Below, piece by piece: positions 1 through 64,000 of a DNA stretch of 64,000 nucleotides. The DNA comes from Candidatus Planktophila lacus (lineage in GTDB: Bacteria; Actinomycetota; Actinomycetes; Nanopelagicales; Nanopelagicaceae). The position numbers and the translations under genes are program-made. Each line of letters starts with the position of its first letter. Within the stretch, counting starts at the first letter, position 1. Below the pieces are notes generated by a model. It did not search any database. It saw nothing but the letters and a program-made list of their open reading frames with translations, and had not been told where the DNA came from. The stretch covers positions 1,054,001-1,118,000 of the forward strand of contig NZ_CP016783.1 in the NCBI RefSeq assembly GCF_002288385.1, in the 5' to 3' direction.

Positions 1-180
1 TTACTTCTTGATAAGTGCTACAGCTGCTTCAAGGGCGGCGCTGAGATTATTTGCTTCTTGGGGGTTGAGTTCGACGACAAGGCGTCCGCCACCTTCTAGC
101 GGAATACGCATAACTAGCGAGCGCGCTTCCTTGGTCACTTCCATGGGTCCATCACCAGTACGGGGTTTCATGGCTGCCAT
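1..180 (-). CDS. DUF3117 family protein
   Basis: A 59-residue protein reading MAAMKPRTGDGP at its start and containing RIPLEGGGRLVVEL, the signature of the DUF3117 family, which is almost confined to Actinobacteria. The start at 180 has a good Shine-Dalgarno sequence (AAAGGAG) just upstream, so unlike many genes here it has a leader. The stop codon is the first three bases of the window, so the gene is complete. Family members are small cytoplasmic proteins without an assigned biochemical role, and nothing in this sequence suggests one. It is followed upstream by a sigma-region-4 protein on the same strand. Confidence 0.9.
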   Translation of the reverse strand: MAAMKPRTGDGPMEVTKEARSLVMRIPLEGGGRLVVELNPQEANNLSAALEAAVALIKK

Positions 181-285
181 GGGGAGAACTCCTTTGATAC
201 ATAAATGTCGGCCAGATTGCGCCGTTGGTTACTTAAGAGGAGAAGTATCTCGCAGAACTGGCTGAGTATGAAATCGGAGGTTGAA

Positions 286-480
286 TTAGCCCATTCCAAG
301 CAGGGCGGTAATGCGAGATTTTCCCGAAGCCATCACCGTTGAGACTGATTTTTCAGGAACGCCTAAAAGGGTGGCGATATCTCCGACCGACATCTGGCGA
401 AGGTAATGGAGCGAGAGGATTATCCGCTCCTCCTCGGGCAACTGCGCCAAGGCCTCAGCCAAGGTAAGGGGCGCAGTCAT
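286..480 (-). CDS. small sigma-70 region 4 / HTH protein
   Basis: A 64-residue protein consisting of little more than one sigma-70 region 4 helix-turn-helix. Residues 15-40 (LPEEERIILSLHY, then SVGDIATLLGVP) match the region 4 pattern that contacts -35 elements, and the segment after it resembles the recognition helix. Region 2, needed for a working sigma factor, is absent. It may be a stand-alone DNA-binding protein or a sigma remnant. An upstream in-frame start at 546 exists, but the start at 480 is preferred because a TAACCT -10 element lies seven bases before it and the preceding gene ends at 491. Confidence 0.7.
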   Translation of the reverse strand: MTAPLTLAEALAQLPEEERIILSLHYLRQMSVGDIATLLGVPEKSVSTVMASGKSRITALLGMG

Positions 481-493
481 AGCCCCAAGGTTA
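481..493 (-). promoter_or_regulatory. leaderless -10 element for the sigma-4 protein
   Basis: On the minus strand TAACCT (488-493) lies seven bases before the ATG at 480, a spacing that puts transcription start at or next to the start codon. The TAA of the hexamer is also the stop codon of the SRPBCC gene. Prediction from sequence only. Confidence 0.45.
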
Positions 494-946
494 CTCGCGT
501 GGGCGCAGTGATGTGGAGAGGCGAGCCAATGAGATTCGCACTCCAACCCAGAGAAACGGTGCGATCGCTAGAAACTTTAAGCGAGAACACTCAATTGTCT
601 CTGACCAATTGAATTTTGTTGATGTGGAGTTAATCGGTGAAAGTACAAAAGAACCGGTTCCTTTAAGAACTTTTCCGGTGTGCACTACATCGCAAATTTC
701 AGGTGGTTGCCACTTTGTTACAACCATGGTGTCTAAAAGACCGAGCGATGAAAACTTCGGATAGAACTTATAAAACGGACCCGTAAATGCTGATATCGAA
801 GTTCCGGCGCCTTCGCGAATTTGTGAAGTAACCCAAACTTTAGTTTGCAGCATCCAGTTGCCTTGTGATTCCCAATCTGCAATCGCCGCCCAAGCGCGTT
901 CTTGAGGGCACGGTAGGTCAATTGTGATTCTAAGTGTGTTTGACAT
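491..946 (-). CDS. SRPBCC (START-like) family protein
   Basis: A 151-residue protein of the SRPBCC/polyketide-cyclase-like fold. The beginning (ITIDLPCPQERAWAAIADW) is the usual beta strand plus helix that opens this fold, and SFVLSPINSTSTKFNWSETI matches the later strands. The fold binds hydrophobic ligands in a deep pocket; the ligand here is unknown. There is no signal peptide. The gene starts nine bases after the LOG-family gene ends and has no recognisable promoter of its own, so the two are probably cotranscribed. Its stop codon overlaps the predicted promoter of the next gene. Confidence 0.75.
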   Translation of the reverse strand: MSNTLRITIDLPCPQERAWAAIADWESQGNWMLQTKVWVTSQIREGAGTSISAFTGPFYKFYPKFSSLGLLDTMVVTKWQPPEICDVVHTGKVLKGTGSFVLSPINSTSTKFNWSETIECSRLKFLAIAPFLWVGVRISLARLSTSLRPRE

Positions 947-955
947 TTGCTTGCG

Positions 956-1504
956 CTACTTACTACTCGAGTTAATAGTTGCGATATCGAGAGCTTGGTC
1001 AACGCTCTTTGCCCAATGTAGAAGCTCTCGCTGCCCTGGCTTCACAAAACCATGCTCTTCTAGATGATCAATCAAGGTAGCAAGCGGGGCATATAAATCG
1101 TAAGGATCTAAAATGATGACTGGCTTATTGTGAAACTTTAAGAATCGCCCAACCCAAATTTCAAAGAGCTCTTCTAGTGTTCCGATGCCACCAGGTAGTG
1201 CAATAAATGCATCGGAAAGATCTTCAATCATCGCCTTTCGATTGCGCATCGAATCCACGATATGCAGTTCATCGCACTCTTTATCGGCAAATTCAATATC
1301 TACTAAGCGCTGCGGGATAACTCCGATTGTTTTGCCACCGGCTTCGCGTGCACCGCGGGATACCGCTCCCATCGCCGAAATATGTCCACCGCCTGAGACC
1401 AATTCCCAAGAGCGAGCGGCAATTCCTGCACCCAACGAATGAGCCAGGTCGATGTATTTGGGATCGATGGCAAGGGATGAAGAACAGTAAACGGCGATGC
1501 GCAT
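956..1504 (-). CDS. LOG family protein (TIGR00730)
   Basis: A 182-residue Rossmann-like protein of the LOG/TIGR00730 family, which includes cytokinin riboside 5'-monophosphate phosphoribohydrolases that release a base from a nucleotide. The defining motif PGGIGTLEE is at residues 104-112, and MRNRKAM at 86-92 is the nucleotide-binding partner motif. An in-frame start at 1576 exists, but the start at 1504 (MRIAVYCSSS) begins exactly at the first beta strand and has a TATCCT -10 element seven bases upstream. In many actinobacteria this gene sits beside dapD, as here, where it diverges from dapD with 30 bases between the starts. Substrate in bacteria is uncertain. Confidence 0.85.
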   Translation of the reverse strand: MRIAVYCSSSLAIDPKYIDLAHSLGAGIAARSWELVSGGGHISAMGAVSRGAREAGGKTIGVIPQRLVDIEFADKECDELHIVDSMRNRKAMIEDLSDAFIALPGGIGTLEELFEIWVGRFLKFHNKPVIILDPYDLYAPLATLIDHLEEHGFVKPGQRELLHWAKSVDQALDIATINSSSK

Positions 1505-1517
1505 GTGGGAAAGGATA
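1505..1517 (-). promoter_or_regulatory. leaderless -10 element for the LOG gene
   Basis: On the minus strand TATCCT (1512-1517) is followed by seven bases and the ATG at 1504. No Shine-Dalgarno sequence is present. CAGACA at 1536-1541, inside dapD, is a weak -35 candidate with an 18-base spacer. Confidence 0.5.
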
Positions 1518-1522
1518 GGGGT

Positions 1523-1534
1523 TAGGCTTATCGC
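1523..1534 (+). promoter_or_regulatory. leaderless -10 element for dapD
   Basis: TAGGCT (1523-1528) is followed by exactly six bases and the dapD ATG at 1535. No ribosome-binding sequence lies between. It sits five bases from the opposing -10 of the divergent LOG gene. Confidence 0.55.
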
Positions 1535-2470
1535 ATGTCTGCTTCGCAAAATTCGCCACATCTGGCATCTGGCCACGGAATTGCAACTTATTCTGGAGAA
1601 ACACTTTTGGATGTCTGGTTCCCAGAACCAGTTCTCGGTACGAATACTTCAAAAGCGCCTGCTGCGCTAAATGAACTTGCCGGAGTTGATGAAGTTAGAA
1701 AAGTAAGACGTGAAGTTATCTCTATTGAGATAGATCTCAATGTGGCGCCGACAAGTGCTGCTGATGCCTACTTGCGCCTTCACTTACTTTCACATCGCTT
1801 AATCAAGCCACATGGCGCGGTTATGGATGGCATCTTCGGGTTGCTCACCAACGTTGTTTGGACATCTGCTGGCCCATGTGCCGTCGAAGGTTTTGAATTG
1901 ATTCGAGGAGCGCTGCGCAACAAATATGGCCACGTCACAGTATTCGGCGTCGATAAATTCCCGCGCATGGTTGATTACGTAATTCCATCTGGTGTTCGAA
2001 TTGCCGATGCTGATCGCGTGCGACTTGGTGCACATCTAGCACCAGGTACAACAGTTATGCATGAAGGCTTTGTTAACTTTAACGCCGGCACTTTAGGAAC
2101 TTCTATGGTGGAAGGTCGAATTTCAGCGGGCGTCGTCGTAGGCGACGGTAGCGATGTAGGTGGCGGCGCTTCAATCATGGGCACCTTAAGTGGCGGCGGT
2201 AAAGAAGTGATTTCGGTTGGCGAAAAGTGTCTGCTAGGCGCCAACTCTGGACTTGGAATTTCACTTGGCAACAACTGCGTAATTGAGGCAGGAACTTATA
2301 TAACCTCGGCCTCAAAGGTAAAACTTCCAGATGGTGAAATTGTGAAAGCTGCATCTCTTTCTGGTGCCAGTGACTTGCTCTTCCGTCGTAATTCTCTAAC
2401 CGGTGGTTTAGAAGTAGTAATGCGTACTGGAACTTGGGGTGGGTTGAATTCCATCCTGCACGCTAACTAA
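1535..2470 (+). CDS. dapD: tetrahydrodipicolinate N-succinyltransferase
   Basis: A 311-residue actinobacterial-type DapD. It transfers succinyl from succinyl-CoA to tetrahydrodipicolinate in the lysine/diaminopimelate pathway, which feeds peptidoglycan and lysine synthesis. The N-terminal half matches the actinobacterial DapD domain. The second half (from about residue 150) carries left-handed beta-helix hexapeptide repeats, and the conserved stretch MHEGFVNFNAGT is the active-site region. Full length for the family. It has its own leaderless-type promoter and faces the LOG gene. Its TAA stop overlaps the TAG stop of the convergent SpoIID-like gene by four bases, with no visible terminator. 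Confidence 0.95.
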   Translation: MSASQNSPHLASGHGIATYSGETLLDVWFPEPVLGTNTSKAPAALNELAGVDEVRKVRREVISIEIDLNVAPTSAADAYLRLHLLSHRLIKPHGAVMDGIFGLLTNVVWTSAGPCAVEGFELIRGALRNKYGHVTVFGVDKFPRMVDYVIPSGVRIADADRVRLGAHLAPGTTVMHEGFVNFNAGTLGTSMVEGRISAGVVVGDGSDVGGGASIMGTLSGGGKEVISVGEKCLLGANSGLGISLGNNCVIEAGTYITSASKVKLPDGEIVKAASLSGASDLLFRRNSLTGGLEVVMRTGTWGGLNSILHAN

Positions 2471-3720
2471 TTTACCGAAAACCAAGCTGAAGGCAGTTTG
2501 CTACGGCTTCTAAAAGTTTCACCGCGAAGTACGGCAAATGATCCATCTGAACTAATCGCTTGGATTAGCGCGACTGATCCTGCAGGGTTATTTGATAGAA
2601 CTGTTAACGAGATAACATCCGGCAACGCAAATGCTTGAGCAATAACTGCTTGAGATATTTCTCTGGTCCATGAAGCAAAGCGAGGATTAAGTGCAACATC
2701 AACGCTTGCGCTATCAGGAACGCTAACTGTGTAAGGGGTTGCAGTACCCCAGGCGTGCTCAGATGTTTCTGTTGTACCGCCCGATGATGAAGAGAAGTAA
2801 GCGGTAATTGGACGACCTTCGTAGGTAATTATCGAGCCTGCAGTTCGGTTAACTGCCGCCTTCCAAATTTCCCCAAATCTAGGTTCGCTCTCTTTTGAAT
2901 AACCAGCAAAGGTTTGATCGCTGATCGTTGCGTATAAATGGCAATCACAGGCGGACCGGATCTTTGTAGATTTTGCATAGGCATATGTTCTAGATGCGAT
3001 CGCTTGCGCTTCGAGCGCTTGAGTTGGCCAAGATGAGGGCACCTCACCAATCCCCCATAGATACTCATCTTGTAGGCGCACAGAGTTGATAATCGCCAAT
3101 CGCTTTCCCAAGGTTTTATCTCTAATTACTTTGAGGGATATCTGTCCATGGCGATATTTCTTCGTTGCGCCGTTAGTTGTCAGCGAAATAACAGTTGGTG
3201 AACCAGCTTGATAGCGAGTTCCGGACCAACGTAGAGTGAAAGCACTTCCGGTCGTAATTGCCTTGCTAGTAGTTCCCCGCGTTGTACTAATTGCAAGTAG
3301 CCCATCAGTTAAATTCAAATTGAGTGAGGTCTTGCTTGGAAAGGTAAGTAAAGGTGTTGCCGTTTGTGTTTCACCTAAATCACCTGCAAATAGTTGAAGT
3401 TCTGCACCCTTAGAGTCACTTCTTAGCTTCGCAGATGTGAGTAAATTTCCAAGGTTAATTCGAAGGATCTGCGTATCAGTAACCGTTTCAACAATTGTTC
3501 CAGTGTAGTAATACTGCAAAATAGCGGTCGCAGATTCACCGGCTAAAGCTTTCGCTCTGGCACCGATCTGGCTCATTCCGACGCCATGGCCGTAGCCACT
3601 TCCTTGAAATGCAAAAGTTGCTGGAACTGTCTCAGCGTTGGCAGCGTTTGGTAGGAAAGTGATCGGTGAGACTGCAATTGAGATTGCAAGTGCAATCAGA
3701 GGCTTTTTAGACATCCTCAT
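2467..3720 (-). CDS. secreted SpoIID/LytB domain protein
   Basis: A 417-residue exported protein with a signal peptide in the first 28 residues (basic MSKK, hydrophobic stretch, then PNAANA) and the SpoIID/LytB domain. Visible family features include GYGHGVGMSQIGARA, which carries the conserved GHGVGMSQ motif, VRLQDEYLWGIGEVPSSWP and SRTYAYA. SpoIID-type proteins act on denuded glycan strands as lytic transglycosylases or as amidase enhancers. The neighbours are an exporter and a glycosyltransferase, which suggests cell-wall remodelling. The start at 3720 lies inside the preceding ABC ATPase gene (14-base overlap), so the two are translationally coupled. An alternative start is the methionine at 3714. 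Confidence 0.85.
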   Translation of the reverse strand: MRMSKKPLIALAISIAVSPITFLPNAANAETVPATFAFQGSGYGHGVGMSQIGARAKALAGESATAILQYYYTGTIVETVTDTQILRINLGNLLTSAKLRSDSKGAELQLFAGDLGETQTATPLLTFPSKTSLNLNLTDGLLAISTTRGTTSKAITTGSAFTLRWSGTRYQAGSPTVISLTTNGATKKYRHGQISLKVIRDKTLGKRLAIINSVRLQDEYLWGIGEVPSSWPTQALEAQAIASRTYAYAKSTKIRSACDCHLYATISDQTFAGYSKESEPRFGEIWKAAVNRTAGSIITYEGRPITAYFSSSSGGTTETSEHAWGTATPYTVSVPDSASVDVALNPRFASWTREISQAVIAQAFALPDVISLTVLSNNPAGSVALIQAISSDGSFAVLRGETFRSRSKLPSAWFSVN

Positions 3721-4522
3721 TTGCTGCTGCGCTCTTTCCGACCTGCATAAATTCGCGATACTGCTTGATAATCTCCGCTGGATTTCCGCGCGCCATCAAC
3801 TTACCTTTATGTAACCAAGCAACTTCATTACAAACATCTTCGATCGTCGCCATTGCGTGGCTCACCAAAATAAGTGCACGGTCTGCGGTGCGTAGCTCTT
3901 TAATGCGGTTCAGGCTCTTCTCTTTAAAGTGGGCATCACCAGTACTGAGGGCTTCATCAACTATCAAAATATCTGGCTGCACCGTTGCCGCTACTGAAAA
4001 TGCTAGGCGCGCATACATTCCAGATGAATAAGTGCGCATTGGAGCATCTATTGCATCTCCGAGCTCTGAAAACTCGGCGATCGCATCGAACTGGCTATCA
4101 ATCTCAGCGCGCGACATTCCTGCAGCAAGACCACCTAAGTAAACATTTGCGCGCCCGGTCATAGACGGGTTAAATCCAACACCGAGGGCCAAGAGCGTAC
4201 TAACGGAACCGTGAACTTCAATGCGTCCTTGGGTTGGGGGAACAATTCCGGAGATAACTCGCATCAGCGAAGATTTGCCGGCGCCGTTTGATCCAATGAC
4301 TCCGAGCACCGTGCCGTAGTGGACATCAAGATTTACGCTATTTAGCGCGTTAACTACTCGAGTGTGTTTGTTTGAACGTCCAATAGTTTTTAGGCGCGCT
4401 TTTAAAGTAGGTCGCTTTACAACCGAAGTCTTATAGGTAAGTCCAACGTTCTGCACCGAAACTGCGAGACCATTTTTTGGGTGAATTGAATTCTGTGAAT
4501 TAGAGGCGGACAGCGAAATCAC
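3707..4522 (-). CDS. polysaccharide ABC exporter ATPase (Wzt/TagH-like)
   Basis: A 271-residue ATP-binding protein of the type that powers O-antigen or teichoic-acid export. The Walker A is GSNGAGKSS, the signature is YSSGMYARLAFS and Walker B is ILIVDEALSTGD, which is the DEALSTGD form typical of Wzt/TagH rather than of uptake systems. There is no long C-terminal carbohydrate-binding domain, so polymer capping is not obvious. The start is GTG at 4522, giving a 23-base overlap with the permease gene ahead of it. It should pair with that permease at the membrane. Confidence 0.88.
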   Translation of the reverse strand: MISLSASNSQNSIHPKNGLAVSVQNVGLTYKTSVVKRPTLKARLKTIGRSNKHTRVVNALNSVNLDVHYGTVLGVIGSNGAGKSSLMRVISGIVPPTQGRIEVHGSVSTLLALGVGFNPSMTGRANVYLGGLAAGMSRAEIDSQFDAIAEFSELGDAIDAPMRTYSSGMYARLAFSVAATVQPDILIVDEALSTGDAHFKEKSLNRIKELRTADRALILVSHAMATIEDVCNEVAWLHKGKLMARGNPAEIIKQYREFMQVGKSAAANEDV

Positions 4523-5327
4523 GCTCCCTGGATAAGAAGAAATAAGTACCGATAAAAAAGATTGTTAGCGCCCAGATGAGTGCATGCGCTAACGAGAATA
4601 AATCTGGGGCTTGGGCATAGACCATTACTTGCGACCAAGCATCGAGGAGATAGAAAATTGGATTTACAATCTCAAAACGCTTTAACTCTTCCGTTAAGTC
4701 ACTTGCCTGATAAAGAATCGGAGATAAGTAAAGAAGGCTGCGAGTCATGTAAGGCAGGAAACTTGCGATATCTCGGAAATAGACGTTGATACAAGAGATC
4801 AGAATCGCCATTCCAAGACCCATCAATAAGGCGATCAGCAATATCGGAATAGCCCAGAACATATTCCACGAGTACTCAAGGCCCAGCGCTGTTCGCATAA
4901 TGAAGAAGATAAATAAGGTTGGAATAAATTTAAATAGCGCAATCACCGATGCAGAAATTGGAAGCATCACGCGTGGGAAGGCGGTATTTAAAATCAAACG
5001 TTGACCAGCGGTGATCGACTTAACGCCGCCACTTAAGCTATTGCTGATCAAATAAAAGAGAAAGAGGCTGGCAGTTAGATGGCCGTATCGAGTGGCATCG
5101 CTTTGGCCACCGATAATGTAGATCAATAGAAAGTAAACGCCAGAAAGAAGTAGTGGATTTAAGACCAACCAGAGCTGGCCGAAGACCGAGCCATAGTTTT
5201 GTTCACGTAGTTCGGACCTTGAAAACTCTGAGATAAATGAGCGGCGGGCCCAAAGGGAGCGCAGGTATGAACCCAACGGCGGCATGCCAGCGCGAAAGGG
5301 TTCGTAAACGGTTACAGGAGCGCTCAT
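4500..5327 (-). CDS. polysaccharide ABC exporter permease (Wzm/TagG-like)
   Basis: A 275-residue ABC-2 family permease with about six membrane segments. The N-terminal cytoplasmic helix (RSLWARRSFISEFSRSELR) and the stretch YGSVFGQLWLVLNPLLL are typical of Wzm/TagG proteins that move lipid-linked polysaccharide across the membrane. The next gene encodes the matching ATPase and overlaps it. The glycosyltransferase gene ends 11 bases upstream. Together they form an export operon running from 6322 to 2467. The polymer is unknown. Confidence 0.88.
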   Translation of the reverse strand: MSAPVTVYEPFRAGMPPLGSYLRSLWARRSFISEFSRSELREQNYGSVFGQLWLVLNPLLLSGVYFLLIYIIGGQSDATRYGHLTASLFLFYLISNSLSGGVKSITAGQRLILNTAFPRVMLPISASVIALFKFIPTLFIFFIMRTALGLEYSWNMFWAIPILLIALLMGLGMAILISCINVYFRDIASFLPYMTRSLLYLSPILYQASDLTEELKRFEIVNPIFYLLDAWSQVMVYAQAPDLFSLAHALIWALTIFFIGTYFFLSRERDFAVRL

Positions 5328-5338
5328 ATGGGTAAAGG

Positions 5339-6322
5339 CTACCGCAGCGTTTTAGTTGAGGTGATGAACCCCGCGCCCCAAGCGAAATGCATTGTTGGAA
5401 TAATCGCTAGAAGTGAAAAAAATTCACGCATTGACCGCGAAATCAGCGCAGCAGATAGCCCTACGAAAACTCCATAAACAAAGACTGGAATATAGAGAAT
5501 CGGATGAATCAAAGCTCCACCGATTACTGAAGTTACACAACCGATTAGTGTCACCGGTGGGGCTAAGTAACGTAAATTAATTGTTCCGCTATGGCTACGC
5601 GAAACAACTCTTCGCCAAGTTCCATACTGAAAATATTGCTTCGCTAGCTTTCTTAAATTCGGGCGCGGGCGATATGTAACTTGAAGTCTGGGATCGAAGT
5701 AAATCAATCCACCGTTTTTGCGCAAGCGAAAATTTAACTCCCAATCCTGTGCGCGGGTATATCGCTCATCAAAGCCACCTGCTTGGTTAATTGCTTCTCG
5801 TTTAAATGCTCCGAGATAAACGGTGTCTACTTCTCCGGCTTCTCCACCAGTGTGAAAACGTGACGCGCCAACTCCCAATGGACTGCGCATCGCACGAGCA
5901 ACCGCCTTTTCAAATGTACTTACTCCTTCTGCTGCCATAACTCCACCAACATTTACGGCGCCGGTCTTTTCAATAATCTCTACCGCCAAAGTTAGGTAGT
6001 TCTGTGGAATTTTTGCATGGCCATCAACGCGAACAATTATTGGGTGCGTGGATGCAGCGACCGCCAAATTAAGCCCAGCCGCTGTTTTTCCAGATGGGTT
6101 GGCTACCAATTTAACTCGCTGATCTCTGGCTGATAGCGACTCTGCAATTTCATCTGTGCGATCTTGCGAGGGGCCAAGGGCAAGAATTACTTCAAAGACC
6201 CCGCGATAATCCTGAAAAAGGATTGCCGATATAGATTCTTCTAAGTGCGCCTCTTCATTTAGAACGGGAAGAATTACGCTAACTGCTGGTGAGACAGATA
6301 ACTCGCCCATAGATGTCGACAT
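5339..6322 (-). CDS. family 2 glycosyltransferase, membrane-associated
   Basis: A 327-residue GT2 glycosyltransferase. The nucleotide-sugar site begins at VSVILPVLNEEAHLEES, the metal-binding acidic motif is in VRVDGHAKIP (DxH rather than DxD), and DWELNFRLRKNG is the catalytic ED-like and QxxRW-like region. About three hydrophobic segments in the last 90 residues suggest membrane anchoring. It begins the exporter operon and diverges from the LCP gene with 36 bases between starts. It probably adds sugars to the exported polymer. Donor and acceptor cannot be read from the sequence. Confidence 0.85.
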   Translation of the reverse strand: MSTSMGELSVSPAVSVILPVLNEEAHLEESISAILFQDYRGVFEVILALGPSQDRTDEIAESLSARDQRVKLVANPSGKTAAGLNLAVAASTHPIIVRVDGHAKIPQNYLTLAVEIIEKTGAVNVGGVMAAEGVSTFEKAVARAMRSPLGVGASRFHTGGEAGEVDTVYLGAFKREAINQAGGFDERYTRAQDWELNFRLRKNGGLIYFDPRLQVTYRPRPNLRKLAKQYFQYGTWRRVVSRSHSGTINLRYLAPPVTLIGCVTSVIGGALIHPILYIPVFVYGVFVGLSAALISRSMREFFSLLAIIPTMHFAWGAGFITSTKTLR

Positions 6323-6337
6323 AACCCCTCTACGCTA
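6323..6337 (-). promoter_or_regulatory. probable -10 element for the exporter operon
   Basis: On the minus strand TAGCGT (6332-6337) lies nine bases before the ATG at 6322. The same heptamer TACGCTA (6331-6337) reads TACGCT on the plus strand, so it could fire both ways. Confidence 0.35.
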
Positions 6338-6346
6338 TCGCCCAAG

Positions 6347-6358
6347 TAGAGTTCGTAT
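6347..6358 (+). promoter_or_regulatory. leaderless -10 element for the LCP gene
   Basis: TAGAGT (6347-6352) is followed by six bases and the GTG start at 6359, the same layout as at dapD and accD. TACGCT at 6331-6336 is an alternative that would give a leader of about 16 bases. Confidence 0.45.
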
Positions 6359-7483
6359 GTGAAATCGACGCGAGCAATAAAGGTTATTACATCACTTTCT
6401 GTGGGTGTAGTACTTCTCGCATCGCTATCTTGGATCGGATTAGGCCAAGTAAGCGGCAGAATCGATCGCATTAGCGTCTTCGCTGGGCTAGATAATCGCC
6501 CTGAGAAAACATCTAAGGCTCTTAACTATTTATTGGTTGGTTCAGATACTCGTGAAGGCCTAACAAAAGAAGAGATGAAAGCCCTACGCGTTGGAAATGC
6601 TCAAACCGCGGCTGGTGGAAGATCTGACACGATGTTGTTGGTTCACATCAGCAAGAAACGGGATAAGGCATTTCTTATATCCCTACCTCGTGATTCGCTC
6701 GTAACAATTCCTGCTCATTTGAGCACAGATGGAAAATCACAGATTCCTGATCGCGAGAATAAGTTAAATGCCGCATTCGCCTTCGGTGGTGCACCACTAC
6801 TTATCGAAACCATTGAACGTGCGACTAATTTAAAGATGGATCATTACATTGAAGTGAGCTTTGCCGGTTTTGCTGGAATCGTTAACGCTCTTGGCGGCAT
6901 TGAAGTCTGTACCAAGGTAGATATCGATGATCCAAAGAGCCACCTGGTACTTAGCGCTGGCACACATACCCTCGATGGAATTGAAGCCCTTAAATATGTC
7001 CGCACCCGTGACTTTGATGGGCGCGGCGATATCGGACGTATGCAACGTCAACAACAATTTATGAGTTCTGTAATCAAGAAGGCAACAAGCACTGGAGTAC
7101 TTCTCAATCCAATTAAATTAGTTAACTTTTTGAATGCGGCGATCTCTACCGTAAAAATGGATGAAAACTTAAGCAAGAACGATTTATTGGATCTTGCTAA
7201 ACAGATGCGCGGACTCTCTTCCGGAAATGTTCGCACATTGACGGTTCCGCTAAAGACCGCAAATGGCAGACACCCAACCGCGGGTTCGGTAGTAATTTGG
7301 GATCCAGTGTTAAGCGCTGATTTATGGACGAGAATTCGTGATGATGCAGCGCTAGTAGATGAAGTGACTCCATCACCATCAGCAAGTTCATCTTCATCGG
7401 CATCAGCATCTGCCAAGCCAGTTATTGTCGATAAATTTAAGACGCGTACCGCAGCGGAAAATCCATGCGGGGAAATCAAATAG
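6359..7483 (+). CDS. LytR-CpsA-Psr (LCP) family ligase
   Basis: A 374-residue membrane-anchored LCP protein. After a single N-terminal membrane helix (ITSLSVGVVLLASLSWIG) the extracytoplasmic LCP domain runs from about residue 55 to 290. It includes LLVGSDTR, RSDTMLLVHI, ISLPRDSLVTIP and YVRTRDFDGRGDIGRMQRQQ, which carry the conserved Arg and Asp residues that bind polyprenyl pyrophosphate. The family attaches polymers such as teichoic acid or arabinogalactan to peptidoglycan. The tail is rich in Ser and Ala. GTG start. It diverges from the exporter operon, which fits a shared job in envelope assembly. Confidence 0.92.
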   Translation: MKSTRAIKVITSLSVGVVLLASLSWIGLGQVSGRIDRISVFAGLDNRPEKTSKALNYLLVGSDTREGLTKEEMKALRVGNAQTAAGGRSDTMLLVHISKKRDKAFLISLPRDSLVTIPAHLSTDGKSQIPDRENKLNAAFAFGGAPLLIETIERATNLKMDHYIEVSFAGFAGIVNALGGIEVCTKVDIDDPKSHLVLSAGTHTLDGIEALKYVRTRDFDGRGDIGRMQRQQQFMSSVIKKATSTGVLLNPIKLVNFLNAAISTVKMDENLSKNDLLDLAKQMRGLSSGNVRTLTVPLKTANGRHPTAGSVVIWDPVLSADLWTRIRDDAALVDEVTPSPSASSSSSASASAKPVIVDKFKTRTAAENPCGEIK

Positions 7484-7492
7484 AAGGTGCTT

Positions 7493-7506
7493 TAGACTAA
7501 AACCCT
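7493..7506 (+). promoter_or_regulatory. leaderless -10 element for UDP-glucose dehydrogenase
   Basis: TAGACT (7493-7498) lies eight bases before the ATG at 7507. There is no Shine-Dalgarno sequence. It lies between the LCP gene and this one, which suggests separate transcription. Confidence 0.45.
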
Positions 7507-8811
7507 ATGAAACTCTCAGTTATTGGCTGTGGCTATCTCGGTGCCACTCACGCAGCATGTATGTCATCACTTGGCTTTGAAGTTGTTGGCGTTGATACCG
7601 ACCAGCACAAGGTAGATCTACTCTCGCGTGGCGAACTGCCTTTCTATGAACCAGGTTTAGATACTTTGCTCGCAGCAGAGATGAAGACCGGGCGACTCTC
7701 ATTTACAACAGATTTTTCAGCAGTTGCCGATGCCGACGTTCACTTTATTTGTGTTGGAACACCACAGAGTAAAGATGGCCTTGCTGCAGATTTAACATAT
7801 GTGAAATCCTCTGTTGCAGCGATCGCGCCACATTTAAAGGACGGCTCACTCGTTGTTGGAAAATCAACAGTTCCAGTGGGCACCGCCCAAGCGCTGCGCG
7901 ATATTTTGGCTACATCTGCACCACAGGCTGATTTAGCTTGGAACCCAGAATTTCTTCGTGAAGGTTTTGCAGTAGAAGATACTTTGACTCCCAACCGCCT
8001 CGTGGTTGGCGTTGTTAATGATCGCGCTGAAGAGATTCTCAAAGAGGTATACAAACCGATCATCGATCTTGGAACCCCTTGGATTCGCGCCGATCTTCCA
8101 ACTGCTGAACTTGTAAAGGTTGCGGCAAACTCATTTCTGGCAACGAAGATTTCATTTATCAACGCTATGGCTGAAGTTTGTGAAGCAGCCGGCGGAGATG
8201 TCACTGTGCTTGCTAAGGCCATTGGTTACGACCCACGAATTGGAAATCGCTTCTTGCAGGCAGGTATTGGTTTCGGTGGCGGATGTCTGCCAAAAGATAT
8301 CCGTGCCTTTATGGCGCGCGCACAGGAACTTGGCGCTGATCAAGCGCTCGAATTCTTGCGAGAGATTGATGCAATCAACCTACGTGCACGTCAGCGCGTA
8401 ATTGATGTTGTGCGCGCTGATCTTTCAGAAGATTTAACGCAATATAAAATTGCAGTACTCGGTGCGACATTTAAGCCCGATAGCGATGATGTTCGTGACT
8501 CCCCCGCACTTGATATCGCTGCACAACTTCAAGCCGCAGGTGCCACAGTTGTTGTCCACGATCCAAAGGGAATTGAGCCAGCACGTAAGCGTTTCCCAAA
8601 CCTTGATTTCGCCGAGAAAGTTACCGATTGCGTTAAAGGCGCCGATGCCATCCTCCACTTAACAGAGTGGAAGGAGTACCGCGAACTAGATCCATCAGTT
8701 ATCGGTCAACTCGTTAAATCAAAGTTCCTGATTGATGGTCGCAATATGCTCGATCGCGACAAGTGGCGCGCAGCAGGTTGGCGCGTTCACGCTCTCGGTC
8801 GCTCAGATTAA
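7507..8811 (+). CDS. UDP-glucose 6-dehydrogenase
   Basis: A 434-residue enzyme of the UDP-glucose/GDP-mannose dehydrogenase family. The NAD-binding motif GCGYLGATHA is near the N-terminus, STVPVGT and NPEFLREG are family signatures, and the catalytic cysteine lies in GFGGGCLPKD near residue 260. It oxidises UDP-glucose twice to UDP-glucuronate, a precursor for acidic wall polymers. Its place beside the LCP ligase, glycosyltransferase and exporter supports a role in wall polysaccharide. Full length, one complete domain set. UDP-N-acetyl sugars cannot be excluded as substrates. Confidence 0.92.
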   Translation: MKLSVIGCGYLGATHAACMSSLGFEVVGVDTDQHKVDLLSRGELPFYEPGLDTLLAAEMKTGRLSFTTDFSAVADADVHFICVGTPQSKDGLAADLTYVKSSVAAIAPHLKDGSLVVGKSTVPVGTAQALRDILATSAPQADLAWNPEFLREGFAVEDTLTPNRLVVGVVNDRAEEILKEVYKPIIDLGTPWIRADLPTAELVKVAANSFLATKISFINAMAEVCEAAGGDVTVLAKAIGYDPRIGNRFLQAGIGFGGGCLPKDIRAFMARAQELGADQALEFLREIDAINLRARQRVIDVVRADLSEDLTQYKIAVLGATFKPDSDDVRDSPALDIAAQLQAAGATVVVHDPKGIEPARKRFPNLDFAEKVTDCVKGADAILHLTEWKEYRELDPSVIGQLVKSKFLIDGRNMLDRDKWRAAGWRVHALGRSD

Positions 8812-8814
8812 GGG

Positions 8815-9321
8815 CTAAAAACCAGTTTTGTGATTACGGCGTGCGCTTAAATTCTCGCCTTTGGCTTTAGCTTCCTTATTAATCTCAGCGAGGTTTAAAG
8901 CAACTTTCGCTGAAATTTCAGAATCACTTACTCCTAAGATTCGTGCGGCAAGAATTCCAGCGTTCTTGGCGTTATCGATTCCTACAGTTGCCACTGGAAT
9001 TCCTGCTGGCATCTGAACGATTGATAGCAGAGAGTCCATACCTTCTAAATTCTTAAGCGAGACTGGAACACCGATTACTGGAAGCGTTGTAAGCGAGGCG
9101 ACCATTCCAGGTAAATGTGCGGCTCCACCTGCGCCAGCGATGATTACCTTGTAACCCTTAGTCGCTGCATTCTTTGCAAACTCAACCATTTCCTCTGGCA
9201 TGCGATGGGCTGAGACAACATCGGCGGTGTAACTAATTCTAAATGAATCAAGAGCCTTCGCTGCTTCTTCCATTACCGGCCAATCAGAATCTGATCCCAT
9301 GATGATTGCTACATCACTCAT
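8815..9321 (-). CDS. purE: N5-carboxyaminoimidazole ribonucleotide mutase
   Basis: A 168-residue class I PurE, which converts N5-CAIR to CAIR in purine synthesis. [10 protein letters not shown] and [13 protein letters not shown] are the phosphate and substrate loops, and the conserved His of the SAHR segment is present. It overlaps the end of purK by eight bases, so the two are coupled. It converges with UDP-glucose dehydrogenase three bases away, without a clear terminator. Confidence 0.95.
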
Positions 9322-10426
9322 CGATTTCTCCGCTCATATAGTCGCGCGCGTGGGCGATAACTTCAGTTAATTCTAGAAGGTTTTCGCCGACAACGGTAAC
9401 GTGGCCAACTTTTCGCCCTTTGCGGATCTCTTTCTTATATTGATGGAACTTCAGATCCGGATTACGTGCCATTAAATGTAGGTAAGGCCGGAACATATCT
9501 GTTTTATCTCCACCTAAGATATTTCCCATAACTGCGTAAGGGGCAACCATTGAAGGATCTCCCAACGGAAGATCGAGAATAGCGCGCAAGTGTTGTTCAA
9601 ATTGGCTGGTCTTTGCGCCTTCGATAGTCCAGTGGCCAGAGTTATGTGGGCGCATGGCAAGCTCGTTAATAAACAATTGTTCGCCCTTAACAAACATCTC
9701 AACTGCCATAACCCCAATTAAGGCTAGGTCGTTTGCAATCGAGAGGGCTAAGTGTTGTGCTTTCTCGGCGAGATCGAGAGAAAGTTTAGGAGCTGGTGAA
9801 ATTGTGCTGGTGCAGATCCCATCCGACTGAACAGTTTGGGTTGGCGCCCAAGTAACTGCCTGGCCATGTGCTGATCGAGCAACCATAACTGCAATCTCAA
9901 AATCGAATTCAACTAGCTCCTCAATTAACAACTGAGGAATCTCGTTTAATACCTCATCTAAATCATCGTGGTTCTTGATCTTCCAAACCCCACGGCCGTC
10001 ATATCCCCCGCTGATGCTCTTTGCTATAAATGGGAAATCCAGTAAATCATCGCCATCGTTAATTACTTTCCATTTTGGTGCTGGATATTCAGTTAGTCGC
10101 TGGCGCATTAACGCCTTATTTTGCGAATACTGAAAAGAGTCTGAAGTTGGGAGAACTTTTACGCCCGCTGCTTCTAACCCTTTTATTACCGCTATTGGAA
10201 CTAGCTCGTGTTCAAAGGTTACGAAATCGCATTGCTTAGCGAAATCCTTTAGCGCTTCGAGGTCGCGGTAATCACCGACTACATGCGGGGCAATTTGAGC
10301 AGCGCTATCTTGGTCGCTTTCTGCAAAAAGTAAGAGATTAATTCCAAGTGCTTCTGCCGGAGCTACGGTCATCCGAGCGAGTTGGCCGGCGCCAATGATG
10401 CCGACAGTCGGGAAGCGCTCGTTCAC
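9314..10426 (-). CDS. purK: N5-carboxyaminoimidazole ribonucleotide synthase
   Basis: A 370-residue ATP-grasp enzyme that carboxylates AIR with ATP and bicarbonate. [11 protein letters not shown] opens the N-terminal domain. [13 protein letters not shown] and [18 protein letters not shown] are ATP-grasp motifs, and [18 protein letters not shown] is the PurK active-site stretch. The start is GTG at 10426, four bases after the birA stop codon. It works with PurE, and the order birA-purK-purE is common in Actinobacteria. Confidence 0.95.
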
Positions 10427-10430
10427 GTCA

Positions 10431-11195
10431 CTATCGTAGATGAACTACATCTCCCACGTTAACTTCAGTGCCATCGCTAAGAATTAGCGCGCCCTGTGCG
10501 GTGATTGCTACCGCTTCTGCCTCAATTGAATCTCGCCCAAGCACTTCAACTCGTACATGGCGACCGAGAGTCGAACTTACCTGGCGATACTTTTCTAGAA
10601 AGTCACCTCCGGAATCCCACGCTTCGAAGATATCCGCAAAGCGATTTAAGAAAGCGCTGAGCAATAAATTGCGATCTAAATTATTTGATCCAGCCAGCGC
10701 CAGTGATGTCGCAGTTGGAACCGGAAGTTCATCAGCGCTCATTGCAACATTTAGCCCAATTCCGAGAATTACTCCATCGCCGATTTGTTGCGCAAGCAAA
10801 CCCGCAACTTTGCTGTCGCCAATTAAAATATCGTTAGGCCATTTTAGCGAGACTTTATCTTTAATATCTTTTGAAATAACTTCGCGCATGGCGAGAGCGG
10901 CTAAGAAAGAGATAAAACTCCAATCGCTGCGAGCACGCTTTGGTGCAACGTAAAGAGAGAATAAGAGCGCGCTCTTTGGCGGCGCTTCGAATGTTCTATC
11001 TAGGCGACCGCGTCCATTACTTTGAAATTCTGCAGCAATTACTTCACCAGATTTTGCTACTGAAGAGTTAACTAACTCTGCAAGATCGCTTTGTGTGGAT
11101 GCAGTGAGATCAACCACGCTTACCCGCCAGTACTGCGAAATATTTGCGTCGATGATCGACTTATTAAGTGGCGCTCTTGGCGCTTGGCTACCCAC
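10431..11195 (-). CDS. birA: biotin--[acyl-CoA carboxylase] ligase
   Basis: A 254-residue class I biotin protein ligase without the N-terminal repressor HTH. SNGRGRLDRTF holds the GRGR biotinyl-AMP loop and LKWPNDILIGDSKVAG is the KWPND motif. It biotinylates the carrier domain of the carboxylase alpha subunit encoded nearby. A longer reading from 11231 would overlap the divergent accD gene. The GTG at 11195 is preferred because a TACGGT element sits seven bases before it. Only 18 bases separate it from the accD start. Confidence 0.88.
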   Translation of the reverse strand: MGSQAPRAPLNKSIIDANISQYWRVSVVDLTASTQSDLAELVNSSVAKSGEVIAAEFQSNGRGRLDRTFEAPPKSALLFSLYVAPKRARSDWSFISFLAALAMREVISKDIKDKVSLKWPNDILIGDSKVAGLLAQQIGDGVILGIGLNVAMSADELPVPTATSLALAGSNNLDRNLLLSAFLNRFADIFEAWDSGGDFLEKYRQVSSTLGRHVRVEVLGRDSIEAEAVAITAQGALILSDGTEVNVGDVVHLR

Positions 11196-11208
11196 GACTA
11201 GTACCGTA
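11196..11208 (-). promoter_or_regulatory. leaderless -10 element for birA
   Basis: On the minus strand TACGGT (11203-11208) is followed by seven bases and the GTG at 11195. It overlaps the accD -10 in five of six bases because the heptamer TACCGTA reads as TANNNT on both strands. Confidence 0.5.
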
Positions 11209-11213
11209 GAGCC
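11202..11213 (+). promoter_or_regulatory. leaderless -10 element for accD
   Basis: TACCGT (11202-11207) is followed by six bases and the accD ATG at 11214. No Shine-Dalgarno sequence. A weak -35 candidate, TTGGCG at 11177-11182, lies within birA. Confidence 0.55.
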
Positions 11214-12785
11214 ATGAGCCCAGATCTGCATACAACTTCAGGAAAAATTGAAGATCTCCGACTTCGTGTCGAGGAAGCGGTCCATGCCGGATCAGCGCGC
11301 GCCGTTGAAAAGCAGCATGCCAAAGGAAAGTTAACTGCTCGTGAGCGTATTGATCTACTGGTCGATGCTGACTCCTTTACCGAGATCGATGAATTTGCGC
11401 GCCACCGTTCTACGCAATTTGGAATGGAGAAGAACCGTCCCTATGGAGATGGTGTTGTAATCGGAACTGCCACAGTTGATGGGCGTCCGATCGCGCTTTA
11501 CTCACAAGATTTCACCGTTATGGGTGGAAGTCTTGGTGAAGTTCATGCCGAAAAAATTGTAAAGATCGCTGAGTTTGCACTTAAGAGCGGTATCCCATTA
11601 ATTGGAATAAATGACTCTGGTGGAGCCCGTATTCAAGAAGGCGTGGCATCGCTTAATGGATATGGAAAAATCTTCCGTTTAAATACCCGTTCTTCTGGAG
11701 TTATCCCTCAGATCTCTTTAATTCTTGGGCCTTGCGCCGGTGGTTCTGCTTATTCGCCTGCCTTAACGGATTTCACGGTAATGGTTAATGAGACTTCTCA
11801 TATGTTTATTACAGGTCCTGATGTAATCAAAACGGTTACTGGTGAAGATGTCGATATGGAAGAACTCGGTGGCGCATTTACTCACAATACGCGTTCCGGA
11901 AATGCTCATTACCTAGCTGATAGCGAAGCAGATGCTATTGATTATGTGAAGGCACTTCTTTCATATCTGCCATCTAACAATATGGATGGCTCACCGCATC
12001 TTCCTCCAACTCAGAACCTAGATGAAAACGCGGCAGATGCTGCGCTAAATACCTTGATTCCAGATAGCCCTAACCAGCCATACGATATGAAGACTCTGAT
12101 CACCACTCTGGTTGATGAGGGCGAGTTCTTAGAAGTACACGCTTTGTATGCGCCAAATATCGTCGTCGGCTTTGCGCGCATTGAAGGCGAATCAGTTGGC
12201 ATTATTGCCAACCAACCATCGCAACTTGCCGGCACTTTAGATATCAATTCCAGTGAAAAAGCAGCGCGCTTCTTACGTTTCTGCGATGCCTTTAATATTC
12301 CAATTCTTACCTTGGTAGATGTTCCTGGATTCTTACCTGGCACCGAACAAGAGTGGAACGGAATCATTCGCCGTGGCGCAAAGTTGCTTTATGCATACGC
12401 TGAAGCATCAGTTCCGCTAGTTACTTTGATTACCCGCAAAGCCTACGGTGGAGCTTTTATCGTTATGGGTTCAAAGTATTTGGGTAGCGATATTAACTTT
12501 GCATGGCCGAGTGCGGAAATCGCAGTTATGGGCGCACAAGGTGCGGTAAATATCTTGTACCGCAAAGAGATTGCCGATGCTAAAGATCCAGAGAAGGTTC
12601 GTGCAGAGCTAGTTTCTGATTACACCGAGACGCTATCTAATCCATATGCAGCCGCAGAGCGCGGCACCATCGATAGCGTAATTGAGCCTCATCAATCACG
12701 AGCCTACATAACCAAAGCCTTCCGTACTTTAAAGACTAAGCGCGATACTTTGCCGGCACGCAAGCATGGGAATATTCCGCTCTAA
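11214..12785 (+). CDS. accD: acyl-CoA carboxylase beta (carboxyltransferase) subunit
   Basis: A 523-residue carboxyltransferase of the propionyl/acetyl-CoA carboxylase class (AccD5/PccB-like). It moves carboxyl from carboxybiotin to acyl-CoA. The N-terminal half has [24 protein letters not shown] and [14 protein letters not shown] (oxyanion loop for acyl-CoA). The C-terminal half has [23 protein letters not shown] split over the second oxyanion loop and [14 protein letters not shown]. It is the first gene of accD-accE-maf-accA, with overlapping stops and starts. Propionyl-CoA or acetyl-CoA as main substrate is undecided. Confidence 0.93.
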
Positions 12786-12970
12786 TGAAATTTACAATCA
12801 CATCTGGCAATCCAACTGATGAGGAATTGCTTGCTCTCAAGGCTGCAATTGATCACCATAAGATTCAGAATTTGGTTCCAGTAATTAAGCGCAGCGTCTT
12901 TGGTCTGCCACAATTGCGCCAACCGCTTCCCCATCAGATCACCTTTGGTGCCCGGAGAAAATCTCGCTAA
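12785..12970 (+). CDS. accE: acyl-CoA carboxylase epsilon subunit
   Basis: A 61-residue protein opening with FTITSGNPTDEELLALKAAI, which matches the ITxxxGNPTDEELAAL pattern of the actinobacterial carboxylase epsilon subunit. The basic tail ends in GARRKSR. The epsilon subunit holds alpha and beta subunits together and raises activity. The start overlaps the accD stop (TAATG) and its stop overlaps the maf start in the same way, so the operon is tightly coupled. Confidence 0.85.
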   Translation: MKFTITSGNPTDEELLALKAAIDHHKIQNLVPVIKRSVFGLPQLRQPLPHQITFGARRKSR

Positions 12971-13572
12971 TGCCAAAGATAGTTCTTGCTTCACAATCAA
13001 CTTCGCGCCGCCGCTTGCTGGAGGGCGCTGGAATTAATCCGACGATCATCGTTAGCAACGTAGATGAAGAAACCGATTTCTTTAACGCGATGTCACCGGC
13101 TGACATGGTTATTGCGCTAGCCGTGACGAAAGCTCACACAGTTCGCGAGCAGATTGATTACCCCGCGCTGATAATTGGGTGCGATTCAACTTTTGATGTT
13201 GACGGCGTCTCATTCGGAAAGCCAGGAACTCCAGATATAGCCCGCGAACGCGCCAAGAAAATTAGCGGTCGATCAGGTTTGCTACATACCGGCCACTGCA
13301 TTATCGATACCGCTCAGGGACGAGAAATAGCAGATCGAGTTACAACAAAGGTGACTTTTTCAGAGTTAACCGATCACGAGATCGAGGATTACATAGCATC
13401 CGGAGAACCGCTTCAAGTTGCAGGTGGTTTTACTCTAGATGGTTTTGGTTCGCCATTTATTCCTGTTATCGAAGGCGATTACACAAATGTGGTCGGGTTA
13501 TCAATGCCGTTCTTACGATCTGCAATGTCACAACTTGGATACTCTTGGCCAGAAGTTAAGGAGATGCGATGA
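12970..13572 (+). CDS. maf: Maf-type nucleotide pyrophosphatase
   Basis: A 200-residue Maf/Ham1-fold protein. [17 protein letters not shown] is the family N-terminus, NVDEE and [10 protein letters not shown] supply the acidic catalytic residues, and [11 protein letters not shown] is typical. Maf proteins hydrolyse noncanonical or modified nucleoside triphosphates and were first linked to septum formation. It lies between the epsilon and alpha carboxylase genes, a conserved actinobacterial arrangement, and overlaps both neighbours. Confidence 0.92.
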
Positions 13573-15287
13573 AACGCGTTCTAATTGCTAACCGTGGCGA
13601 AATCGCGCTACGCGTTATTCGCGCTTGTCATGATCATGGACTTGAGAGCGTCGCTGTTTACGCTGAAGAAGATCGCGATGCGCTCCATGTTAAGAACGCA
13701 GACTTTGCCTTCTCGCTAAATGGTGTTACTGCTACTCAAACTTATTTAGATATCTCAAAGATCATTGCCGTTGCTAAGAAATCGGGCGCCGATGCTGTGC
13801 ATCCAGGATATGGATTCCTTTCAGAGCGAGCAGATTTTGCACAAGCAGTTATTGACGCTGGATTGATTTGGATCGGCCCACCTCCTGCCGCGATTAGCGC
13901 GTTAGGTGACAAGGTTTCAGCGCGACGAATCGCTGCCAAAGCAGGAGCACCACTAGTCGCCGGAACTAAAGATCCTGTGGCAGGTGCGGAAGAAGTCACC
14001 GCCTTTGCAAAAGAACATGGCTTACCTGTCGCAATTAAGGCAGCTTTCGGTGGTGGCGGTCGTGGATTAAAGGTTGCGCACACCATGGAAGAAATTCCTG
14101 AACTATTTGCATCTGCTGTTCGTGAGGCTATTGCTGGTTTCGGACGCGGCGAATGCTTTGTAGAACGCTACTTGGATAAGCCTCGTCACGTAGAAACCCA
14201 AGTCTTAGTTGATCAACATGGAAACGCAGTAGTTGTTAGTACGCGTGACTGTTCGCTGCAACGCCGCCATCAAAAGCTTGTAGAAGAAGCGCCCGCTCCA
14301 TTCTTAACTGATGCGCAGAATGAAGAGCTCTACCGCTCAAGTAAAGCGATCATGAAAGAGGCTGGCTATGTGGGTGCCGGTACCTGCGAATTCTTAGTTG
14401 GCGCGGATGGAACTATCTCCTTCCTAGAGGTTAATACGCGCCTGCAAGTCGAACACCCAGTCAGCGAAGAAGTAACTGGAATCGACTTGGTACGTGAACA
14501 ATTTAGAATTGCGATGGGCGAGAAACTTGGTTTCACGGATCCAGAAATTCGTGGCCATTCTCTTGAATTTCGAATCAACGGCGAAGATCCAGGACGTTCA
14601 TTCCTGCCAGCCCCAGGTCAAATAACACAATGGAATTTACCCTCTGGTCCTGGAGTACGCGTTGATGCGGGATTTAAGAAAGGCGACACAATCGGTGGCA
14701 ACTTTGATTCACTTCTAGCGAAGTTGATCGTCACTGGCGCAACGCGTAAACAAGCCATCGAGAGAGCACGTCGCGCACTTGCAGAATTTGAAGTGGATGG
14801 TTTAGCAACAGCAATCCCATTCCATCGCGCGATTCTGGAAGATCCGGCATACACAGAAGAATTCAAGGTCTATACAAGTTATATTGAAAATGAATTTAAG
14901 AACGATATCCCGGCATTTTCCGCCACACCTATTCCTGTAACAACTAAGGTAGCGGCAGAACATTTAGTTGCTGAAGTAAATGGAAAACGCTTCGAGGTAA
15001 AACTGCATACGCCAGAACCTGTTGTTAAGCGCCATCGTGCTAAAGAATCAAAGGTAAGCGGTGCAGGTGGATCAGGTTTAGCAAGCCCAATGCAAGGAAC
15101 AGTAGTAAAAGTTGCAGTTGAAGAGGGCGCTCTTGTTGAGATTGGTGACTTGGTTATTGTCTTAGAGGCGATGAAGATGGAGCAACCACTGCTTGCCCAC
15201 AAAGCAGGCAAAATCGCTAATCTAAAAGCGGTTATTGGCGAAATTGTTTCAAGTGGCACAGTTTTGTGCGACATTCTTGATGCATAA
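13569..15287 (+). CDS. accA: acyl-CoA carboxylase alpha subunit (biotin carboxylase + BCCP)
   Basis: A 572-residue fusion of biotin carboxylase and biotin carboxyl carrier. Residues 1-445 are the biotin carboxylase: [29 protein letters not shown] (ATP-grasp glycine loop) and [14 protein letters not shown]. The C-terminal 80 residues are the carrier domain, with the biotinylated lysine near residue 536 in LEAMKMEQP. It carboxylates biotin with ATP and bicarbonate for AccD. BirA next door should modify it. Length is that of actinobacterial AccA-type subunits. Confidence 0.95.
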
Positions 15288-15307
15288 TTTCCTTTCCTAA
15301 CTCGCAA

Positions 15308-15342
15308 TTCACAAGTTGATTTAATCCAGTTACGCTGGGGCT
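15308..15342 (+). promoter_or_regulatory. promoter of the phosphomutase-deoC operon
   Basis: TTCACA (15308-15313) is followed by 17 bases and TACGCT (15331-15336), then six bases and the ATG at 15343. This is the best -35/-10 pair among the leaderless promoters here. Confidence 0.6.
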
Positions 15343-16974
15343 ATGAACGCGCAGCTTTTGGCCGAAGTACAAGCCTGGATAGCCGATGATCCAGACCCAA
15401 AGACCGCAGCGGAGTTAGCCAAACTTGTCGCAGCTGGAGATGAAGTAACTTTGAAGAAGTACTTTGCAGGGTTTCTTCAATTCGGAACTGCAGGACTGCG
15501 CGGGCCTATTGGCCCTGGTCCTTCATGTATGAATCGCGCTGTTGTAGGGCGCACCGCTGCCGGTTTAGTTGCTTACATGAAAGAGCGCGGACTCAGCCGC
15601 GTGGTAATTGGACGCGATGCGCGTTACGGATCAGGAGATTTCACAGAAGAATCTGCGCAGATATTTTCAGGTGCAGGATTTGAGGTATTTGTCCTGCCGC
15701 GACCACTTCCAACTCCAGTACTAGCTTTTGCTACCCGTGAACTTAACTGTGATCTCGGCGTTATGGTCACCGCTAGCCATAATCCACCGCAAGATAATGG
15801 CTACAAGGTTTATATCGGGCCAACTGCCGACGGTATTGAATACGCCGCATCACAAATCATCAATCCAACTGATGGCTTTATCGCGAAAGAGATTGATTTA
15901 GTCAACTCTCTAAAGGATGTACCTAGAGGTAAATCATGGACTGCTTTAGATGATGTAGTTGTAGATAAATATGTTGCGCGTACAGCAAAACTTGCGCCAC
16001 GACCTGGTTCTCTCAAAATCGTATACACCGCAATGCACGGCGTTGGTACTGAGACTGTAGAAAAGGTATTTGCTAAAGCCGGCTTTCCAAAATTGGTTTT
16101 AGTAAGTGAACAAGCGCAACCAGATCCAGATTTCCCAACTGTGGCATTTCCAAACCCAGAAGAACCAGGTGCGATTGATTTAGCGCTAGCCAAAGCGCGC
16201 CAAGTTGGCGCCGATTTAGTTATCGCCAATGACCCAGATGCCGATCGCTGCGCTGCTGCAGTAAATGATCCAAATAGTGGTTGGCGAATGCTGCGAGGTG
16301 ATGAACTCGGCATAATCTTCGGAGAATGGATTGCGCGATCGATGGCGCAAGATAAGACAAAGACCGGCGCCTTTGGTAATTCGATCGTCTCTTCATCTGC
16401 GCTGCGCAAGATTGCTGCTCACTATGTAATCGACTTTAAAGAGGTTTTAACAGGCTTTAAGTGGTTAGCCAAAATCGAAGATCTCGCCTTTGGTTACGAA
16501 GAAGCGATCGGTTACTCAGTCGATTCTGAGACTGTTAACGATAAGGACGGCATTTCTGCAGCACTTTTCTTAGCTCAAATTGCAACTGATCTAAACGCTG
16601 ACGGAAAAACGCTCGTAGATCTATTAAATGAGGTTTGGGCACGTCACGGTTTCCATGGCACAGAACAAATCTCAATTCGAGTTAGCGATATGTCCCGCAT
16701 TACTGAACTTCTGGCGGGATTGCGCAAGAACCCTCCTGCAGAAATTGCCGGTCGTACGGTATCTTCGATTGATGACTTGGCTGCACCTAAAGATGGGCTT
16801 CCCCCAACAGATGGCTTACGAATCTGGCTTGATGGAGGAATTCGCATCATTATCCGTCCGAGCGGAACTGAAGCAAAGATGAAGTGCTACATCGAGGTCA
16901 TAACTAAAGATGAAAAGTCGGCAAACGATCTTTTGAATCAATTGCGCCAACCACTTAAGGATTTTCTCGCATGA
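15343..16974 (+). CDS. phosphohexomutase/phosphopentomutase family protein (PmmB-like)
   Basis: A 543-residue alpha-D-phosphohexomutase, similar in layout to actinobacterial PmmB. LQFGTAGLRG is near residue 50, the phosphoserine loop is VTASHNPPQDNGYK near 148, the metal loop is NDPDADRCA near 296, the sugar loop GYEEAIGY near 386 and the phosphate loop RPSGTEAKMK near 507. It is followed by deoC with a four-base overlap and sits with nucleoside catabolic genes. A role as deoxyribose/ribose-phosphate mutase, converting pentose 1-phosphate to 5-phosphate for DeoC, is likely. No deoB is present. The substrate is an inference from context. Confidence 0.88.
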   Translation: MNAQLLAEVQAWIADDPDPKTAAELAKLVAAGDEVTLKKYFAGFLQFGTAGLRGPIGPGPSCMNRAVVGRTAAGLVAYMKERGLSRVVIGRDARYGSGDFTEESAQIFSGAGFEVFVLPRPLPTPVLAFATRELNCDLGVMVTASHNPPQDNGYKVYIGPTADGIEYAASQIINPTDGFIAKEIDLVNSLKDVPRGKSWTALDDVVVDKYVARTAKLAPRPGSLKIVYTAMHGVGTETVEKVFAKAGFPKLVLVSEQAQPDPDFPTVAFPNPEEPGAIDLALAKARQVGADLVIANDPDADRCAAAVNDPNSGWRMLRGDELGIIFGEWIARSMAQDKTKTGAFGNSIVSSSALRKIAAHYVIDFKEVLTGFKWLAKIEDLAFGYEEAIGYSVDSETVNDKDGISAALFLAQIATDLNADGKTLVDLLNEVWARHGFHGTEQISIRVSDMSRITELLAGLRKNPPAEIAGRTVSSIDDLAAPKDGLPPTDGLRIWLDGGIRIIIRPSGTEAKMKCYIEVITKDEKSANDLLNQLRQPLKDFLA

Positions 16975-17918
16975 GTTTCTACGGAATAGTCGATGGCAGT
17001 GAAAGTTCGCTTAAGAACTTTCTCTCACAACTTCCTGGCGTAGACCAAGTCGGCGCTGAAGCGCGCGCTGCCATGTTGGCAACTCGAAGTATCAAGACGA
17101 CAAGTAAGCGTTGGGCGATAGACACTGCCATTTCAATGGTTGATCTAACAACTTTAGAAGGAGCCGATACTCCGGGAAAGGTTCGCGCGCTTTGCACAAA
17201 GGCAGTGCGCCCTGATCCAACTGATTTAACGATTCCAAGTGTTGGTGCGGTCTGCGTTTACAACGATATGGTTTCGATTGCACGAACCCATTTAGATGCG
17301 ATCGGCGGCAAGCACGTTCCAGTTGCTGCTGTCTCAACTGCATTCCCATCAGGTCGCGCATCAATGGAAGTTAAAATCCAAGATACTCAAGATGCGATCG
17401 ATGCCGGCGCGGCCGAAATAGATATGGTGATCGATCGTGGCGCTTTCTTATCGGGCAATTTTGGGCTGGTCTTTGATGAGATCGTAAAGATCCGCGAAGT
17501 TTGCGGAGATCGTGCACATCTAAAAGTTATCTTTGAAACTGGCGAATTAGTTACCTATGACAATGTTCGCAAAGCCTCATATTTAGCGATGCTGGCTGGC
17601 GCAGATTTCATCAAGACTTCAACGGGAAAGGTCGCACCTGCCGCTACTCCCCCAGTTGTCCTTGTGATGTTAGAGGCGGTCCGTGATTTCTATGCGCTGA
17701 CAAATCGTCGCATCGGAGTAAAGCCTGCCGGCGGAATTAGAAATACTAAAGATGCGATTAAGCAGCTAGTACTAGTAAATGAAACTGCCGGCCCAGAATG
17801 GTTAACACCAGAGTTTTTCCGCATTGGAGCCAGTGCGCTACTGAACGACCTTTTGATGCAACGCATGAAAATGGACGATGGCTACTACGCTAGCCCTAAC
17901 TACGTAACGATCGATTAA
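16971..17918 (+). CDS. deoC: deoxyribose-phosphate aldolase
   Basis: A 315-residue DeoC, which cleaves 2-deoxyribose 5-phosphate to acetaldehyde and glyceraldehyde 3-phosphate. The Schiff-base lysine lies in FIKTSTGK near residue 221, LKVIFETGEL is the preceding strand and VKPAGGIR the phosphate site. It is longer than the 220-260 residues usual in bacteria because of an N-terminal extension of about 60 residues, a form seen in several phyla. The start overlaps the phosphomutase stop. Two aldehyde dehydrogenase genes follow and would use the acetaldehyde. Confidence 0.94.
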   Translation: MSFYGIVDGSESSLKNFLSQLPGVDQVGAEARAAMLATRSIKTTSKRWAIDTAISMVDLTTLEGADTPGKVRALCTKAVRPDPTDLTIPSVGAVCVYNDMVSIARTHLDAIGGKHVPVAAVSTAFPSGRASMEVKIQDTQDAIDAGAAEIDMVIDRGAFLSGNFGLVFDEIVKIREVCGDRAHLKVIFETGELVTYDNVRKASYLAMLAGADFIKTSTGKVAPAATPPVVLVMLEAVRDFYALTNRRIGVKPAGGIRNTKDAIKQLVLVNETAGPEWLTPEFFRIGASALLNDLLMQRMKMDDGYYASPNYVTID

Positions 17919-17940
17919 GAGAAGGCGCCAAGGATCAGTC

Positions 17941-19374
17941 ATGACTTTCGAATATGCACCAGCACCCGAGTCTCGCGCTATCGTTTCGATTAAGCCGAAG
18001 TACGGACACTTCATAGATGGCAAATTTGTTAATGGGCGTAATCACTTTGCCACAATTAACCCAGCAACTGAAGAAGTACTAAGCCAGATCGCTCTCGGCA
18101 GCGCCAGCGATGTTGATAAGGCAGTTATTGCAGCACAGAAGGCTTACACAAAAACTTGGTCAAAACTATCTGGCAAAGAACGCGGAAAGTATCTCTATCG
18201 AATCGCGCGCATCTTGCAAGAACGTGCCCGCGAATTTGCAGTCCTTGAAACTCTAGATAACGGTAAGCCAATTCGCGAAACCCGCGATATCGATATTCCG
18301 CTAGTTGCCGCGCACTTCTTTTATCACGCTGGATGGGCCGATAAATTAGATTACGCCGGCATGGGTAAGTCACCAAAGCCACATGGCGTTGCCGGCCAGA
18401 TCATTCCTTGGAACTTCCCGTTATTGATGTTGGCGTGGAAGGTAGCGCCCGCACTTGCAACTGGAAATACCGTTGTTCTAAAACCAGCTGAGACAACTTC
18501 CCTTACCGCACTTTTATTTGCTGAGGTTTGCCAACAAGCAGAACTTCCAGATGGCGTTGTAAACATTGTTACTGGCGATGGATCTACAGGATCTGCGATC
18601 GTTAACCACCCTGGCATCCATAAGATCGCATTTACTGGTTCTACTGAAGTCGGCAAGAAGATTGCTCGCGCCATCGCCGGCACCAATAAGAAAGCCACCC
18701 TTGAACTAGGCGGAAAAGGTGCAAATATCGTCTTTGATGACGCCCCTGTCGATGAGACGGTCGAAGGCATTGTTAACGGTATTTTCTTTAATCAGGGACA
18801 TGTCTGCTGTGCTGGATCACGTTTGATTTTGCAAGAAGGTATCGCAGATGAAGTTACCGAAAAGTTAAAGGCTCGCATGTCAAAGATTCGCGTTGGCGAT
18901 CCTTTAGATAAGAACACTGATCTGGGCGCTATCAACTCACGCGAGCAGTTAAATAAGATTAATGAACTTTCTGCAGCAGGAGATTCTGAAGGCGCCGAAC
19001 GCTGGAGCCCGGCTTGCAACCTATCCGATAAAGGTTTCTGGTTTGCACCAACTATCTTTACTGGCGTTACGCAAGCCCACCGCATCGCGCGCGAAGAAAT
19101 CTTTGGACCAGTACTTTCTATTCTCACTTTCCGCACGCCACAAGAGGCGATCGAAAAAGCAAATAACACTCCATTTGGGTTATCTGCAGGCGTATGGAGT
19201 GAGAAAGGCTCGCGAATTCTTTGGGCCACTCAACAACTTCGCGCCGGCGTCATCTGGGCCAATACCTTTAACAAATTTGATCCGACATCACCATTTGGTG
19301 GATATAAAGAATCTGGCTGGGGACGCGAAGGCGGAAAACATGGCCTGGCTTCTTATCTGAAGGAGGGAAAGTAA
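17941..19374 (+). CDS. aldehyde dehydrogenase, catalytic partner
   Basis: A 477-residue NAD(P)-dependent aldehyde dehydrogenase. The catalytic glutamate is in LELGGKGANIVF and the catalytic cysteine in NQGHVCCAGSR. GQIIPWNFPLLMLAWK and FTGSTEVGKKI are the dinucleotide-binding signatures and EEIFGPVLSI the C-terminal motif. In this operon its likely substrate is acetaldehyde made by DeoC. It starts 22 bases after deoC with a weak ribosome-binding sequence, and its stop codon directly touches the start of the truncated dehydrogenase-like gene. Confidence 0.92.
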   Translation: MTFEYAPAPESRAIVSIKPKYGHFIDGKFVNGRNHFATINPATEEVLSQIALGSASDVDKAVIAAQKAYTKTWSKLSGKERGKYLYRIARILQERAREFAVLETLDNGKPIRETRDIDIPLVAAHFFYHAGWADKLDYAGMGKSPKPHGVAGQIIPWNFPLLMLAWKVAPALATGNTVVLKPAETTSLTALLFAEVCQQAELPDGVVNIVTGDGSTGSAIVNHPGIHKIAFTGSTEVGKKIARAIAGTNKKATLELGGKGANIVFDDAPVDETVEGIVNGIFFNQGHVCCAGSRLILQEGIADEVTEKLKARMSKIRVGDPLDKNTDLGAINSREQLNKINELSAAGDSEGAERWSPACNLSDKGFWFAPTIFTGVTQAHRIAREEIFGPVLSILTFRTPQEAIEKANNTPFGLSAGVWSEKGSRILWATQQLRAGVIWANTFNKFDPTSPFGGYKESGWGREGGKHGLASYLKEGK

Positions 19375-20211
19375 ATGTCACGTCTTGAAGTGAAGAAGAC
19401 TTACAAGCTCTACATCAATGGCGCTTTCCCACGTAGTGAATCAGGGCGCATCTACGAAGTAACCGATGCAAAGGGAAACTTCATCGCTAATCCTGCGCTG
19501 GCATCACGTAAAGATCTACGCGATGCAGTTGTGGCAGCGCGCGCAGCGCAACCAGGTTGGGCAAAGGCAACTGCCTACAACCGTGGACAGATTCTCTATC
19601 GCATTGCAGAGATGTTAGAAGGTCGCGCAGATCAGATCGCCAATGAAATTTCTGCAACATCTGGCGTAACTCCCAAGAAGGCGCATGAGCAACTTATGGC
19701 TGCGATCGATCGTTGGGTTTGGTATGCCGGTTGGAGCGATAAGTTAGCTGCAGCATTTGGCTCAACAAACCCAGTTGCTGGCCCTTATTACAACTTCACT
19801 ATCCCTGAAGCGCAAGGCGTTATCGCAGTTGCGCCAAAAGATGAATTCTTAGCCTTTATCGATTCCATTGCGCCAGTTATTACATCTGGAAATTCAGTTA
19901 TCGCCCTAGTGCCTGGTGCATCAGCGGTTCCGGCGATGACCTTTGCCGAAGTATTAGTAACTAGCGATCTACCTCATGGAGTTATAAATATCCTCACTGG
20001 TTCACATGATGAGCTTGCTCCTTGGGCGGCATCGCATATGGATATAGATGGCATGGATATATCTGGAATCGATAAGAAGAAACGCGCCGCACTTAAAGAA
20101 GCCGGCGCTGAAAACCTAAAGCGGATCCACCACTTTGATGATGCGCAGACTCCAAATCGCATCTATGCATTTATGGAAGCAAAGACGGTCTGGCACCCAA
20201 TCGGGGTTTAA
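19375..20211 (+). CDS. truncated aldehyde dehydrogenase-like protein without catalytic residues
   Basis: A 278-residue protein with the N-terminal part of the aldehyde dehydrogenase fold only. KLYINGAFPRSESGR and AQPGWAKATAYNRGQILYR match the family, and a degenerate cofactor region is visible (EAQGVIAVAPKD, VITSGNSVIALVPG). The segment that would hold the catalytic Glu and Cys is missing. The reading frame is intact, with good codon use and a strong GGAGGG ribosome-binding sequence, so it is not an obvious pseudogene. It begins directly after the active dehydrogenase. The pair resembles the two-domain ALDH16 proteins split into two genes. A structural or assembly role is inferred. Confidence 0.85.
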   Translation: MSRLEVKKTYKLYINGAFPRSESGRIYEVTDAKGNFIANPALASRKDLRDAVVAARAAQPGWAKATAYNRGQILYRIAEMLEGRADQIANEISATSGVTPKKAHEQLMAAIDRWVWYAGWSDKLAAAFGSTNPVAGPYYNFTIPEAQGVIAVAPKDEFLAFIDSIAPVITSGNSVIALVPGASAVPAMTFAEVLVTSDLPHGVINILTGSHDELAPWAASHMDIDGMDISGIDKKKRAALKEAGAENLKRIHHFDDAQTPNRIYAFMEAKTVWHPIGV

Positions 20212-20214
20212 CTA

Positions 20215-21309
20215 TTATTCAGCAGAAATCTTTGCAAAGCCTGGCTTTACGATCTCATCGATAATCGCCAGGCGCTCTTCAAAGGGAATGAACGCGCTCT
20301 TTAGCGCATTGATAGTCACGCGCTGCAGATCTAAGAAACTCCAGTTAAATGCCTTAACTAACTCGTTCATTTCGCGGGTCATCGAAGTTGCTGACATTAA
20401 ACGGTTGTCGGTATTAACTGTTACACGGAAGCGAAGTTTGGCGAGATCTCCGATTGGGTGATCCGCAAAATTTGCAGCAGCTCCCGTTTGAATATTTGAA
20501 GAAGGACACATTTCCAATGGGATGCGACGATCACGAACATAAGCGGCAAGTTTTCCAAGGCGCGCAGGTGTATGGTTCAAATCAATATCATCGATGATTC
20601 GCACACCATGACCGAGGCGCTCTGCACCGCAGAGTTGAATCGCTTCCCAGATTGAAGGAAGTCCGTACGCCTCACCCGCATGGATCGTGAAGTGAGCATT
20701 TTCGCGACGTAAGAATTCAAAGGTATCTAACTGATCACTTGGCGGGAAGCCATCTTCAGGGCCTGCGATATCGAAGCCAACTACGCCACGATCGCGGTAT
20801 TTAACAGCTAATTCCGCTACTTCTTGCGAAAGTTTATTCTGACGCATTCCACAAAGGAGGAGAACTGCGCGAACCTTGCCTCCAGTTTTAGCAACTTCTT
20901 TCTCGCCTTCTTGGAAACCTTGCAAGATCGCTTCAATCGCTTGCGAAAGAGTTAAACCTTTTTCGGTTAACAACTCAGGAGCCATACGAACTTCGGCATA
21001 GACAACGCCATCTTCGGCCAAATCAGTTACACACTCACGCGAAACCCGCACAATATCTGCTGGGCGCTGCATTACGGCAACTGTATGCGCGAAGGTTTCG
21101 AGATAGCGGACTAGCGAACCTGAATCACATGATGCGCGGAACCACTCGGCTAACTCTGTTGCATCATTCGTTGGGAGTTCGTGGCCAATCTCTTTGGCAA
21201 TATCAATAATTGTTTGTGGGCGAAGGCCCCCATCCAAGTGATCGTGCAGCAAAGCCTTAGGTAAGCGCTTGACTTGTTCTGGGGTTGGAATCAAATTTAA
21301 AGTGCTCAT
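20215..21309 (-). CDS. add: adenosine deaminase
   Basis: A 364-residue zinc-dependent adenosine deaminase. The metal ligands are in [11 protein letters not shown] near residue 20, the later histidine in TIHAGEAYG, the catalytic Glu in the same motif, HGVRI, and the aspartates in VNTDNRL. It deaminates adenosine and deoxyadenosine to inosine forms. It is the last gene of the operon that also holds deoA and cdd, sharing a TAATG overlap with deoA. It converges with the dehydrogenase operon three bases away. Confidence 0.95.
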
Positions 21310-22607
21310 TAACCTATCCGCTCGATTACTAGAGGCAGACGATTTACTGTTCCACCTTCCTTGATGGAAATTGCACCTTCTAGAATTTCTAAGGCGCGTT
21401 CAAATCTAGCTGGTTCATCGGTATGCAAGGTAAGTAACGGTGCACCTGCCTGAACATAATCTCCAGGTTTGGCATGCATCTCGATACCTGCACCTGCTTG
21501 CACCTTCTCGCCTTGCTTAGAACGGCCTGCGCCTAAGCGCCATGCACTTACGCCGACTTTCATCGCATCCATCGTGGTCATCGTTCCAGAATTTTGAGCG
21601 GTGATTACATGTTGTTCGCGTGCAACTGGCAGTTTGGCATCTGGATCTCCGCCTTGTGCGGCAATCATGCGGCGCCAATGATCCATCGCAGAACCATCTT
21701 GCAGGGCAACTGCAGGATCTTTTCCAACAATTCCGGCGGCATCGATCATCTCGCGCGCCAAAAGAATGGTTAACTCAACAACATCTGCAGGTCCCCCACC
21801 AGCTAAAACCTCAATAGATTCACGTACTTCAAGGGCATTTCCGGCCGTTAGCCCAAGTGGAACATCCATCGCCGTAACGAGAGCACGTGTCTTCACACCA
21901 GCATCGATGCCAAGTTGAACCATGGTGCGTGCAAGTTCGGCGGCTTGCTTCGGATCGCTCATAAATGCTCCACTGCCAGTTTTCACATCTAGCACTAGCG
22001 CTGAAGTACCTTCGGCAATCTTCTTAGACATAATTGATGACGCAATAAGTGGGATCGCTTCAACTGTCGCTGTTACATCACGCAGTGCATAAAGTTTCTT
22101 ATCGGCGGGAGCAAGACCAGCACCTGCTGCACAAATTACCGCTCCGGTATCTTGCAATACTTTTAACATCTCTTCATTGGAGAGCGAGGCACGCCAACCG
22201 GGAATTGATTCGAGCTTATCGAGCGTGCCACCTGTGTGGCCGAGGCCGCGACCTGAAAGTTGCGGAACGGCGCCACCGCATGCAGCAACTAGCGGCGCCA
22301 ATGGAAGAGTTATCTTGTCGCCAACGCCACCAGTTGAATGCTTATCTGCAGTTGGGCGATCAAGCATCGACCAGTTCATGCGTTCGCCAGAGTTAATCAT
22401 CGCCGTTGTCCAACGTGAAATTTCACGGGAGTTCATGCCATTTAGCAAGATCGCCATCAGGAGAGCTGACATTTGCTCGTCAGCAATTACTCCGCGAGTG
22501 TAGGCATCAACTGTCCAGTCAATTTGTTTATCGGTAAGTTCGTTGCGATCACGTTTAGCGGCGATAATCTCTACTGCGGCAAATGGTTCGACAGAGTTAC
22601 TAGTCAA
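21309..22607 (-). CDS. deoA: thymidine phosphorylase
   Basis: A 432-residue pyrimidine-nucleoside phosphorylase, releasing deoxyribose 1-phosphate from thymidine or deoxyuridine. [20 protein letters not shown] is the phosphate-binding signature, [19 protein letters not shown] the family signature, and [11 protein letters not shown] lies near the middle. The start is uncertain: TTG at 22607 overlaps the cdd end by eight bases and has GGAAAA upstream, while an in-frame TTG at 22634 would be deeper inside cdd. The former is chosen. Its product would need the phosphomutase of the opposite operon before DeoC can use it. Confidence 0.92.
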
Positions 22608-22998
22608 GACGCTTTTCCATCTCTTCTGGGCCAAATGCCCAGGGTAATAGGTCGGCTAAGTTTTTAATTCCATCATCTGTTGCCAATTGCAGTTTTGAGC
22701 CGCCGTGTTCTTGAAGAAGTTGGCGACAGCGACCGCACGGCATTAACAAGTTCCCTGAGATATCAACACAGGTAAATGCAATTAAGCGTCCGCCACCAGA
22801 GTTAATAAGTGAAGAAACCAATCCGCATTCTGCGCATAAAGTGAGGCCATAACTGGCATTTTCTACGTTACAACCGGTCACGATGCGACCGTCATCTACT
22901 AGCGCTGCAACTCCTACTGGAAACTTTGAATACGGCGCATAGGCTTGTTTCATCGCAGCAGTTGCTTGCTCTTTAAGAAGCTCCCAATTAATTTGCAT
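22600..22998 (-). CDS. cdd: cytidine deaminase
   Basis: A 132-residue homotetrameric-type cytidine deaminase. The zinc ligands are in TLCAECG (with the catalytic Glu) and PCGRCRQ, and FPVGVAAL and GCNVENASYG are family motifs. It converts cytidine and deoxycytidine to uridine forms that DeoA can split. The start at 22998 (MQINWELLKEQA) is preferred to an upstream in-frame codon at 23019 that would lie farther inside the BMP gene. It overlaps that gene by 11 bases. Confidence 0.93.
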   Translation of the reverse strand: MQINWELLKEQATAAMKQAYAPYSKFPVGVAALVDDGRIVTGCNVENASYGLTLCAECGLVSSLINSGGGRLIAFTCVDISGNLLMPCGRCRQLLQEHGGSKLQLATDDGIKNLADLLPWAFGPEEMEKRLD

Positions 22999-23977
22999 AC
23001 GCTGCACTCGCTGCCGCATTGATCGCTGCGCTTTGGGCAGCTAACGGCTTAGATTTAATAACAATCTCAATTCCTTTATCGCCGATTCCGTAACGGTGTC
23101 CGTAGATGCCGGCTTTAGCATCAATAACATCCGAGAGTTGGCTGTTGTTAATGGCTTTGCCGATAATCGCAGATACTGCGATATCTACTCGTTTAACAAC
23201 TGAAGCAATTAGATATTTTGAAGTTGCAGGAGTGACGCTTAGATAAAGATCAGGTTCGGTAATAATCAAATTAACTTCAGGGGCGTTCTTCTTACGATTC
23301 TTAGATGTGTTTGCCTTAACGATCGCCTCAAATAAACCATCAGCTGATCCAGTTGTTGCATCATAGATAACATCTATACCTAGGGTAATAAGCGCCTTTG
23401 CGGAGACCACAGATTCAGTTGCGGTGTATTTCACAAATGAGCGTACGTTCTTCTTTGCTGCTGCAACACCAAGGAGAAATCCATTTTCATAACCATCTGC
23501 ATTGGAAGGTGTAGTCACCATCGCTACCTTGCCGCTTTTAGTGGCTAGCGCTGCGCTATAGCCCGCTAAGAAAGCCGCTTCGTTCTCAGAGAAGATAATT
23601 GATGTGACATTTAAGGAAGGGATTGAAGCATCTCCGATAATCGCAAATTGGGTATTTGGAAATTCAATTGCGAGTGGTTCGATAATTCTTGCGTATTGAC
23701 CGCCAACTGCAATTATTGTTGTGCAACTCTTGGTAGTGAGTGTGCGGATTCGCTTAGTCCGATCGGCGTTGGTGCCATCAGTAACAACGCTTTCGAATGT
23801 AAATGAGTACTGGCTCTGCGCTTTTTTAACGCCGGCAAGAGTTGCATCGTTAAATGAGCGATCTCCTGGCCCACCAGTGTCATAAGCGATACAGATATTG
23901 CCTGCTGCACTGGCTTGTGGAGCGCTAAAAATCGAAAGCCCGATTGCAGCTATCGCTAGCGCTGCACGAAACTTCAT
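22988..23977 (-). CDS. BMP-family solute-binding protein (nucleoside-type)
   Basis: A 329-residue exported binding protein of the basic-membrane-protein family, which in other bacteria binds purine or pyrimidine nucleosides for an ABC importer. CIAYDTGGPGDRSFNDATLAG is the family opening (split here from its flanks), and FSENEAAFLAGYSAAL is the second signature. A Sec signal peptide ends near APQASAA, and there is no lipobox cysteine. The ATPase and permease genes that usually follow are absent; instead cdd and deoA follow directly. The start overlaps the trpS stop. It may work with a transporter encoded elsewhere. Confidence 0.88.
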   Translation of the reverse strand: MKFRAALAIAAIGLSIFSAPQASAAGNICIAYDTGGPGDRSFNDATLAGVKKAQSQYSFTFESVVTDGTNADRTKRIRTLTTKSCTTIIAVGGQYARIIEPLAIEFPNTQFAIIGDASIPSLNVTSIIFSENEAAFLAGYSAALATKSGKVAMVTTPSNADGYENGFLLGVAAAKKNVRSFVKYTATESVVSAKALITLGIDVIYDATTGSADGLFEAIVKANTSKNRKKNAPEVNLIITEPDLYLSVTPATSKYLIASVVKRVDIAVSAIIGKAINNSQLSDVIDAKAGIYGHRYGIGDKGIEIVIKSKPLAAQSAAINAAASAAYAN

Positions 23978-24975
23978 TAGAGAACCAAGCCTAAATTTTT
24001 ATAGGTCTGCGCCAGAGTTGCGCTGGCGACGGCGCGCGCTTTATCAGCGCCATCGTGAAGGACCTTGATTAGATGAGCCTCATCCTGCAGAAGTTCCAAC
24101 GCCTGAGTGCGGATGGGACGTAGGTACTCAACAACTACTTCGGCAACCGCGCCTTTAAAGTCTCCATAACCTTTTCCGGCAAATTCATTCTCTAAATCTG
24201 CAACGCTCTTTCCAGAAAGGGTTGAATGGATAGTTAATAAGTTGCTAATGCCAGGTTTGCTTTTTTCATCAAAGGTTACTTCGCGGCCCGCATCAGTAGT
24301 CGCGCTCTTAATCTTCTTGGTATTTGCCTCTGGCGTATCCATAATTTCTAAAACACCTGCGACCGAGCCTGCTGATTTACTCATCTTATTTGTTGGCTCT
24401 TGTAGATCGTAAATTTTTGATCCAGATTTTAGAATATAACCCTCAGGTATTTTGAAGGTATCGCCAAACTTTGTGTTAAATCGGATCGCTAAATCGCGTG
24501 TTAACTCGATGTGTTGACGTTGGTCTTCTCCAACAGGTACTTGATCTGCTTGATAAAGCAGAATGTCGGCGGCTTGCAACATTGGGTAGGTAAAGAGTCC
24601 TACGCGCGCAGTATCTGCCCCACCTTTTGCTGACTTATCTTTAAATTGGGTCATACGGTTAGCTTCGCCAAAGCCCGCTATACATTCCATAATCCAACCG
24701 AGTTGGTTATGTTCGGCAACATGTGATTGCACAAAGAGCGTAGATTTCTCTGGAGAAATTCCTAAAGCAATCAACTGCGCCGCAGATGAGAGAGTTCTTT
24801 TGCGAAGCAGCGCTGGATCGATATCACCGGTTAGGGCGTGCAGATCGACGATGCAGTAGAAGGCATCATTGCCGCTCTGGAGTTCGACCCATTGCTTTAG
24901 CGCACCGAGATAGTTGCCCAGGTGGAAGGAGTCACTGGTGGGCTGGATGCCCGATAGAACTCTCTTCTTTGTCAT
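23977..24975 (-). CDS. trpS: tryptophanyl-tRNA synthetase
   Basis: A 332-residue class I synthetase. The HIGH-type motif is [10 protein letters not shown], the KMSKS motif is KMSKSAGS, and [19 protein letters not shown] is the TrpRS signature. Length is normal. It is followed with a one-base overlap by the BMP gene, so the nucleoside operon may be transcribed from the trpS promoter. That promoter is not obvious. Confidence 0.96.
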
Positions 24976-24998
24976 AGTTGTAATTCTCGCATGAATCG

Positions 24999-26291
24999 CT
25001 AGTTACGCGATATCAATAACTGCCCAGCGCGCTTGCCTTCCATAGTCAAAACAGTGATTCGAATCCCGTTAACGCCAACGACATCGTGTTCTACGGGAAT
25101 TCTGCCTAAGAAATGCATTACAAAACCGCTCGCTGTTTCATATGGGCCTTCAGGAATTTCTATACCTGTCTGCTCACGTAAGTCATCGATCGAGATCAGC
25201 CCGTCAACCTCAAAATCACCTGTGCGAGATTCGAGAGAAACATCGGCTTCATCGGTGTCGTATTCATCTTTGATATCGCCGATCAGACATTCGACTAAAT
25301 CTTCGAGGGTCACGATGCCGTCGGTGCCACCGTATTCATCTAGCACGATAGCTAAATGCTGGCGTTGATTGCGCATCTCAGTAAGGGCAGGCAAAACTCC
25401 CTTGGTGCCAGGCAGAAACATGATATTTCGAACAAGCTCTTGAATCTTTCCGCCGGCGCTCACCAACGTTGTATCAAGTAGATCGCGAACGTGGATAAAT
25501 CCAATTACCTCATCGGTTGATCCACGAACAACTGGATAACGTGAGTGAGCGCGATCAACGGCGAGCGCGATCGCTTTGCCTACAGTTAATGAGGCATCCA
25601 TGAAATCGACCTCTGTGCGCGGAACCATAACTTCATGCACTTGACGCTCTGAAGCGTTAAATACTTCTTCCACGATATCGCGTTCTTCAGCGGTCAAGGC
25701 GGCATGGCCTGTTACCAAATCAAGGAGTTCTTCTTCAGACATCTGGCTGCGTTGTTCTTTTGGATCAATTCCAAAGATACGTACAACAACATCAGTAGAT
25801 CTAGAGAGAAGCCAAATCACAGGTCTAAAGAATTTGGCGGTTAAATCAATAGGGCCAGCGCTCCAAAGCGATATCTCTTCAGTGCGAAATAGCGCAAGAC
25901 GCTTTGGAACGAGCTCACCAAAAACAAGTGAGAAGTAAGCGATTACTAAGGTGACGCCGATTAGCGAAGTTACATTTGCCGCATCATCTGACAGACCAAG
26001 ATCAACCAACTGCGGAATGACATAAACGCCAAGTCTTTCTGCGCCAAGTGCGGCAGATAAGAATCCACAAACAGTTACGCCAACTTGAGCAGCGGCTAAG
26101 AAGCGATTTGGGTTAGAGGTAAGGACGGAAACCTTGGCGCCACGTTTACCTCTACTTGAGAGTTGGCGGACTTGGCTTTCACGAAGTGAGATCAAGGCGA
26201 TTTCGGCTGCCACAAAGAATGAGCCGAGCAAGATCAGGCCAGCTACGGAGGCGAGATCGCCGATTAAAGAACCAATCGGGTAAGGGTCCAT
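24999..26291 (-). CDS. CNNM/CorC-type transporter with CBS domains
   Basis: A 430-residue protein with a DUF21 (CNNM) membrane domain in residues 10-190, a CBS pair at about 210-330 ([38 protein letters not shown]) and a CorC/HlyC C-terminal domain ([14 protein letters not shown]). The family moves or regulates divalent cations, often magnesium or cobalt efflux; the older name hemolysin is misleading. Four hydrophobic segments are visible in the first third. A TAGAAT element lies ten bases before the ATG. Confidence 0.9.
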
Positions 26292-26383
26292 GATGGGGGT
26301 AATTCTACGGCTTAGAACTGAGAGATGTGAACTCGCCCAGAGGCTATCTCTCTAGCCCCTTCCCTATTTGCCCACGCTTGGCA

Positions 26384-26470
26384 TATCCTTTGCGAGCCTA
26401 GCCAACCGGCTAGCACCTTCATCCTACGGACCGTCGGGCACGTACCTGCCCGGAGAAGGAGATACCTTAA
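26384..26470 (+). promoter_or_regulatory. structured 5' leader of the MsiK-type ATPase gene
   Basis: TATCCT at 26384-26389 is a possible -10. The leader then holds two strong hairpins: CTAGCC/GGCTAG at 26398-26413 with an AACC loop, and CGGGCA/TGCCCG at 26435-26452 with a six-base loop. The second ends right before an AAGGAGAT ribosome-binding sequence. No known riboswitch consensus was recognised. Confidence 0.4.
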
Positions 26471-27553
26471 ATGGCATCTGTTGTATTCGAAAACGCAACA
26501 CGTATCTACCCAGGCACAACCAAACCTGCAGTCGACAAGTTAAACCTAACCGTTAATGACGGTGAATTCTTGGTTCTTGTTGGTCCATCAGGTTGCGGTA
26601 AGTCAACATCACTACGTATGTTGGCAGGACTCGAAGAAATCGACGAAGGTCGCATTCTTATCGGTGACCGCGATGTAACAAATGTTGCTCCAAAAGATCG
26701 CGATATCGCAATGGTTTTCCAGTCATATGCGCTTTACCCACATATGACTGTTGCAGAGAACATGGGATTCGCACTTAAGATCGCTGGAGTTTCCAAAGAA
26801 GAACGCGAAAAGCGCGTTAATGAAGCAGCGAAGTTGCTCGACCTTGAGCCATATCTAGAGCGTAAGCCAAAGGCTCTCTCTGGTGGACAGCGTCAGCGCG
26901 TTGCTATGGGTCGTGCGATTGTTCGCGAGCCACAGGTATTCCTTATGGATGAGCCTCTTTCAAACCTTGATGCGAAGTTGCGCGTTGCAACTCGTACCCA
27001 AATCGCTGCACTACAGCGCCGTCTTGGAATCACAACTGTTTATGTAACACACGACCAAGTTGAAGCTATGACTATGGGCGATCGCGTAGCAGTTCTTAAG
27101 GATGGTCTATTGCAGCAAGTTGATACACCTCGCAACCTTTATGACTCACCTGCAAATGCATTCGTTGCAGGCTTCATCGGCTCACCTGCTATGAACCTTC
27201 TCTCTGCTCCAGTAAGTGGCGGAAAGGCGATGCTCGGAGATCTCGCAGTAGACGTTCCAGGATCTGCTGGTTCATCAGTAACTGTTGGAATCCGTCCAGA
27301 AGGCTTTGCTCCTGCATCATCTGGCTTCAAGGTTCTAGTTGAAGTTGTCGAAGAACTCGGCGCAGATGCATTCGTATACGGCAAGCCTGCAGATTCATCT
27401 GTGAACTTTGCTAACTCAACTGATGAAGGCGCACAAGTAATTGTTCGCTGGGATCCAAAGAACCCACCAAAGCCAGGCGACACAATAACTGTCACCGCTG
27501 CGGCTGCATCAGTTCACCTCTTCAACGCAACAACCGGAGAGCGTTTAAAGTAA
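26471..27553 (+). CDS. carbohydrate ABC transporter ATPase (UgpC/MsiK-type)
   Basis: A 360-residue sugar-import ATPase. Walker A is GPSGCGKST, the signature [14 protein letters not shown], Walker [13 protein letters not shown], and the switch His is in [12 protein letters not shown]. The C-terminal 120 residues form the TOBE/MalK regulatory domain ([10 protein letters not shown]). In Actinobacteria one such MsiK protein often serves several sugar transporters. The permease and binding-protein genes at 29880-33088 have no ATPase of their own, so it probably serves them. It has a strong ribosome-binding site and stands alone between a CorC gene and a terminator. Confidence 0.92.
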
Positions 27554-27562
27554 TTAATAAGT

Positions 27563-27605
27563 AGTAAATAACCCCCGTCACTTATTGTGGCGGGGGTTAT
27601 TTACT
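27563..27605. terminator. bidirectional hairpin terminator
   Basis: A 19-base-pair stem (27563-27581 with 27587-27605) with only a G-T pair in it and a TTATT loop. The arms start with AGTAAATAA and end with TTATTTACT, so each strand carries a U-rich side. It ends both the ATPase gene and the converging enolase-like operon. Confidence 0.85.
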
Positions 27606-27612
27606 TTGATTG

Positions 27613-28881
27613 TTATAAAGCTTGAAAGGGGCGCGCGAACTCTGTCTCTTCGGTTGCCTCTAACTCAAGCAAACGATTCCATTTCGCAGTGCGCTCTGAT
27701 CCATGTGTAGAGCCGACTTTAATCTGCTGCGCCCGCCAACCGGTTGCAATATCTGCCAGCCAAGAATCTTCAGTTTCACCGCTGCGGGCCGAGACAACCG
27801 TTGCAAAGTTATTTGCATGTGCGTGATCTAGGACGCGATGAGTTGAGGTAAGCAATCCATTTTGGTTGGCCTTGATCAAAATAGCGTTAGCGCTCTTTTC
27901 TGCAATGCCTCGCTCCAAGCGATGTAAATTAGTTGTAAAGAGGTCATCTCCAAGAATTTGTAGATGTGCAGGAGCGCTTGCGGCAAAGGCTGACCATGAG
28001 GCCCAATCATCTTCGGCAAAGGGATCTTCAATCGATGAAATTGGGTAGGTAGTAACTAGATCAAGGATCTCTTCTACGAATTGATCTGGCGAATAAACCT
28101 GCCCAGATGTAGTTAATGAGTACTTGTTATCGGCAAAGAACTGGGTTGATGCAATATCGAGTGCCAGTGAAACTTTTCCAGATAGCCCAAGTTCTTCGAT
28201 CTGCGACAAAACAAACTCGCAGGCATCGTCGGTTGTTGGGAATGAGAGTCCTAATCCACCTTCATCAGCAACTAGATGTGTAACGCCATGAGCCTTGCCA
28301 TCACTTGCTGCTCGTTCACGAATTGCAACGATCCAGGAAAGGGCTTCGGCAAAATTACTTGCGGCATGAGGAACAACTAGAACATCTTGAATATCAAGGC
28401 TGCGATTGGCGTGGGCTCCCCCAGATAAAATATTTACCATCGGCATCGGCAGTAAGAGCGCACCTTCTGGCTGAAAGTATCTGACCAGAGATTTACCTGA
28501 TGCATGCGCTGCTGCTTTTGCAACAGCGAGTGAGGTTGCTAGCGTTGCATTAGCGCCAATTACCTGATGACCCGGAGTTGGATCAACCTCGACGAGCAAC
28601 CCATCTATCGCAGCTAAATTCAGGCTGTGGCCCAATAACTTAGGTGCAATCTTGGAATTAATATTTTCAACAGCTGAGTAAACAGATTTTCCCGCGTAGT
28701 AACTCTCTGCCTTGGTTGTTCCGGCATCCCTGAGCTCGCGTGCCTCATGTGCACCCGTTGAAGCCCCTGATGGCACTCGTGCGGTGTGTAGTGAGCCATC
28801 GCTTAGGGTAATTGTTACTGCAACCGTCGGTCGACCCCGAGAATCGAGTACTTGATAGCCAAGTAACTTCTTAATATTCAT
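27613..28881 (-). CDS. enolase-family paralogue with altered active site
   Basis: A 422-residue protein that aligns along its whole length with enolase: VLDSRGRPTV, PSGASTGAHEARELRD, NILSGGAHA, VADEGG, SSIEDPFAEDDW, LGDDLFTTN, LIKANQNG and RSGETED. H157, E207 and lysines K337 and K388 are kept. Two key sites differ: the Glu of the usual QEF motif is Asp166, and the SHRSGETED histidine is Ala365. This suggests a different substrate from 2-phosphoglycerate or changed kinetics. It overlaps the kinase gene by one base and lies in the sugar transport operon. A true glycolytic enolase is probably encoded elsewhere. Confidence 0.85.
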   Translation of the reverse strand: MNIKKLLGYQVLDSRGRPTVAVTITLSDGSLHTARVPSGASTGAHEARELRDAGTTKAESYYAGKSVYSAVENINSKIAPKLLGHSLNLAAIDGLLVEVDPTPGHQVIGANATLATSLAVAKAAAHASGKSLVRYFQPEGALLLPMPMVNILSGGAHANRSLDIQDVLVVPHAASNFAEALSWIVAIRERAASDGKAHGVTHLVADEGGLGLSFPTTDDACEFVLSQIEELGLSGKVSLALDIASTQFFADNKYSLTTSGQVYSPDQFVEEILDLVTTYPISSIEDPFAEDDWASWSAFAASAPAHLQILGDDLFTTNLHRLERGIAEKSANAILIKANQNGLLTSTHRVLDHAHANNFATVVSARSGETEDSWLADIATGWRAQQIKVGSTHGSERTAKWNRLLELEATEETEFARPFQAL

Positions 28882-29852
28882 TACTGGGCGCTTTCAAATA
28901 GCTGCTCATAAGTCATAGTCGAATCTAACAGGGCGGCTTTAGTTATTACTACCAATTTCTGCTGGGCCGGCTCATCCAAGTAATTTACTGGTGACACCCC
29001 TTCAACTCGAGCCAAAGTGATGAGAGCAACATGTAGCGGAAGACTCTTGGCGATGCTTATCTGACTTGTTTGACGATAAGAATCGAGGAAGTTCAAGGCA
29101 GTAGTGGCTAACGCCTCTTTCTCCACTTCGCTCTGCGTTCTAATCGTTTTGCATAATAGATGTGCGCTGATAAAAGCTAAATCAAAGACCGGATTGCCAG
29201 TATGTGCGACCTCGAAATCTAAGACTATGGGGTTGTGATCAGGCGTTGCCAAGATGTTCTTTGGCGAAAAATCTCCATGCACCAATGCAATTTTCTCAGT
29301 CGTAATCTCTTCGATTAATGAGTTGATAACTTGCTGGAGATTAGGGTTCTTATCTGCAACTGCGCGATAGAAAGGGCTAACGCGCAACTGTTCAAAGAGT
29401 TCGCCTTCCATAAACTTTGCCTTGATCGCTGCATCAACGGCAGTTGAGTTATGCCATTGCGCCAAGATCTTGCCGAGTTTTTCACCCATTTCCGGGTGGA
29501 TTCGTCCCTCCAACATATCTTGCTTCCAGTTGGTGCAGGTGTTGGGCAGACGTGACATTGATAAAGTGAAATTGGCTTCATCGCAATCAATCAACTCTGG
29601 AACGCTATCTGGAGTAATTGATTGATAGACGCGCATCGCCTCTGCCTCAACAATTGCGCGGCGTTGATCTGCCACCCACTTTGCTTTCGTCTTTAGTTCG
29701 GGCAGAGCCTGCTTAACAACTATCTCGCGCTGCGCACTTTTGACCGCTAAAACAACACAGGAAACGCCACCTGTGAGAACTTCCACGGTGGCGTTGCCTG
29801 AAATTAATCCGCGCTCATTAAGGTAGGAAATTACCGAACCTTCATCGAGCAC
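28881..29852 (-). CDS. APH-fold small-molecule phosphotransferase
   Basis: A 323-residue kinase of the aminoglycoside-phosphotransferase fold. The catalytic loop is VHGDFSPKNIL and the metal-binding motif is VLDFEVAHTGNP. The lobe at the N-terminus has the conserved lysine in EIVVKQALPE. The family includes kinases for choline, methylthioribose, fructosamine and hydroxy acids as well as resistance enzymes. Here it is coupled to the enolase-like gene and preceded by sugar permease genes, so a metabolic role in phosphorylating an imported or derived compound is likely. GTG start. The substrate is unknown. Confidence 0.82.
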   Translation of the reverse strand: MLDEGSVISYLNERGLISGNATVEVLTGGVSCVVLAVKSAQREIVVKQALPELKTKAKWVADQRRAIVEAEAMRVYQSITPDSVPELIDCDEANFTLSMSRLPNTCTNWKQDMLEGRIHPEMGEKLGKILAQWHNSTAVDAAIKAKFMEGELFEQLRVSPFYRAVADKNPNLQQVINSLIEEITTEKIALVHGDFSPKNILATPDHNPIVLDFEVAHTGNPVFDLAFISAHLLCKTIRTQSEVEKEALATTALNFLDSYRQTSQISIAKSLPLHVALITLARVEGVSPVNYLDEPAQQKLVVITKAALLDSTMTYEQLFESAQ

Positions 29853-29879
29853 GAGGTCTTGTTACTTAATCTCTTGAAA

Positions 29880-30773
29880 CTAACCCTTTAGCGAGCCGGA
29901 CAAGAGGCCACGCAAGAAATAACGACCTAAGAATAGGTAGACCAGAAGCGTTGGGATCGAAACGATCAACGATGCGGTCATGTTATTTCCGTAGTAAACC
30001 TGGTTGCCAGAACCGGTGATGAAGTTAAGCGCTGTTGTTGCAACAGATAACTTCGGAGAACCACCAGTTAAGAAGATCGCAAAGAGGAAGTCGTTCCAGG
30101 CAGATGTGAACTGCCAGATAAGCACGACGACGAAGCCGGGAATCGAGAGTGGCAAGAAGATAGTGCGGAAGATACGTACCATTCCGGCGCCATCAACACG
30201 TGCGGCCTCAATTAGCTCATTAGGAATCGCTGCATAGTAGTTACGGAAGATCAAGGTACAGATCGGAATACCGTAGATAACGTGGGCAAATACCAATACG
30301 TAGATCGTGTTACCGATTCCGGCCCACTGGTTGAACTTAGTTAGCGGAATCATGATCGCTTGGTAAGGGATAAACATTCCGAATAGGAATGTTGTGAAGA
30401 CAAATGTAGATCCGCGGAAGCGCCACTTAGCGAAGACGAATCCATTGATCGCACCGATTATCGCCGAAATAATTGAGGATTGAACAACGAAGAAGAGGGT
30501 GCGGAACATTGGCTCTCGCAAGATCTCCCATGTTGGGCCCCAGGCGCTGAAATCGAGTGAAGTCGGTGGAATAAATGCCGCTGACTGAGTTACACCGGTA
30601 ATTCCCTTTACGGAGTTGATCACCATGATGTAGATAGGCAGAGCGGCGATTACAAAGAGAATGGTTAGCGCGAAATAGCGAAATACCAACCAGAATTGAC
30701 CGACGCCATCGAGTTTCTTCTTATTGCGAACATCAACCTTGCGGGTGACGCGGGATGCGATATCTGAACTCAT
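29880..30773 (-). CDS. sugar ABC transporter permease (MalG-like)
   Basis: A 297-residue inner permease of the MalG/UgpE class with six membrane segments. The cytoplasmic EAA loop reads ELIEAARVDGAGMVRIFRTI. A basic N-terminus precedes the first helix. It overlaps the MalF-like gene by four bases. Together they form the membrane channel for the binding protein encoded upstream. No ATPase lies in the operon. Confidence 0.92.
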   Translation of the reverse strand: MSSDIASRVTRKVDVRNKKKLDGVGQFWLVFRYFALTILFVIAALPIYIMVINSVKGITGVTQSAAFIPPTSLDFSAWGPTWEILREPMFRTLFFVVQSSIISAIIGAINGFVFAKWRFRGSTFVFTTFLFGMFIPYQAIMIPLTKFNQWAGIGNTIYVLVFAHVIYGIPICTLIFRNYYAAIPNELIEAARVDGAGMVRIFRTIFLPLSIPGFVVVLIWQFTSAWNDFLFAIFLTGGSPKLSVATTALNFITGSGNQVYYGNNMTASLIVSIPTLLVYLFLGRYFLRGLLSGSLKG

Positions 30774-31675
30774 TTGTTCGCCTCCTCTGTCTTATTTACA
30801 TAGATTAGATATGGAATGACTGCTAAAGCGATCATCAAGAGGATCAAGATCGCAATTGCAGCTCCCTTGGCGTAGTTCTGGAAATCGAAGATAACTTGCC
30901 ACATATAGATCGCAAGAACCTTGGTTACATAGCTCTTAGTTGCGATACCGAAGATGAGGTCGAAGACCTTCATCGAAATATGGCCCAAGATAATCAAGAC
31001 CGTTAAGAATGTTGGTGATAGTTGTGGGAACAAGATGTGGCGATAGATCTTAAATTCGCTGGCGCCATCTACACGCGCTGCTTCGCGAAGATCATCTGGA
31101 ATGCCACGGAAGCCGGCTAAGAAGAGCGCCATTACATAACCCGCCATCTGCCAGATAGCAGGCAGTGACATCGCATACATGGAACCAGCCTCAGATGTGT
31201 ACCAGTCGCTCTGAAGAGCGCCTAGACCTACTTGCTGCAATAGGTAGTTAAGGCCTGTTGCATCTGCATCGCGGGCTGAGTCCATCAACCAGCGCCATGA
31301 AGTTCCCATAGCGATAAATGAGATCGCCATTGGATAGAGATAAGTAGAGCGGAAGAAGCCTTCGCCCTTGATTCCCTTTTCTAACAATAAAGACATAATC
31401 AAGCCGGAGAGCAAACATCCGATCATAAATACTGCAGTGAATTTTAGAAGGTTAGAGAGTGCGTGTGTAAATTCAGGATCTTGCCAAAGTTCTACATAGT
31501 TGGCGAAACCTACATAGCTAACATCTTCGGTGTATGAGTTGGTGCGATTCATCAAAGATTCACGAAGTGTGTAACCAATCATTCCGTATACGAAAACCGC
31601 CATCGCGATAATTGATGGGAGTACGAAAAAGAATCCGCCCCATGGGCTATGGACTCGATTTTTCTTTACTTTCAC
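30770..31675 (-). CDS. sugar ABC transporter permease (MalF-like)
   Basis: A 301-residue permease of the MalF/UgpA class with six membrane segments. The EAA loop reads DLREAARVDGASEFKIYRHI. The start is GTG at 31675, with GAGG about 11 bases upstream. It is separated from the binding-protein gene by 147 bases that hold a strong stem-loop, which probably lowers its expression relative to the binding protein. Confidence 0.92.
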   Translation of the reverse strand: MKVKKNRVHSPWGGFFFVLPSIIAMAVFVYGMIGYTLRESLMNRTNSYTEDVSYVGFANYVELWQDPEFTHALSNLLKFTAVFMIGCLLSGLIMSLLLEKGIKGEGFFRSTYLYPMAISFIAMGTSWRWLMDSARDADATGLNYLLQQVGLGALQSDWYTSEAGSMYAMSLPAIWQMAGYVMALFLAGFRGIPDDLREAARVDGASEFKIYRHILFPQLSPTFLTVLIILGHISMKVFDLIFGIATKSYVTKVLAIYMWQVIFDFQNYAKGAAIAILILLMIALAVIPYLIYVNKTEEANK

Positions 31676-31741
31676 TTAGGTGTCGCCTCTCAAAATATTT
31701 AGACTATTTAGAAACTTAAGAATCTCTAGAAATATTAAAAG

Positions 31742-31787
31742 TGTCGAAGTTCTGGCGAAACCTTTCGATTCCGCCAGAACTTCGACA
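31742..31787 (-). repeat. intercistronic stem-loop behind the binding-protein gene
   Basis: A perfect 16-base-pair inverted repeat (31742-31757 with 31772-31787) with a 14-base loop. On the transcribed minus strand it is followed by an A/T-rich stretch starting with CTTTTAAT, so it may act as a partial terminator or a 3' mRNA stabiliser between the binding-protein and permease genes. Confidence 0.75.
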
Positions 31788-31822
31788 ACTTCTTTAAAAC
31801 ACTTACCTAAATAACTAATTAA

Positions 31823-33088
31823 TTAGCTATTTACGTGTGCCTTTAGAGCTGCATCGAGTGCCTTTGCAAAGCCCTTCTTATCTTTTCCTCCGCCTGAATA
31901 GAAGCGTCCAACTGCTGAGTTGTACGCAGCCATTCCAGCATTGCCCCAGTTAACGCCGTGGACAGTTGAACCGACTAGGCGATCCTTCTTCCATGACTTC
32001 ATTGCTGCCTGGAGGTAGCTGTCATATAGCTTTGGATTTGAATCTGTACGAACTGCGATTGAACCCTTCTTAGGGTTGAAGGCATCCTGTCCAGCCAAAG
32101 ATCCGCAGACCTTCAACCAGGCGATACCTGCATCGCGGTTTACAGCGCCCTTAGGCAATGTAAATGAATCTGATAGCCACTGGTAGATACCGTTAGTACC
32201 TGGACCTGGAGCCCATGTGTAGTCCTTGCCTAGCTTTAGGCCTTCTGACTGCCACTGTGATGAAGCCCAGTCGCCCATGATGAAGAAGCCGGCTTTACCT
32301 GTTGTTACAAGCTTGCCTGCATCTGGCCAGTCAAGTGACTTGCTTGAGTTACCGAATGCAAGAATCTTTGCAAGGTAATCAATTGCCTTAGCAACTTCTG
32401 GACCGCTCCACTTTGTCTTACCTGTCCATAGACCGTTGAACTTATCTGGTCCCATTGAAGCAAGTAGTACGTAGTCGAATAGGTGAGCAATCGCCCAGTC
32501 GCCGTTACCAGCAAGTGCGATTCCGTCGATTCCGACCTTCTTGAACTTGGCCATGTCAACGAGCATTGCATCTAGTGATGCAGGAGCCTTAGTGATTCCA
32601 GCCTTCTTTGCAGCTGCTGGGTTCCACCATAGAACGTTTGAACGGTGAATGTTTACAGGAACTGAGTAGATCTTTCCGTTTGTTGTAAGGGTCTTTACGA
32701 GATCCTTAGGGAAAATCTTGTCCCATCCTTCTGACTTGTAAAGGAATGAAAGGTCTTCAACCTGTCCAGCCTTTACATATGATGAAAGTTCTTCACCAGC
32801 ATGTGCCTGGAATGTGTCAGGTGGATTTCCAGCTTGCATACGTGATACAAGAACACCCTTTGCGTTAACGCCAGCTGCACCTGCAACTGTTGCGTTAATA
32901 AATGGAGTCTTTGGGTTCTTTGCATTGAACTCAGTTGTCATTCCTTCTAGACCTGCAGCTTCTCCGCCTGATGCCCACCAGGTAAAGATTTCAAGTTGCT
33001 TATCAGTTGCAGCAGATGATGCTGGAGCTGTTGTTACAACAAGTGCAAGTGCAGCGAAGACAGCTGCTACTTTTGACTTCTTTAGCAT
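31823..33088 (-). CDS. sugar ABC transporter substrate-binding protein
   Basis: A 421-residue exported binding protein of the carbohydrate family. LEIFTWWASGGEAAGLEGM is typical of the glucose/mannose-type subgroup, and FIMGDWASSQW is a ligand-site stretch. A Sec signal peptide spans about residues 1-26, ending APASSAA; no lipobox cysteine is present. A GAAAGG ribosome-binding sequence precedes the ATG at 33088. The nearby araA suggests a pentose, but the sequence resembles hexose binders; the ligand is not settled. Confidence 0.9.
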   Translation of the reverse strand: MLKKSKVAAVFAALALVVTTAPASSAATDKQLEIFTWWASGGEAAGLEGMTTEFNAKNPKTPFINATVAGAAGVNAKGVLVSRMQAGNPPDTFQAHAGEELSSYVKAGQVEDLSFLYKSEGWDKIFPKDLVKTLTTNGKIYSVPVNIHRSNVLWWNPAAAKKAGITKAPASLDAMLVDMAKFKKVGIDGIALAGNGDWAIAHLFDYVLLASMGPDKFNGLWTGKTKWSGPEVAKAIDYLAKILAFGNSSKSLDWPDAGKLVTTGKAGFFIMGDWASSQWQSEGLKLGKDYTWAPGPGTNGIYQWLSDSFTLPKGAVNRDAGIAWLKVCGSLAGQDAFNPKKGSIAVRTDSNPKLYDSYLQAAMKSWKKDRLVGSTVHGVNWGNAGMAAYNSAVGRFYSGGGKDKKGFAKALDAALKAHVNS

Positions 33089-33198
33089 GTAACGCCTTTC
33101 TCGATGTAGAGGGATTTCCTACTACGGGATATGTATCAGCCTGGATTTTTGGGGACCAGGAATCTACATATAGGTATCTTTGTTCGGGGCTAGGGGTG

Positions 33199-33240
33199 AG
33201 TCAACCCATTGCGGCCCTTTGGCGGTAACGTTTAGGTTAC
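33199..33240 (-). promoter_or_regulatory. possible promoter/operator upstream of the sugar-binding-protein gene
   Basis: The 190-base gap before the binding-protein gene holds TTGACT (33199-33204, minus strand) as a -35 candidate and an inverted repeat GTAAC-N6-GTTAC (33225-33240) that could be an operator. No convincing -10 at normal spacing was found, so this is tentative. Confidence 0.25.
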
Positions 33241-33265
33241 AAAGGGCGGGCTAAAAACCCCGCCC
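33241..33265 (-). terminator. araA terminator
   Basis: On the minus strand GGGCGGG (33259-33265) pairs with CCCGCCC (33244-33250) across an eight-base loop rich in T, followed by TTTGT. It lies 14 bases past the araA stop codon. Confidence 0.75.
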
Positions 33266-33278
33266 AACGAAGGGTTCT

Positions 33279-34790
33279 CTAGGTAAGAGAAGAGAGCTTG
33301 TAATAAGCGCCATTCCACTTGATTTCCTTGTGGAACTCATCGCTGGTGGTCCCGGCGCTGATGCGCAAGTGCTCTACGGAGGCGATATTGGCGAAATCAT
33401 TTAGGGTCTCGATATCTAGGGATGTACTCAGGACGGTGTGGTGGGAGCCGCCGGCGTAGATCCAGGATTCGGCCGAAGTGGCAAGAGATGGGGCCGGCTT
33501 CCAGACCGCACATGCAACAGGTAACTTCTTTAACTCTTTATCTGGCTTAACAACTTCGATGTCATTTGAAACGATGCGAAAACGATCACCGAGATCCATT
33601 AAACCAACTACGCGACCTTGTGCAGGTGTTGCGTTGAAAACTAAACGAACTGGGTCATCTTTTCCACCGATACCAAGTGGATGAATTTCGCACTTTGGTT
33701 TTTGATCTGTAATTGTGGGACAGACTTCGAGCATATGTGCGCCCAAAACTTTTGGTTCGCCAGGTCCGAAGTGATAGGTGTAATCCTCCATAAATGAAGT
33801 TCCACCTTTCAGGCCTTCGGTCATGCTCTTAATAATGCGAAGCAGTGCTGATGTTTTCCAGTCTCCTTCCCCACCAAAGCCATAACCCTTCGACATCATG
33901 CGTTGCACTGCTAAACCTGGGAGTTGCTTGAGAGCTCCTAGATCTTCAAAGTTAGTTGTAAATGCGGTGAAGTTTCCGGCTTCTAAGAATCGCTCGAGCG
34001 CAATTTCAAGAGATGCCTGATAGCGCAGTGAATCGTGGCGGGCTCCACCTTTTTTAAGTTCGGCAGAAACTTCAAAGATCTTTTCATACTCGGCAACTAG
34101 CGAATCAATTGCGCTCTCTTCAACTGCAGCAACGGCGTCGACAAGTGCGTTTACACCGTATGCCTCAATAGACATGCCAAGTGCAATCTGGGCACTTGTC
34201 TTATCACCATCGGTAACTGCTACATAACGCATATTGTCGCCGAAGCGTGCGAGCTTTAAGTTTTGCGCTGTATGCCAACCAATAGCAGCGCGCATCCAAT
34301 GTGCGATACGAGTTGTAACGTTCTTATCGCTTACATGCCCGGCAACTACTTTGCGCGCCATATGCAGGCGTGCTTGCACGTGGCCATGTTCGCGATCGCC
34401 GTGCGCGGCCTGATTTAGATTCATGAAATCCATATCGATGCTTTCCCATGGAAGTTCAGAATTCGCCTGAGTATTTAAATGCAGGATTGGAACTTGAAGT
34501 GCGTTAAGGCCACCGATCCACATTTTGGCTGGTGAAAATGTATGCATCCAAGTAATTACGCCTATGCAGTTGGGATTCGCTGAAGCTTCTAGACAAAGCG
34601 CTTTAATTGCTTCAGGTGTTGTAAGGACTGGCTTCCAAGTCGCCTTAATTGGAAGATCACTTGCGGCATTTAGCGTTGCTACTACTTGCTTAGATTGTTC
34701 GGCAACTTGAGCCAAAATATCATCGCCGTAGAGTGGCTGGCTTCCGGTGAGAAACCAAACTTCTAAACCTTTTTCGCTAAGTGATTTCAT
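33279..34790 (-). CDS. araA: L-arabinose isomerase
   Basis: A 503-residue L-arabinose isomerase, converting L-arabinose to L-ribulose. [12 protein letters not shown] opens the protein. [28 protein letters not shown] and [17 protein letters not shown] are family signatures, with the metal-binding Glu residues in GEGDW and TFMED-like FMEDYTYHF. Full length. Neither araB nor araD is beside it, so the rest of the pathway must lie elsewhere. It has its own leaderless-type promoter and a good terminator, so it is a single-gene unit next to the sugar importer. Confidence 0.95.
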
Positions 34791-34803
34791 TCTGCAGATA
34801 GTA
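34791..34803 (-). promoter_or_regulatory. leaderless -10 element for araA
   Basis: On the minus strand TACTAT (34798-34803) is followed by seven bases and the ATG at 34790. No Shine-Dalgarno sequence is visible. Confidence 0.5.
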
Positions 34804-34811
34804 CATGAGCG

Positions 34812-35519
34812 TTAGTTAATGGGAAATAGATCCGTGGCTATCTCAATATCCCCACGCAAAATATGTACATTTCCACTTCCATATTTGCGCCAATTATCAG
34901 TAAGAACTAAGGCGGTATTCTCATCTATTCCCACAAGGGCGGTACCGGCATCTTTACGCATAATCGCCGCGGTAACGCGATCAGGTAGCCATCCTAAAAA
35001 TTTGTCGTAATGCGGAATTACTTCGATTTCAGGTAAGAGATTTAACCCAGGACTAATGTGCGATCGGCGAATTCCAATAATCTTGCCGCAGAAGGCCATC
35101 GCTCCTGCAGAGCAACCAGCTAGCGAAGCTCCTTCACGCCATGCGCTAACTATCGCTTCCCACATAGGAGTGTCTGCAAATACTTCAGATAAATGAACTG
35201 GGTCTCCCCCAGAAAAGTAAATTAATCCGGCGCTCTTTATCGCTTCGATCCACTGCTCATTGAAAGCATCTTCACGGCTAAGCACCGGCAAGTATCTAAC
35301 TTCGCAGCCAATGCGCGCTCCTTGATCGGCGCCGCGTCGTCGCCAGAAATCTAAACGGTCATCGCCTTCTTTCCCGGCGGCGGTAGGAATCTGTACATAA
35401 GTATTTGATTTACCGCGAGAAATACCTAAGCGCAGTAGCTCTGTTTCGAGCAACTGCGCTTCGGGTAAATACTCTCCAGAACCAACTAGCGCTAAAGCAC
35501 CCGGTTGGTTAACAGACAT
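34812..35519 (-). CDS. peptidase S51 family protein (cyanophycinase/dipeptidase E-like)
   Basis: A 235-residue S51 family protein. The nucleophile serine is in LAGCSAGAMAFCG, and FSGGDPVHLSEVF and GIDENTALVL are family motifs. Members cleave alpha-aspartyl dipeptides or cyanophycin. No signal peptide is present. The start lies two bases after the icd stop codon, so it is cotranscribed with icd. Which peptide it uses is unknown. Confidence 0.85.
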   Translation of the reverse strand: MSVNQPGALALVGSGEYLPEAQLLETELLRLGISRGKSNTYVQIPTAAGKEGDDRLDFWRRRGADQGARIGCEVRYLPVLSREDAFNEQWIEAIKSAGLIYFSGGDPVHLSEVFADTPMWEAIVSAWREGASLAGCSAGAMAFCGKIIGIRRSHISPGLNLLPEIEVIPHYDKFLGWLPDRVTAAIMRKDAGTALVGIDENTALVLTDNWRKYGSGNVHILRGDIEIATDLFPIN

Positions 35520-35521
35520 CT

Positions 35522-36736
35522 TTAGGCCATTGCAACTTTCAAGTTTTCATCAATTGAATTGAGGAACTCTTGAGTTGTTTGGTAAGGAGCAGTCTTTGAG
35601 ATTAGCAGCGCAAGATCTTTGGTCATCTTCCCTGATTCAACTGTTTCGATGCAGATGCGTTCTAGCGTTGAACAGAACTTCGCAAGCTCAGCGTTGTTAT
35701 CTAACTTGGCGCGGTGAGCAAGCCCCTGAGTCCAAGCAAAGATTGATGCAATCGGATTAGTTGAAGTCGCCTTACCTGCTTGGTGATCGCGGTAGTGGCG
35801 AGTAACTGTTCCGTGCGCTGCCTCTGATTCGCAGATCTTTCCATCTGGAGTCATAAGTACTGAGGTCATCAAACCTAGTGAGCCGTAACCTTGTGCGACG
35901 GTATCTGATTGCACATCTCCGTCGTAGTTCTTACATGCCCAGACATATCCACCTTCCATACGAAGTGACATAGCGACCATGTCATCGATTAGGCGGTGTT
36001 CGTACCAAATGCCAGCAGCATCAAATTGTGGCTTGAACTCAGCTTGGAAGATCTCTTCAAAGATATCTTTAAAGCGACCGTCGTATGCCTTAAGAATTGT
36101 GTTCTTGGTTGAAAGGTAAACCGGGAACTTACGAAGTAGTCCGTAGTTAAGTGAAGCGCGGGCAAAGTCGCGGATTGAATCATCTACGTTGTACATCGCC
36201 ATTGCCACGCCTGAAGATTCGAAGTTGAAAACTTCAGTGTTAATTGGCGCAGAGCCATCTTCAGGAACGAATGAGATCGTTAGCTTTCCTGGACCTGGAA
36301 CTTTGAAATCAGTTGCGCGGTATTGGTCACCGAATGCGTGACGGCCGATAACGATTGGCTTGGTCCAGTGTGGAACCAAACGTGGCACGTTAGAGATGAT
36401 GATTGGCTCGCGGAAGATCACTCCACCCAAGATATTGCGGATTGTTCCGTTAGGTGACTTCCACATCTTCTTAAGGCCGAACTCTTCAACGCGGGCTTCA
36501 TCAGGGGTAATAGTTGCGCACTTGATACCGACGCCATGCTTTTGGATAGCGCGGGCAGAGTCAACAGTTACTTGATCATCAGTGGCATCGCGGTGTTCCA
36601 TACCTAGGTCGTAGTACTCAAGATTTACATCAAGGTAAGGAAGGATTAAGGAATCTTTGATGAACTGCCACATGATGCGGGTCATCTCATCGCCATCTAG
36701 TTCGACGACAGTTCCGGTTACTTTGATTTTGCTCAT
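35522..36736 (-). CDS. icd: NADP-dependent isocitrate dehydrogenase
   Basis: A 404-residue isocitrate dehydrogenase of the eukaryote-like dimeric class. [10 protein letters not shown] opens it, [12 protein letters not shown] is the substrate loop and [16 protein letters not shown] follows. Later features are [13 protein letters not shown] and [13 protein letters not shown]. It oxidises isocitrate to 2-oxoglutarate in the TCA cycle. An AAGGA ribosome-binding sequence lies before the ATG. It follows mdh by 12 bases, so the two TCA genes are in one operon. Confidence 0.96.
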
Positions 36737-36748
36737 ATCTTTTCCTTA

Positions 36749-37729
36749 CTAGAGAGTCTGTACATCTGCCTGCTTGGCACGGACTGCTTCCGCAGCTTCC
36801 TTTAGCCCAGCAAGTTCTGAATCGGTGAGTTTTGTTTCGACAACTTTCTTTACACCAGAGCGGCCTATCTCAGCTTCCACTCCGAGGTAAACGCCTGAAA
36901 TTCCATATTCGCCATCTACCCAAGCGCATACTGGCATTACCGCACCTGAATCTTCGATTACCGCTTTAGCCATACGCGCCGCTGCAGCTGATGGTGCGTA
37001 GTAAGCAGAACCGGTCTTGAGGAGCGCAACAACTTCTGCGCCACCGTTACGAGTGCGATCTACAAGTTCATCAATTTCTGCCTGTGAAAGAAGTTCAGAG
37101 AGTTGCTTGCCATCTACTGTGCAGCGACTTGGAACTGGAACCATGGTGTCGCCATGTGAACCCAAAGTCAGAGTCTTAACTGAACCAACGGCAACGCCGA
37201 GCTTTTCAGCGACAAAGTTGGTAAAGCGCGCGGTATCGAGCATTCCAGCCTGGCCCATTACGCGATTCTTTGGAAAGTTAGTTGCGATCTGAGTAAGTGC
37301 AGTCATTTCATCGAGTGGATTTGATACGACGATGATCACTGCGTTTGGTGAGTGCTTTGCAATATTTTCGGCAACGCCACGGACGATTCCGGCATTTACA
37401 CCGATCAGATCCATACGGCTCATGCCTGGCTTACGTGGCAGGCCTGCAGTAATTACAACGACATCAGAGTTTGCAGTCGCTTCATATCCTGCGCCATCAG
37501 CAGTTGTTGTAGCGCCAATAATTTTTGTTTCAAATCCCTCTATTGAACGTGATTGATTCATATCGAGAGCCAAGCCTTCAGGCTTTCCTTCGAGGATATC
37601 TGTGAGTACCACAGTTTCGAAGATGTCGTATTCAGCTAAGCGAAGGGCAGTTGTTGAACCGTAGAAACCAGCACCAACAACGGTAACTTTTCCTGAAACA
37701 GCATTTTCTAAATTAGATTGTGCGGACAT
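36749..37729 (-). CDS. mdh: malate dehydrogenase (LDH-like type)
   Basis: A 326-residue NAD-dependent malate dehydrogenase of the lactate-dehydrogenase-like class. VTVVGAGFYGSTTALRL is the NAD fold, ITAGLPRKPGMSRMDL the active-site loop with Arg in place of the lactate-selecting Gln, and MGQAGMLDTARF and GSHGDTMVP contain the catalytic Asp and His. The start at 37729 (MSAQSNLEN) has GGGAGAAAG upstream and is preferred over the in-frame codon at 37765. Confidence 0.93.
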   Translation of the reverse strand: MSAQSNLENAVSGKVTVVGAGFYGSTTALRLAEYDIFETVVLTDILEGKPEGLALDMNQSRSIEGFETKIIGATTTADGAGYEATANSDVVVITAGLPRKPGMSRMDLIGVNAGIVRGVAENIAKHSPNAVIIVVSNPLDEMTALTQIATNFPKNRVMGQAGMLDTARFTNFVAEKLGVAVGSVKTLTLGSHGDTMVPVPSRCTVDGKQLSELLSQAEIDELVDRTRNGGAEVVALLKTGSAYYAPSAAAARMAKAVIEDSGAVMPVCAWVDGEYGISGVYLGVEAEIGRSGVKKVVETKLTDSELAGLKEAAEAVRAKQADVQTL

Positions 37730-37773
37730 GGCAGTTTCTTTCTCCCGTATTTCTCTTGACGTCAAGCGAAACT

Positions 37774-38001
37774 CTACAACCCGCGCGGAAGTGAAATCGC
37801 CACGGCCAAGAGAGCCAGCGCTATTCCGAGGGCTAAATACCGTTCAACTTTTCCAGTTTTCCAATGTGCGATCGCAATCACACCCATACCGATGGCGATC
37901 GCGATCGAGCCGAGGCGAACAAAGGATGCCACCCCAGCTAGAAAACCAAGGCCAATGATTAGGTATGCCAGACGCACACCGATTGAATTTATCTCTCGCA
38001 T
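37774..38001 (-). CDS. DUF3017 family membrane protein
   Basis: A 75-residue protein with two or three hydrophobic segments ([32 protein letters not shown] and [13 protein letters not shown]). It fits DUF3017, a small actinobacterial membrane protein family found next to folD and mdh, as here. It overlaps folD by 13 bases. Function is unknown. Confidence 0.8.
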
Positions 38002-38831
38002 GCTTCAACAACATTCTGTAGCAACATCGCCCGAGTCATCGGTCCGATTCCACCAGGCATAGGCGCAACAAAAGAGGCAATGTTCATAACACCTGGGTCA
38101 ACATCTCCGAGTAAACCAGCAGAAGTTCTAGAGATTCCAACATCAATAACAACTGCGCCCTGTTTAATATCGCTCGCCTTTAAGAAATGTGCGCTACCAA
38201 TTGCAGCGATAACAATGTCGGCACGCTTAGTGTGTGAAAGCAAATCTTTAGTGCCGGTGTGGGTCAGAGTTACTGTGGCATTTTCTTGCTTGCGAGTTAG
38301 CAGCAACCCAAGTGGACGTCCCACTGTTAGGCCGCGACCAATAACCACAACTTCTGCACCTGCTAGCGGAATTTTGTAATGGTTGATTAATTCGACGATG
38401 CCTCGCGGAGTGCATGGAAGTGGTGCATCAAAACCAGAGACTAGTCGACCTAAGTTAATTGGATGTAGACCATCAGCATCTTTTACCGGATCAATTGATT
38501 CCAGAACTAATTGAGTATTTATCCCTTTGGGAATCGGCAGTTGCACGATATATCCAGTGCACTCTTTAGCGTTGTTTAAATCCTTGATTGCTGCAAGCAC
38601 ATCGGCTTGCGATGCATCTGCCTTTAGATCAACGCGAATTGAATTGATTCCGACTTCTTGGCAGTCGCGATGTTTTCCCGCAACATAAGAAATAGAACCT
38701 GGGTCATCGCCAACGAGAACTGTTCCGAGACCTGGCGCAATCCCATTAGCCTTTAGCGAGGTTACGCGTGCAGCAAGTTGCCCTTTGATGGTGGCGGCAA
38801 GTGCTTTGCCATCAAGGATTGTTGCTGTCAT
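37989..38831 (-). CDS. folD: methylenetetrahydrofolate dehydrogenase/cyclohydrolase
   Basis: A 280-residue bifunctional FolD, which interconverts methylene-THF and formyl-THF. [18 protein letters not shown] carries the catalytic Tyr and Lys, [11 protein letters not shown] is the folate site, and [17 protein letters not shown] is the NADP site. It supplies formyl-THF for PurN and PurH encoded upstream. It has its own TAGGAT element eight bases before the ATG. Confidence 0.95.
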
Positions 38832-38845
38832 AACTCCAGATCCTA
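38832..38845 (-). promoter_or_regulatory. leaderless -10 element for folD
   Basis: On the minus strand TAGGAT (38840-38845) lies eight bases before the ATG at 38831. A GGAG lies only two bases from the ATG, too close to act as a normal ribosome-binding site. Confidence 0.45.
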
Positions 38846-38870
38846 TTCGAGTTAGTTGTGGCTAGCGAAA

Positions 38871-40412
38871 TTAGGCGTGCGAGAAGTGGCGGGTATCAGT
38901 GAAAAACATTGCAATTCCTGCGGCGTTTGCTGCTGCAATTACTTCTTCATCGCGAACGCTGCCACCTGGCTGCACAATCGCTGTTACACCGGCATCGATC
39001 AGAATCTGTAAACCATCTGCAAATGGGAAGAAGGCATCACTTGCCGCAACTGTTCCGGCAACGCGATCACCAGCGCGCGCAACTGCAAGTTTTGCAGAGT
39101 CCACGCGATTTACTTGGCCCATTCCGATTCCGATTGCTGCCCCATTGTGTGCCAACAAGATCGCATTGCTCTTAACTGCGCGCACCGAGCGCCAAGCAAA
39201 TTCGAGATCAGCTAACACTTCAGCGGAAACTGCAGCACCTGTCACTTGCTTCCAGTTAGCTGGAGAATCACCTTCGGCGCTGATCTTGTCGGTATCTTGA
39301 AGAAGTACTCCACCTGATACGGGGCGAATTTCAAAGGGCGATAGAAAGGTATTAGCGCAGGTGAGAATTCTGATGGAAGGTTTACGCATCAGAATTTCCA
39401 ACGCTGCTGGTTCGTACTCTGGAGCGATTATTACTTCAGTAAAAATCTGAGACAGCGGTTCGGCCATAGCAACGGTTACTTTGCGATTTGCTGCTACGAC
39501 TCCCCCAAATGCTGAAACGGGATCACATGCATGCGCTGCTAAATAAGCGCTAGCGATATCTTTACCAGTTGCTATTCCACATGGGTTGGCATGTTTAATG
39601 ATTGCAACACAAGGCTGTTGGTGATCTAACGCTGCGCGCCAAGCGGCATCAGCATCGGTGTAGTTATTAAATGACATCTCTTTGCCATGGCTCTGCACGG
39701 CGTTAACAATTCCCGGAGGACCACCGCGATAGATCGCCGCCTTTTGATGTGGGTTCTCGCCATAACGAAGTGAACTCTCACGGTTCCAGATCAAGCCAAA
39801 CCAATCTGGAATATCGGTGCTGATCTGTGTGCCAAGCCAAGATGCAATTGTTAAATCGTATTCAGCGGTGGTGCGAAAGACTTCTAGGGCAAAGCGGCGA
39901 CGTTCATCGAGCGTAGTTCCGCCAGCTTTAATCGCTGTAAACAGATCGTCGTACTGTGAAACTTTTGAGATAACAGCAACTGAGCCGTGGTTCTTAGCTG
40001 CACCGCGCAACATCGAAGGACCGCCGATATCAATTTGTTCAATGCACTCGACATATTCAGCGCCCGACATAATCGTCTGTAAGAACGGATAAAGGTTAAT
40101 TACAACTAAATCAAAGGGTTCGATATCTAAATCTGCGATCGCCGCTAAATGTTCGGGATTCTCTTGATCAGCCAAAATTCCTGAGTGGATCTTGGGATGT
40201 AGGGTCTTTACGCGACCACCCATGATCTCGGGAAAGCCGGTGTAAGAACTGACTTCGGTAACTGCGTAACCTGCTTGGGCTAAAGTCTTTGCTGTAGATC
40301 CAGTTGAAAGAATTTCGATCTTGGCATCTGTTAATACTTTGCCGAGTTCCAAAAGGCGATCTTTATCGTAAACGCTTACCAGCGCCCGACGAATAGCTTT
40401 ACGATCACTCAT
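38871..40412 (-). CDS. purH: AICAR transformylase/IMP cyclohydrolase
   Basis: A 513-residue bifunctional enzyme for the last two steps of IMP synthesis. The N-terminal MGS-like cyclohydrolase domain holds [12 protein letters not shown] and STGSTAKTL. The transformylase domain has [22 protein letters not shown] and [11 protein letters not shown]. It overlaps purN by four bases (ATGA type), so the two are coupled. Typical length. Confidence 0.96.
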
Positions 40413-40984
40413 GAAAACCTCAAAACATCGGTAAGTAGCTTCTGCAACGTCGCGACATAGAGACGTCTTTCGACAATCTTAATGCGTTCATGCAGCGACT
40501 CTTCAGTATCGCTAGGCGTAATCTCAACTTCTTCCTGAGCGATTATGGCGCCGGTATCTACACCAGCATCAACCCAGTGGATTGTGGTTCCAGTTTTTCT
40601 GGCGCCGGCAGCCAGGGCATCTCGAACCGCGTGGGCGCCTGGAAAGAGCGGTAACAACGCCGGGTGGCTATTTACGATCTTAAATTTGCTTACGCATTCG
40701 GCAGAGAGAATTCGCATAAAGCCTGCGCTTGCGATGAGATCGGGTTGTAGATCAGTTAGCGCTGCAACAATTTCTTTATCCCAGTCCGTACGATTTTCGG
40801 TCATCGCAATAATTTTGGTTGGAATTCCTGCCGCTTCGGCGCGTTCTAAAACTCTGGCACTTGCTTGATCGGAGATAACGCAGACGATCTCGGCCTTTAA
40901 CTCACCGCTGTGCTGCGCATCGATTATTGCTTGGGCGATACTTCCGCTTCCTGAAGCAAGTATGACGATGCGCGGATTGGTCAT
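40409..40984 (-). CDS. purN: phosphoribosylglycinamide formyltransferase
   Basis: A 191-residue GAR transformylase. [16 protein letters not shown] is the phosphate loop, AGFMRIL is the folate site, and [20 protein letters not shown] carries the catalytic Asn and His. It formylates GAR in purine synthesis. Its start overlaps the DUF6350 stop by four bases and it runs into purH in the same way. Confidence 0.95.
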
Positions 40985-42057
40985 CGTTTAGTGCGAATTC
41001 TTATCTGCGGCAGTAGAACTACTAGCGCAATCCCGATCGCTATTTCTAATGCAATTGAAAGCGTGAACTTCCAGATCGATAATCCAACCGCGCTCATCGC
41101 TGGCGTCATTAACGAACCGCTGGTTAGATAACTTAAAAGAGCGGTTGCGATCAAGAGCTGCACGAAACTTTGAATAAGTGTTGTGGTACTAGAGCTCTGT
41201 GCCCAGATCGCAAGAGCAGCGCCTACGACTACAACTAGTGCGACCGCAATTAGCGCCCACCGTGAAGAAGTTGTAGGAAGCACTGATAGAAGAGGAAGTG
41301 CGGGTAGTTCACCTAAGCGATGTGTAAATGGTGAGACCAGAGTTCCAGCGCCAACTGCAAAGCCAGTTCCGGTGAAGTATCCGAGTATCGATAGCGCCGC
41401 ATTGGGAAGATAGAAAGCATTTAGCGCAAATAGTAAGAAGGAGCCGAGGATTCCTGGCTGTAAGACAATTGAGATATTTTTAAAGGTAGCAGTATTTGTA
41501 AAGATTAAGATGGCAAGAATAATAAATGAGAAGCCAAGCAAGATTGCTAGTACTCGGCTTGCCAAAGATGCGGCCTGCGAAATTCGAACTCGTGATCCAG
41601 CAGTTAACGTCGCTAGGTATGCAATCCCAAAGGTAAATATGGGCGTTAGATACCACTGTGGTGACACGTTGGTTGAACGGCTAAAGAGCGAAAGAAGTGT
41701 TGCGACCAATGCATATTGACCGGCAAAGATTGAACGAACGCTATTAATGTTATGAAAGTCGCCGTGTAATTTACTAAGGGCTTTAGTGAATCCAACTCGA
41801 AGCGCAAAGAATGGGATCAACATCGCACCAATCGGAAGGAAAGATAGATACCCAATCGTTGTTCCGCTTAAGTTAAATGGAATGTGGTGCGCACCTAGCC
41901 AGAGCCAGAGCGCTGCCCGCATTGGATCTGAAGTATTTCCAGTTGCGCTTCCAGCTGTCGCCCAGGCGATTAGAGATATAAAGGCAAGCGGAAGAAGGAT
42001 TACAAAGACGCTACGCAAAACCTGTGCAAACGAGACCGCTAGGACACGTTGCAACAT
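40981..42057 (-). CDS. DUF6350-type polytopic membrane protein
   Basis: A 358-residue membrane protein with about nine or ten hydrophobic segments. The position between sucD and purN is that of the actinobacterial DUF6350 family. No catalytic motif is visible. It starts seven bases after the sucD stop and overlaps purN, so it belongs to the sucC-sucD-purN-purH operon. Function unknown; family assignment rests partly on gene order. Confidence 0.7.
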   Translation of the reverse strand: MLQRVLAVSFAQVLRSVFVILLPLAFISLIAWATAGSATGNTSDPMRAALWLWLGAHHIPFNLSGTTIGYLSFLPIGAMLIPFFALRVGFTKALSKLHGDFHNINSVRSIFAGQYALVATLLSLFSRSTNVSPQWYLTPIFTFGIAYLATLTAGSRVRISQAASLASRVLAILLGFSFIILAILIFTNTATFKNISIVLQPGILGSFLLFALNAFYLPNAALSILGYFTGTGFAVGAGTLVSPFTHRLGELPALPLLSVLPTTSSRWALIAVALVVVVGAALAIWAQSSSTTTLIQSFVQLLIATALLSYLTSGSLMTPAMSAVGLSIWKFTLSIALEIAIGIALVVLLPQIRIRTKR

Positions 42058-42064
42058 TTGACCG

Positions 42065-42946
42065 CTAGCGACCGAGTATGGCGCGCATTAAGCGCGCAGT
42101 TTCACTTGGAGTTTGTCCGACCTTAACGCCAGCTGCCTCAAGAGCATCTTTCTTTGCTTGCGCAGTTCCAGATGACCCAGAAACGATTGCGCCTGCATGG
42201 CCCATCGTCTTTCCTTCTGGCGCAGTAAATCCAGCGACGTAACCTACAACTGGCTTGGTTACATATTCAGCGATAAATGCAGCAGCGCGCTCTTCAGCAT
42301 CTCCGCCGATTTCACCGATCATAACAATTGCAGTTGTATCAGGATCATCTTGAAAAGCCTTTAGGCAATCAATATGTGTTGTACCGATTACGGGATCTCC
42401 ACCGATACCAACTGCAGTAGAAAATCCAATATCGCGAAGTTCGTACATCATTTGGTAGGTAAGAGTTCCGGACTTAGAAACTAATCCGATTGGTCCGCGC
42501 TTGGTGATATCTGCAGGGATGATTCCGACATTTGACTGTTCTGGGCTGATCAGACCTGGGCAGTTTGGCCCGATGATCTGAGTTGTGCCTTTTTGAACTG
42601 AATATGCGTAGAAGTATGCAGAGTCATGAACTGGAATACCTTCGGTGATCACAACAACGAGAGGCATCTTGGCATCAATCGCATCGATGACCGCAGCCTT
42701 TGCAAACTTTGGCGGAACGAATACAACTGAAACATTTGCGCCAGTTGCAGCCATTGCCTCAGCAACGGTGTTAAAGACTGGAAGTTGATGGCCATCGATA
42801 TCGACAACCTGTCCACCCTTACCTGGCGTAACTCCACCAACAACTTTGGTGCCTGATGCCAACATGCGACGGGTGTGCTTGGTTCCTTCGGAACCAGTCA
42901 TTCCCTGAACGATTATCTTGCTTGCAGAATTGATAAAGATTGACAT
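42065..42946 (-). CDS. sucD: succinyl-CoA synthetase alpha subunit
   Basis: A 293-residue Suc[16 protein letters not shown] is the CoA/NAD-like fold, [10 protein letters not shown] the conserved CoA segment, and the phosphorylated histidine is in [11 protein letters not shown] near residue 247. With SucC it makes succinyl-CoA or, in reverse, ATP and succinate in the TCA cycle. It overlaps sucC by one base. Confidence 0.96.
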
Positions 42947-44112
42947 TACTTTGCCGCCAATTCTGCAGCGCGTGATGCTGCTCCATCCATAGTTTCAGCT
43001 TGCTCAATCAACGGGTGATTGGCTGCCTTCAAAATTGCGCGACCTTCAAGGACGTTGTTGCCATCAAGGCGAACAACGATTGGCTTAGTGGCCTTTGCGC
43101 CAAGTAGTTCAAGTGCTTGAACGATGCCGTTTGCAACAGCATCACAAGCGGTGATTCCGCCGAATACATTTACAAATACGCTCTTTACATCGGGATCACC
43201 CAAGATGATTGAGAGTCCATCGGCCATAACTTGGGCAGATGCACCGCCGCCGATGTCGAGGAAGTTTGCCGGGCGCATACCGCCGAATTTTTCACCAGCG
43301 TATGCAACGACATCGAGCGTTGACATAACCAGGCCAGCACCGTTGCCGATGATTCCGACCTGACCGTTATCTAGCTTTACGTAATTCAAACCTTTTTCTT
43401 TGGCGGCGGCTTCGAGCGCATTTGCCGCATCATGATCTACAAGCGCCTCATGTGTTGGTTGACGAAATTCCGCGTTGTCATCGAGAGTCACTTTGCCATC
43501 GAGTGCGATGATGCGACCATCTTCGGTCTTAACAAGCGGGTTGATTTCAACGAGGGTGGCATCTTCAGATTGGAAGGTCTCCCATAGTTTTACAAGAACA
43601 TCTGCGACTTGATCTGCGATATCTGCTGGGAACTTTGCCTGCGCAACGATCTCTTTCGCTTTTGCAAGTGAAATTCCATCAACAGCGGTTACTGGAACCT
43701 TGGCAAGTTTTTCAGGTGCAGTGTGTGCAACTTCTTCGATATCCATACCGCCGGCAACTGATGCCATTACAAGGAATGTACGGTTTGAGCGATCTAGCAA
43801 AATCGACATGTAGTACTCGTCCACAATTGGCGCAGCTTGCGCGATCATAACTTTGTGAACAGTGTGGCCCTTGATATCCATTCCGAGAATGGCGCCGGCT
43901 TTCTCTTTCGCATCGTTTGCATCAACGGCTAGTTTTACTCCGCCTGCTTTTCCGCGACCGCCAACTTTTACTTGTGCCTTAACAACTACTTTTCCGCCCA
44001 TTTTGCTAGCAGCAGCGAAGGCTTCATCAGCGGTAGTTGCAACAGCGCCTGCTAAAACAGGTACGCCGTGCTTTTCAAAGAGGTCACGTGCTTGATATTC
44101 AAAGAGATCCAC
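42946..44112 (-). CDS. sucC: succinyl-CoA synthetase beta subunit
   Basis: A 388-residue SucC with an N-terminal ATP-grasp domain ([35 protein letters not shown]) and a C-terminal ligase domain ([18 protein letters not shown]). It binds nucleotide and succinate. The start is GTG at 44112. It opens the operon that also holds sucD, the DUF6350 gene, purN and purH. The promoter must lie in the 76 bases before it or within the end of pcrA; none was clear. Confidence 0.95.
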
Positions 44113-44188
44113 AGATAACTACCATTCGAAGAATTACTAGCTCGTCTTTGCGCTAGCGGATATGGGTAATCCTAATCCTTGGTAAAGG

Positions 44189-46468
44189 CTACAAAACCAC
44201 AACTGGGGCATAGCGCAGTAAGAGGCGTTTTTCTCCGTATTGGCCGAAGTTGATCGTCGCCTCTGATTTATCGCCTTCACCCGCTAGCGCTACAACTGTG
44301 CCGAGACCGAATGTGTCATGTGACACACGCTGACCAACTTCAAGAACCATCGCAGAAGATGTTTTGCCGGTCGCTCTCGGTGGCGGAGTAGTTGGAGTGC
44401 GACGGCGAAGTCCAGAACTACCAGATGAAGATGAGGAACGCGCTTCGTTCTTCCATTCGATTAAATCAGTTGGAATTTCATCTAAGAATCTTGAACCAGG
44501 GTTGTATTTAGGGGTTCCGAAAGTTAAACGATATTCAGCGCGGGAAATATAGAGTCGTTTTTCCGCGCGCGTTAAACCAACGTATGCCAAGCGACGTTCT
44601 TCTTCAATCTCTTTGGGATCATCCAAGGTGCGGGCATGCGGAAAGATTCCATCTTCCATGCCGGTTAGAAATACCGTTGGAAATTCCAGACCCTTTGCGG
44701 TGTGCAGAGTCATCAAGGTAACAACTCCCCCGTGATCTTCACCGTCCGGCAATCCATTCAATCCCGAATCGCTTTGCTTATCGGGAATGTCGTCTGCATC
44801 GGCAACTAGCGAAACTTTTTCCAGGAATCCTGAGAGTGAAATTTCTTCATCTTCACCAAGTTCTTCAAAGGGACGCTCTTCATATTCCATTGATGCCGAG
44901 ACAAGTTCCTTTAAGTTTTCAACTCGTACTTCATCTTGCGGATCGGTGCTGGCCTCAAGTTCAGTCAGTAACCCTGATTGTTCAAGCACCGCTTCGATAA
45001 TCACAGATGGCTTGGTCTTGGCTTCAACGAGTACAGAAAGGGCGGTAAGCATTGAGGTAAATGTGCCGATGGATTGCGCCGCTTTATTGGGAACACTTGT
45101 TGCCTCAGTAACGCGCAGCAGCGCTTGCCAGAAAGAGATTCCGTTGGCCTGAGAAAAGATTTCCACTTCTTCGAGGGCGCGATCGCCAACCCCACGTTTT
45201 GGAAAGTTGATGATGCGGCGTAGTGAGACTTCATCATCTGGATTAGCCAGTACGCGCAGGTAGGCGAGGAGATCTTTAACTTCTTTCCGTTCATAGAAAC
45301 GCAAACCACCCACGACTTTGTAAGGAATGGCAGCGCGCATAAAGATCTCTTCAAAGATACGAGATTGGGCATTTGTACGATAGAAAACCGCAGTATCTCC
45401 TGGATTGGAGTAACCCATATCTTGCAGTGAGCGGATCTCAGACTTTACGAATTCAGCTTCGTCATATTCGGATTCGGCGACATAACCAACTAGCGGCGCA
45501 CCAGAACCGGCATCAGACCACAAGTTCTTCTCTTTGCGAGATTCATTCTGGGTAATAACTGCGTTCGCTGCATTAAGGATATTTTGTGTTGAACGATAGT
45601 TTTGCTCTAGTAACACGGTGGCAGCATTTGGATAGTCGACTTCGAATTGCAAAATATTGCGGATCGTTGCGCCTCGGAAACCGTAGATAGATTGGTCGGC
45701 ATCTCCCACCACACAAAGCTCGGCAACTGGAAAACCATCGCCTTCGGTGCCGGTGAGCTCTTTAACTAAGACGTATTGTGCGTGGTTGGTGTCCTGGTAC
45801 TCATCCACCAGAATGTGGCGAAAGCGGGAACGGAAGCGCGCCTTGGTTTCAGGGAATTGCTGCAAAACCTGCACGGTCTTCATAATCAAATCATCAAAAT
45901 CTAACGCGTTTGCCTGTTTCAGGCGCTTTTCATACATCGTATAAACATCGGCGACGATAGTTTCGAATTGATTCTGCGCTGCAGATAGGTATTGATAAGG
46001 AGTTTGTAGCTCGTTCTTGGCGTTGGAAATAAGTGATTGGAATTGGCGCGCTGGATAGCGCTTGGGATCTAGGTTTAAAGTCTCCATTACCCGCGAAATT
46101 AACTTCTGCGAATCAGCAGAGTCGTAGATACTGAATGTACTGCTGTAACCCAGACGTTCGATCTCTTGGCGAAGCAAGCGCACGCAAGCAGAGTGAAAAG
46201 TTGAGACCCACATTGATTTTGCGATCGGACCTACAAGTTCGGTGACGCGATCTTTCATCTCACCAGCTGCTTTATTGGTAAAGGTGATCGCCAAAATTTC
46301 GTAGGGTTTAACTGAACGAGCCGCCATTAAGTAAGCGATACGACGAGTTAGAACTCGCGTCTTTCCAGAACCCGCACCTGCCACCACTAAAAGAGGTGCG
46401 CCTTCGCTGGCAACCGCTTTCTGCTGCTGCGGATTGAGCCCCGCCAGTAGCGCTTGCGTATCAACCAT
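44189..46468 (-). CDS. pcrA: UvrD/PcrA-type DNA helicase
   Basis: A 759-residue superfamily 1A 3'-5' helicase. LNPQQQKAV is the Q-motif, VAGAGSGKTRVL the Walker A near residue 31, ILVDEYQDTNHAQ motif II, GDADQSIYGFRGA motif III, QNYRST motif IV and VFLTGMEDGIFPH motif V. It unwinds DNA in repair and replication restart. The last 60 residues carry the small PcrA C-terminal domain (VGQRVSHDTFGLGTVV). An in-frame start at 46609 exists, but the start at 46468 begins at MVDTQALLAGLN and has a TAGACT element seven bases upstream. Confidence 0.93.
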   Translation of the reverse strand: MVDTQALLAGLNPQQQKAVASEGAPLLVVAGAGSGKTRVLTRRIAYLMAARSVKPYEILAITFTNKAAGEMKDRVTELVGPIAKSMWVSTFHSACVRLLRQEIERLGYSSTFSIYDSADSQKLISRVMETLNLDPKRYPARQFQSLISNAKNELQTPYQYLSAAQNQFETIVADVYTMYEKRLKQANALDFDDLIMKTVQVLQQFPETKARFRSRFRHILVDEYQDTNHAQYVLVKELTGTEGDGFPVAELCVVGDADQSIYGFRGATIRNILQFEVDYPNAATVLLEQNYRSTQNILNAANAVITQNESRKEKNLWSDAGSGAPLVGYVAESEYDEAEFVKSEIRSLQDMGYSNPGDTAVFYRTNAQSRIFEEIFMRAAIPYKVVGGLRFYERKEVKDLLAYLRVLANPDDEVSLRRIINFPKRGVGDRALEEVEIFSQANGISFWQALLRVTEATSVPNKAAQSIGTFTSMLTALSVLVEAKTKPSVIIEAVLEQSGLLTELEASTDPQDEVRVENLKELVSASMEYEERPFEELGEDEEISLSGFLEKVSLVADADDIPDKQSDSGLNGLPDGEDHGGVVTLMTLHTAKGLEFPTVFLTGMEDGIFPHARTLDDPKEIEEERRLAYVGLTRAEKRLYISRAEYRLTFGTPKYNPGSRFLDEIPTDLIEWKNEARSSSSSGSSGLRRRTPTTPPPRATGKTSSAMVLEVGQRVSHDTFGLGTVVALAGEGDKSEATINFGQYGEKRLLLRYAPVVVL

Positions 46469-46481
46469 GGCGCGGAGTCTA
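46469..46481 (-). promoter_or_regulatory. leaderless -10 element for pcrA
   Basis: On the minus strand TAGACT (46476-46481) is followed by seven bases and the ATG at 46468. It is one base from the opposing -10 of the PIG-L gene. Confidence 0.5.
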
Positions 46482-46482
46482 T

Positions 46483-46496
46483 TAGGCTTAACTGTC
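46483..46496 (+). promoter_or_regulatory. leaderless -10 element for the PIG-L gene
   Basis: TAGGCT (46483-46488), the same hexamer as at dapD, lies eight bases before the ATG at 46497. No Shine-Dalgarno sequence is present. Confidence 0.5.
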
Positions 46497-47222
46497 ATGG
46501 AGCCGCTACCAAATTCAGAGATAAAGCGCGTACTAGTCATCAACGCACATCCCGATGACTCTGATTTTGGCGCATCCGGAACTATCGCCCAATGGGTCAA
46601 GGCGGGCATTGAAGTCGCCTATGTCTTCTGCACCAATGGCGATCAAGGCGGCGAAGAATCAGGATTTACCAAAGAGGAGATGCCGGCGATCCGCCAGCGC
46701 GAACAACGCGCAGCAGGAGCAGCAATCGGCGTCACCGACATTACATTTTTAAATTATGTTGATGGCCATCTCGAACCAACACTTGGACTTCGTAAAGATA
46801 TTGTCCGTCGTATTCGCATAAGCAAACCAGATCGCATGGTCTGCCAATCACCAGAGCGCAATTGGGATCGGATCGGCGCAAGCCACCCAGATCATTTAGC
46901 TGCCGGTGAAGCTGCGATCCAAGCGGTTTACCCAGATGCACGAAATCCTTTCGCATTTACTGACTTACTTGATAACGAGGGCTTGCAACCACATCGCGTT
47001 AAAGAAGTTTGGATGATGGGCTTTGCAAACCCTGATCACTGGGTTGATATCACCGATACCTTTGATTTGAAGATGAAGGCGTTAAACGCACATGCATCAC
47101 AGACTGCGCACAATAAGGAACTTGAAAATATGGTGCGCGAGTGGGGTCACCGCAACGCTGGAATGGGCGGCTTACCTGAAGGTCGTATCGCTGAAGCCTT
47201 TAAGATTATCAATACCAATTAA
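46497..47222 (+). CDS. PIG-L/LmbE family deacetylase
   Basis: A 241-residue zinc-dependent N-deacetylase-like protein. The metal motif AHPDDSDFG is at residues 17-25 and the partner histidine in SHPDHLAAGEAA. The actinobacterial family includes MshB and Mca (mycothiol synthesis and conjugate cleavage) as well as GlcNAc deacetylases. The sequence does not separate these roles. A longer reading from 46434 would overlap pcrA; the start at 46497 is chosen because it matches the family length and has a promoter element. It converges on the cyclophilin gene with 13 bases between. Confidence 0.88.
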   Translation: MEPLPNSEIKRVLVINAHPDDSDFGASGTIAQWVKAGIEVAYVFCTNGDQGGEESGFTKEEMPAIRQREQRAAGAAIGVTDITFLNYVDGHLEPTLGLRKDIVRRIRISKPDRMVCQSPERNWDRIGASHPDHLAAGEAAIQAVYPDARNPFAFTDLLDNEGLQPHRVKEVWMMGFANPDHWVDITDTFDLKMKALNAHASQTAHNKELENMVREWGHRNAGMGGLPEGRIAEAFKIINTN

Positions 47223-47235
47223 TAAATCTAAAAAA

Positions 47236-47913
47236 TTATCGAACTGTTACCGATTTAATTTCAATTGGCTGTACCGGAATTCCATCGCCCGCGTAGTAAG
47301 CGTTTCCGGTTGATTGATCAACTTGGTATGCCCCAACTTTTTCAATGCGCAGCAGGAGCGGCAAACCAGTTTTAATCTTTCCCCAGATTGTGTAGCTCGG
47401 TGGCAGCGTTGTGTCCTTATAGACCAAGAAGAACTGGCTGCCGTTGGTATTTGGGCCAGAGTTAGCCATGGCTACTGTTCCTGCGGGATAGGTAAGAATC
47501 TTCTTAGTTGGAAGGTTCTCGTCTTTGTAACCTTTCCAAGAACCAGGTGAACCATTTCCTTGCGCAGAAGGATCTCCGCATTGCAGAACGTAGATACCTT
47601 CAGTAGTTAGGCGGTGACAGAAAGAGCCATCAAAATATTTTGAGCGCGCAAGTGTTGCGAGGTTGGTAACGGTTTGAGGCGCTGCTGGATCTAGCTCGAT
47701 AGTAATGACGCCACAATTTGTAGTAATCGTCATCGTTTTAGCAAGTTTCTTATCAACGCTAGTTGGCTGCTTAAGCGTTGCTGGCACATGCGCCTTCGCA
47801 GTTGGCTTAGCGCAACCCTTAACTGAAGTTGGGCGCTCAGCGGCTGTCGAAGTAACAGGAGCTAACGAAGCCACGGCGATTGCCAAGGCACAGAGCGCAG
47901 ACATTCTTTTCAT
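47236..47913 (-). CDS. exported cyclophilin-type peptidyl-prolyl isomerase
   Basis: A 225-residue protein with a signal peptide (MKRMSALCALAIAVASLAP, cleavage near STAA) and a cyclophilin domain from about residue 60. The motifs FHRLTTEGI-like FCHRLTTEGIYVLQCGD, GTVAMANSGPNTNGSQFFLVY and YTIWGKI are family hallmarks. It should assist folding of exported proteins outside the membrane. No lipobox is present. It starts ten bases after guaA ends. Confidence 0.9.
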   Translation of the reverse strand: MKRMSALCALAIAVASLAPVTSTAAERPTSVKGCAKPTAKAHVPATLKQPTSVDKKLAKTMTITTNCGVITIELDPAAPQTVTNLATLARSKYFDGSFCHRLTTEGIYVLQCGDPSAQGNGSPGSWKGYKDENLPTKKILTYPAGTVAMANSGPNTNGSQFFLVYKDTTLPPSYTIWGKIKTGLPLLLRIEKVGAYQVDQSTGNAYYAGDGIPVQPIEIKSVTVR

Positions 47914-47923
47914 AGTCGAGTTC

Positions 47924-49477
47924 CTACTCCCATTCGATCGTTCCAGGCGGCTTACTAGTTACATCAAGTACAACGCGATTTACTTCGCGAACCTCATTGG
48001 TAATTCTCGTAGAAATCTTCTCTAGAGTTTCGTAAGGCACGCGCGACCAATCTGCAGTCATCGCATCTTCACTTGATACTGGACGCAAAACTATTGGGTG
48101 GCCATAAGTACGGCCATCACCTTGCACACCAACGCTGCGCACATCCGCCAAGAGAACTACCGGGCATTGCCAGATCTGACGATCAAGTCCTGCCGCCTTT
48201 AGCTCTTCGCGCGCAATTAAATCTGCATGGCGCAGAATTTCCAGGCGATCTTGCGTTACTTCACCGATGATGCGGATACCAAGACCCGGACCTGGGAATG
48301 GTTGCCGCCAAACGATTTCTTCAGGAAGACCGAGTTCTAAACCGACCTGACGAACTTCATCTTTAAACAAAGTACGAAGTGGCTCTACAAGAGTGAACTT
48401 CAAATCATCTGGAAGACCACCAACGTTGTGGTGTGACTTGATATTTGCAGTACCTGTACCGCCACCTGATTCAACAACATCCGGGTAAAGGGTGCCCTGA
48501 ACTAGGAATTCAACATCTCCCCCAGCGGCAATGTCGCGCGCTGCCTTTTCAAAGGAGCGGATAAATTCACGGCCAATAATCTTGCGCTTAGTTTCCGGAT
48601 CAGTAACACCAGCAAGGGCACTTAAAAATTGATCAACCGCATCTACAACAACTAGATCAATACCGGTGGCTGCTACAAAGTCTCGCTGTACTTGTTCGGA
48701 TTCGCCACTGCGCAACAATCCGTGATCTACGAATACGCAGGTCAACTGTGATCCGACTGCGCGCTGCACGATTGCGGCAGCAACTGCTGAATCAACGCCA
48801 CCTGAAAGTCCGCAGATAACGCGCTTGCTGCCAATGAGCGCCTTCGCTTTAGCAACTTCATTCTCGGCAATGTTTCCGGTTGTCCAGTTTGGTGTGCAAC
48901 CGGCAATATTGATCAACCAGTTTTTCAGGATTGCCTGGCCATGTTCTGAGTGAAGAACTTCGGGGTGGAACTGCACGCCAGCGATTTTTCCGGTGGCATC
49001 TTCAAATGCTGCGATAGGAGTATCAGCTGTTACTGCACAGATTGTGAATCCAGCAGGTGCTTGTGTAACGGCATCGCCGTGCGACATCCAAACGCTCTGT
49101 GACGCAGGTAGCGTTGCAAAGATCTTCGAACTTACTTCTGCCTTAATTTCAGTGCGGCCGAATTCTGATTTACCTGTCTGGCTTACAACGCCGCCAAGTG
49201 CTGCCGCCATCGCTTGGAAGCCGTAACAAATTCCAAATACTGGAATACCAAGTTTGAGAATTTCAGCATCGAACTTTGGCGCGCGACCTGCATAAACGCT
49301 TGAAGGCCCGCCCGATAGAACAATTGCTGATGGCGCCTTGGCCGAAACTTCTGCAGCGGTGATATGTGATGGAACAATTTCCGAGAAAACATTTGCTTCG
49401 CGAACTCGGCGTGCGATCAACTGCGCATATTGCGCACCGAAATCAACGACCAGTACGCCGTTCTGCGAATTACTCAT
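47924..49477 (-). CDS. guaA: GMP synthase (glutamine-hydrolysing)
   Basis: A 517-residue GMP synthase. The glutamine amidotransferase domain has [13 protein letters not shown] with the nucleophile Cys and the His-Glu pair in [12 protein letters not shown]. The ATP pyrophosphatase domain has [16 protein letters not shown], and the C-terminal dimerisation domain ends [12 protein letters not shown]. It converts XMP to GMP. It begins directly after guaB3 with no gap. Confidence 0.96.
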
Positions 49478-50587
49478 TTACGCTCCGTGAATGATTACTT
49501 CTACGCGCTGGAATGACTTAACATCTGAATAACCAGAAGTTGCCATTGCGCGACGAAGTGCGCCAAAGAGGTTCATTGAGCCATCAGATGTATGTGATGG
49601 TCCGTTAAGAATTTCTTCGAGTGTGCCAACGGTGCCAACGTTTACGCGTTCGCCACGTGGAAGTTCTTGGTGATGTGCTTCAGATCCCCAATGCCAGCCG
49701 AGTCCGGGCGCCTGTGTTGCCTTCGCAAGTGGGGAGCCCATCATTACTGCATCTGCGCCAACGGCAATTGCCTTTGCGATATCGCCAGAGCGACCAACTG
49801 AACCGTCTGCAATAACGTGAACATATCGTCCACCTGATTCATCTAAATATTCACGGCGCGCTGCAGCAACTTCAGCAACAGCAGATGCCATCGGAACTTC
49901 GATACCTAAAACTTTACGAGTCGTGTGTGCAGCACCGCCACCGAAACCAACTAGAACACCAGCTGCTCCTGCGCGCATCAAGTGCAGCGCACCTGTTGCA
50001 GTAGCAACTCCACCAACAATTACTGGCACATCGAGTTCGTAGATGAATTTCTTAAGGTTTAGCGCTGAGTCATCGTTACCAACGTGCTCTGCAGAAACTG
50101 TTGTTCCACGAATTACGAAGATATCTACACCAGCATCGATAACTGCCTTGTGAAGTTCAGCGGTGCGCTGTGGGGAAAGTGATGCCGCAACTGTGACACC
50201 TGAGTCGCGAATTGTTTTGATGCGCTCTTTGATTAACTCTGGGCGAATTGGCGCGCTGTAAATTTCTTGCATGCGACGAGTGGCATGCTTATCTGGCATT
50301 GATGCTATTTCACCAAGTGGAATACGTGGATCGTCATAACGAGTCCAGAGGCCTTCTAGGTTTAGAACGCCGAGTCCGCCGAGCTTTCCAATTTCAATTG
50401 CAGTTTCAGGAGAAACAACAGAGTCCATTGGCGCTGCCATCATTGGAATATCAAATTTATAAGCATCGATCTGCCAAGCAGTTGAAACATCTTCGGGGTT
50501 GCGAGTACGGCGGCTTGGAACGATGGCGATATCGTCAAATGAGTAAGCCTGGCGGGCGCGTTTTCCTGGTGCGATCTCGATATCCAT
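49478..50587 (-). CDS. guaB3: GuaB3-type IMP dehydrogenase-like protein
   Basis: A 369-residue protein of the actinobacterial GuaB3 group. The barrel fold is visible in FDDIAIVPSRRTRNP, IPMMAAPMDSVVSPETA and VIADGSVGRSGDIAKAIA. Where true IMP dehydrogenase has GSICTT, this protein has GAAHTT, so the catalytic cysteine is missing. No CBS domains. Its role is unsettled; it may regulate or may bind nucleotides. It lies between guaB and guaA in one operon. Confidence 0.88.
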   Translation of the reverse strand: MDIEIAPGKRARQAYSFDDIAIVPSRRTRNPEDVSTAWQIDAYKFDIPMMAAPMDSVVSPETAIEIGKLGGLGVLNLEGLWTRYDDPRIPLGEIASMPDKHATRRMQEIYSAPIRPELIKERIKTIRDSGVTVAASLSPQRTAELHKAVIDAGVDIFVIRGTTVSAEHVGNDDSALNLKKFIYELDVPVIVGGVATATGALHLMRAGAAGVLVGFGGGAAHTTRKVLGIEVPMASAVAEVAAARREYLDESGGRYVHVIADGSVGRSGDIAKAIAVGADAVMMGSPLAKATQAPGLGWHWGSEAHHQELPRGERVNVGTVGTLEEILNGPSHTSDGSMNLFGALRRAMATSGYSDVKSFQRVEVIIHGA

Positions 50588-50598
50588 GGCGGCCTTCC

Positions 50599-51726
<1,128 letters not shown>

Positions 51727-51758
51727 CTATCGTTGAGCGCCCTAGTCTAACTTGAGAT

Positions 51759-52634
51759 TTAGGCTCCGATCGCCTGCTTAATTTGCTCGCAAGCCAGGGT
51801 TAAATCATCGGCAAAGGCCACATCAGCGCATTGTTCGCGGTCCCAACCAGGTCCACCCAAGATATAGCGCGGTGCTGGGCGAATCGCAGGAGTGTCGCGG
51901 AAGTACATTGGGTCGCCATTTTTTGAAAGCTGTGCCCAAAGGAAAACAGCAGGTGGGGCGCTGCGGGTTACGACATTTGATAGCGCTTCAAGTGGAGTTC
52001 GCGCACCTAAGAAATGACACTCCACTTTTATATCAGAGAGGGCGGCATGTAAGGCATGAAGGGCCAAGGTGTGAAGTTCTTCGCCAACAGATGCGAGTAA
52101 TACAGGGCGAGAATTGATTGGCGTTTTCATCGACTTGGTGCGATCTCGTAAAATTGATGTAACGATCTCAGAAAGTAAGTGCTCTACTTCAATACCAGTG
52201 CCGGTTTCAGCCCAGGCATTTCCAACTATGACAAGAACTGGAACAATGACTTCCTGCCAACTATCAATAACCCCGTATTTATCAATATCTTTTCGCAGTA
52301 TGGATTCAACAAAATTTCGATCGAGCGAATTAGCCGCATTAACAATTGCGGCAACAACATCTTCGCGAACTTCAAAAGTCTTTAAAATCTTTTCTACTTT
52401 TACTTCGCCCTTATGCGCCAGCGCTTGTTCGGCTGCTTCAGCGGGTGCAACGCCTGCTGTGATTAACCGGCGCATCAGAGTTAACTTGGCGAGATCACTG
52501 GGACAATATCTGCGGTGTTCGCCGGCCTCGTGGCTGGAAGGTCCCAGGCCATAACGGCGAGCCCAGGTCCGCAGAGTGGCAGGGGCTACGCCTATTTGGC
52601 GGGCAACGGCTGCAACCGTCAGGAGCTCTTCCAT
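51759..52634 (-). CDS. MerR-type regulator with cobalamin-binding domain (CarH/LitR-like)
   Basis: A 291-residue protein with an N-terminal MerR helix-turn-helix (residues 4-70; VAAVARQIGVAPATLRTWARRYG), a helical cap domain and a B12-binding Rossmann domain from about 175. W141, E151 and H152 form the W-x9-EH motif known from adenosylcobalamin photoreceptors of the CarH group. H188 in GEELHTLA fits the lower axial ligand of the E/DxHxxG motif, though the Gly is Ala. The start at 52634 (MEELLTV) is chosen over 52796 because it begins at the HTH. It diverges from whiD. A light-responsive repressor is inferred. Confidence 0.85.
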   Translation of the reverse strand: MEELLTVAAVARQIGVAPATLRTWARRYGLGPSSHEAGEHRRYCPSDLAKLTLMRRLITAGVAPAEAAEQALAHKGEVKVEKILKTFEVREDVVAAIVNAANSLDRNFVESILRKDIDKYGVIDSWQEVIVPVLVIVGNAWAETGTGIEVEHLLSEIVTSILRDRTKSMKTPINSRPVLLASVGEELHTLALHALHAALSDIKVECHFLGARTPLEALSNVVTRSAPPAVFLWAQLSKNGDPMYFRDTPAIRPAPRYILGGPGWDREQCADVAFADDLTLACEQIKQAIGA

Positions 52635-52723
52635 ACGCCTATGGTGGCGTGAACTGGCCCACCCCACCACTTGAAACACGCTCGCACAGTGATGAAACGA
52701 ACAACTTTTGAACCGATAGGTAC

Positions 52724-52763
52724 TTGAACAACCTATGGCGCGGTTGTATGGTTGGGCTACAAC
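52724..52763 (+). promoter_or_regulatory. whiD promoter with repeated elements
   Basis: TTGAAC (52724-52729), a 17-base spacer and TATGGT (52747-52752) form a good -35/-10 pair with start near 52759. An inverted repeat GTTGTA-N9-TACAAC (52743-52763) covers the -10 and start. A second TTGAAC copy lies at 52708-52713. These are candidate operator sites. Confidence 0.55.
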
Positions 52764-52780
52764 AAGGCAAGGAGAAAAAC

Positions 52781-53080
52781 ATGGCTGAACTATCACGTCT
52801 ACCGCTTCCTATCGCAGATCATTGGGAATGGCAGTACGAAGGCGCCTGTCGCGAACTTCCTGCTGAGATGTTCTTTCATCCAGATGGGGAACGCGGCCCA
52901 CGTCGTCGCAATCGCGAGAATGCAGCGAAGGCTGTCTGCGCAACTTGCCCAGTTATCCAGGCATGCCGTGCACACGCGCTAGCAGTGCAAGAGCCTTACG
53001 GAATCTGGGGCGGTTTATCTGAAGATGATCGCGCAGTATTGCTTGGCAAAGAAGGGCCAACGATTTACGAAGCGTCATAA
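52781..53080 (+). CDS. whiD: WhiB-family iron-sulfur regulator (WhiB3/WhiD-like)
   Basis: A 99-residue WhiB-like protein. The four cluster cysteines are C23, C53, C56 and C62. The turn motif is GIWGGLS at 75-81, and MFFHPDGERGPRRRNRE is the pattern typical of WhiB3/WhiD rather than WhiB1 or WhiB2. Such proteins bind a 4Fe-4S cluster, sense oxygen or nitric oxide, and contact the main sigma factor. The ATG at 52781 has AAGGAG upstream; a longer reading from 52724 overlaps the promoter. It diverges from the cobalamin-binding regulator. Confidence 0.92.
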   Translation: MAELSRLPLPIADHWEWQYEGACRELPAEMFFHPDGERGPRRRNRENAAKAVCATCPVIQACRAHALAVQEPYGIWGGLSEDDRAVLLGKEGPTIYEAS

Positions 53081-53090
53081 AGATTTAATT

Positions 53091-53128
53091 AAAAACCCCT
53101 CTAACCAAATCGGTTAGCGGGGTTTTTT
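53091..53128. terminator. terminator between whiD and groEL
   Basis: A hairpin whose arms read ACCCC-T-CTAACC and GGTTAG-C-GGGGT (one mismatch, five-base loop), with A-rich and T-rich flanks giving a T run on both strands. It ends whiD and the converging groESL operon. Confidence 0.85.
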
Positions 53129-53138
53129 AATTCCTTAC

Positions 53139-55072
<1,934 letters not shown>

Positions 55073-55089
55073 GGTTTTTTCTCCTTCAA

Positions 55090-55116
55090 TTAGCAGTGTG
55101 GGGCTTAGAGTGCTAA
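55090..55116 (-). promoter_or_regulatory. degenerate CIRCE operator (HrcA site)
   Basis: On the minus strand TTAGCACTC, nine bases, then CACTGCTAA. The consensus CIRCE is TTAGCACTC-N9-GAGTGCTAA, so the first arm is perfect and the second matches 7 of 9. It overlaps the last base of the -10 element. Confidence 0.8.
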
Positions 55117-55144
55117 CTCTAGTTCTAGAGGGCTACGCGCTCAA
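55116..55144 (-). promoter_or_regulatory. groESL promoter
   Basis: On the minus strand TTGAGC (55139-55144), 17 bases, then TAGAGT (55116-55121). The -35 lies inside the 3' end of tsaD, and the -10 abuts the CIRCE-like site. Confidence 0.7.
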
Positions 55145-56156
55145 CTTGGAGCGCAGAATCGGCATCGAAGGCCTGTGGGCCAGGTGCGCGGCCGGCAGCG
55201 ACCATCAGCGAGCCCAGAGCAGCGACCATCGCCCCGTTATCGGTGCAAAGCGCCGGGCTTGGGATCCGCAGACGAACCCCGGCCTTAGCGCAGCGCTCTT
55301 CAGCCACTGCACGTAGACGTGAATTCGCAGCAACTCCTCCTGCGATAACAAGTGAATCGATTCCGGTGGCTTTGCATGCAGCGAGTGATTTCTGCAGAAG
55401 TACATCGACGATTGATTCTTGGAAAGAGGCAGCGACATCTGCTTTCGCATAATTCGGAGTGCTTTCCAAATAACGAGCAACTGCAGTTTTAAGCCCCGAG
55501 AACGAGAAATCATAAGGACGAGTTGCCCAGTCGTTGCTCGTTGTTAAGCCGCGTGGAAAATCGATTGCAGTTGGCGAACCAGAAAGAGCTGTGCGATCGA
55601 TCGCCGGGCCGCCCGGAAAACCAAGTCCCATAACGCGGGCAATTTTATCGAAAGCTTCACCTGCAGCATCATCCATCGTTGCACCGAGTTTGGTAATCGA
55701 TGAAGTGATGTCATCTACTTGCAGCAGGGATGAATGTCCACCGCTAACTAACAAAGCGATCGTTGGATCAGTTGGTTGATCGTGAGTTAAGAAATCAACG
55801 CTGACGTGCGCTGCTAAATGGTTTACGCCATATAAAGGTTTGCCCAGTCCAAGTGCTAAACCGCTGGCAGATGCAACGCCGACGAGAAGTGCACCAACTA
55901 AACCAGGGCCAGCAGTAACTGCCACAGCATCGATATCTTTTAGCGAAATCTTAGAGTCCTTAATTGCCTTTTCAATGCTGGGTAGCATCGCCTCTAAATG
56001 TGCTCGGCTCGCGATTTCAGGTACAACTCCCCCGAATCGCGCATGTTCATCAACGCTAGAAGCAATTACATTGGCAAGCAGCGTGCGTCCGCGGACAATG
56101 CCGATTGCGGTCTCATCACAGGAAGTCTCAATGCCCAGGACTATTGGCTCGCTCAT
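55125..56156 (-). CDS. tsaD: tRNA N6-adenosine threonylcarbamoyltransferase
   Basis: A 343-residue Kae1/TsaD protein. [14 protein letters not shown] opens the ASKHA fold, [17 protein letters not shown] and [12 protein letters not shown] carry the metal-binding histidines, and [11 protein letters not shown] and [10 protein letters not shown] are family motifs. It places threonylcarbamoyl on A37 of ANN-decoding tRNAs with TsaB and TsaE. The start overlaps rimI by four bases. Its 3' end contains the groESL promoter. Confidence 0.96.
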
Positions 56157-56611
56157 GCGCCAAACTCCTTACGCATTACAAATGCATCAAGGCCTTGGCC
56201 GTAGTAATTCTTACGTGTGGCAATAGTTTGATAACCCAACTTTTCATACAAGGCGATCGCGCCAGCATTTTCAACGCCGACTTCGAGCATCATCGCTGAT
56301 GCCTCTTTCGATTGCGACCATTTTTCGAGCTCGCCCATGAAGTGCGTAGCAATGCCTTGGCGCGCATATTCAGGCAGTACTGCCACCGTTAATACATCGG
56401 CTTCTACGCCAGGTGCCACCACCAAGACAGCGGCATATCCGACGATCTGATCTTGCTCATTTGTAGCAACTAAGAAGTGACGGATAGTCGGAACGCCTTG
56501 AAAAGCTTCTTTAAATTGTCCGGTTGTCCATGGTGAATCGGCGAAGAGAACTCGCTCCATTGAAACTAGAACAGGAAGATCGAGTTGGATCGCGGCGCGG
56601 TAGCTAATCAT
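56153..56611 (-). CDS. rimI: RimI-type N-acetyltransferase
   Basis: A 152-residue GNAT protein. [22 protein letters not shown] contains the acetyl-CoA binding QGIG-like loop, and [20 protein letters not shown] is the RimI pattern. It probably acetylates ribosomal protein S18 or other N-termini. It sits between tsaD and tsaB with four-base overlaps at both ends, a common bacterial order. Confidence 0.9.
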
Positions 56612-57141
56612 TTACGCTCCGCGGTTGGTACTGCATCTGGACGTCGCAAGTACATTGGCTCTGAAACATTTTGTGAAGCACTTAGCGCGACTAACTTCTT
56701 TAAACCTGGATACTGATCGATAATGAAGTCACTTACTTCGGCAGGTTTGCTAACTTCAGGGCCAGCAACTCGTTGCCCATCTCTATAACTTGCCCAGTAA
56801 ATCTCCTTGCGGCGCGCATCGATGGCAACTGTGTATTCGTTTTTTTCAACTGCAATTGCATCCAGTGAACAGACTCCGATCACCGGGATATCGCGGGCAA
56901 TCGCAAAGCTGCGTGCAAATGTAATTCCCACTCTTAATCCAGTAAACGGTCCTGGCCCCATGCCGACAACTACTTGATCTGGCTTTGGGCAAACCGCTAA
57001 GGCTTTGACAACTAATTCGGTTATCGCAAAACCGTGTTCTGTTGCACCTTCATGAAAGCCTTCAAATAAGACTTTATCGCCATCGAGAATTCCAACAATT
57101 GTTCGTGAAGTTGCCGTATCAATTGCAAGTGAAATTGTCAT
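56608..57141 (-). CDS. tsaB: tRNA threonylcarbamoyladenosine synthesis protein TsaB
   Basis: A 177-residue TsaB. LAIDTATSRTIVGIL is the ASKHA opening, and VVGMGPGPFTGLRVGITFARSFA, split by short flanks, is the family signature. It is shorter than E. coli TsaB at the C-terminus. It forms the scaffold for TsaD and TsaE. The start at 57141 forms an ATGA overlap with tsaE; an in-frame codon at 57159 is less likely. Confidence 0.92.
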   Translation of the reverse strand: MTISLAIDTATSRTIVGILDGDKVLFEGFHEGATEHGFAITELVVKALAVCPKPDQVVVGMGPGPFTGLRVGITFARSFAIARDIPVIGVCSLDAIAVEKNEYTVAIDARRKEIYWASYRDGQRVAGPEVSKPAEVSDFIIDQYPGLKKLVALSASQNVSEPMYLRRPDAVPTAERK

Positions 57142-57575
57142 AGTTTGAAGCCCGCCCAACGAGGGCCAACTGCGCGAATTGTTACAACTCGGTCCTCAGC
57201 GCTGCGATCGATATCTATTTCTAGACGATCATCTGAAAGGCGAGCAGATTCGGTGCCACCCCATTCGATAACCGTAACTGCGCTTTCGCGCGGAGTATCT
57301 AAATCCAGATCATCTAAGTAAAGCGCTGCGTTGCCACTTTCAAGTAAGCGATAAGCGTCTACGTGAATTAAAGAGAGTGGGCCTTTATGAATGCGTGAAA
57401 TAACGAAGGTGGGCGAAGTAACTTCCTGAAAGCCCAACGCTGATCCAATTCCTTGTACAAGAACCGTTTTACCTGCGCCGAGCGGACCATTTAGAAGAAT
57501 CAAATCACCGGCGCGCAGTTGAGAACCGAGTTGTTGGCCCAGGCCGAACATCTCCTGCGCGGTAGAAATCTTCAC
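57138..57575 (-). CDS. tsaE: tRNA threonylcarbamoyladenosine ATPase TsaE
   Basis: A 145-residue P-loop protein. Walker A GPLGAGKTVLVQGIG is at about residues 30-44; SPTFVI is the switch and HVDAYRLLES the Walker B-like part. It drives the TsaBD cycle by ATP hydrolysis. It opens the tsaE-tsaB-rimI-tsaD operon with a GTG start and a TATCCT element six bases before it. Confidence 0.94.
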   Translation of the reverse strand: MKISTAQEMFGLGQQLGSQLRAGDLILLNGPLGAGKTVLVQGIGSALGFQEVTSPTFVISRIHKGPLSLIHVDAYRLLESGNAALYLDDLDLDTPRESAVTVIEWGGTESARLSDDRLEIDIDRSAEDRVVTIRAVGPRWAGFKL

Positions 57576-57587
57576 TCACGAAGGATA
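57576..57587 (-). promoter_or_regulatory. leaderless -10 element for the tsa operon
   Basis: On the minus strand TATCCT (57582-57587) is followed by six bases and the GTG at 57575. No Shine-Dalgarno sequence is present. Confidence 0.55.
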
Positions 57588-57611
57588 GTTGGTAATAAAA
57601 AGTAGAGAATG

Positions 57612-57645
57612 CGAAAGGGCCCCGAGTTTCCTCAGGGCCCTTTCG
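57612..57645 (-). terminator. probable terminator of the hydrolase gene
   Basis: An 11-base-pair stem CGAAAGGGCCC/GGGCCCTTTCG (57612-57622 with 57635-57645) with GAG/CTC pairing above a mismatch. On the minus strand a TTTTTATT run follows about ten bases later. It lies 10 bases past the stop at 57656. Confidence 0.65.
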
Positions 57646-57655
57646 TACTTCAGAT

Positions 57656-59260
57656 TTATCCGAAGTTGTACTTCAGATCAGTTGGACGATAATCGAGATC
57701 ATCGTTTAGGTAAGGAACCTTCTTGGCGATGTATTGAACATACTTGCCAGTTGGGATCTTTCCTGATTTAGCAGAGACAGCCAACATACGTACCCAAGCC
57801 ATTGTCTGGTCCGTGGTGAACGATTGGTGTCCGACGCCAGATGGTGATGGAGCTCCAGCAAGATCAGGCAAGCCTGCTGCTGTGAACTTTGTGTAGGTCT
57901 CTGGTGTCATCGCATAGAGAGCAAGTGTGTTCCAAACTGGCTTCTTACCAGTCTTGCTTGCTTCCCACTTTGCAAGTGCTGCTTCGTAAACTGCGCGCTT
58001 CTTATCTACATAGCGAGCAGAGTTACCTGAGAACACAAGACGATCTGCTTCATTAGAAAGCAGAATCGTAGGATGCGTTGAGGCAAATGTTGATTTATCG
58101 AGCGCCTTGAACTTGGCGATTGCATCAGCGTTACCTGTAACGCGTGGCACAACAGCTAGAACTCCAAGCATTGCTGCGATCGCTTCATCACCTGAAAGTC
58201 CGAGGTTGTAACGACCAGCATCGCCCTCATCGAGCATCGCTGCCCAATCAGTCTTTGTGTTGTCGTAGAAGCCAGGACCTGTGAGTTCGGAGATTGATTG
58301 ACCAGCAAGTGTGCCGGTTGCAATTGCTTCTCCCATGTTTTCAAGGATTGCAACTGTTGCGTTGATGCTGTGTTCAGCAATAACTGCGTTAGTTGAAATT
58401 CCATCCATGTGAGCGCTCTTTGTTGGAACTCCAGTTAGAAGACCAGTTAGAAGTAGCGCTGAACGTTGTGGAATTGGTGATCCCTTAAGTGGTGCTGGAT
58501 ATTCAAGTCCTGGTGCACCGAGGTTTTTGCTCCAAGTAGTAAGTAGTGCAACTACTTTGAGAAGTTCGCCAACTGATGCCATATGGCCAGGAACTCCCTT
58601 AACGCCCATCGCCGCGCAACCCTTGATGGTTGGGTCAGCAAAGATGCTCAAGAGATAGAAGATGTCGCATGCAGATTGAAGTGCATCAGCAGGAGAAGGA
58701 GTAAGTCCAGCCATGATGCCGACTGAATCAGCATAAGTTGGATACTTTTCAACGAATGGAGTGATGATTGCTCCCGCTTGGGATGAGCCGTAAACAACCT
58801 TCTTCGTAATTCGGGTTGTGTACTTAGCCATCGCAGTGTCGATAACTTCCTTGAGCATTTCTACACGGAAGGTGTTGTTCCAACCACGCATACCCTTGAC
58901 GGTTCCATCGTATGCTGCAATGCCATAACCGGCGCGCAGCATCTCTTTTGTGACATCAGTTTTAGTAGTAGCGCTTGCAGGTGTCATTTCTTCGATACCA
59001 GTTGGGACAGCTGAAACACCTGGGTAGGTTGGACGGAATCCGTGCTCCCAGAAGAACATTGTTCCACCGAAGTTTGTTGGCACGATAAACCGGTATGCAG
59101 CGCCATTTGCAAGCGTTCCATTACATGTTTCAACGCCTGCTGCAGTTGCACAAACAGGTGCTGCTGCAGTTGCCGAAGGTGTAATCGCAACGCTAAGTGT
59201 TAGTGCAAGTGTTGCTGCACCAAGTGTTGCGATTGATTTACGCATTGTTAGTGATTTCAT
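57656..59260 (-). CDS. exported alpha/beta hydrolase of unknown substrate
   Basis: A 534-residue protein with a Sec signal peptide (residues 1-34, ending SATAAA) and an alpha/beta hydrolase fold. The nucleophile elbow is VVYGSSQAGA with Ser160, the oxyanion HG motif is in WEHGF near residue 73, and a likely catalytic His is in GVGHQSF near the end. I do not recognise a named family. It is the last gene of the ABC transporter operon and starts four bases after the binding-protein gene, so it may release a compound outside the cell that the transporter takes up. The start at 59260 is chosen; 59245 is an alternative. Confidence 0.75.
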   Translation of the reverse strand: MKSLTMRKSIATLGAATLALTLSVAITPSATAAAPVCATAAGVETCNGTLANGAAYRFIVPTNFGGTMFFWEHGFRPTYPGVSAVPTGIEEMTPASATTKTDVTKEMLRAGYGIAAYDGTVKGMRGWNNTFRVEMLKEVIDTAMAKYTTRITKKVVYGSSQAGAIITPFVEKYPTYADSVGIMAGLTPSPADALQSACDIFYLLSIFADPTIKGCAAMGVKGVPGHMASVGELLKVVALLTTWSKNLGAPGLEYPAPLKGSPIPQRSALLLTGLLTGVPTKSAHMDGISTNAVIAEHSINATVAILENMGEAIATGTLAGQSISELTGPGFYDNTKTDWAAMLDEGDAGRYNLGLSGDEAIAAMLGVLAVVPRVTGNADAIAKFKALDKSTFASTHPTILLSNEADRLVFSGNSARYVDKKRAVYEAALAKWEASKTGKKPVWNTLALYAMTPETYTKFTAAGLPDLAGAPSPSGVGHQSFTTDQTMAWVRMLAVSAKSGKIPTGKYVQYIAKKVPYLNDDLDYRPTDLKYNFG

Positions 59261-59264
59261 GTGA

Positions 59265-60614
59265 TTAACCAACCTTTGGTAGGGCATCGGCTGCAATTGC
59301 AGGACGTGTGTACTTGAGTTCAGTTACAGCGCCCTTTGCAGAGTCTGTTGTCCAAACTTTACGAGTTGCATCAATTGGCTTTAATACTGTTGCTGCATCG
59401 TACTTACCGATCCAGAAACCAGTGAAAGCTTCGTGAGTCTTTGTGCTGTAACCAAGTGGTGACAGCGCCGCACTTGGAAGCTTTGCTGCATTTGCTTCGA
59501 TGTATTTGATGATTCCAGGACGTGTTAGATCCTTACCAACACCCAATAGTGCAGATGTAGTTAGGTATCCAATATTCATTCCCTGAAGAATGTTGTTATC
59601 CCAACGCTTATCTGGACCCTTGTTGAACTCATCGTTGATCTTCTTAAATGCCTTTACGAACTCGTCATCTGCTTCACCTGGTGATGGAGCATGTGATGCT
59701 GAGATGGTTCCGGCTAGAAGAGCCGCTGAAACTGCTGGTGCAATTCCGCGAGCGCCAAGAATTGTCTGGAATGTAGTTGCATCTGCACCTACTGAGATAA
59801 CGATCCACTGTGCTGGCTTGTAGCCAATCTTGTTTGCAGAAGAAACTGCTGCAGCAAATGCTGAAGCAACTGCGCCAACGACAACAACATCTACGTTGTT
59901 ATCTTTGAGCTGCTGCATCTGAGCATCAAGGCCTGAACCCTGAGTACCCGCGATAAATGTTGCTGCGGTCTTCTTCGCTGTGAATGTCACGCCAGCTGTG
60001 GCAAGCCCTTCAACAGTGTTACGGCCGAAGTCATCTGTCTGATAAACGATACCGACAGTGTTCTTTGAGTAATTCTCCTTGATGTGCTTTCCAAGGATCT
60101 TCGCTTCAACGACGTATGTGCCGAGGGCGCCGAAAGTTGTTGGGTACTTCTTTGGATCTGTGTAGAAACCGCTGTATCCGCTGTTTACAAATAGATCTGG
60201 AATTCCACGACGGTTAATATCTTTGATAACAGAGATATGTGTCTGGGTTCCAACGCTTCCGACCATTGCAAAGACTTTATCTTTGTTGATCAGCGCAGAT
60301 GCAGTAGAAACTGTTAGACCTGCCTTGTATGTATCGTCTTTGACGACCAAAGTTATCTTGCGTCCGTAAACGCCGCCCTTGGAATTTACATAATCAAAGT
60401 AGGCGCGCATTGCGTCATCTACTTTGTTATAGCCTGGGCTTGCTGCGCCAGTTTGAGGTAGTTGCATTCCAAGAACAATTTCAGTGGCTGAAACACCAGG
60501 AGTGCTTGCTCCTTGCGCTGGAACTGCTGAGAGCGCTAGCGCGCCAGCAAGTACAACAGCGGCAGTTGATATAAAACTGCGCGGTGATCTAGACAGAGAT
60601 GCACGATTTCTCAC
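59265..60614 (-). CDS. branched-chain-amino-acid-type ABC substrate-binding protein
   Basis: A 449-residue type I periplasmic-binding-protein-fold protein of the HAAT/LivK class. ATEIVLGMQLPQTG and AYFDYVNSKGGVYGRKITLVV are family openings and MVGSVGTQTHISVIKDIN follows. A signal peptide spans about residues 1-36, ending PAQGAS, with no lipobox Cys. The start is uncertain: GTG at 60614 has GAAAGAG eight bases upstream and is preferred to TTG at 60647. The ligand may be an amino acid or another small acid. Confidence 0.88.
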   Translation of the reverse strand: MRNRASLSRSPRSFISTAAVVLAGALALSAVPAQGASTPGVSATEIVLGMQLPQTGAASPGYNKVDDAMRAYFDYVNSKGGVYGRKITLVVKDDTYKAGLTVSTASALINKDKVFAMVGSVGTQTHISVIKDINRRGIPDLFVNSGYSGFYTDPKKYPTTFGALGTYVVEAKILGKHIKENYSKNTVGIVYQTDDFGRNTVEGLATAGVTFTAKKTAATFIAGTQGSGLDAQMQQLKDNNVDVVVVGAVASAFAAAVSSANKIGYKPAQWIVISVGADATTFQTILGARGIAPAVSAALLAGTISASHAPSPGEADDEFVKAFKKINDEFNKGPDKRWDNNILQGMNIGYLTTSALLGVGKDLTRPGIIKYIEANAAKLPSAALSPLGYSTKTHEAFTGFWIGKYDAATVLKPIDATRKVWTTDSAKGAVTELKYTRPAIAADALPKVG

Positions 60615-60643
60615 TACATTCACTCTTTCTCTATTCAATGAAT

Positions 60644-60694
60644 GCAATGGAGAAAACGAGGTATCCCCATTGCCACCAACCCTGAACTGGGTTG
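60644..60694 (-). repeat. hairpins in the leader of the binding-protein gene
   Basis: Two inverted repeats lie in the predicted leader: GCAATGG/CCATTGC (60644-60650 with 60667-60673) and CAACCC/GGGTTG (60677-60682 with 60689-60694). They may affect mRNA stability or translation. No known riboswitch was recognised. Confidence 0.4.
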
Positions 60695-60700
60695 AACGGC

Positions 60701-60732
60701 TTCACTTTAACCGAATGTGAACGTAAAGTGAA
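60701..60732 (-). promoter_or_regulatory. palindromic promoter/operator of the binding-protein gene
   Basis: TTCACTTTA (60701-60709) and TAAAGTGAA (60724-60732) form a perfect nine-base inverted repeat. On the minus strand it gives TTCACT, 17 bases, TAAAGT, a promoter-like pair pointing at the binding-protein gene. The same pair reads on the plus strand. Confidence 0.45.
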
Positions 60733-60798
60733 TGCGAGGCGACGAAACGCCGAAGGCGGAGGGGTGATCTCACGCCCGTGGGCGCCGCTTTATAACAA

Positions 60799-61806
60799 TT
60801 ATTTATGCTTGTGTTTATGCAGGTGGGTACCCGCGACCCCGGCGGGATTAATCACCACGGTCAAAATCAATAAGAGGCTAGAGACCAGGGCGGGCATGAA
60901 GTTAGAGACTTGCTCGCTTAATTCGAATTGGTGAAGCACCGCATCGATCCAATCAGGTAGGAATACAACGATTACCGTTCCGATAAAGGCTCCGAAGATG
61001 CTGCGAATGCCACCAAGAACTGCAGCTGTGAGAAGTAATAGCGAAAGTGAAACTGGGTAAACGCTGGGACCGACCAGACCGCGAAGTCCATAAAGGGCGC
61101 CAGATAAACCGGCGAAGGTTGCCGATACAACGAAGACAAATATTTTTTGGCGCGAGAAGTTGACGCCGCTTAGCGCTGCTGCTGTTTCGTTATCTCTAAT
61201 CGCGCGCCACATACGACCAGTACGTGAGAGCAAAATATTGGAGGCCAAGAACAACGCGATCGCTGCAAATGGAAGTGCTACATAGAGCTGCCATTGTTCG
61301 TAACTTGGTTCGCCAAATAAATTTGTAAACCAAACTGGTGGATAACCAACATCTACCGGTAGTCCCTCATCGCCTTTAAGCACCGACATAAATCGGTTCG
61401 CCAGAGTTGGGATCGCAAGAGCGATAACAAGAGTTGTGCCTGCAAGATATGGCCCAGTTAAGCGCGCTGCTGCAATTCCCAAGAGCAGACCGGCAAGTGC
61501 TGATCCAACTATCGCCAAAGGAATTGCTACCCATAGCGAGTAGCTCTGATTGATCATCAATAGCGCCATGCAATATCCGCCCACCGCCATTAACGCGCCT
61601 TGACCAAGTGAGAGTTGGCCAGAGATTCCGGTTAACAAAGTTACGGAAAGGACTCCGATAAAGAGTATGAGAACTAAAGCCAACTGGGCTTGGTTGTAGG
61701 CATCGAAAGTAGATGCCGCGAAGAGAATTGCTGCGACAAAAAAGATTGTCCGGCGCAGACTCTTGCGAGCGATCGAGTGGTTCTTGGCTTTAGACACGGC
61801 GCGCAT
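60799..61806 (-). CDS. branched-chain-type ABC transporter permease (LivM-like)
   Basis: A 335-residue permease with about nine hydrophobic segments. GISGQLSLGQGALMAVGGY is the LivM signature, and MWRAIRDNETAAALSGVN is the EAA-like cytoplasmic loop. GLRGLVGPSVYPVSLSLLLL lies in the second half. The ATG at 61806 has GGGAG upstream and overlaps the LivH-like gene; longer and shorter starts (61827, 61797) are possible. The His/Lys-rich tail ends HKHKHK. It pairs with LivH. Confidence 0.9.
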   Translation of the reverse strand: MRAVSKAKNHSIARKSLRRTIFFVAAILFAASTFDAYNQAQLALVLILFIGVLSVTLLTGISGQLSLGQGALMAVGGYCMALLMINQSYSLWVAIPLAIVGSALAGLLLGIAAARLTGPYLAGTTLVIALAIPTLANRFMSVLKGDEGLPVDVGYPPVWFTNLFGEPSYEQWQLYVALPFAAIALFLASNILLSRTGRMWRAIRDNETAAALSGVNFSRQKIFVFVVSATFAGLSGALYGLRGLVGPSVYPVSLSLLLLTAAVLGGIRSIFGAFIGTVIVVFLPDWIDAVLHQFELSEQVSNFMPALVSSLLLILTVVINPAGVAGTHLHKHKHK

Positions 61807-62701
61807 CCTTTGCTCCCAAGATTCCACGTGGTCGAATAATCAAGACCAGAATCAATACCGCCAAGATCGCTAAGAAAACATCTTCCGGTGTGTCATAGAA
61901 GCTAACAAATGAGATAACCATTCCGACAAGGAAGCCGCCAATTACAGCACCAGCCGGGCTATCAAGTCCACCTACAACTGCTGCGGTAAAGCCGATGATC
62001 AAAACTAAATCCAAAGTATTCGGTGAAAGGTTTGAAGTTGGCGTAATCAGAAGGCCAGCAAGTGAAGATGCCGCACCAGAAAACGCCCAGCTAAGTGAGC
62101 GAGTGAAGTTAGTTCTAATTCCACTGAGTCGAGCAACCTCTGAATTCAAAGCTGTGGCGCGCATTGCAAGTCCTACGCCGGTTTTCTTAAAGAAGAGCGT
62201 CGTTAAAGCCAAGGTAGATAAAACAACGGTAATTACAAATACATCGAATGAGGTAAATGGCATCACATTGCCAGCAACGGTGAAACCTTCTTGCGCATAT
62301 GGCGCTGGAAACCCTCGTTCCTCAGCAGCCCAAATAATTCCTGCTAAAGCTTGTAGAACTCCCAAAATACCAAGGGATGCGATTACCGGAATCGCCGCGC
62401 GCATTGATTCGCTGCTCAAAAGTTCGGTCTTCTTTTTATTGGATAGTGGGCGCATTACCAAGATATCTAACAAGGCTCCCATTACAGCGCCTACTAAAAT
62501 TGCAACAACAAATGCCAACCAGTAAGAATTTCCATTGGTAATCATGGTCGATGCGATGTAAGTGCTAAACATCGCTTGGCCCATCTGGGCATAGTTAAGG
62601 ATTCCAGCCCCGCGCCAAACGATGACAAGACCCAGTGCAACTAATGCATAAATTGCTCCGCGAGATGTGCCAGAGAACAGGGCCGCTAGAAATGTATCCA
62701 T
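61790..62701 (-). CDS. branched-chain-type ABC transporter permease (LivH-like)
   Basis: A 303-residue permease with about eight hydrophobic segments. GAIYALVALGLVIVWRGAGILNYAQ matches the LivH opening in pattern (given here only as a reference to residues 15-39), and VGLAMRATALNSEVARLSGI is the cytoplasmic EAA-like loop. GGLDSPAGAVIGGFLVG follows. It overlaps the LivF-like gene by one base and forms the channel with LivM. Confidence 0.92.
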   Translation of the reverse strand: MDTFLAALFSGTSRGAIYALVALGLVIVWRGAGILNYAQMGQAMFSTYIASTMITNGNSYWLAFVVAILVGAVMGALLDILVMRPLSNKKKTELLSSESMRAAIPVIASLGILGVLQALAGIIWAAEERGFPAPYAQEGFTVAGNVMPFTSFDVFVITVVLSTLALTTLFFKKTGVGLAMRATALNSEVARLSGIRTNFTRSLSWAFSGAASSLAGLLITPTSNLSPNTLDLVLIIGFTAAVVGGLDSPAGAVIGGFLVGMVISFVSFYDTPEDVFLAILAVLILVLIIRPRGILGAKDARRV

Positions 62702-63414
62702 CAGTACCCCAAATATGCGGCGCGCAAATTAGCATCCGCCCTTAACTCAGCTGCTGGTCGATCGGCAACGACTTTGCCAAGTGCCAAAAGAACTCCGTGA
62801 TCGGCTACGCCAAGTGCCGTATTGGCATTTTGTTCAACTAGTAAAACTGTGAGACCAGTTGTGCGACAGAGAATATTTATTGAATCAATGATCTGTTCTA
62901 CAACTAACGGTGCAAGGCCAAGAGATGGTTCATCTAAAAGCAGTAACTTGGGGCGCGAAACCAGCGCGCGACTAATGGCCAACATCTGACGTTCGCCACC
63001 TGAGAGAGTTCCAGCCAACTGTTTGCGGCGTTCTTTCAAACGAGGAAATAGTTCGAACATCTCATCCTGTGCAGCAATTACATCTGCTTTGAATTTACGG
63101 CGCCGAAATAGCGATCCCATTGAGATATTTTCTTCAACGGTTAACTCTGAGATAACGGCGTGGCCTTCAGGAACATGGGCGATGCCATCTCGCACAATAT
63201 CTTCGGCGCGCTTGCCGATTAGAGATTTTCCGCTCCAGGTGATTGAGCCAGACGCTGGATGTTCTAGGCCAGAGATGGTGCGTAACAAAGTGCTCTTACC
63301 GGCGCCGTTTGCACCGATAACTGTTGTTATCTTCGATTCTTGTGCTGTAAACGAAACGCCGTCGAGTGCAATTACCGAACCAAAACTGGTTACTAAATCT
63401 TTAACTTCAAGCAT
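62701..63414 (-). CDS. branched-chain-type ABC transporter ATPase (LivF-like)
   Basis: A 237-residue ATPase. Walker A is GANGAGKSTLL, the signature LSGGERQMLAISRAL, Walker B LLLLDEPSLGLAP. Length and the stretch GIAHVPEGHAVISELTVEEN are typical of LivF. It overlaps the LivG-like gene by eight bases and shares energy supply with it. Confidence 0.94.
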   Translation of the reverse strand: MLEVKDLVTSFGSVIALDGVSFTAQESKITTVIGANGAGKSTLLRTISGLEHPASGSITWSGKSLIGKRAEDIVRDGIAHVPEGHAVISELTVEENISMGSLFRRRKFKADVIAAQDEMFELFPRLKERRKQLAGTLSGGERQMLAISRALVSRPKLLLLDEPSLGLAPLVVEQIIDSINILCRTTGLTVLLVEQNANTALGVADHGVLLALGKVVADRPAAELRADANLRAAYLGY

Positions 63415-64000
63415 TGTTGACTCCTAATTGATCGGTGCCACTTTGATTTGAAGTTCCAAGATATGCCGCAAGAACTGCTGGGTCGCGCTTAACGGTATCG
63501 AAGGATCCGCTGGCGATAACTTTGCCAAAATTCAATACGTAGACTTGATCTGAAATCGCACCAATGAAATCAACGTGGTGCTCAACGATGATAATTGCAC
63601 AGCGTTGCTTTAACTGCCTTAGCAAGTCGGCGAACTTATCAATATCATCTTGGCCAAGTCCAGCAGCTGGTTCATCAAGAAGTAAAATCTTCGGTTCTGA
63701 AACTAGAGCTCTTGCAATGGATACGCGCTTTGTTTCGGGATACGTTAACTCTGATGGCGTCTTATCTGCTAAATCCAGCGCTCCTGCCCAGGCCAGCGCA
63801 TCTTGTGCTTTAGCGCGGAGTTTGCGTTCTGATTTTGCAGATAGCCCAAAGAGATCTTTTAGGAAATTGCTCTCACGCTTCTTATCTGCACCCATCATGA
63901 CATTTTCAATAACACTTAACCCGCTAAATAGACCAACGCCTTGCAAGGTACGGCTTATCTCAAAATTTGCTAGCTCGTAACTTTTTAGCCAATCAACTTT
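63407..64000 (-). CDS. branched-chain-type ABC transporter ATPase (LivG-like), 5' end missing
   Basis: An open frame of 197 codons that continues past the window end. ISRTLQGVGLFSGLSVIENVMMG corresponds to the LivG segment after Walker A (residues cited as 63880-63950), ALVSEPKILLLDEPAAGL is Walker B, and the switch His is in IIVEHHVDFI. The signature reads LTYPETKRVSIARAL, with TYPETK in place of the usual SYGxQR. Walker A would lie outside the window. The LivF-like gene overlaps its end. Confidence 0.88.
   Translation of the reverse strand, partial: KVDWLKSYELANFEISRTLQGVGLFSGLSVIENVMMGADKKRESNFLKDLFGLSAKSERKLRAKAQDALAWAGALDLADKTPSELTYPETKRVSIARALVSEPKILLLDEPAAGLGQDDIDKFADLLRQLKQRCAIIIVEHHVDFIGAISDQVYVLNFGKVIASGSFDTVKRDPAVLAAYLGTSNQSGTDQLGVNNA

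Follow-up and report, generated by a model that had tools for sequence, protein, structure and literature searches.

The DNA analysed here, referred to as the window, is a stretch of 64 kb from Candidatus Planktophila lacus, the genome of which forms one contig of 1.41 Mb with the window at positions 1054001-1118000. It carries a gene for a predicted MerR-type regulator with a cobalamin-binding domain, here named merB12, and, in divergent orientation and 146 bp apart from it, a gene of the whiD/whiB3 type, the pair being flanked by a guaB-like gene on the merB12 side and by groEL and groES on the whiD side. The features on which the argument draws are listed in window coordinates.

50599..51714, minus strand: guaB-like gene (IMP dehydrogenase), conserved on the merB12 side; named from sequence and setting
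51759..52634, minus strand: merB12, gene for a MerR-cobalamin-domain regulator, product P0001 of 291 aa; from open reading frame, Pfam, structural match and model
51822..52103, minus strand: Rossmann cobalamin-binding domain, residues 178-271; Pfam B12-binding 2.6e-5, under the cut-off, with a fold match to the CarH cobalamin domain
52071..52073, minus strand: H188, expected lower cobalt ligand (TtCarH H177), from alignment to 3whp
52149..52349, minus strand: four-helix cap (B12-binding_2), residues 96-162; Pfam 3.9e-6, over the cut-off, with the helices present in the model
52179..52214, minus strand: W141 ... E151-H152, adenosyl-side pocket motif, residue 142 being Ala; from alignment, invariant in relatives
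52431..52619, minus strand: MerR helix-turn-helix domain, residues 6-68; Pfam MerR_1 4.3e-12
52697..52721, plus strand: second, weaker copy of the element (18 of 25 positions), 27 bp upstream of the main copy; from element match
52724..52748, plus strand: TTGAACAACCTATGGCGCGGTTGTA, the main copy of the 25-bp element and putative operator in the whiD promoter; from conservation, genome scan and loss comparison
52724..52729, plus strand: presumed whiD -35 hexamer, TTGAAC, 17 bp before TATGGT; by reading
52747..52752, plus strand: presumed whiD -10 hexamer, TATGGT; by reading
52781..53080, plus strand: gene of the whiD/whiB3 type, product P0002 of 99 aa; Pfam WhiB 2.2e-24 and structure match
53139..54776, minus strand: groEL, conserved on the whiD side; named from sequence
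54779..55072, minus strand: groES; named from sequence

WhiD and WhiB3 proteins are Fe-S regulators. The assignment of P0002 to this type is based on its Whib domain, on four cysteines read from the sequence (C23, C53, C56 and C62) and on its closest solved structure, which is WhiB3 (7.7e-34, as compared with 6.9e-13 for WhiB1). Between the convergent whiD and groEL genes there is a terminator-like two-way hairpin at 53101-53117.

The merB12 product is CarH-like in sequence and predicted fold. It contains, in the same order, the domain set of the AdoCbl photoreceptor repressors TtCarH and class I LitR, namely a MerR helix-turn-helix, a four-helix cap and a Rossmann-type cobalamin domain, the last of these under the Pfam cut-off. 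Its closest solved relative is TtCarH (1.4e-16 over residues 5-271), compared with which CtMerR from Chloracidobacterium thermophilum (8jbs) is the less similar match (4.9e-9). An AlphaFold model, computed from an input of 37 sequences comprising the window protein and its relatives, has a mean pLDDT of 86.7, and Foldseek returns full-length TtCarH as its top match (2.0e-16, at an identity of 26-27%), while in a second fold comparison the cobalamin domains of CarH, CtMerR and photocobilin are tied at Z of about 19-21. The protein is 91% identical to its counterpart in Candidatus Planktophila lacus NZ_CP016769, and it does not reach the NCBIfam CarH equivalog NF052513 (95.5 bits against a cut-off of 400).

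The likeness to TtCarH extends to the putative cobalamin pocket. The equivalents of TtCarH W131, E141, H142 and H177 are all present, as W141 (52212-52214), E151 (52182-52184), H152 (52179-52181) and H188, the last pairing with H177 in an alignment without gaps. As judged from the alignments, the presence of these four residues is more than chance, because they are invariant in 14/14 and in 37/37 aligned relatives, all close kin from one bacterial family. In a wider alignment of 92 rows, and in TtCarH numbering, W131, E141, H142 and H177 are retained in 13, 13, 13 and 13 of 13 family rows (drawn from the first 30 family loci), in 43, 46, 47 and 46 of 49 distant whiB-linked rows, and in 20, 30, 30 and 30 of 30 rows that are not linked to whiB. 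The initial annotation had described a MerR helix-turn-helix joined to a cap and a B12-binding domain, a W141-x9-E151-H152 motif at 52179-52214, H188 as a possible lower ligand and divergence from a WhiB3/WhiD-type gene, and had proposed a structure comparison with CarH; Pfam, the predicted fold, the alignment and the structure matches agree with it on each of these points, and the proposed comparison yields the CarH-like model described above.

Other features set merB12 apart from TtCarH. In addition to the low identity, residue 142, which follows W141, is Ala at the position where TtCarH has the upper light-state ligand His132, and His is found at that position in none of the 92 homologue rows. 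The published light signature consists of GxxW, EH, GxxH and GxxxP (PMC11796333). Three of these four motifs occur in merB12, ExxH replacing GxxH, and the Gly of this motif is substituted in all 13 family rows (by Glu in 12 and by Gln in one). Lastly, the head-to-tail dimer contact of TtCarH involves R176 and D201 (PMC10442372), and merB12 has Arg at the position of D201. Two acidic residues at 174-176 are found in 54 of 62 rows with Lys or Arg at 201 as against 8 of 31 other rows, counts that ignore kinship. The contact thus looks charge-swapped in the merB12 homologues, and the swapped charges could preserve an AdoCbl-linked dimer contact.

One question then is whether the pocket is in fact used for cobalamin. 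CarA and the class II LitR proteins, which like merB12 are MerR-type regulators acting on promoters (presumed in the case of merB12), work without B12 (PMC9304148, PMC9758184), and merB12 could accordingly bind the whiD promoter without cobalamin and respond to another input or to a partner protein. The sub-threshold Pfam score of the B12-binding domain would be in keeping with such a regulator, as would three whiB-linked homologues, L180, L249 and L237, which have mostly or partly lost the pocket and from which it follows that the pairing with whiB can outlive cobalamin binding. Two of these, L180 (genome G318) and L249 (G695), are second MerR-cobalamin-domain copies, each divergent from a whiB and with most of the CarH pocket residues gone. 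However, merB12 itself retains the pocket residues, which are invariant in 37/37 close relatives, and charge pairing at the dimer contact seems to be maintained, so that we consider a B12-independent mode of action unlikely. In contrast, binding of AdoCbl by the merB12 protein appears to be likely.

The cofactor itself is probably available. The merB12 genome encodes an adenosyltransferase (as do 111/121 family genomes in total) and a class II ribonucleotide reductase. It also has a gene for a second B12-binding protein, a long one that from its size we take to be MetH, and for these reasons AdoCbl should exist in the cell. The adenosyltransferase was considered as evidence for a sensor and dropped, since the gene persists in genomes without merB12 and is, on that account, explained by the ribonucleotide reductase.

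Whether light is the signal is a separate matter. CtMerR, like merB12, combines a MerR domain with a cobalamin domain that lacks His132; it has Arg at position 132, and yet passes from a tetramer in the dark to a monomer in the light (PMC11796333). The missing His132 is therefore compatible with light control. On the other side, the H132A variant of TtCarH stays mostly tetrameric after illumination (PMC10442372). By analogy with these proteins, the chances that light acts as a signal for merB12 seem about even, and light as the signal used in the cell is the least certain part of our proposal. We know of no target of CtMerR. The protein could instead be a sensor of B12 status, which would bind AdoCbl and set whiD expression by the supply of cobalamin, light destroying the ligand only incidentally. 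In a collection of freshwater cultures, Planktophila among them, cobalamin auxotrophy is described as the most common one (PMC12381374). The supply of AdoCbl matters to a cell with a class II ribonucleotide reductase, and the absence of His132 points in the same direction. Against this, the family rows show no variation in the adenosyl-side W, E and H, a feature shared with light-responsive cobalamin domains, and we regard a pure supply sensor as rather doubtful. In the light RNA-seq study of freshwater actinobacteria (PMC8591293), CarH, LitR, WhiB and cobalamin are absent from the main text.

The pairing of the two genes is widely conserved. A divergent whiD lies beside merB12 in 86/86 family genomes with a strong merB12 match (as it does in each of the first 30 family loci), and at these same 86 loci guaB is seen in 81 and groEL in 50 within the sequence stretch examined. 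Of the more distant homologues in the class and phylum, 79 loci were compared, mainly those with the best scores. A divergent whiB is present at 49 of these, many of them with groEL and guaB, and none was detected at 30; nor does whiD adjoin a distant merB12 paralogue in G100. The block groES-groEL-whiD <> merB12-guaB is old. A pairing peculiar to Planktophila lacus is ruled out by these counts, and the earlier suggestion that the arrangement would suit a surface-water bacterium is weakened, because many families of the class have members with the pairing. Planktophila-type loci were also found in records titled Bifidobacterium breve, Streptomyces griseus or Streptomycetaceae (L041, L042, L045, L051, L052, L070, L078, L087, L099, L101, L103 and L112), which are probably mislabelled MAGs.

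Within the class, linkage to whiB may have come first, since unlinked homologues nest among linked ones in a homologue tree of 93 rows. In the large class clade this is true of 24 of the 25 unlinked members; the remaining one, L240, branches earlier, as do five rows that do not belong to the class. The linkage label changes 7 times as against a mean of 25 on shuffling. The tree is a quick one, rooted on a long branch and lacking support at 34 of its 90 inner branches. The neighbours of three unlinked homologues (L166, L168 and L171) were compared with Pfam using ten ORFs around each. At L171 two MerR-cobalamin-domain genes lie beside polyprenyl synthetase, amine-oxidase/CrtI-like and NUDIX genes, and a carotenoid-type gene neighbourhood is the usual setting of LitR. 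The ORFs at L166 and L168, picked mechanically from GC-rich DNA, gave no match to a carotenoid family at 1e-10.

The second line of evidence comes from the DNA between the two genes. The whiD promoter region contains TTGAACAACYTATGRMRCGRTTGTA, and the 25-bp element at 52724-52748 scores 21-25 of 25 in all 86 genomes with merB12 (25 in 46 loci, 24 in 23, 23 in 11, 22 in 5 and 21 in one). In 11 loci, hand-picked for diversity from 30, the information content in 5-base means is 1.3-2.0 bits over the element, falling to 0.2-0.4 further upstream and 0.5-0.7 downstream. In the whole genome the main element is the sole copy at up to 3 mismatches. A second copy, 26-27 bp upstream, exceeds the 95% level of the shuffles at 13 or at 14 of the initial 30 family loci, depending on which of two shuffle draws is used. 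At the distant whiB-linked loci the element beats the best of 100 shuffles in 32/49, by at least 2 in 25-27, and fails to do so in 17/49. The presumed -35 and -10 hexamers, which the element overlaps, match the sigma-70 consensus at 8/12 positions, and a promoter scan made no call there. A plain palindrome was also considered as the operator and set aside, its arms, by eye, fitting the window and weakening in other families. Ahead of the merB12 start an imperfect inverted repeat, TGAACTGG ... CCACTTGA, is found at about 52648-52678; in several relatives it is better formed, as TGAAGTGG ... CCACTTGA.

Natural losses of merB12 allow the element and the gene to be compared. A strong merB12 match is found in 86 of 121 family genomes, whiD without merB12 in 9 and neither gene in 26, some of the 121 assemblies, including some of these 26, being incomplete; one of the underlying searches covered 28 of the 35 genomes without a strong merB12 match and another all 121. 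Under a stricter search cut-off whiD is recovered in 85 of the 86 merB12 genomes, G049 lying below the threshold. In all 8 of the 9 loci that have guaB in view, whiD and guaB are now adjacent and merB12 is not found. The best element score in these nine genomes is 13-18 of 25, and seven of them stay within the 95% shuffle level (L259 offering only 68 bp). The two above it are L260, where the stretch scores 18 and lies inside guaB, and L255, where it scores 17, lies 95 bp before whiD and may be a remnant of the element. By eye, the right end CGATTGTA survives in L254 and the left end is gone, while L256 and L257 keep TTGAAC or TTGAAT and TAGAGT, at 18 and 17 bp, with a changed spacer. In several of the losses the deletion may have removed the whiD promoter along with merB12.

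On a GuaB tree of 86 rows, which left out 8 of the 86 loci with merB12 and one of the 9 without (no GuaB sequence), at least three independent losses of merB12 fall on supported branches, and six on the best tree. The element has gone with merB12 in 3/3 supported losses, for which the sign test gives p 0.25, a number of pairs that cannot reach significance. This co-occurrence of element and gene suggests direct control of whiD by merB12. It is because the element accompanies merB12 and vanishes without it, which is the main evidence, that direct action of the merB12 protein on whiD seems to us very likely. The loss of a repressor fits better than the loss of an activator, because promoter-like hexamers stay at a normal spacing in the absence of merB12, a reading tempered by the modest sigma-70 match, and lack of a scan call, of the hexamers in the window.

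The element could nevertheless serve another factor, either WhiD itself or the product of an unlinked gene, merB12 then being a mere neighbour within the groESL-guaB block. The presence of groEL and guaB on either side of the pair (at 50 and 81 of 86 loci, as above) speaks for such a view, as does the occurrence of whiD without merB12 in nine genomes. Yet these same nine genomes keep whiD without the element, which disfavours autoregulation by WhiD, and in G318 two MerR genes (L163 and L180) each have a divergent whiB, neither groEL nor guaB being detected in a stretch of 16 kb. We therefore hold it to be quite improbable that merB12 is a bystander.

The element also invites comparison with the operators of CarH. 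The Thermus and Bacillus CarH proteins bind tandem 11-bp repeats, nnnnTnnACAn, that overlap the -35 or the -10 box (PMC9304148), and the whiD element likewise overlaps the presumed -35 box. Unlike these operators, the main site has one strict TnnACA repeat, TGAACA, followed 11 bp further on by the looser TGGCGC. Among 41 of the 49 distant windows, those scoring at least 15/25, self-identity peaks at a lag of 11 (0.356, with 0.318 at lag 9 and a shuffle mean of 0.245; one-consensus pick). Strict tandem TnnACA pairs occur at 4/49 distant loci (L222, L224, L226 and L242), compared with 0.14 expected from shuffles, so that a likeness to the CarH operator is suggested by sequence. In the 260 bp ahead of each of the 30 unlinked homologues no tandem pair was found, which disfavours a strict operator of the CarH type as the general case.

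Another difference from TtCarH and class I LitR concerns the presumed target, which is whiD, the carotenoid genes lying elsewhere: a crtB-type gene is about 0.57 Mb from merB12 in the same genome and there is no linkage to carotenoid genes. The initial annotation had proposed a search for carotenoid or rhodopsin genes under the same sites, and the outcome weakens the idea that such genes share them. A scan of the window and of the crtB and rhodopsin stretches (L283 and L284) at up to 7 mismatches in 25 gave no match in either stretch, and crt or rhodopsin genes sharing the whiD site were accordingly rejected for L283 and L284, the genome as a whole having one site at up to 3 mismatches. In the Luna-1 group a whiB is mentioned near a crt cluster (PMC12422013), which may be another form of MerR-whiB pairing.

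Taken together, the overall best explanation, to which we assign a probability of roughly 0.5, is that the merB12 product is a cobalamin regulator of the CarH/LitR kind with direct action on whiD. We infer that the protein binds the element, represses and uses AdoCbl as its ligand, with the divergent whiD promoter as its main, and perhaps only, direct target. In the dark and when B12 is replete, the protein with AdoCbl bound would oligomerise, and the MerR domains of the oligomer would bind the 25-bp element, which spans the -35 box of whiD and the spacer, and so exclude RNA polymerase from the promoter. Green or blue light, by breaking the Co-C bond, or a shortage of AdoCbl, would cause the oligomer to release the DNA, upon which WhiD, an Fe-S redox regulator, would be made.

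In the open-licence literature we found no description of a pairing of the merB12-whiD type, nothing on CarH together with WhiB, and no control of whiB3 or whiD by a cobalamin-dependent MerR protein. The earlier remark that no description of the arrangement was known is thus in agreement with that literature, although such absence is not proof. One candidate report, PMC12672707, was discounted because its available text names LitR and WhiB in separate sections and does not pair them. According to a review on the development of Streptomyces, most actinomycetes have a WhiD orthologue, and the text available makes no mention of a MerR-B12 neighbour (PMC4255298).

A wider conjecture, possible but no better than tentative, is that the locus represents an ancestral light/B12-to-redox switch of the Actinomycetia, in which a CarH-like photoreceptor is dedicated to the whiD/whiB3 promoter and uses a His132-free light chemistry, and from which the carotenoid-linked LitR proteins found in some members of the class split off later. 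To our knowledge, the control of the WhiD/WhiB3 genes themselves is little understood. If the proposed regulation held across the class, a cobalamin regulator would give whiD/whiB3 a concrete input, be it light, B12 or both, with a 25-bp site for tests and natural gene losses as controls, and, in bacteria that abound in fresh water, regulation of the CarH type would reach beyond pigment genes to redox control.
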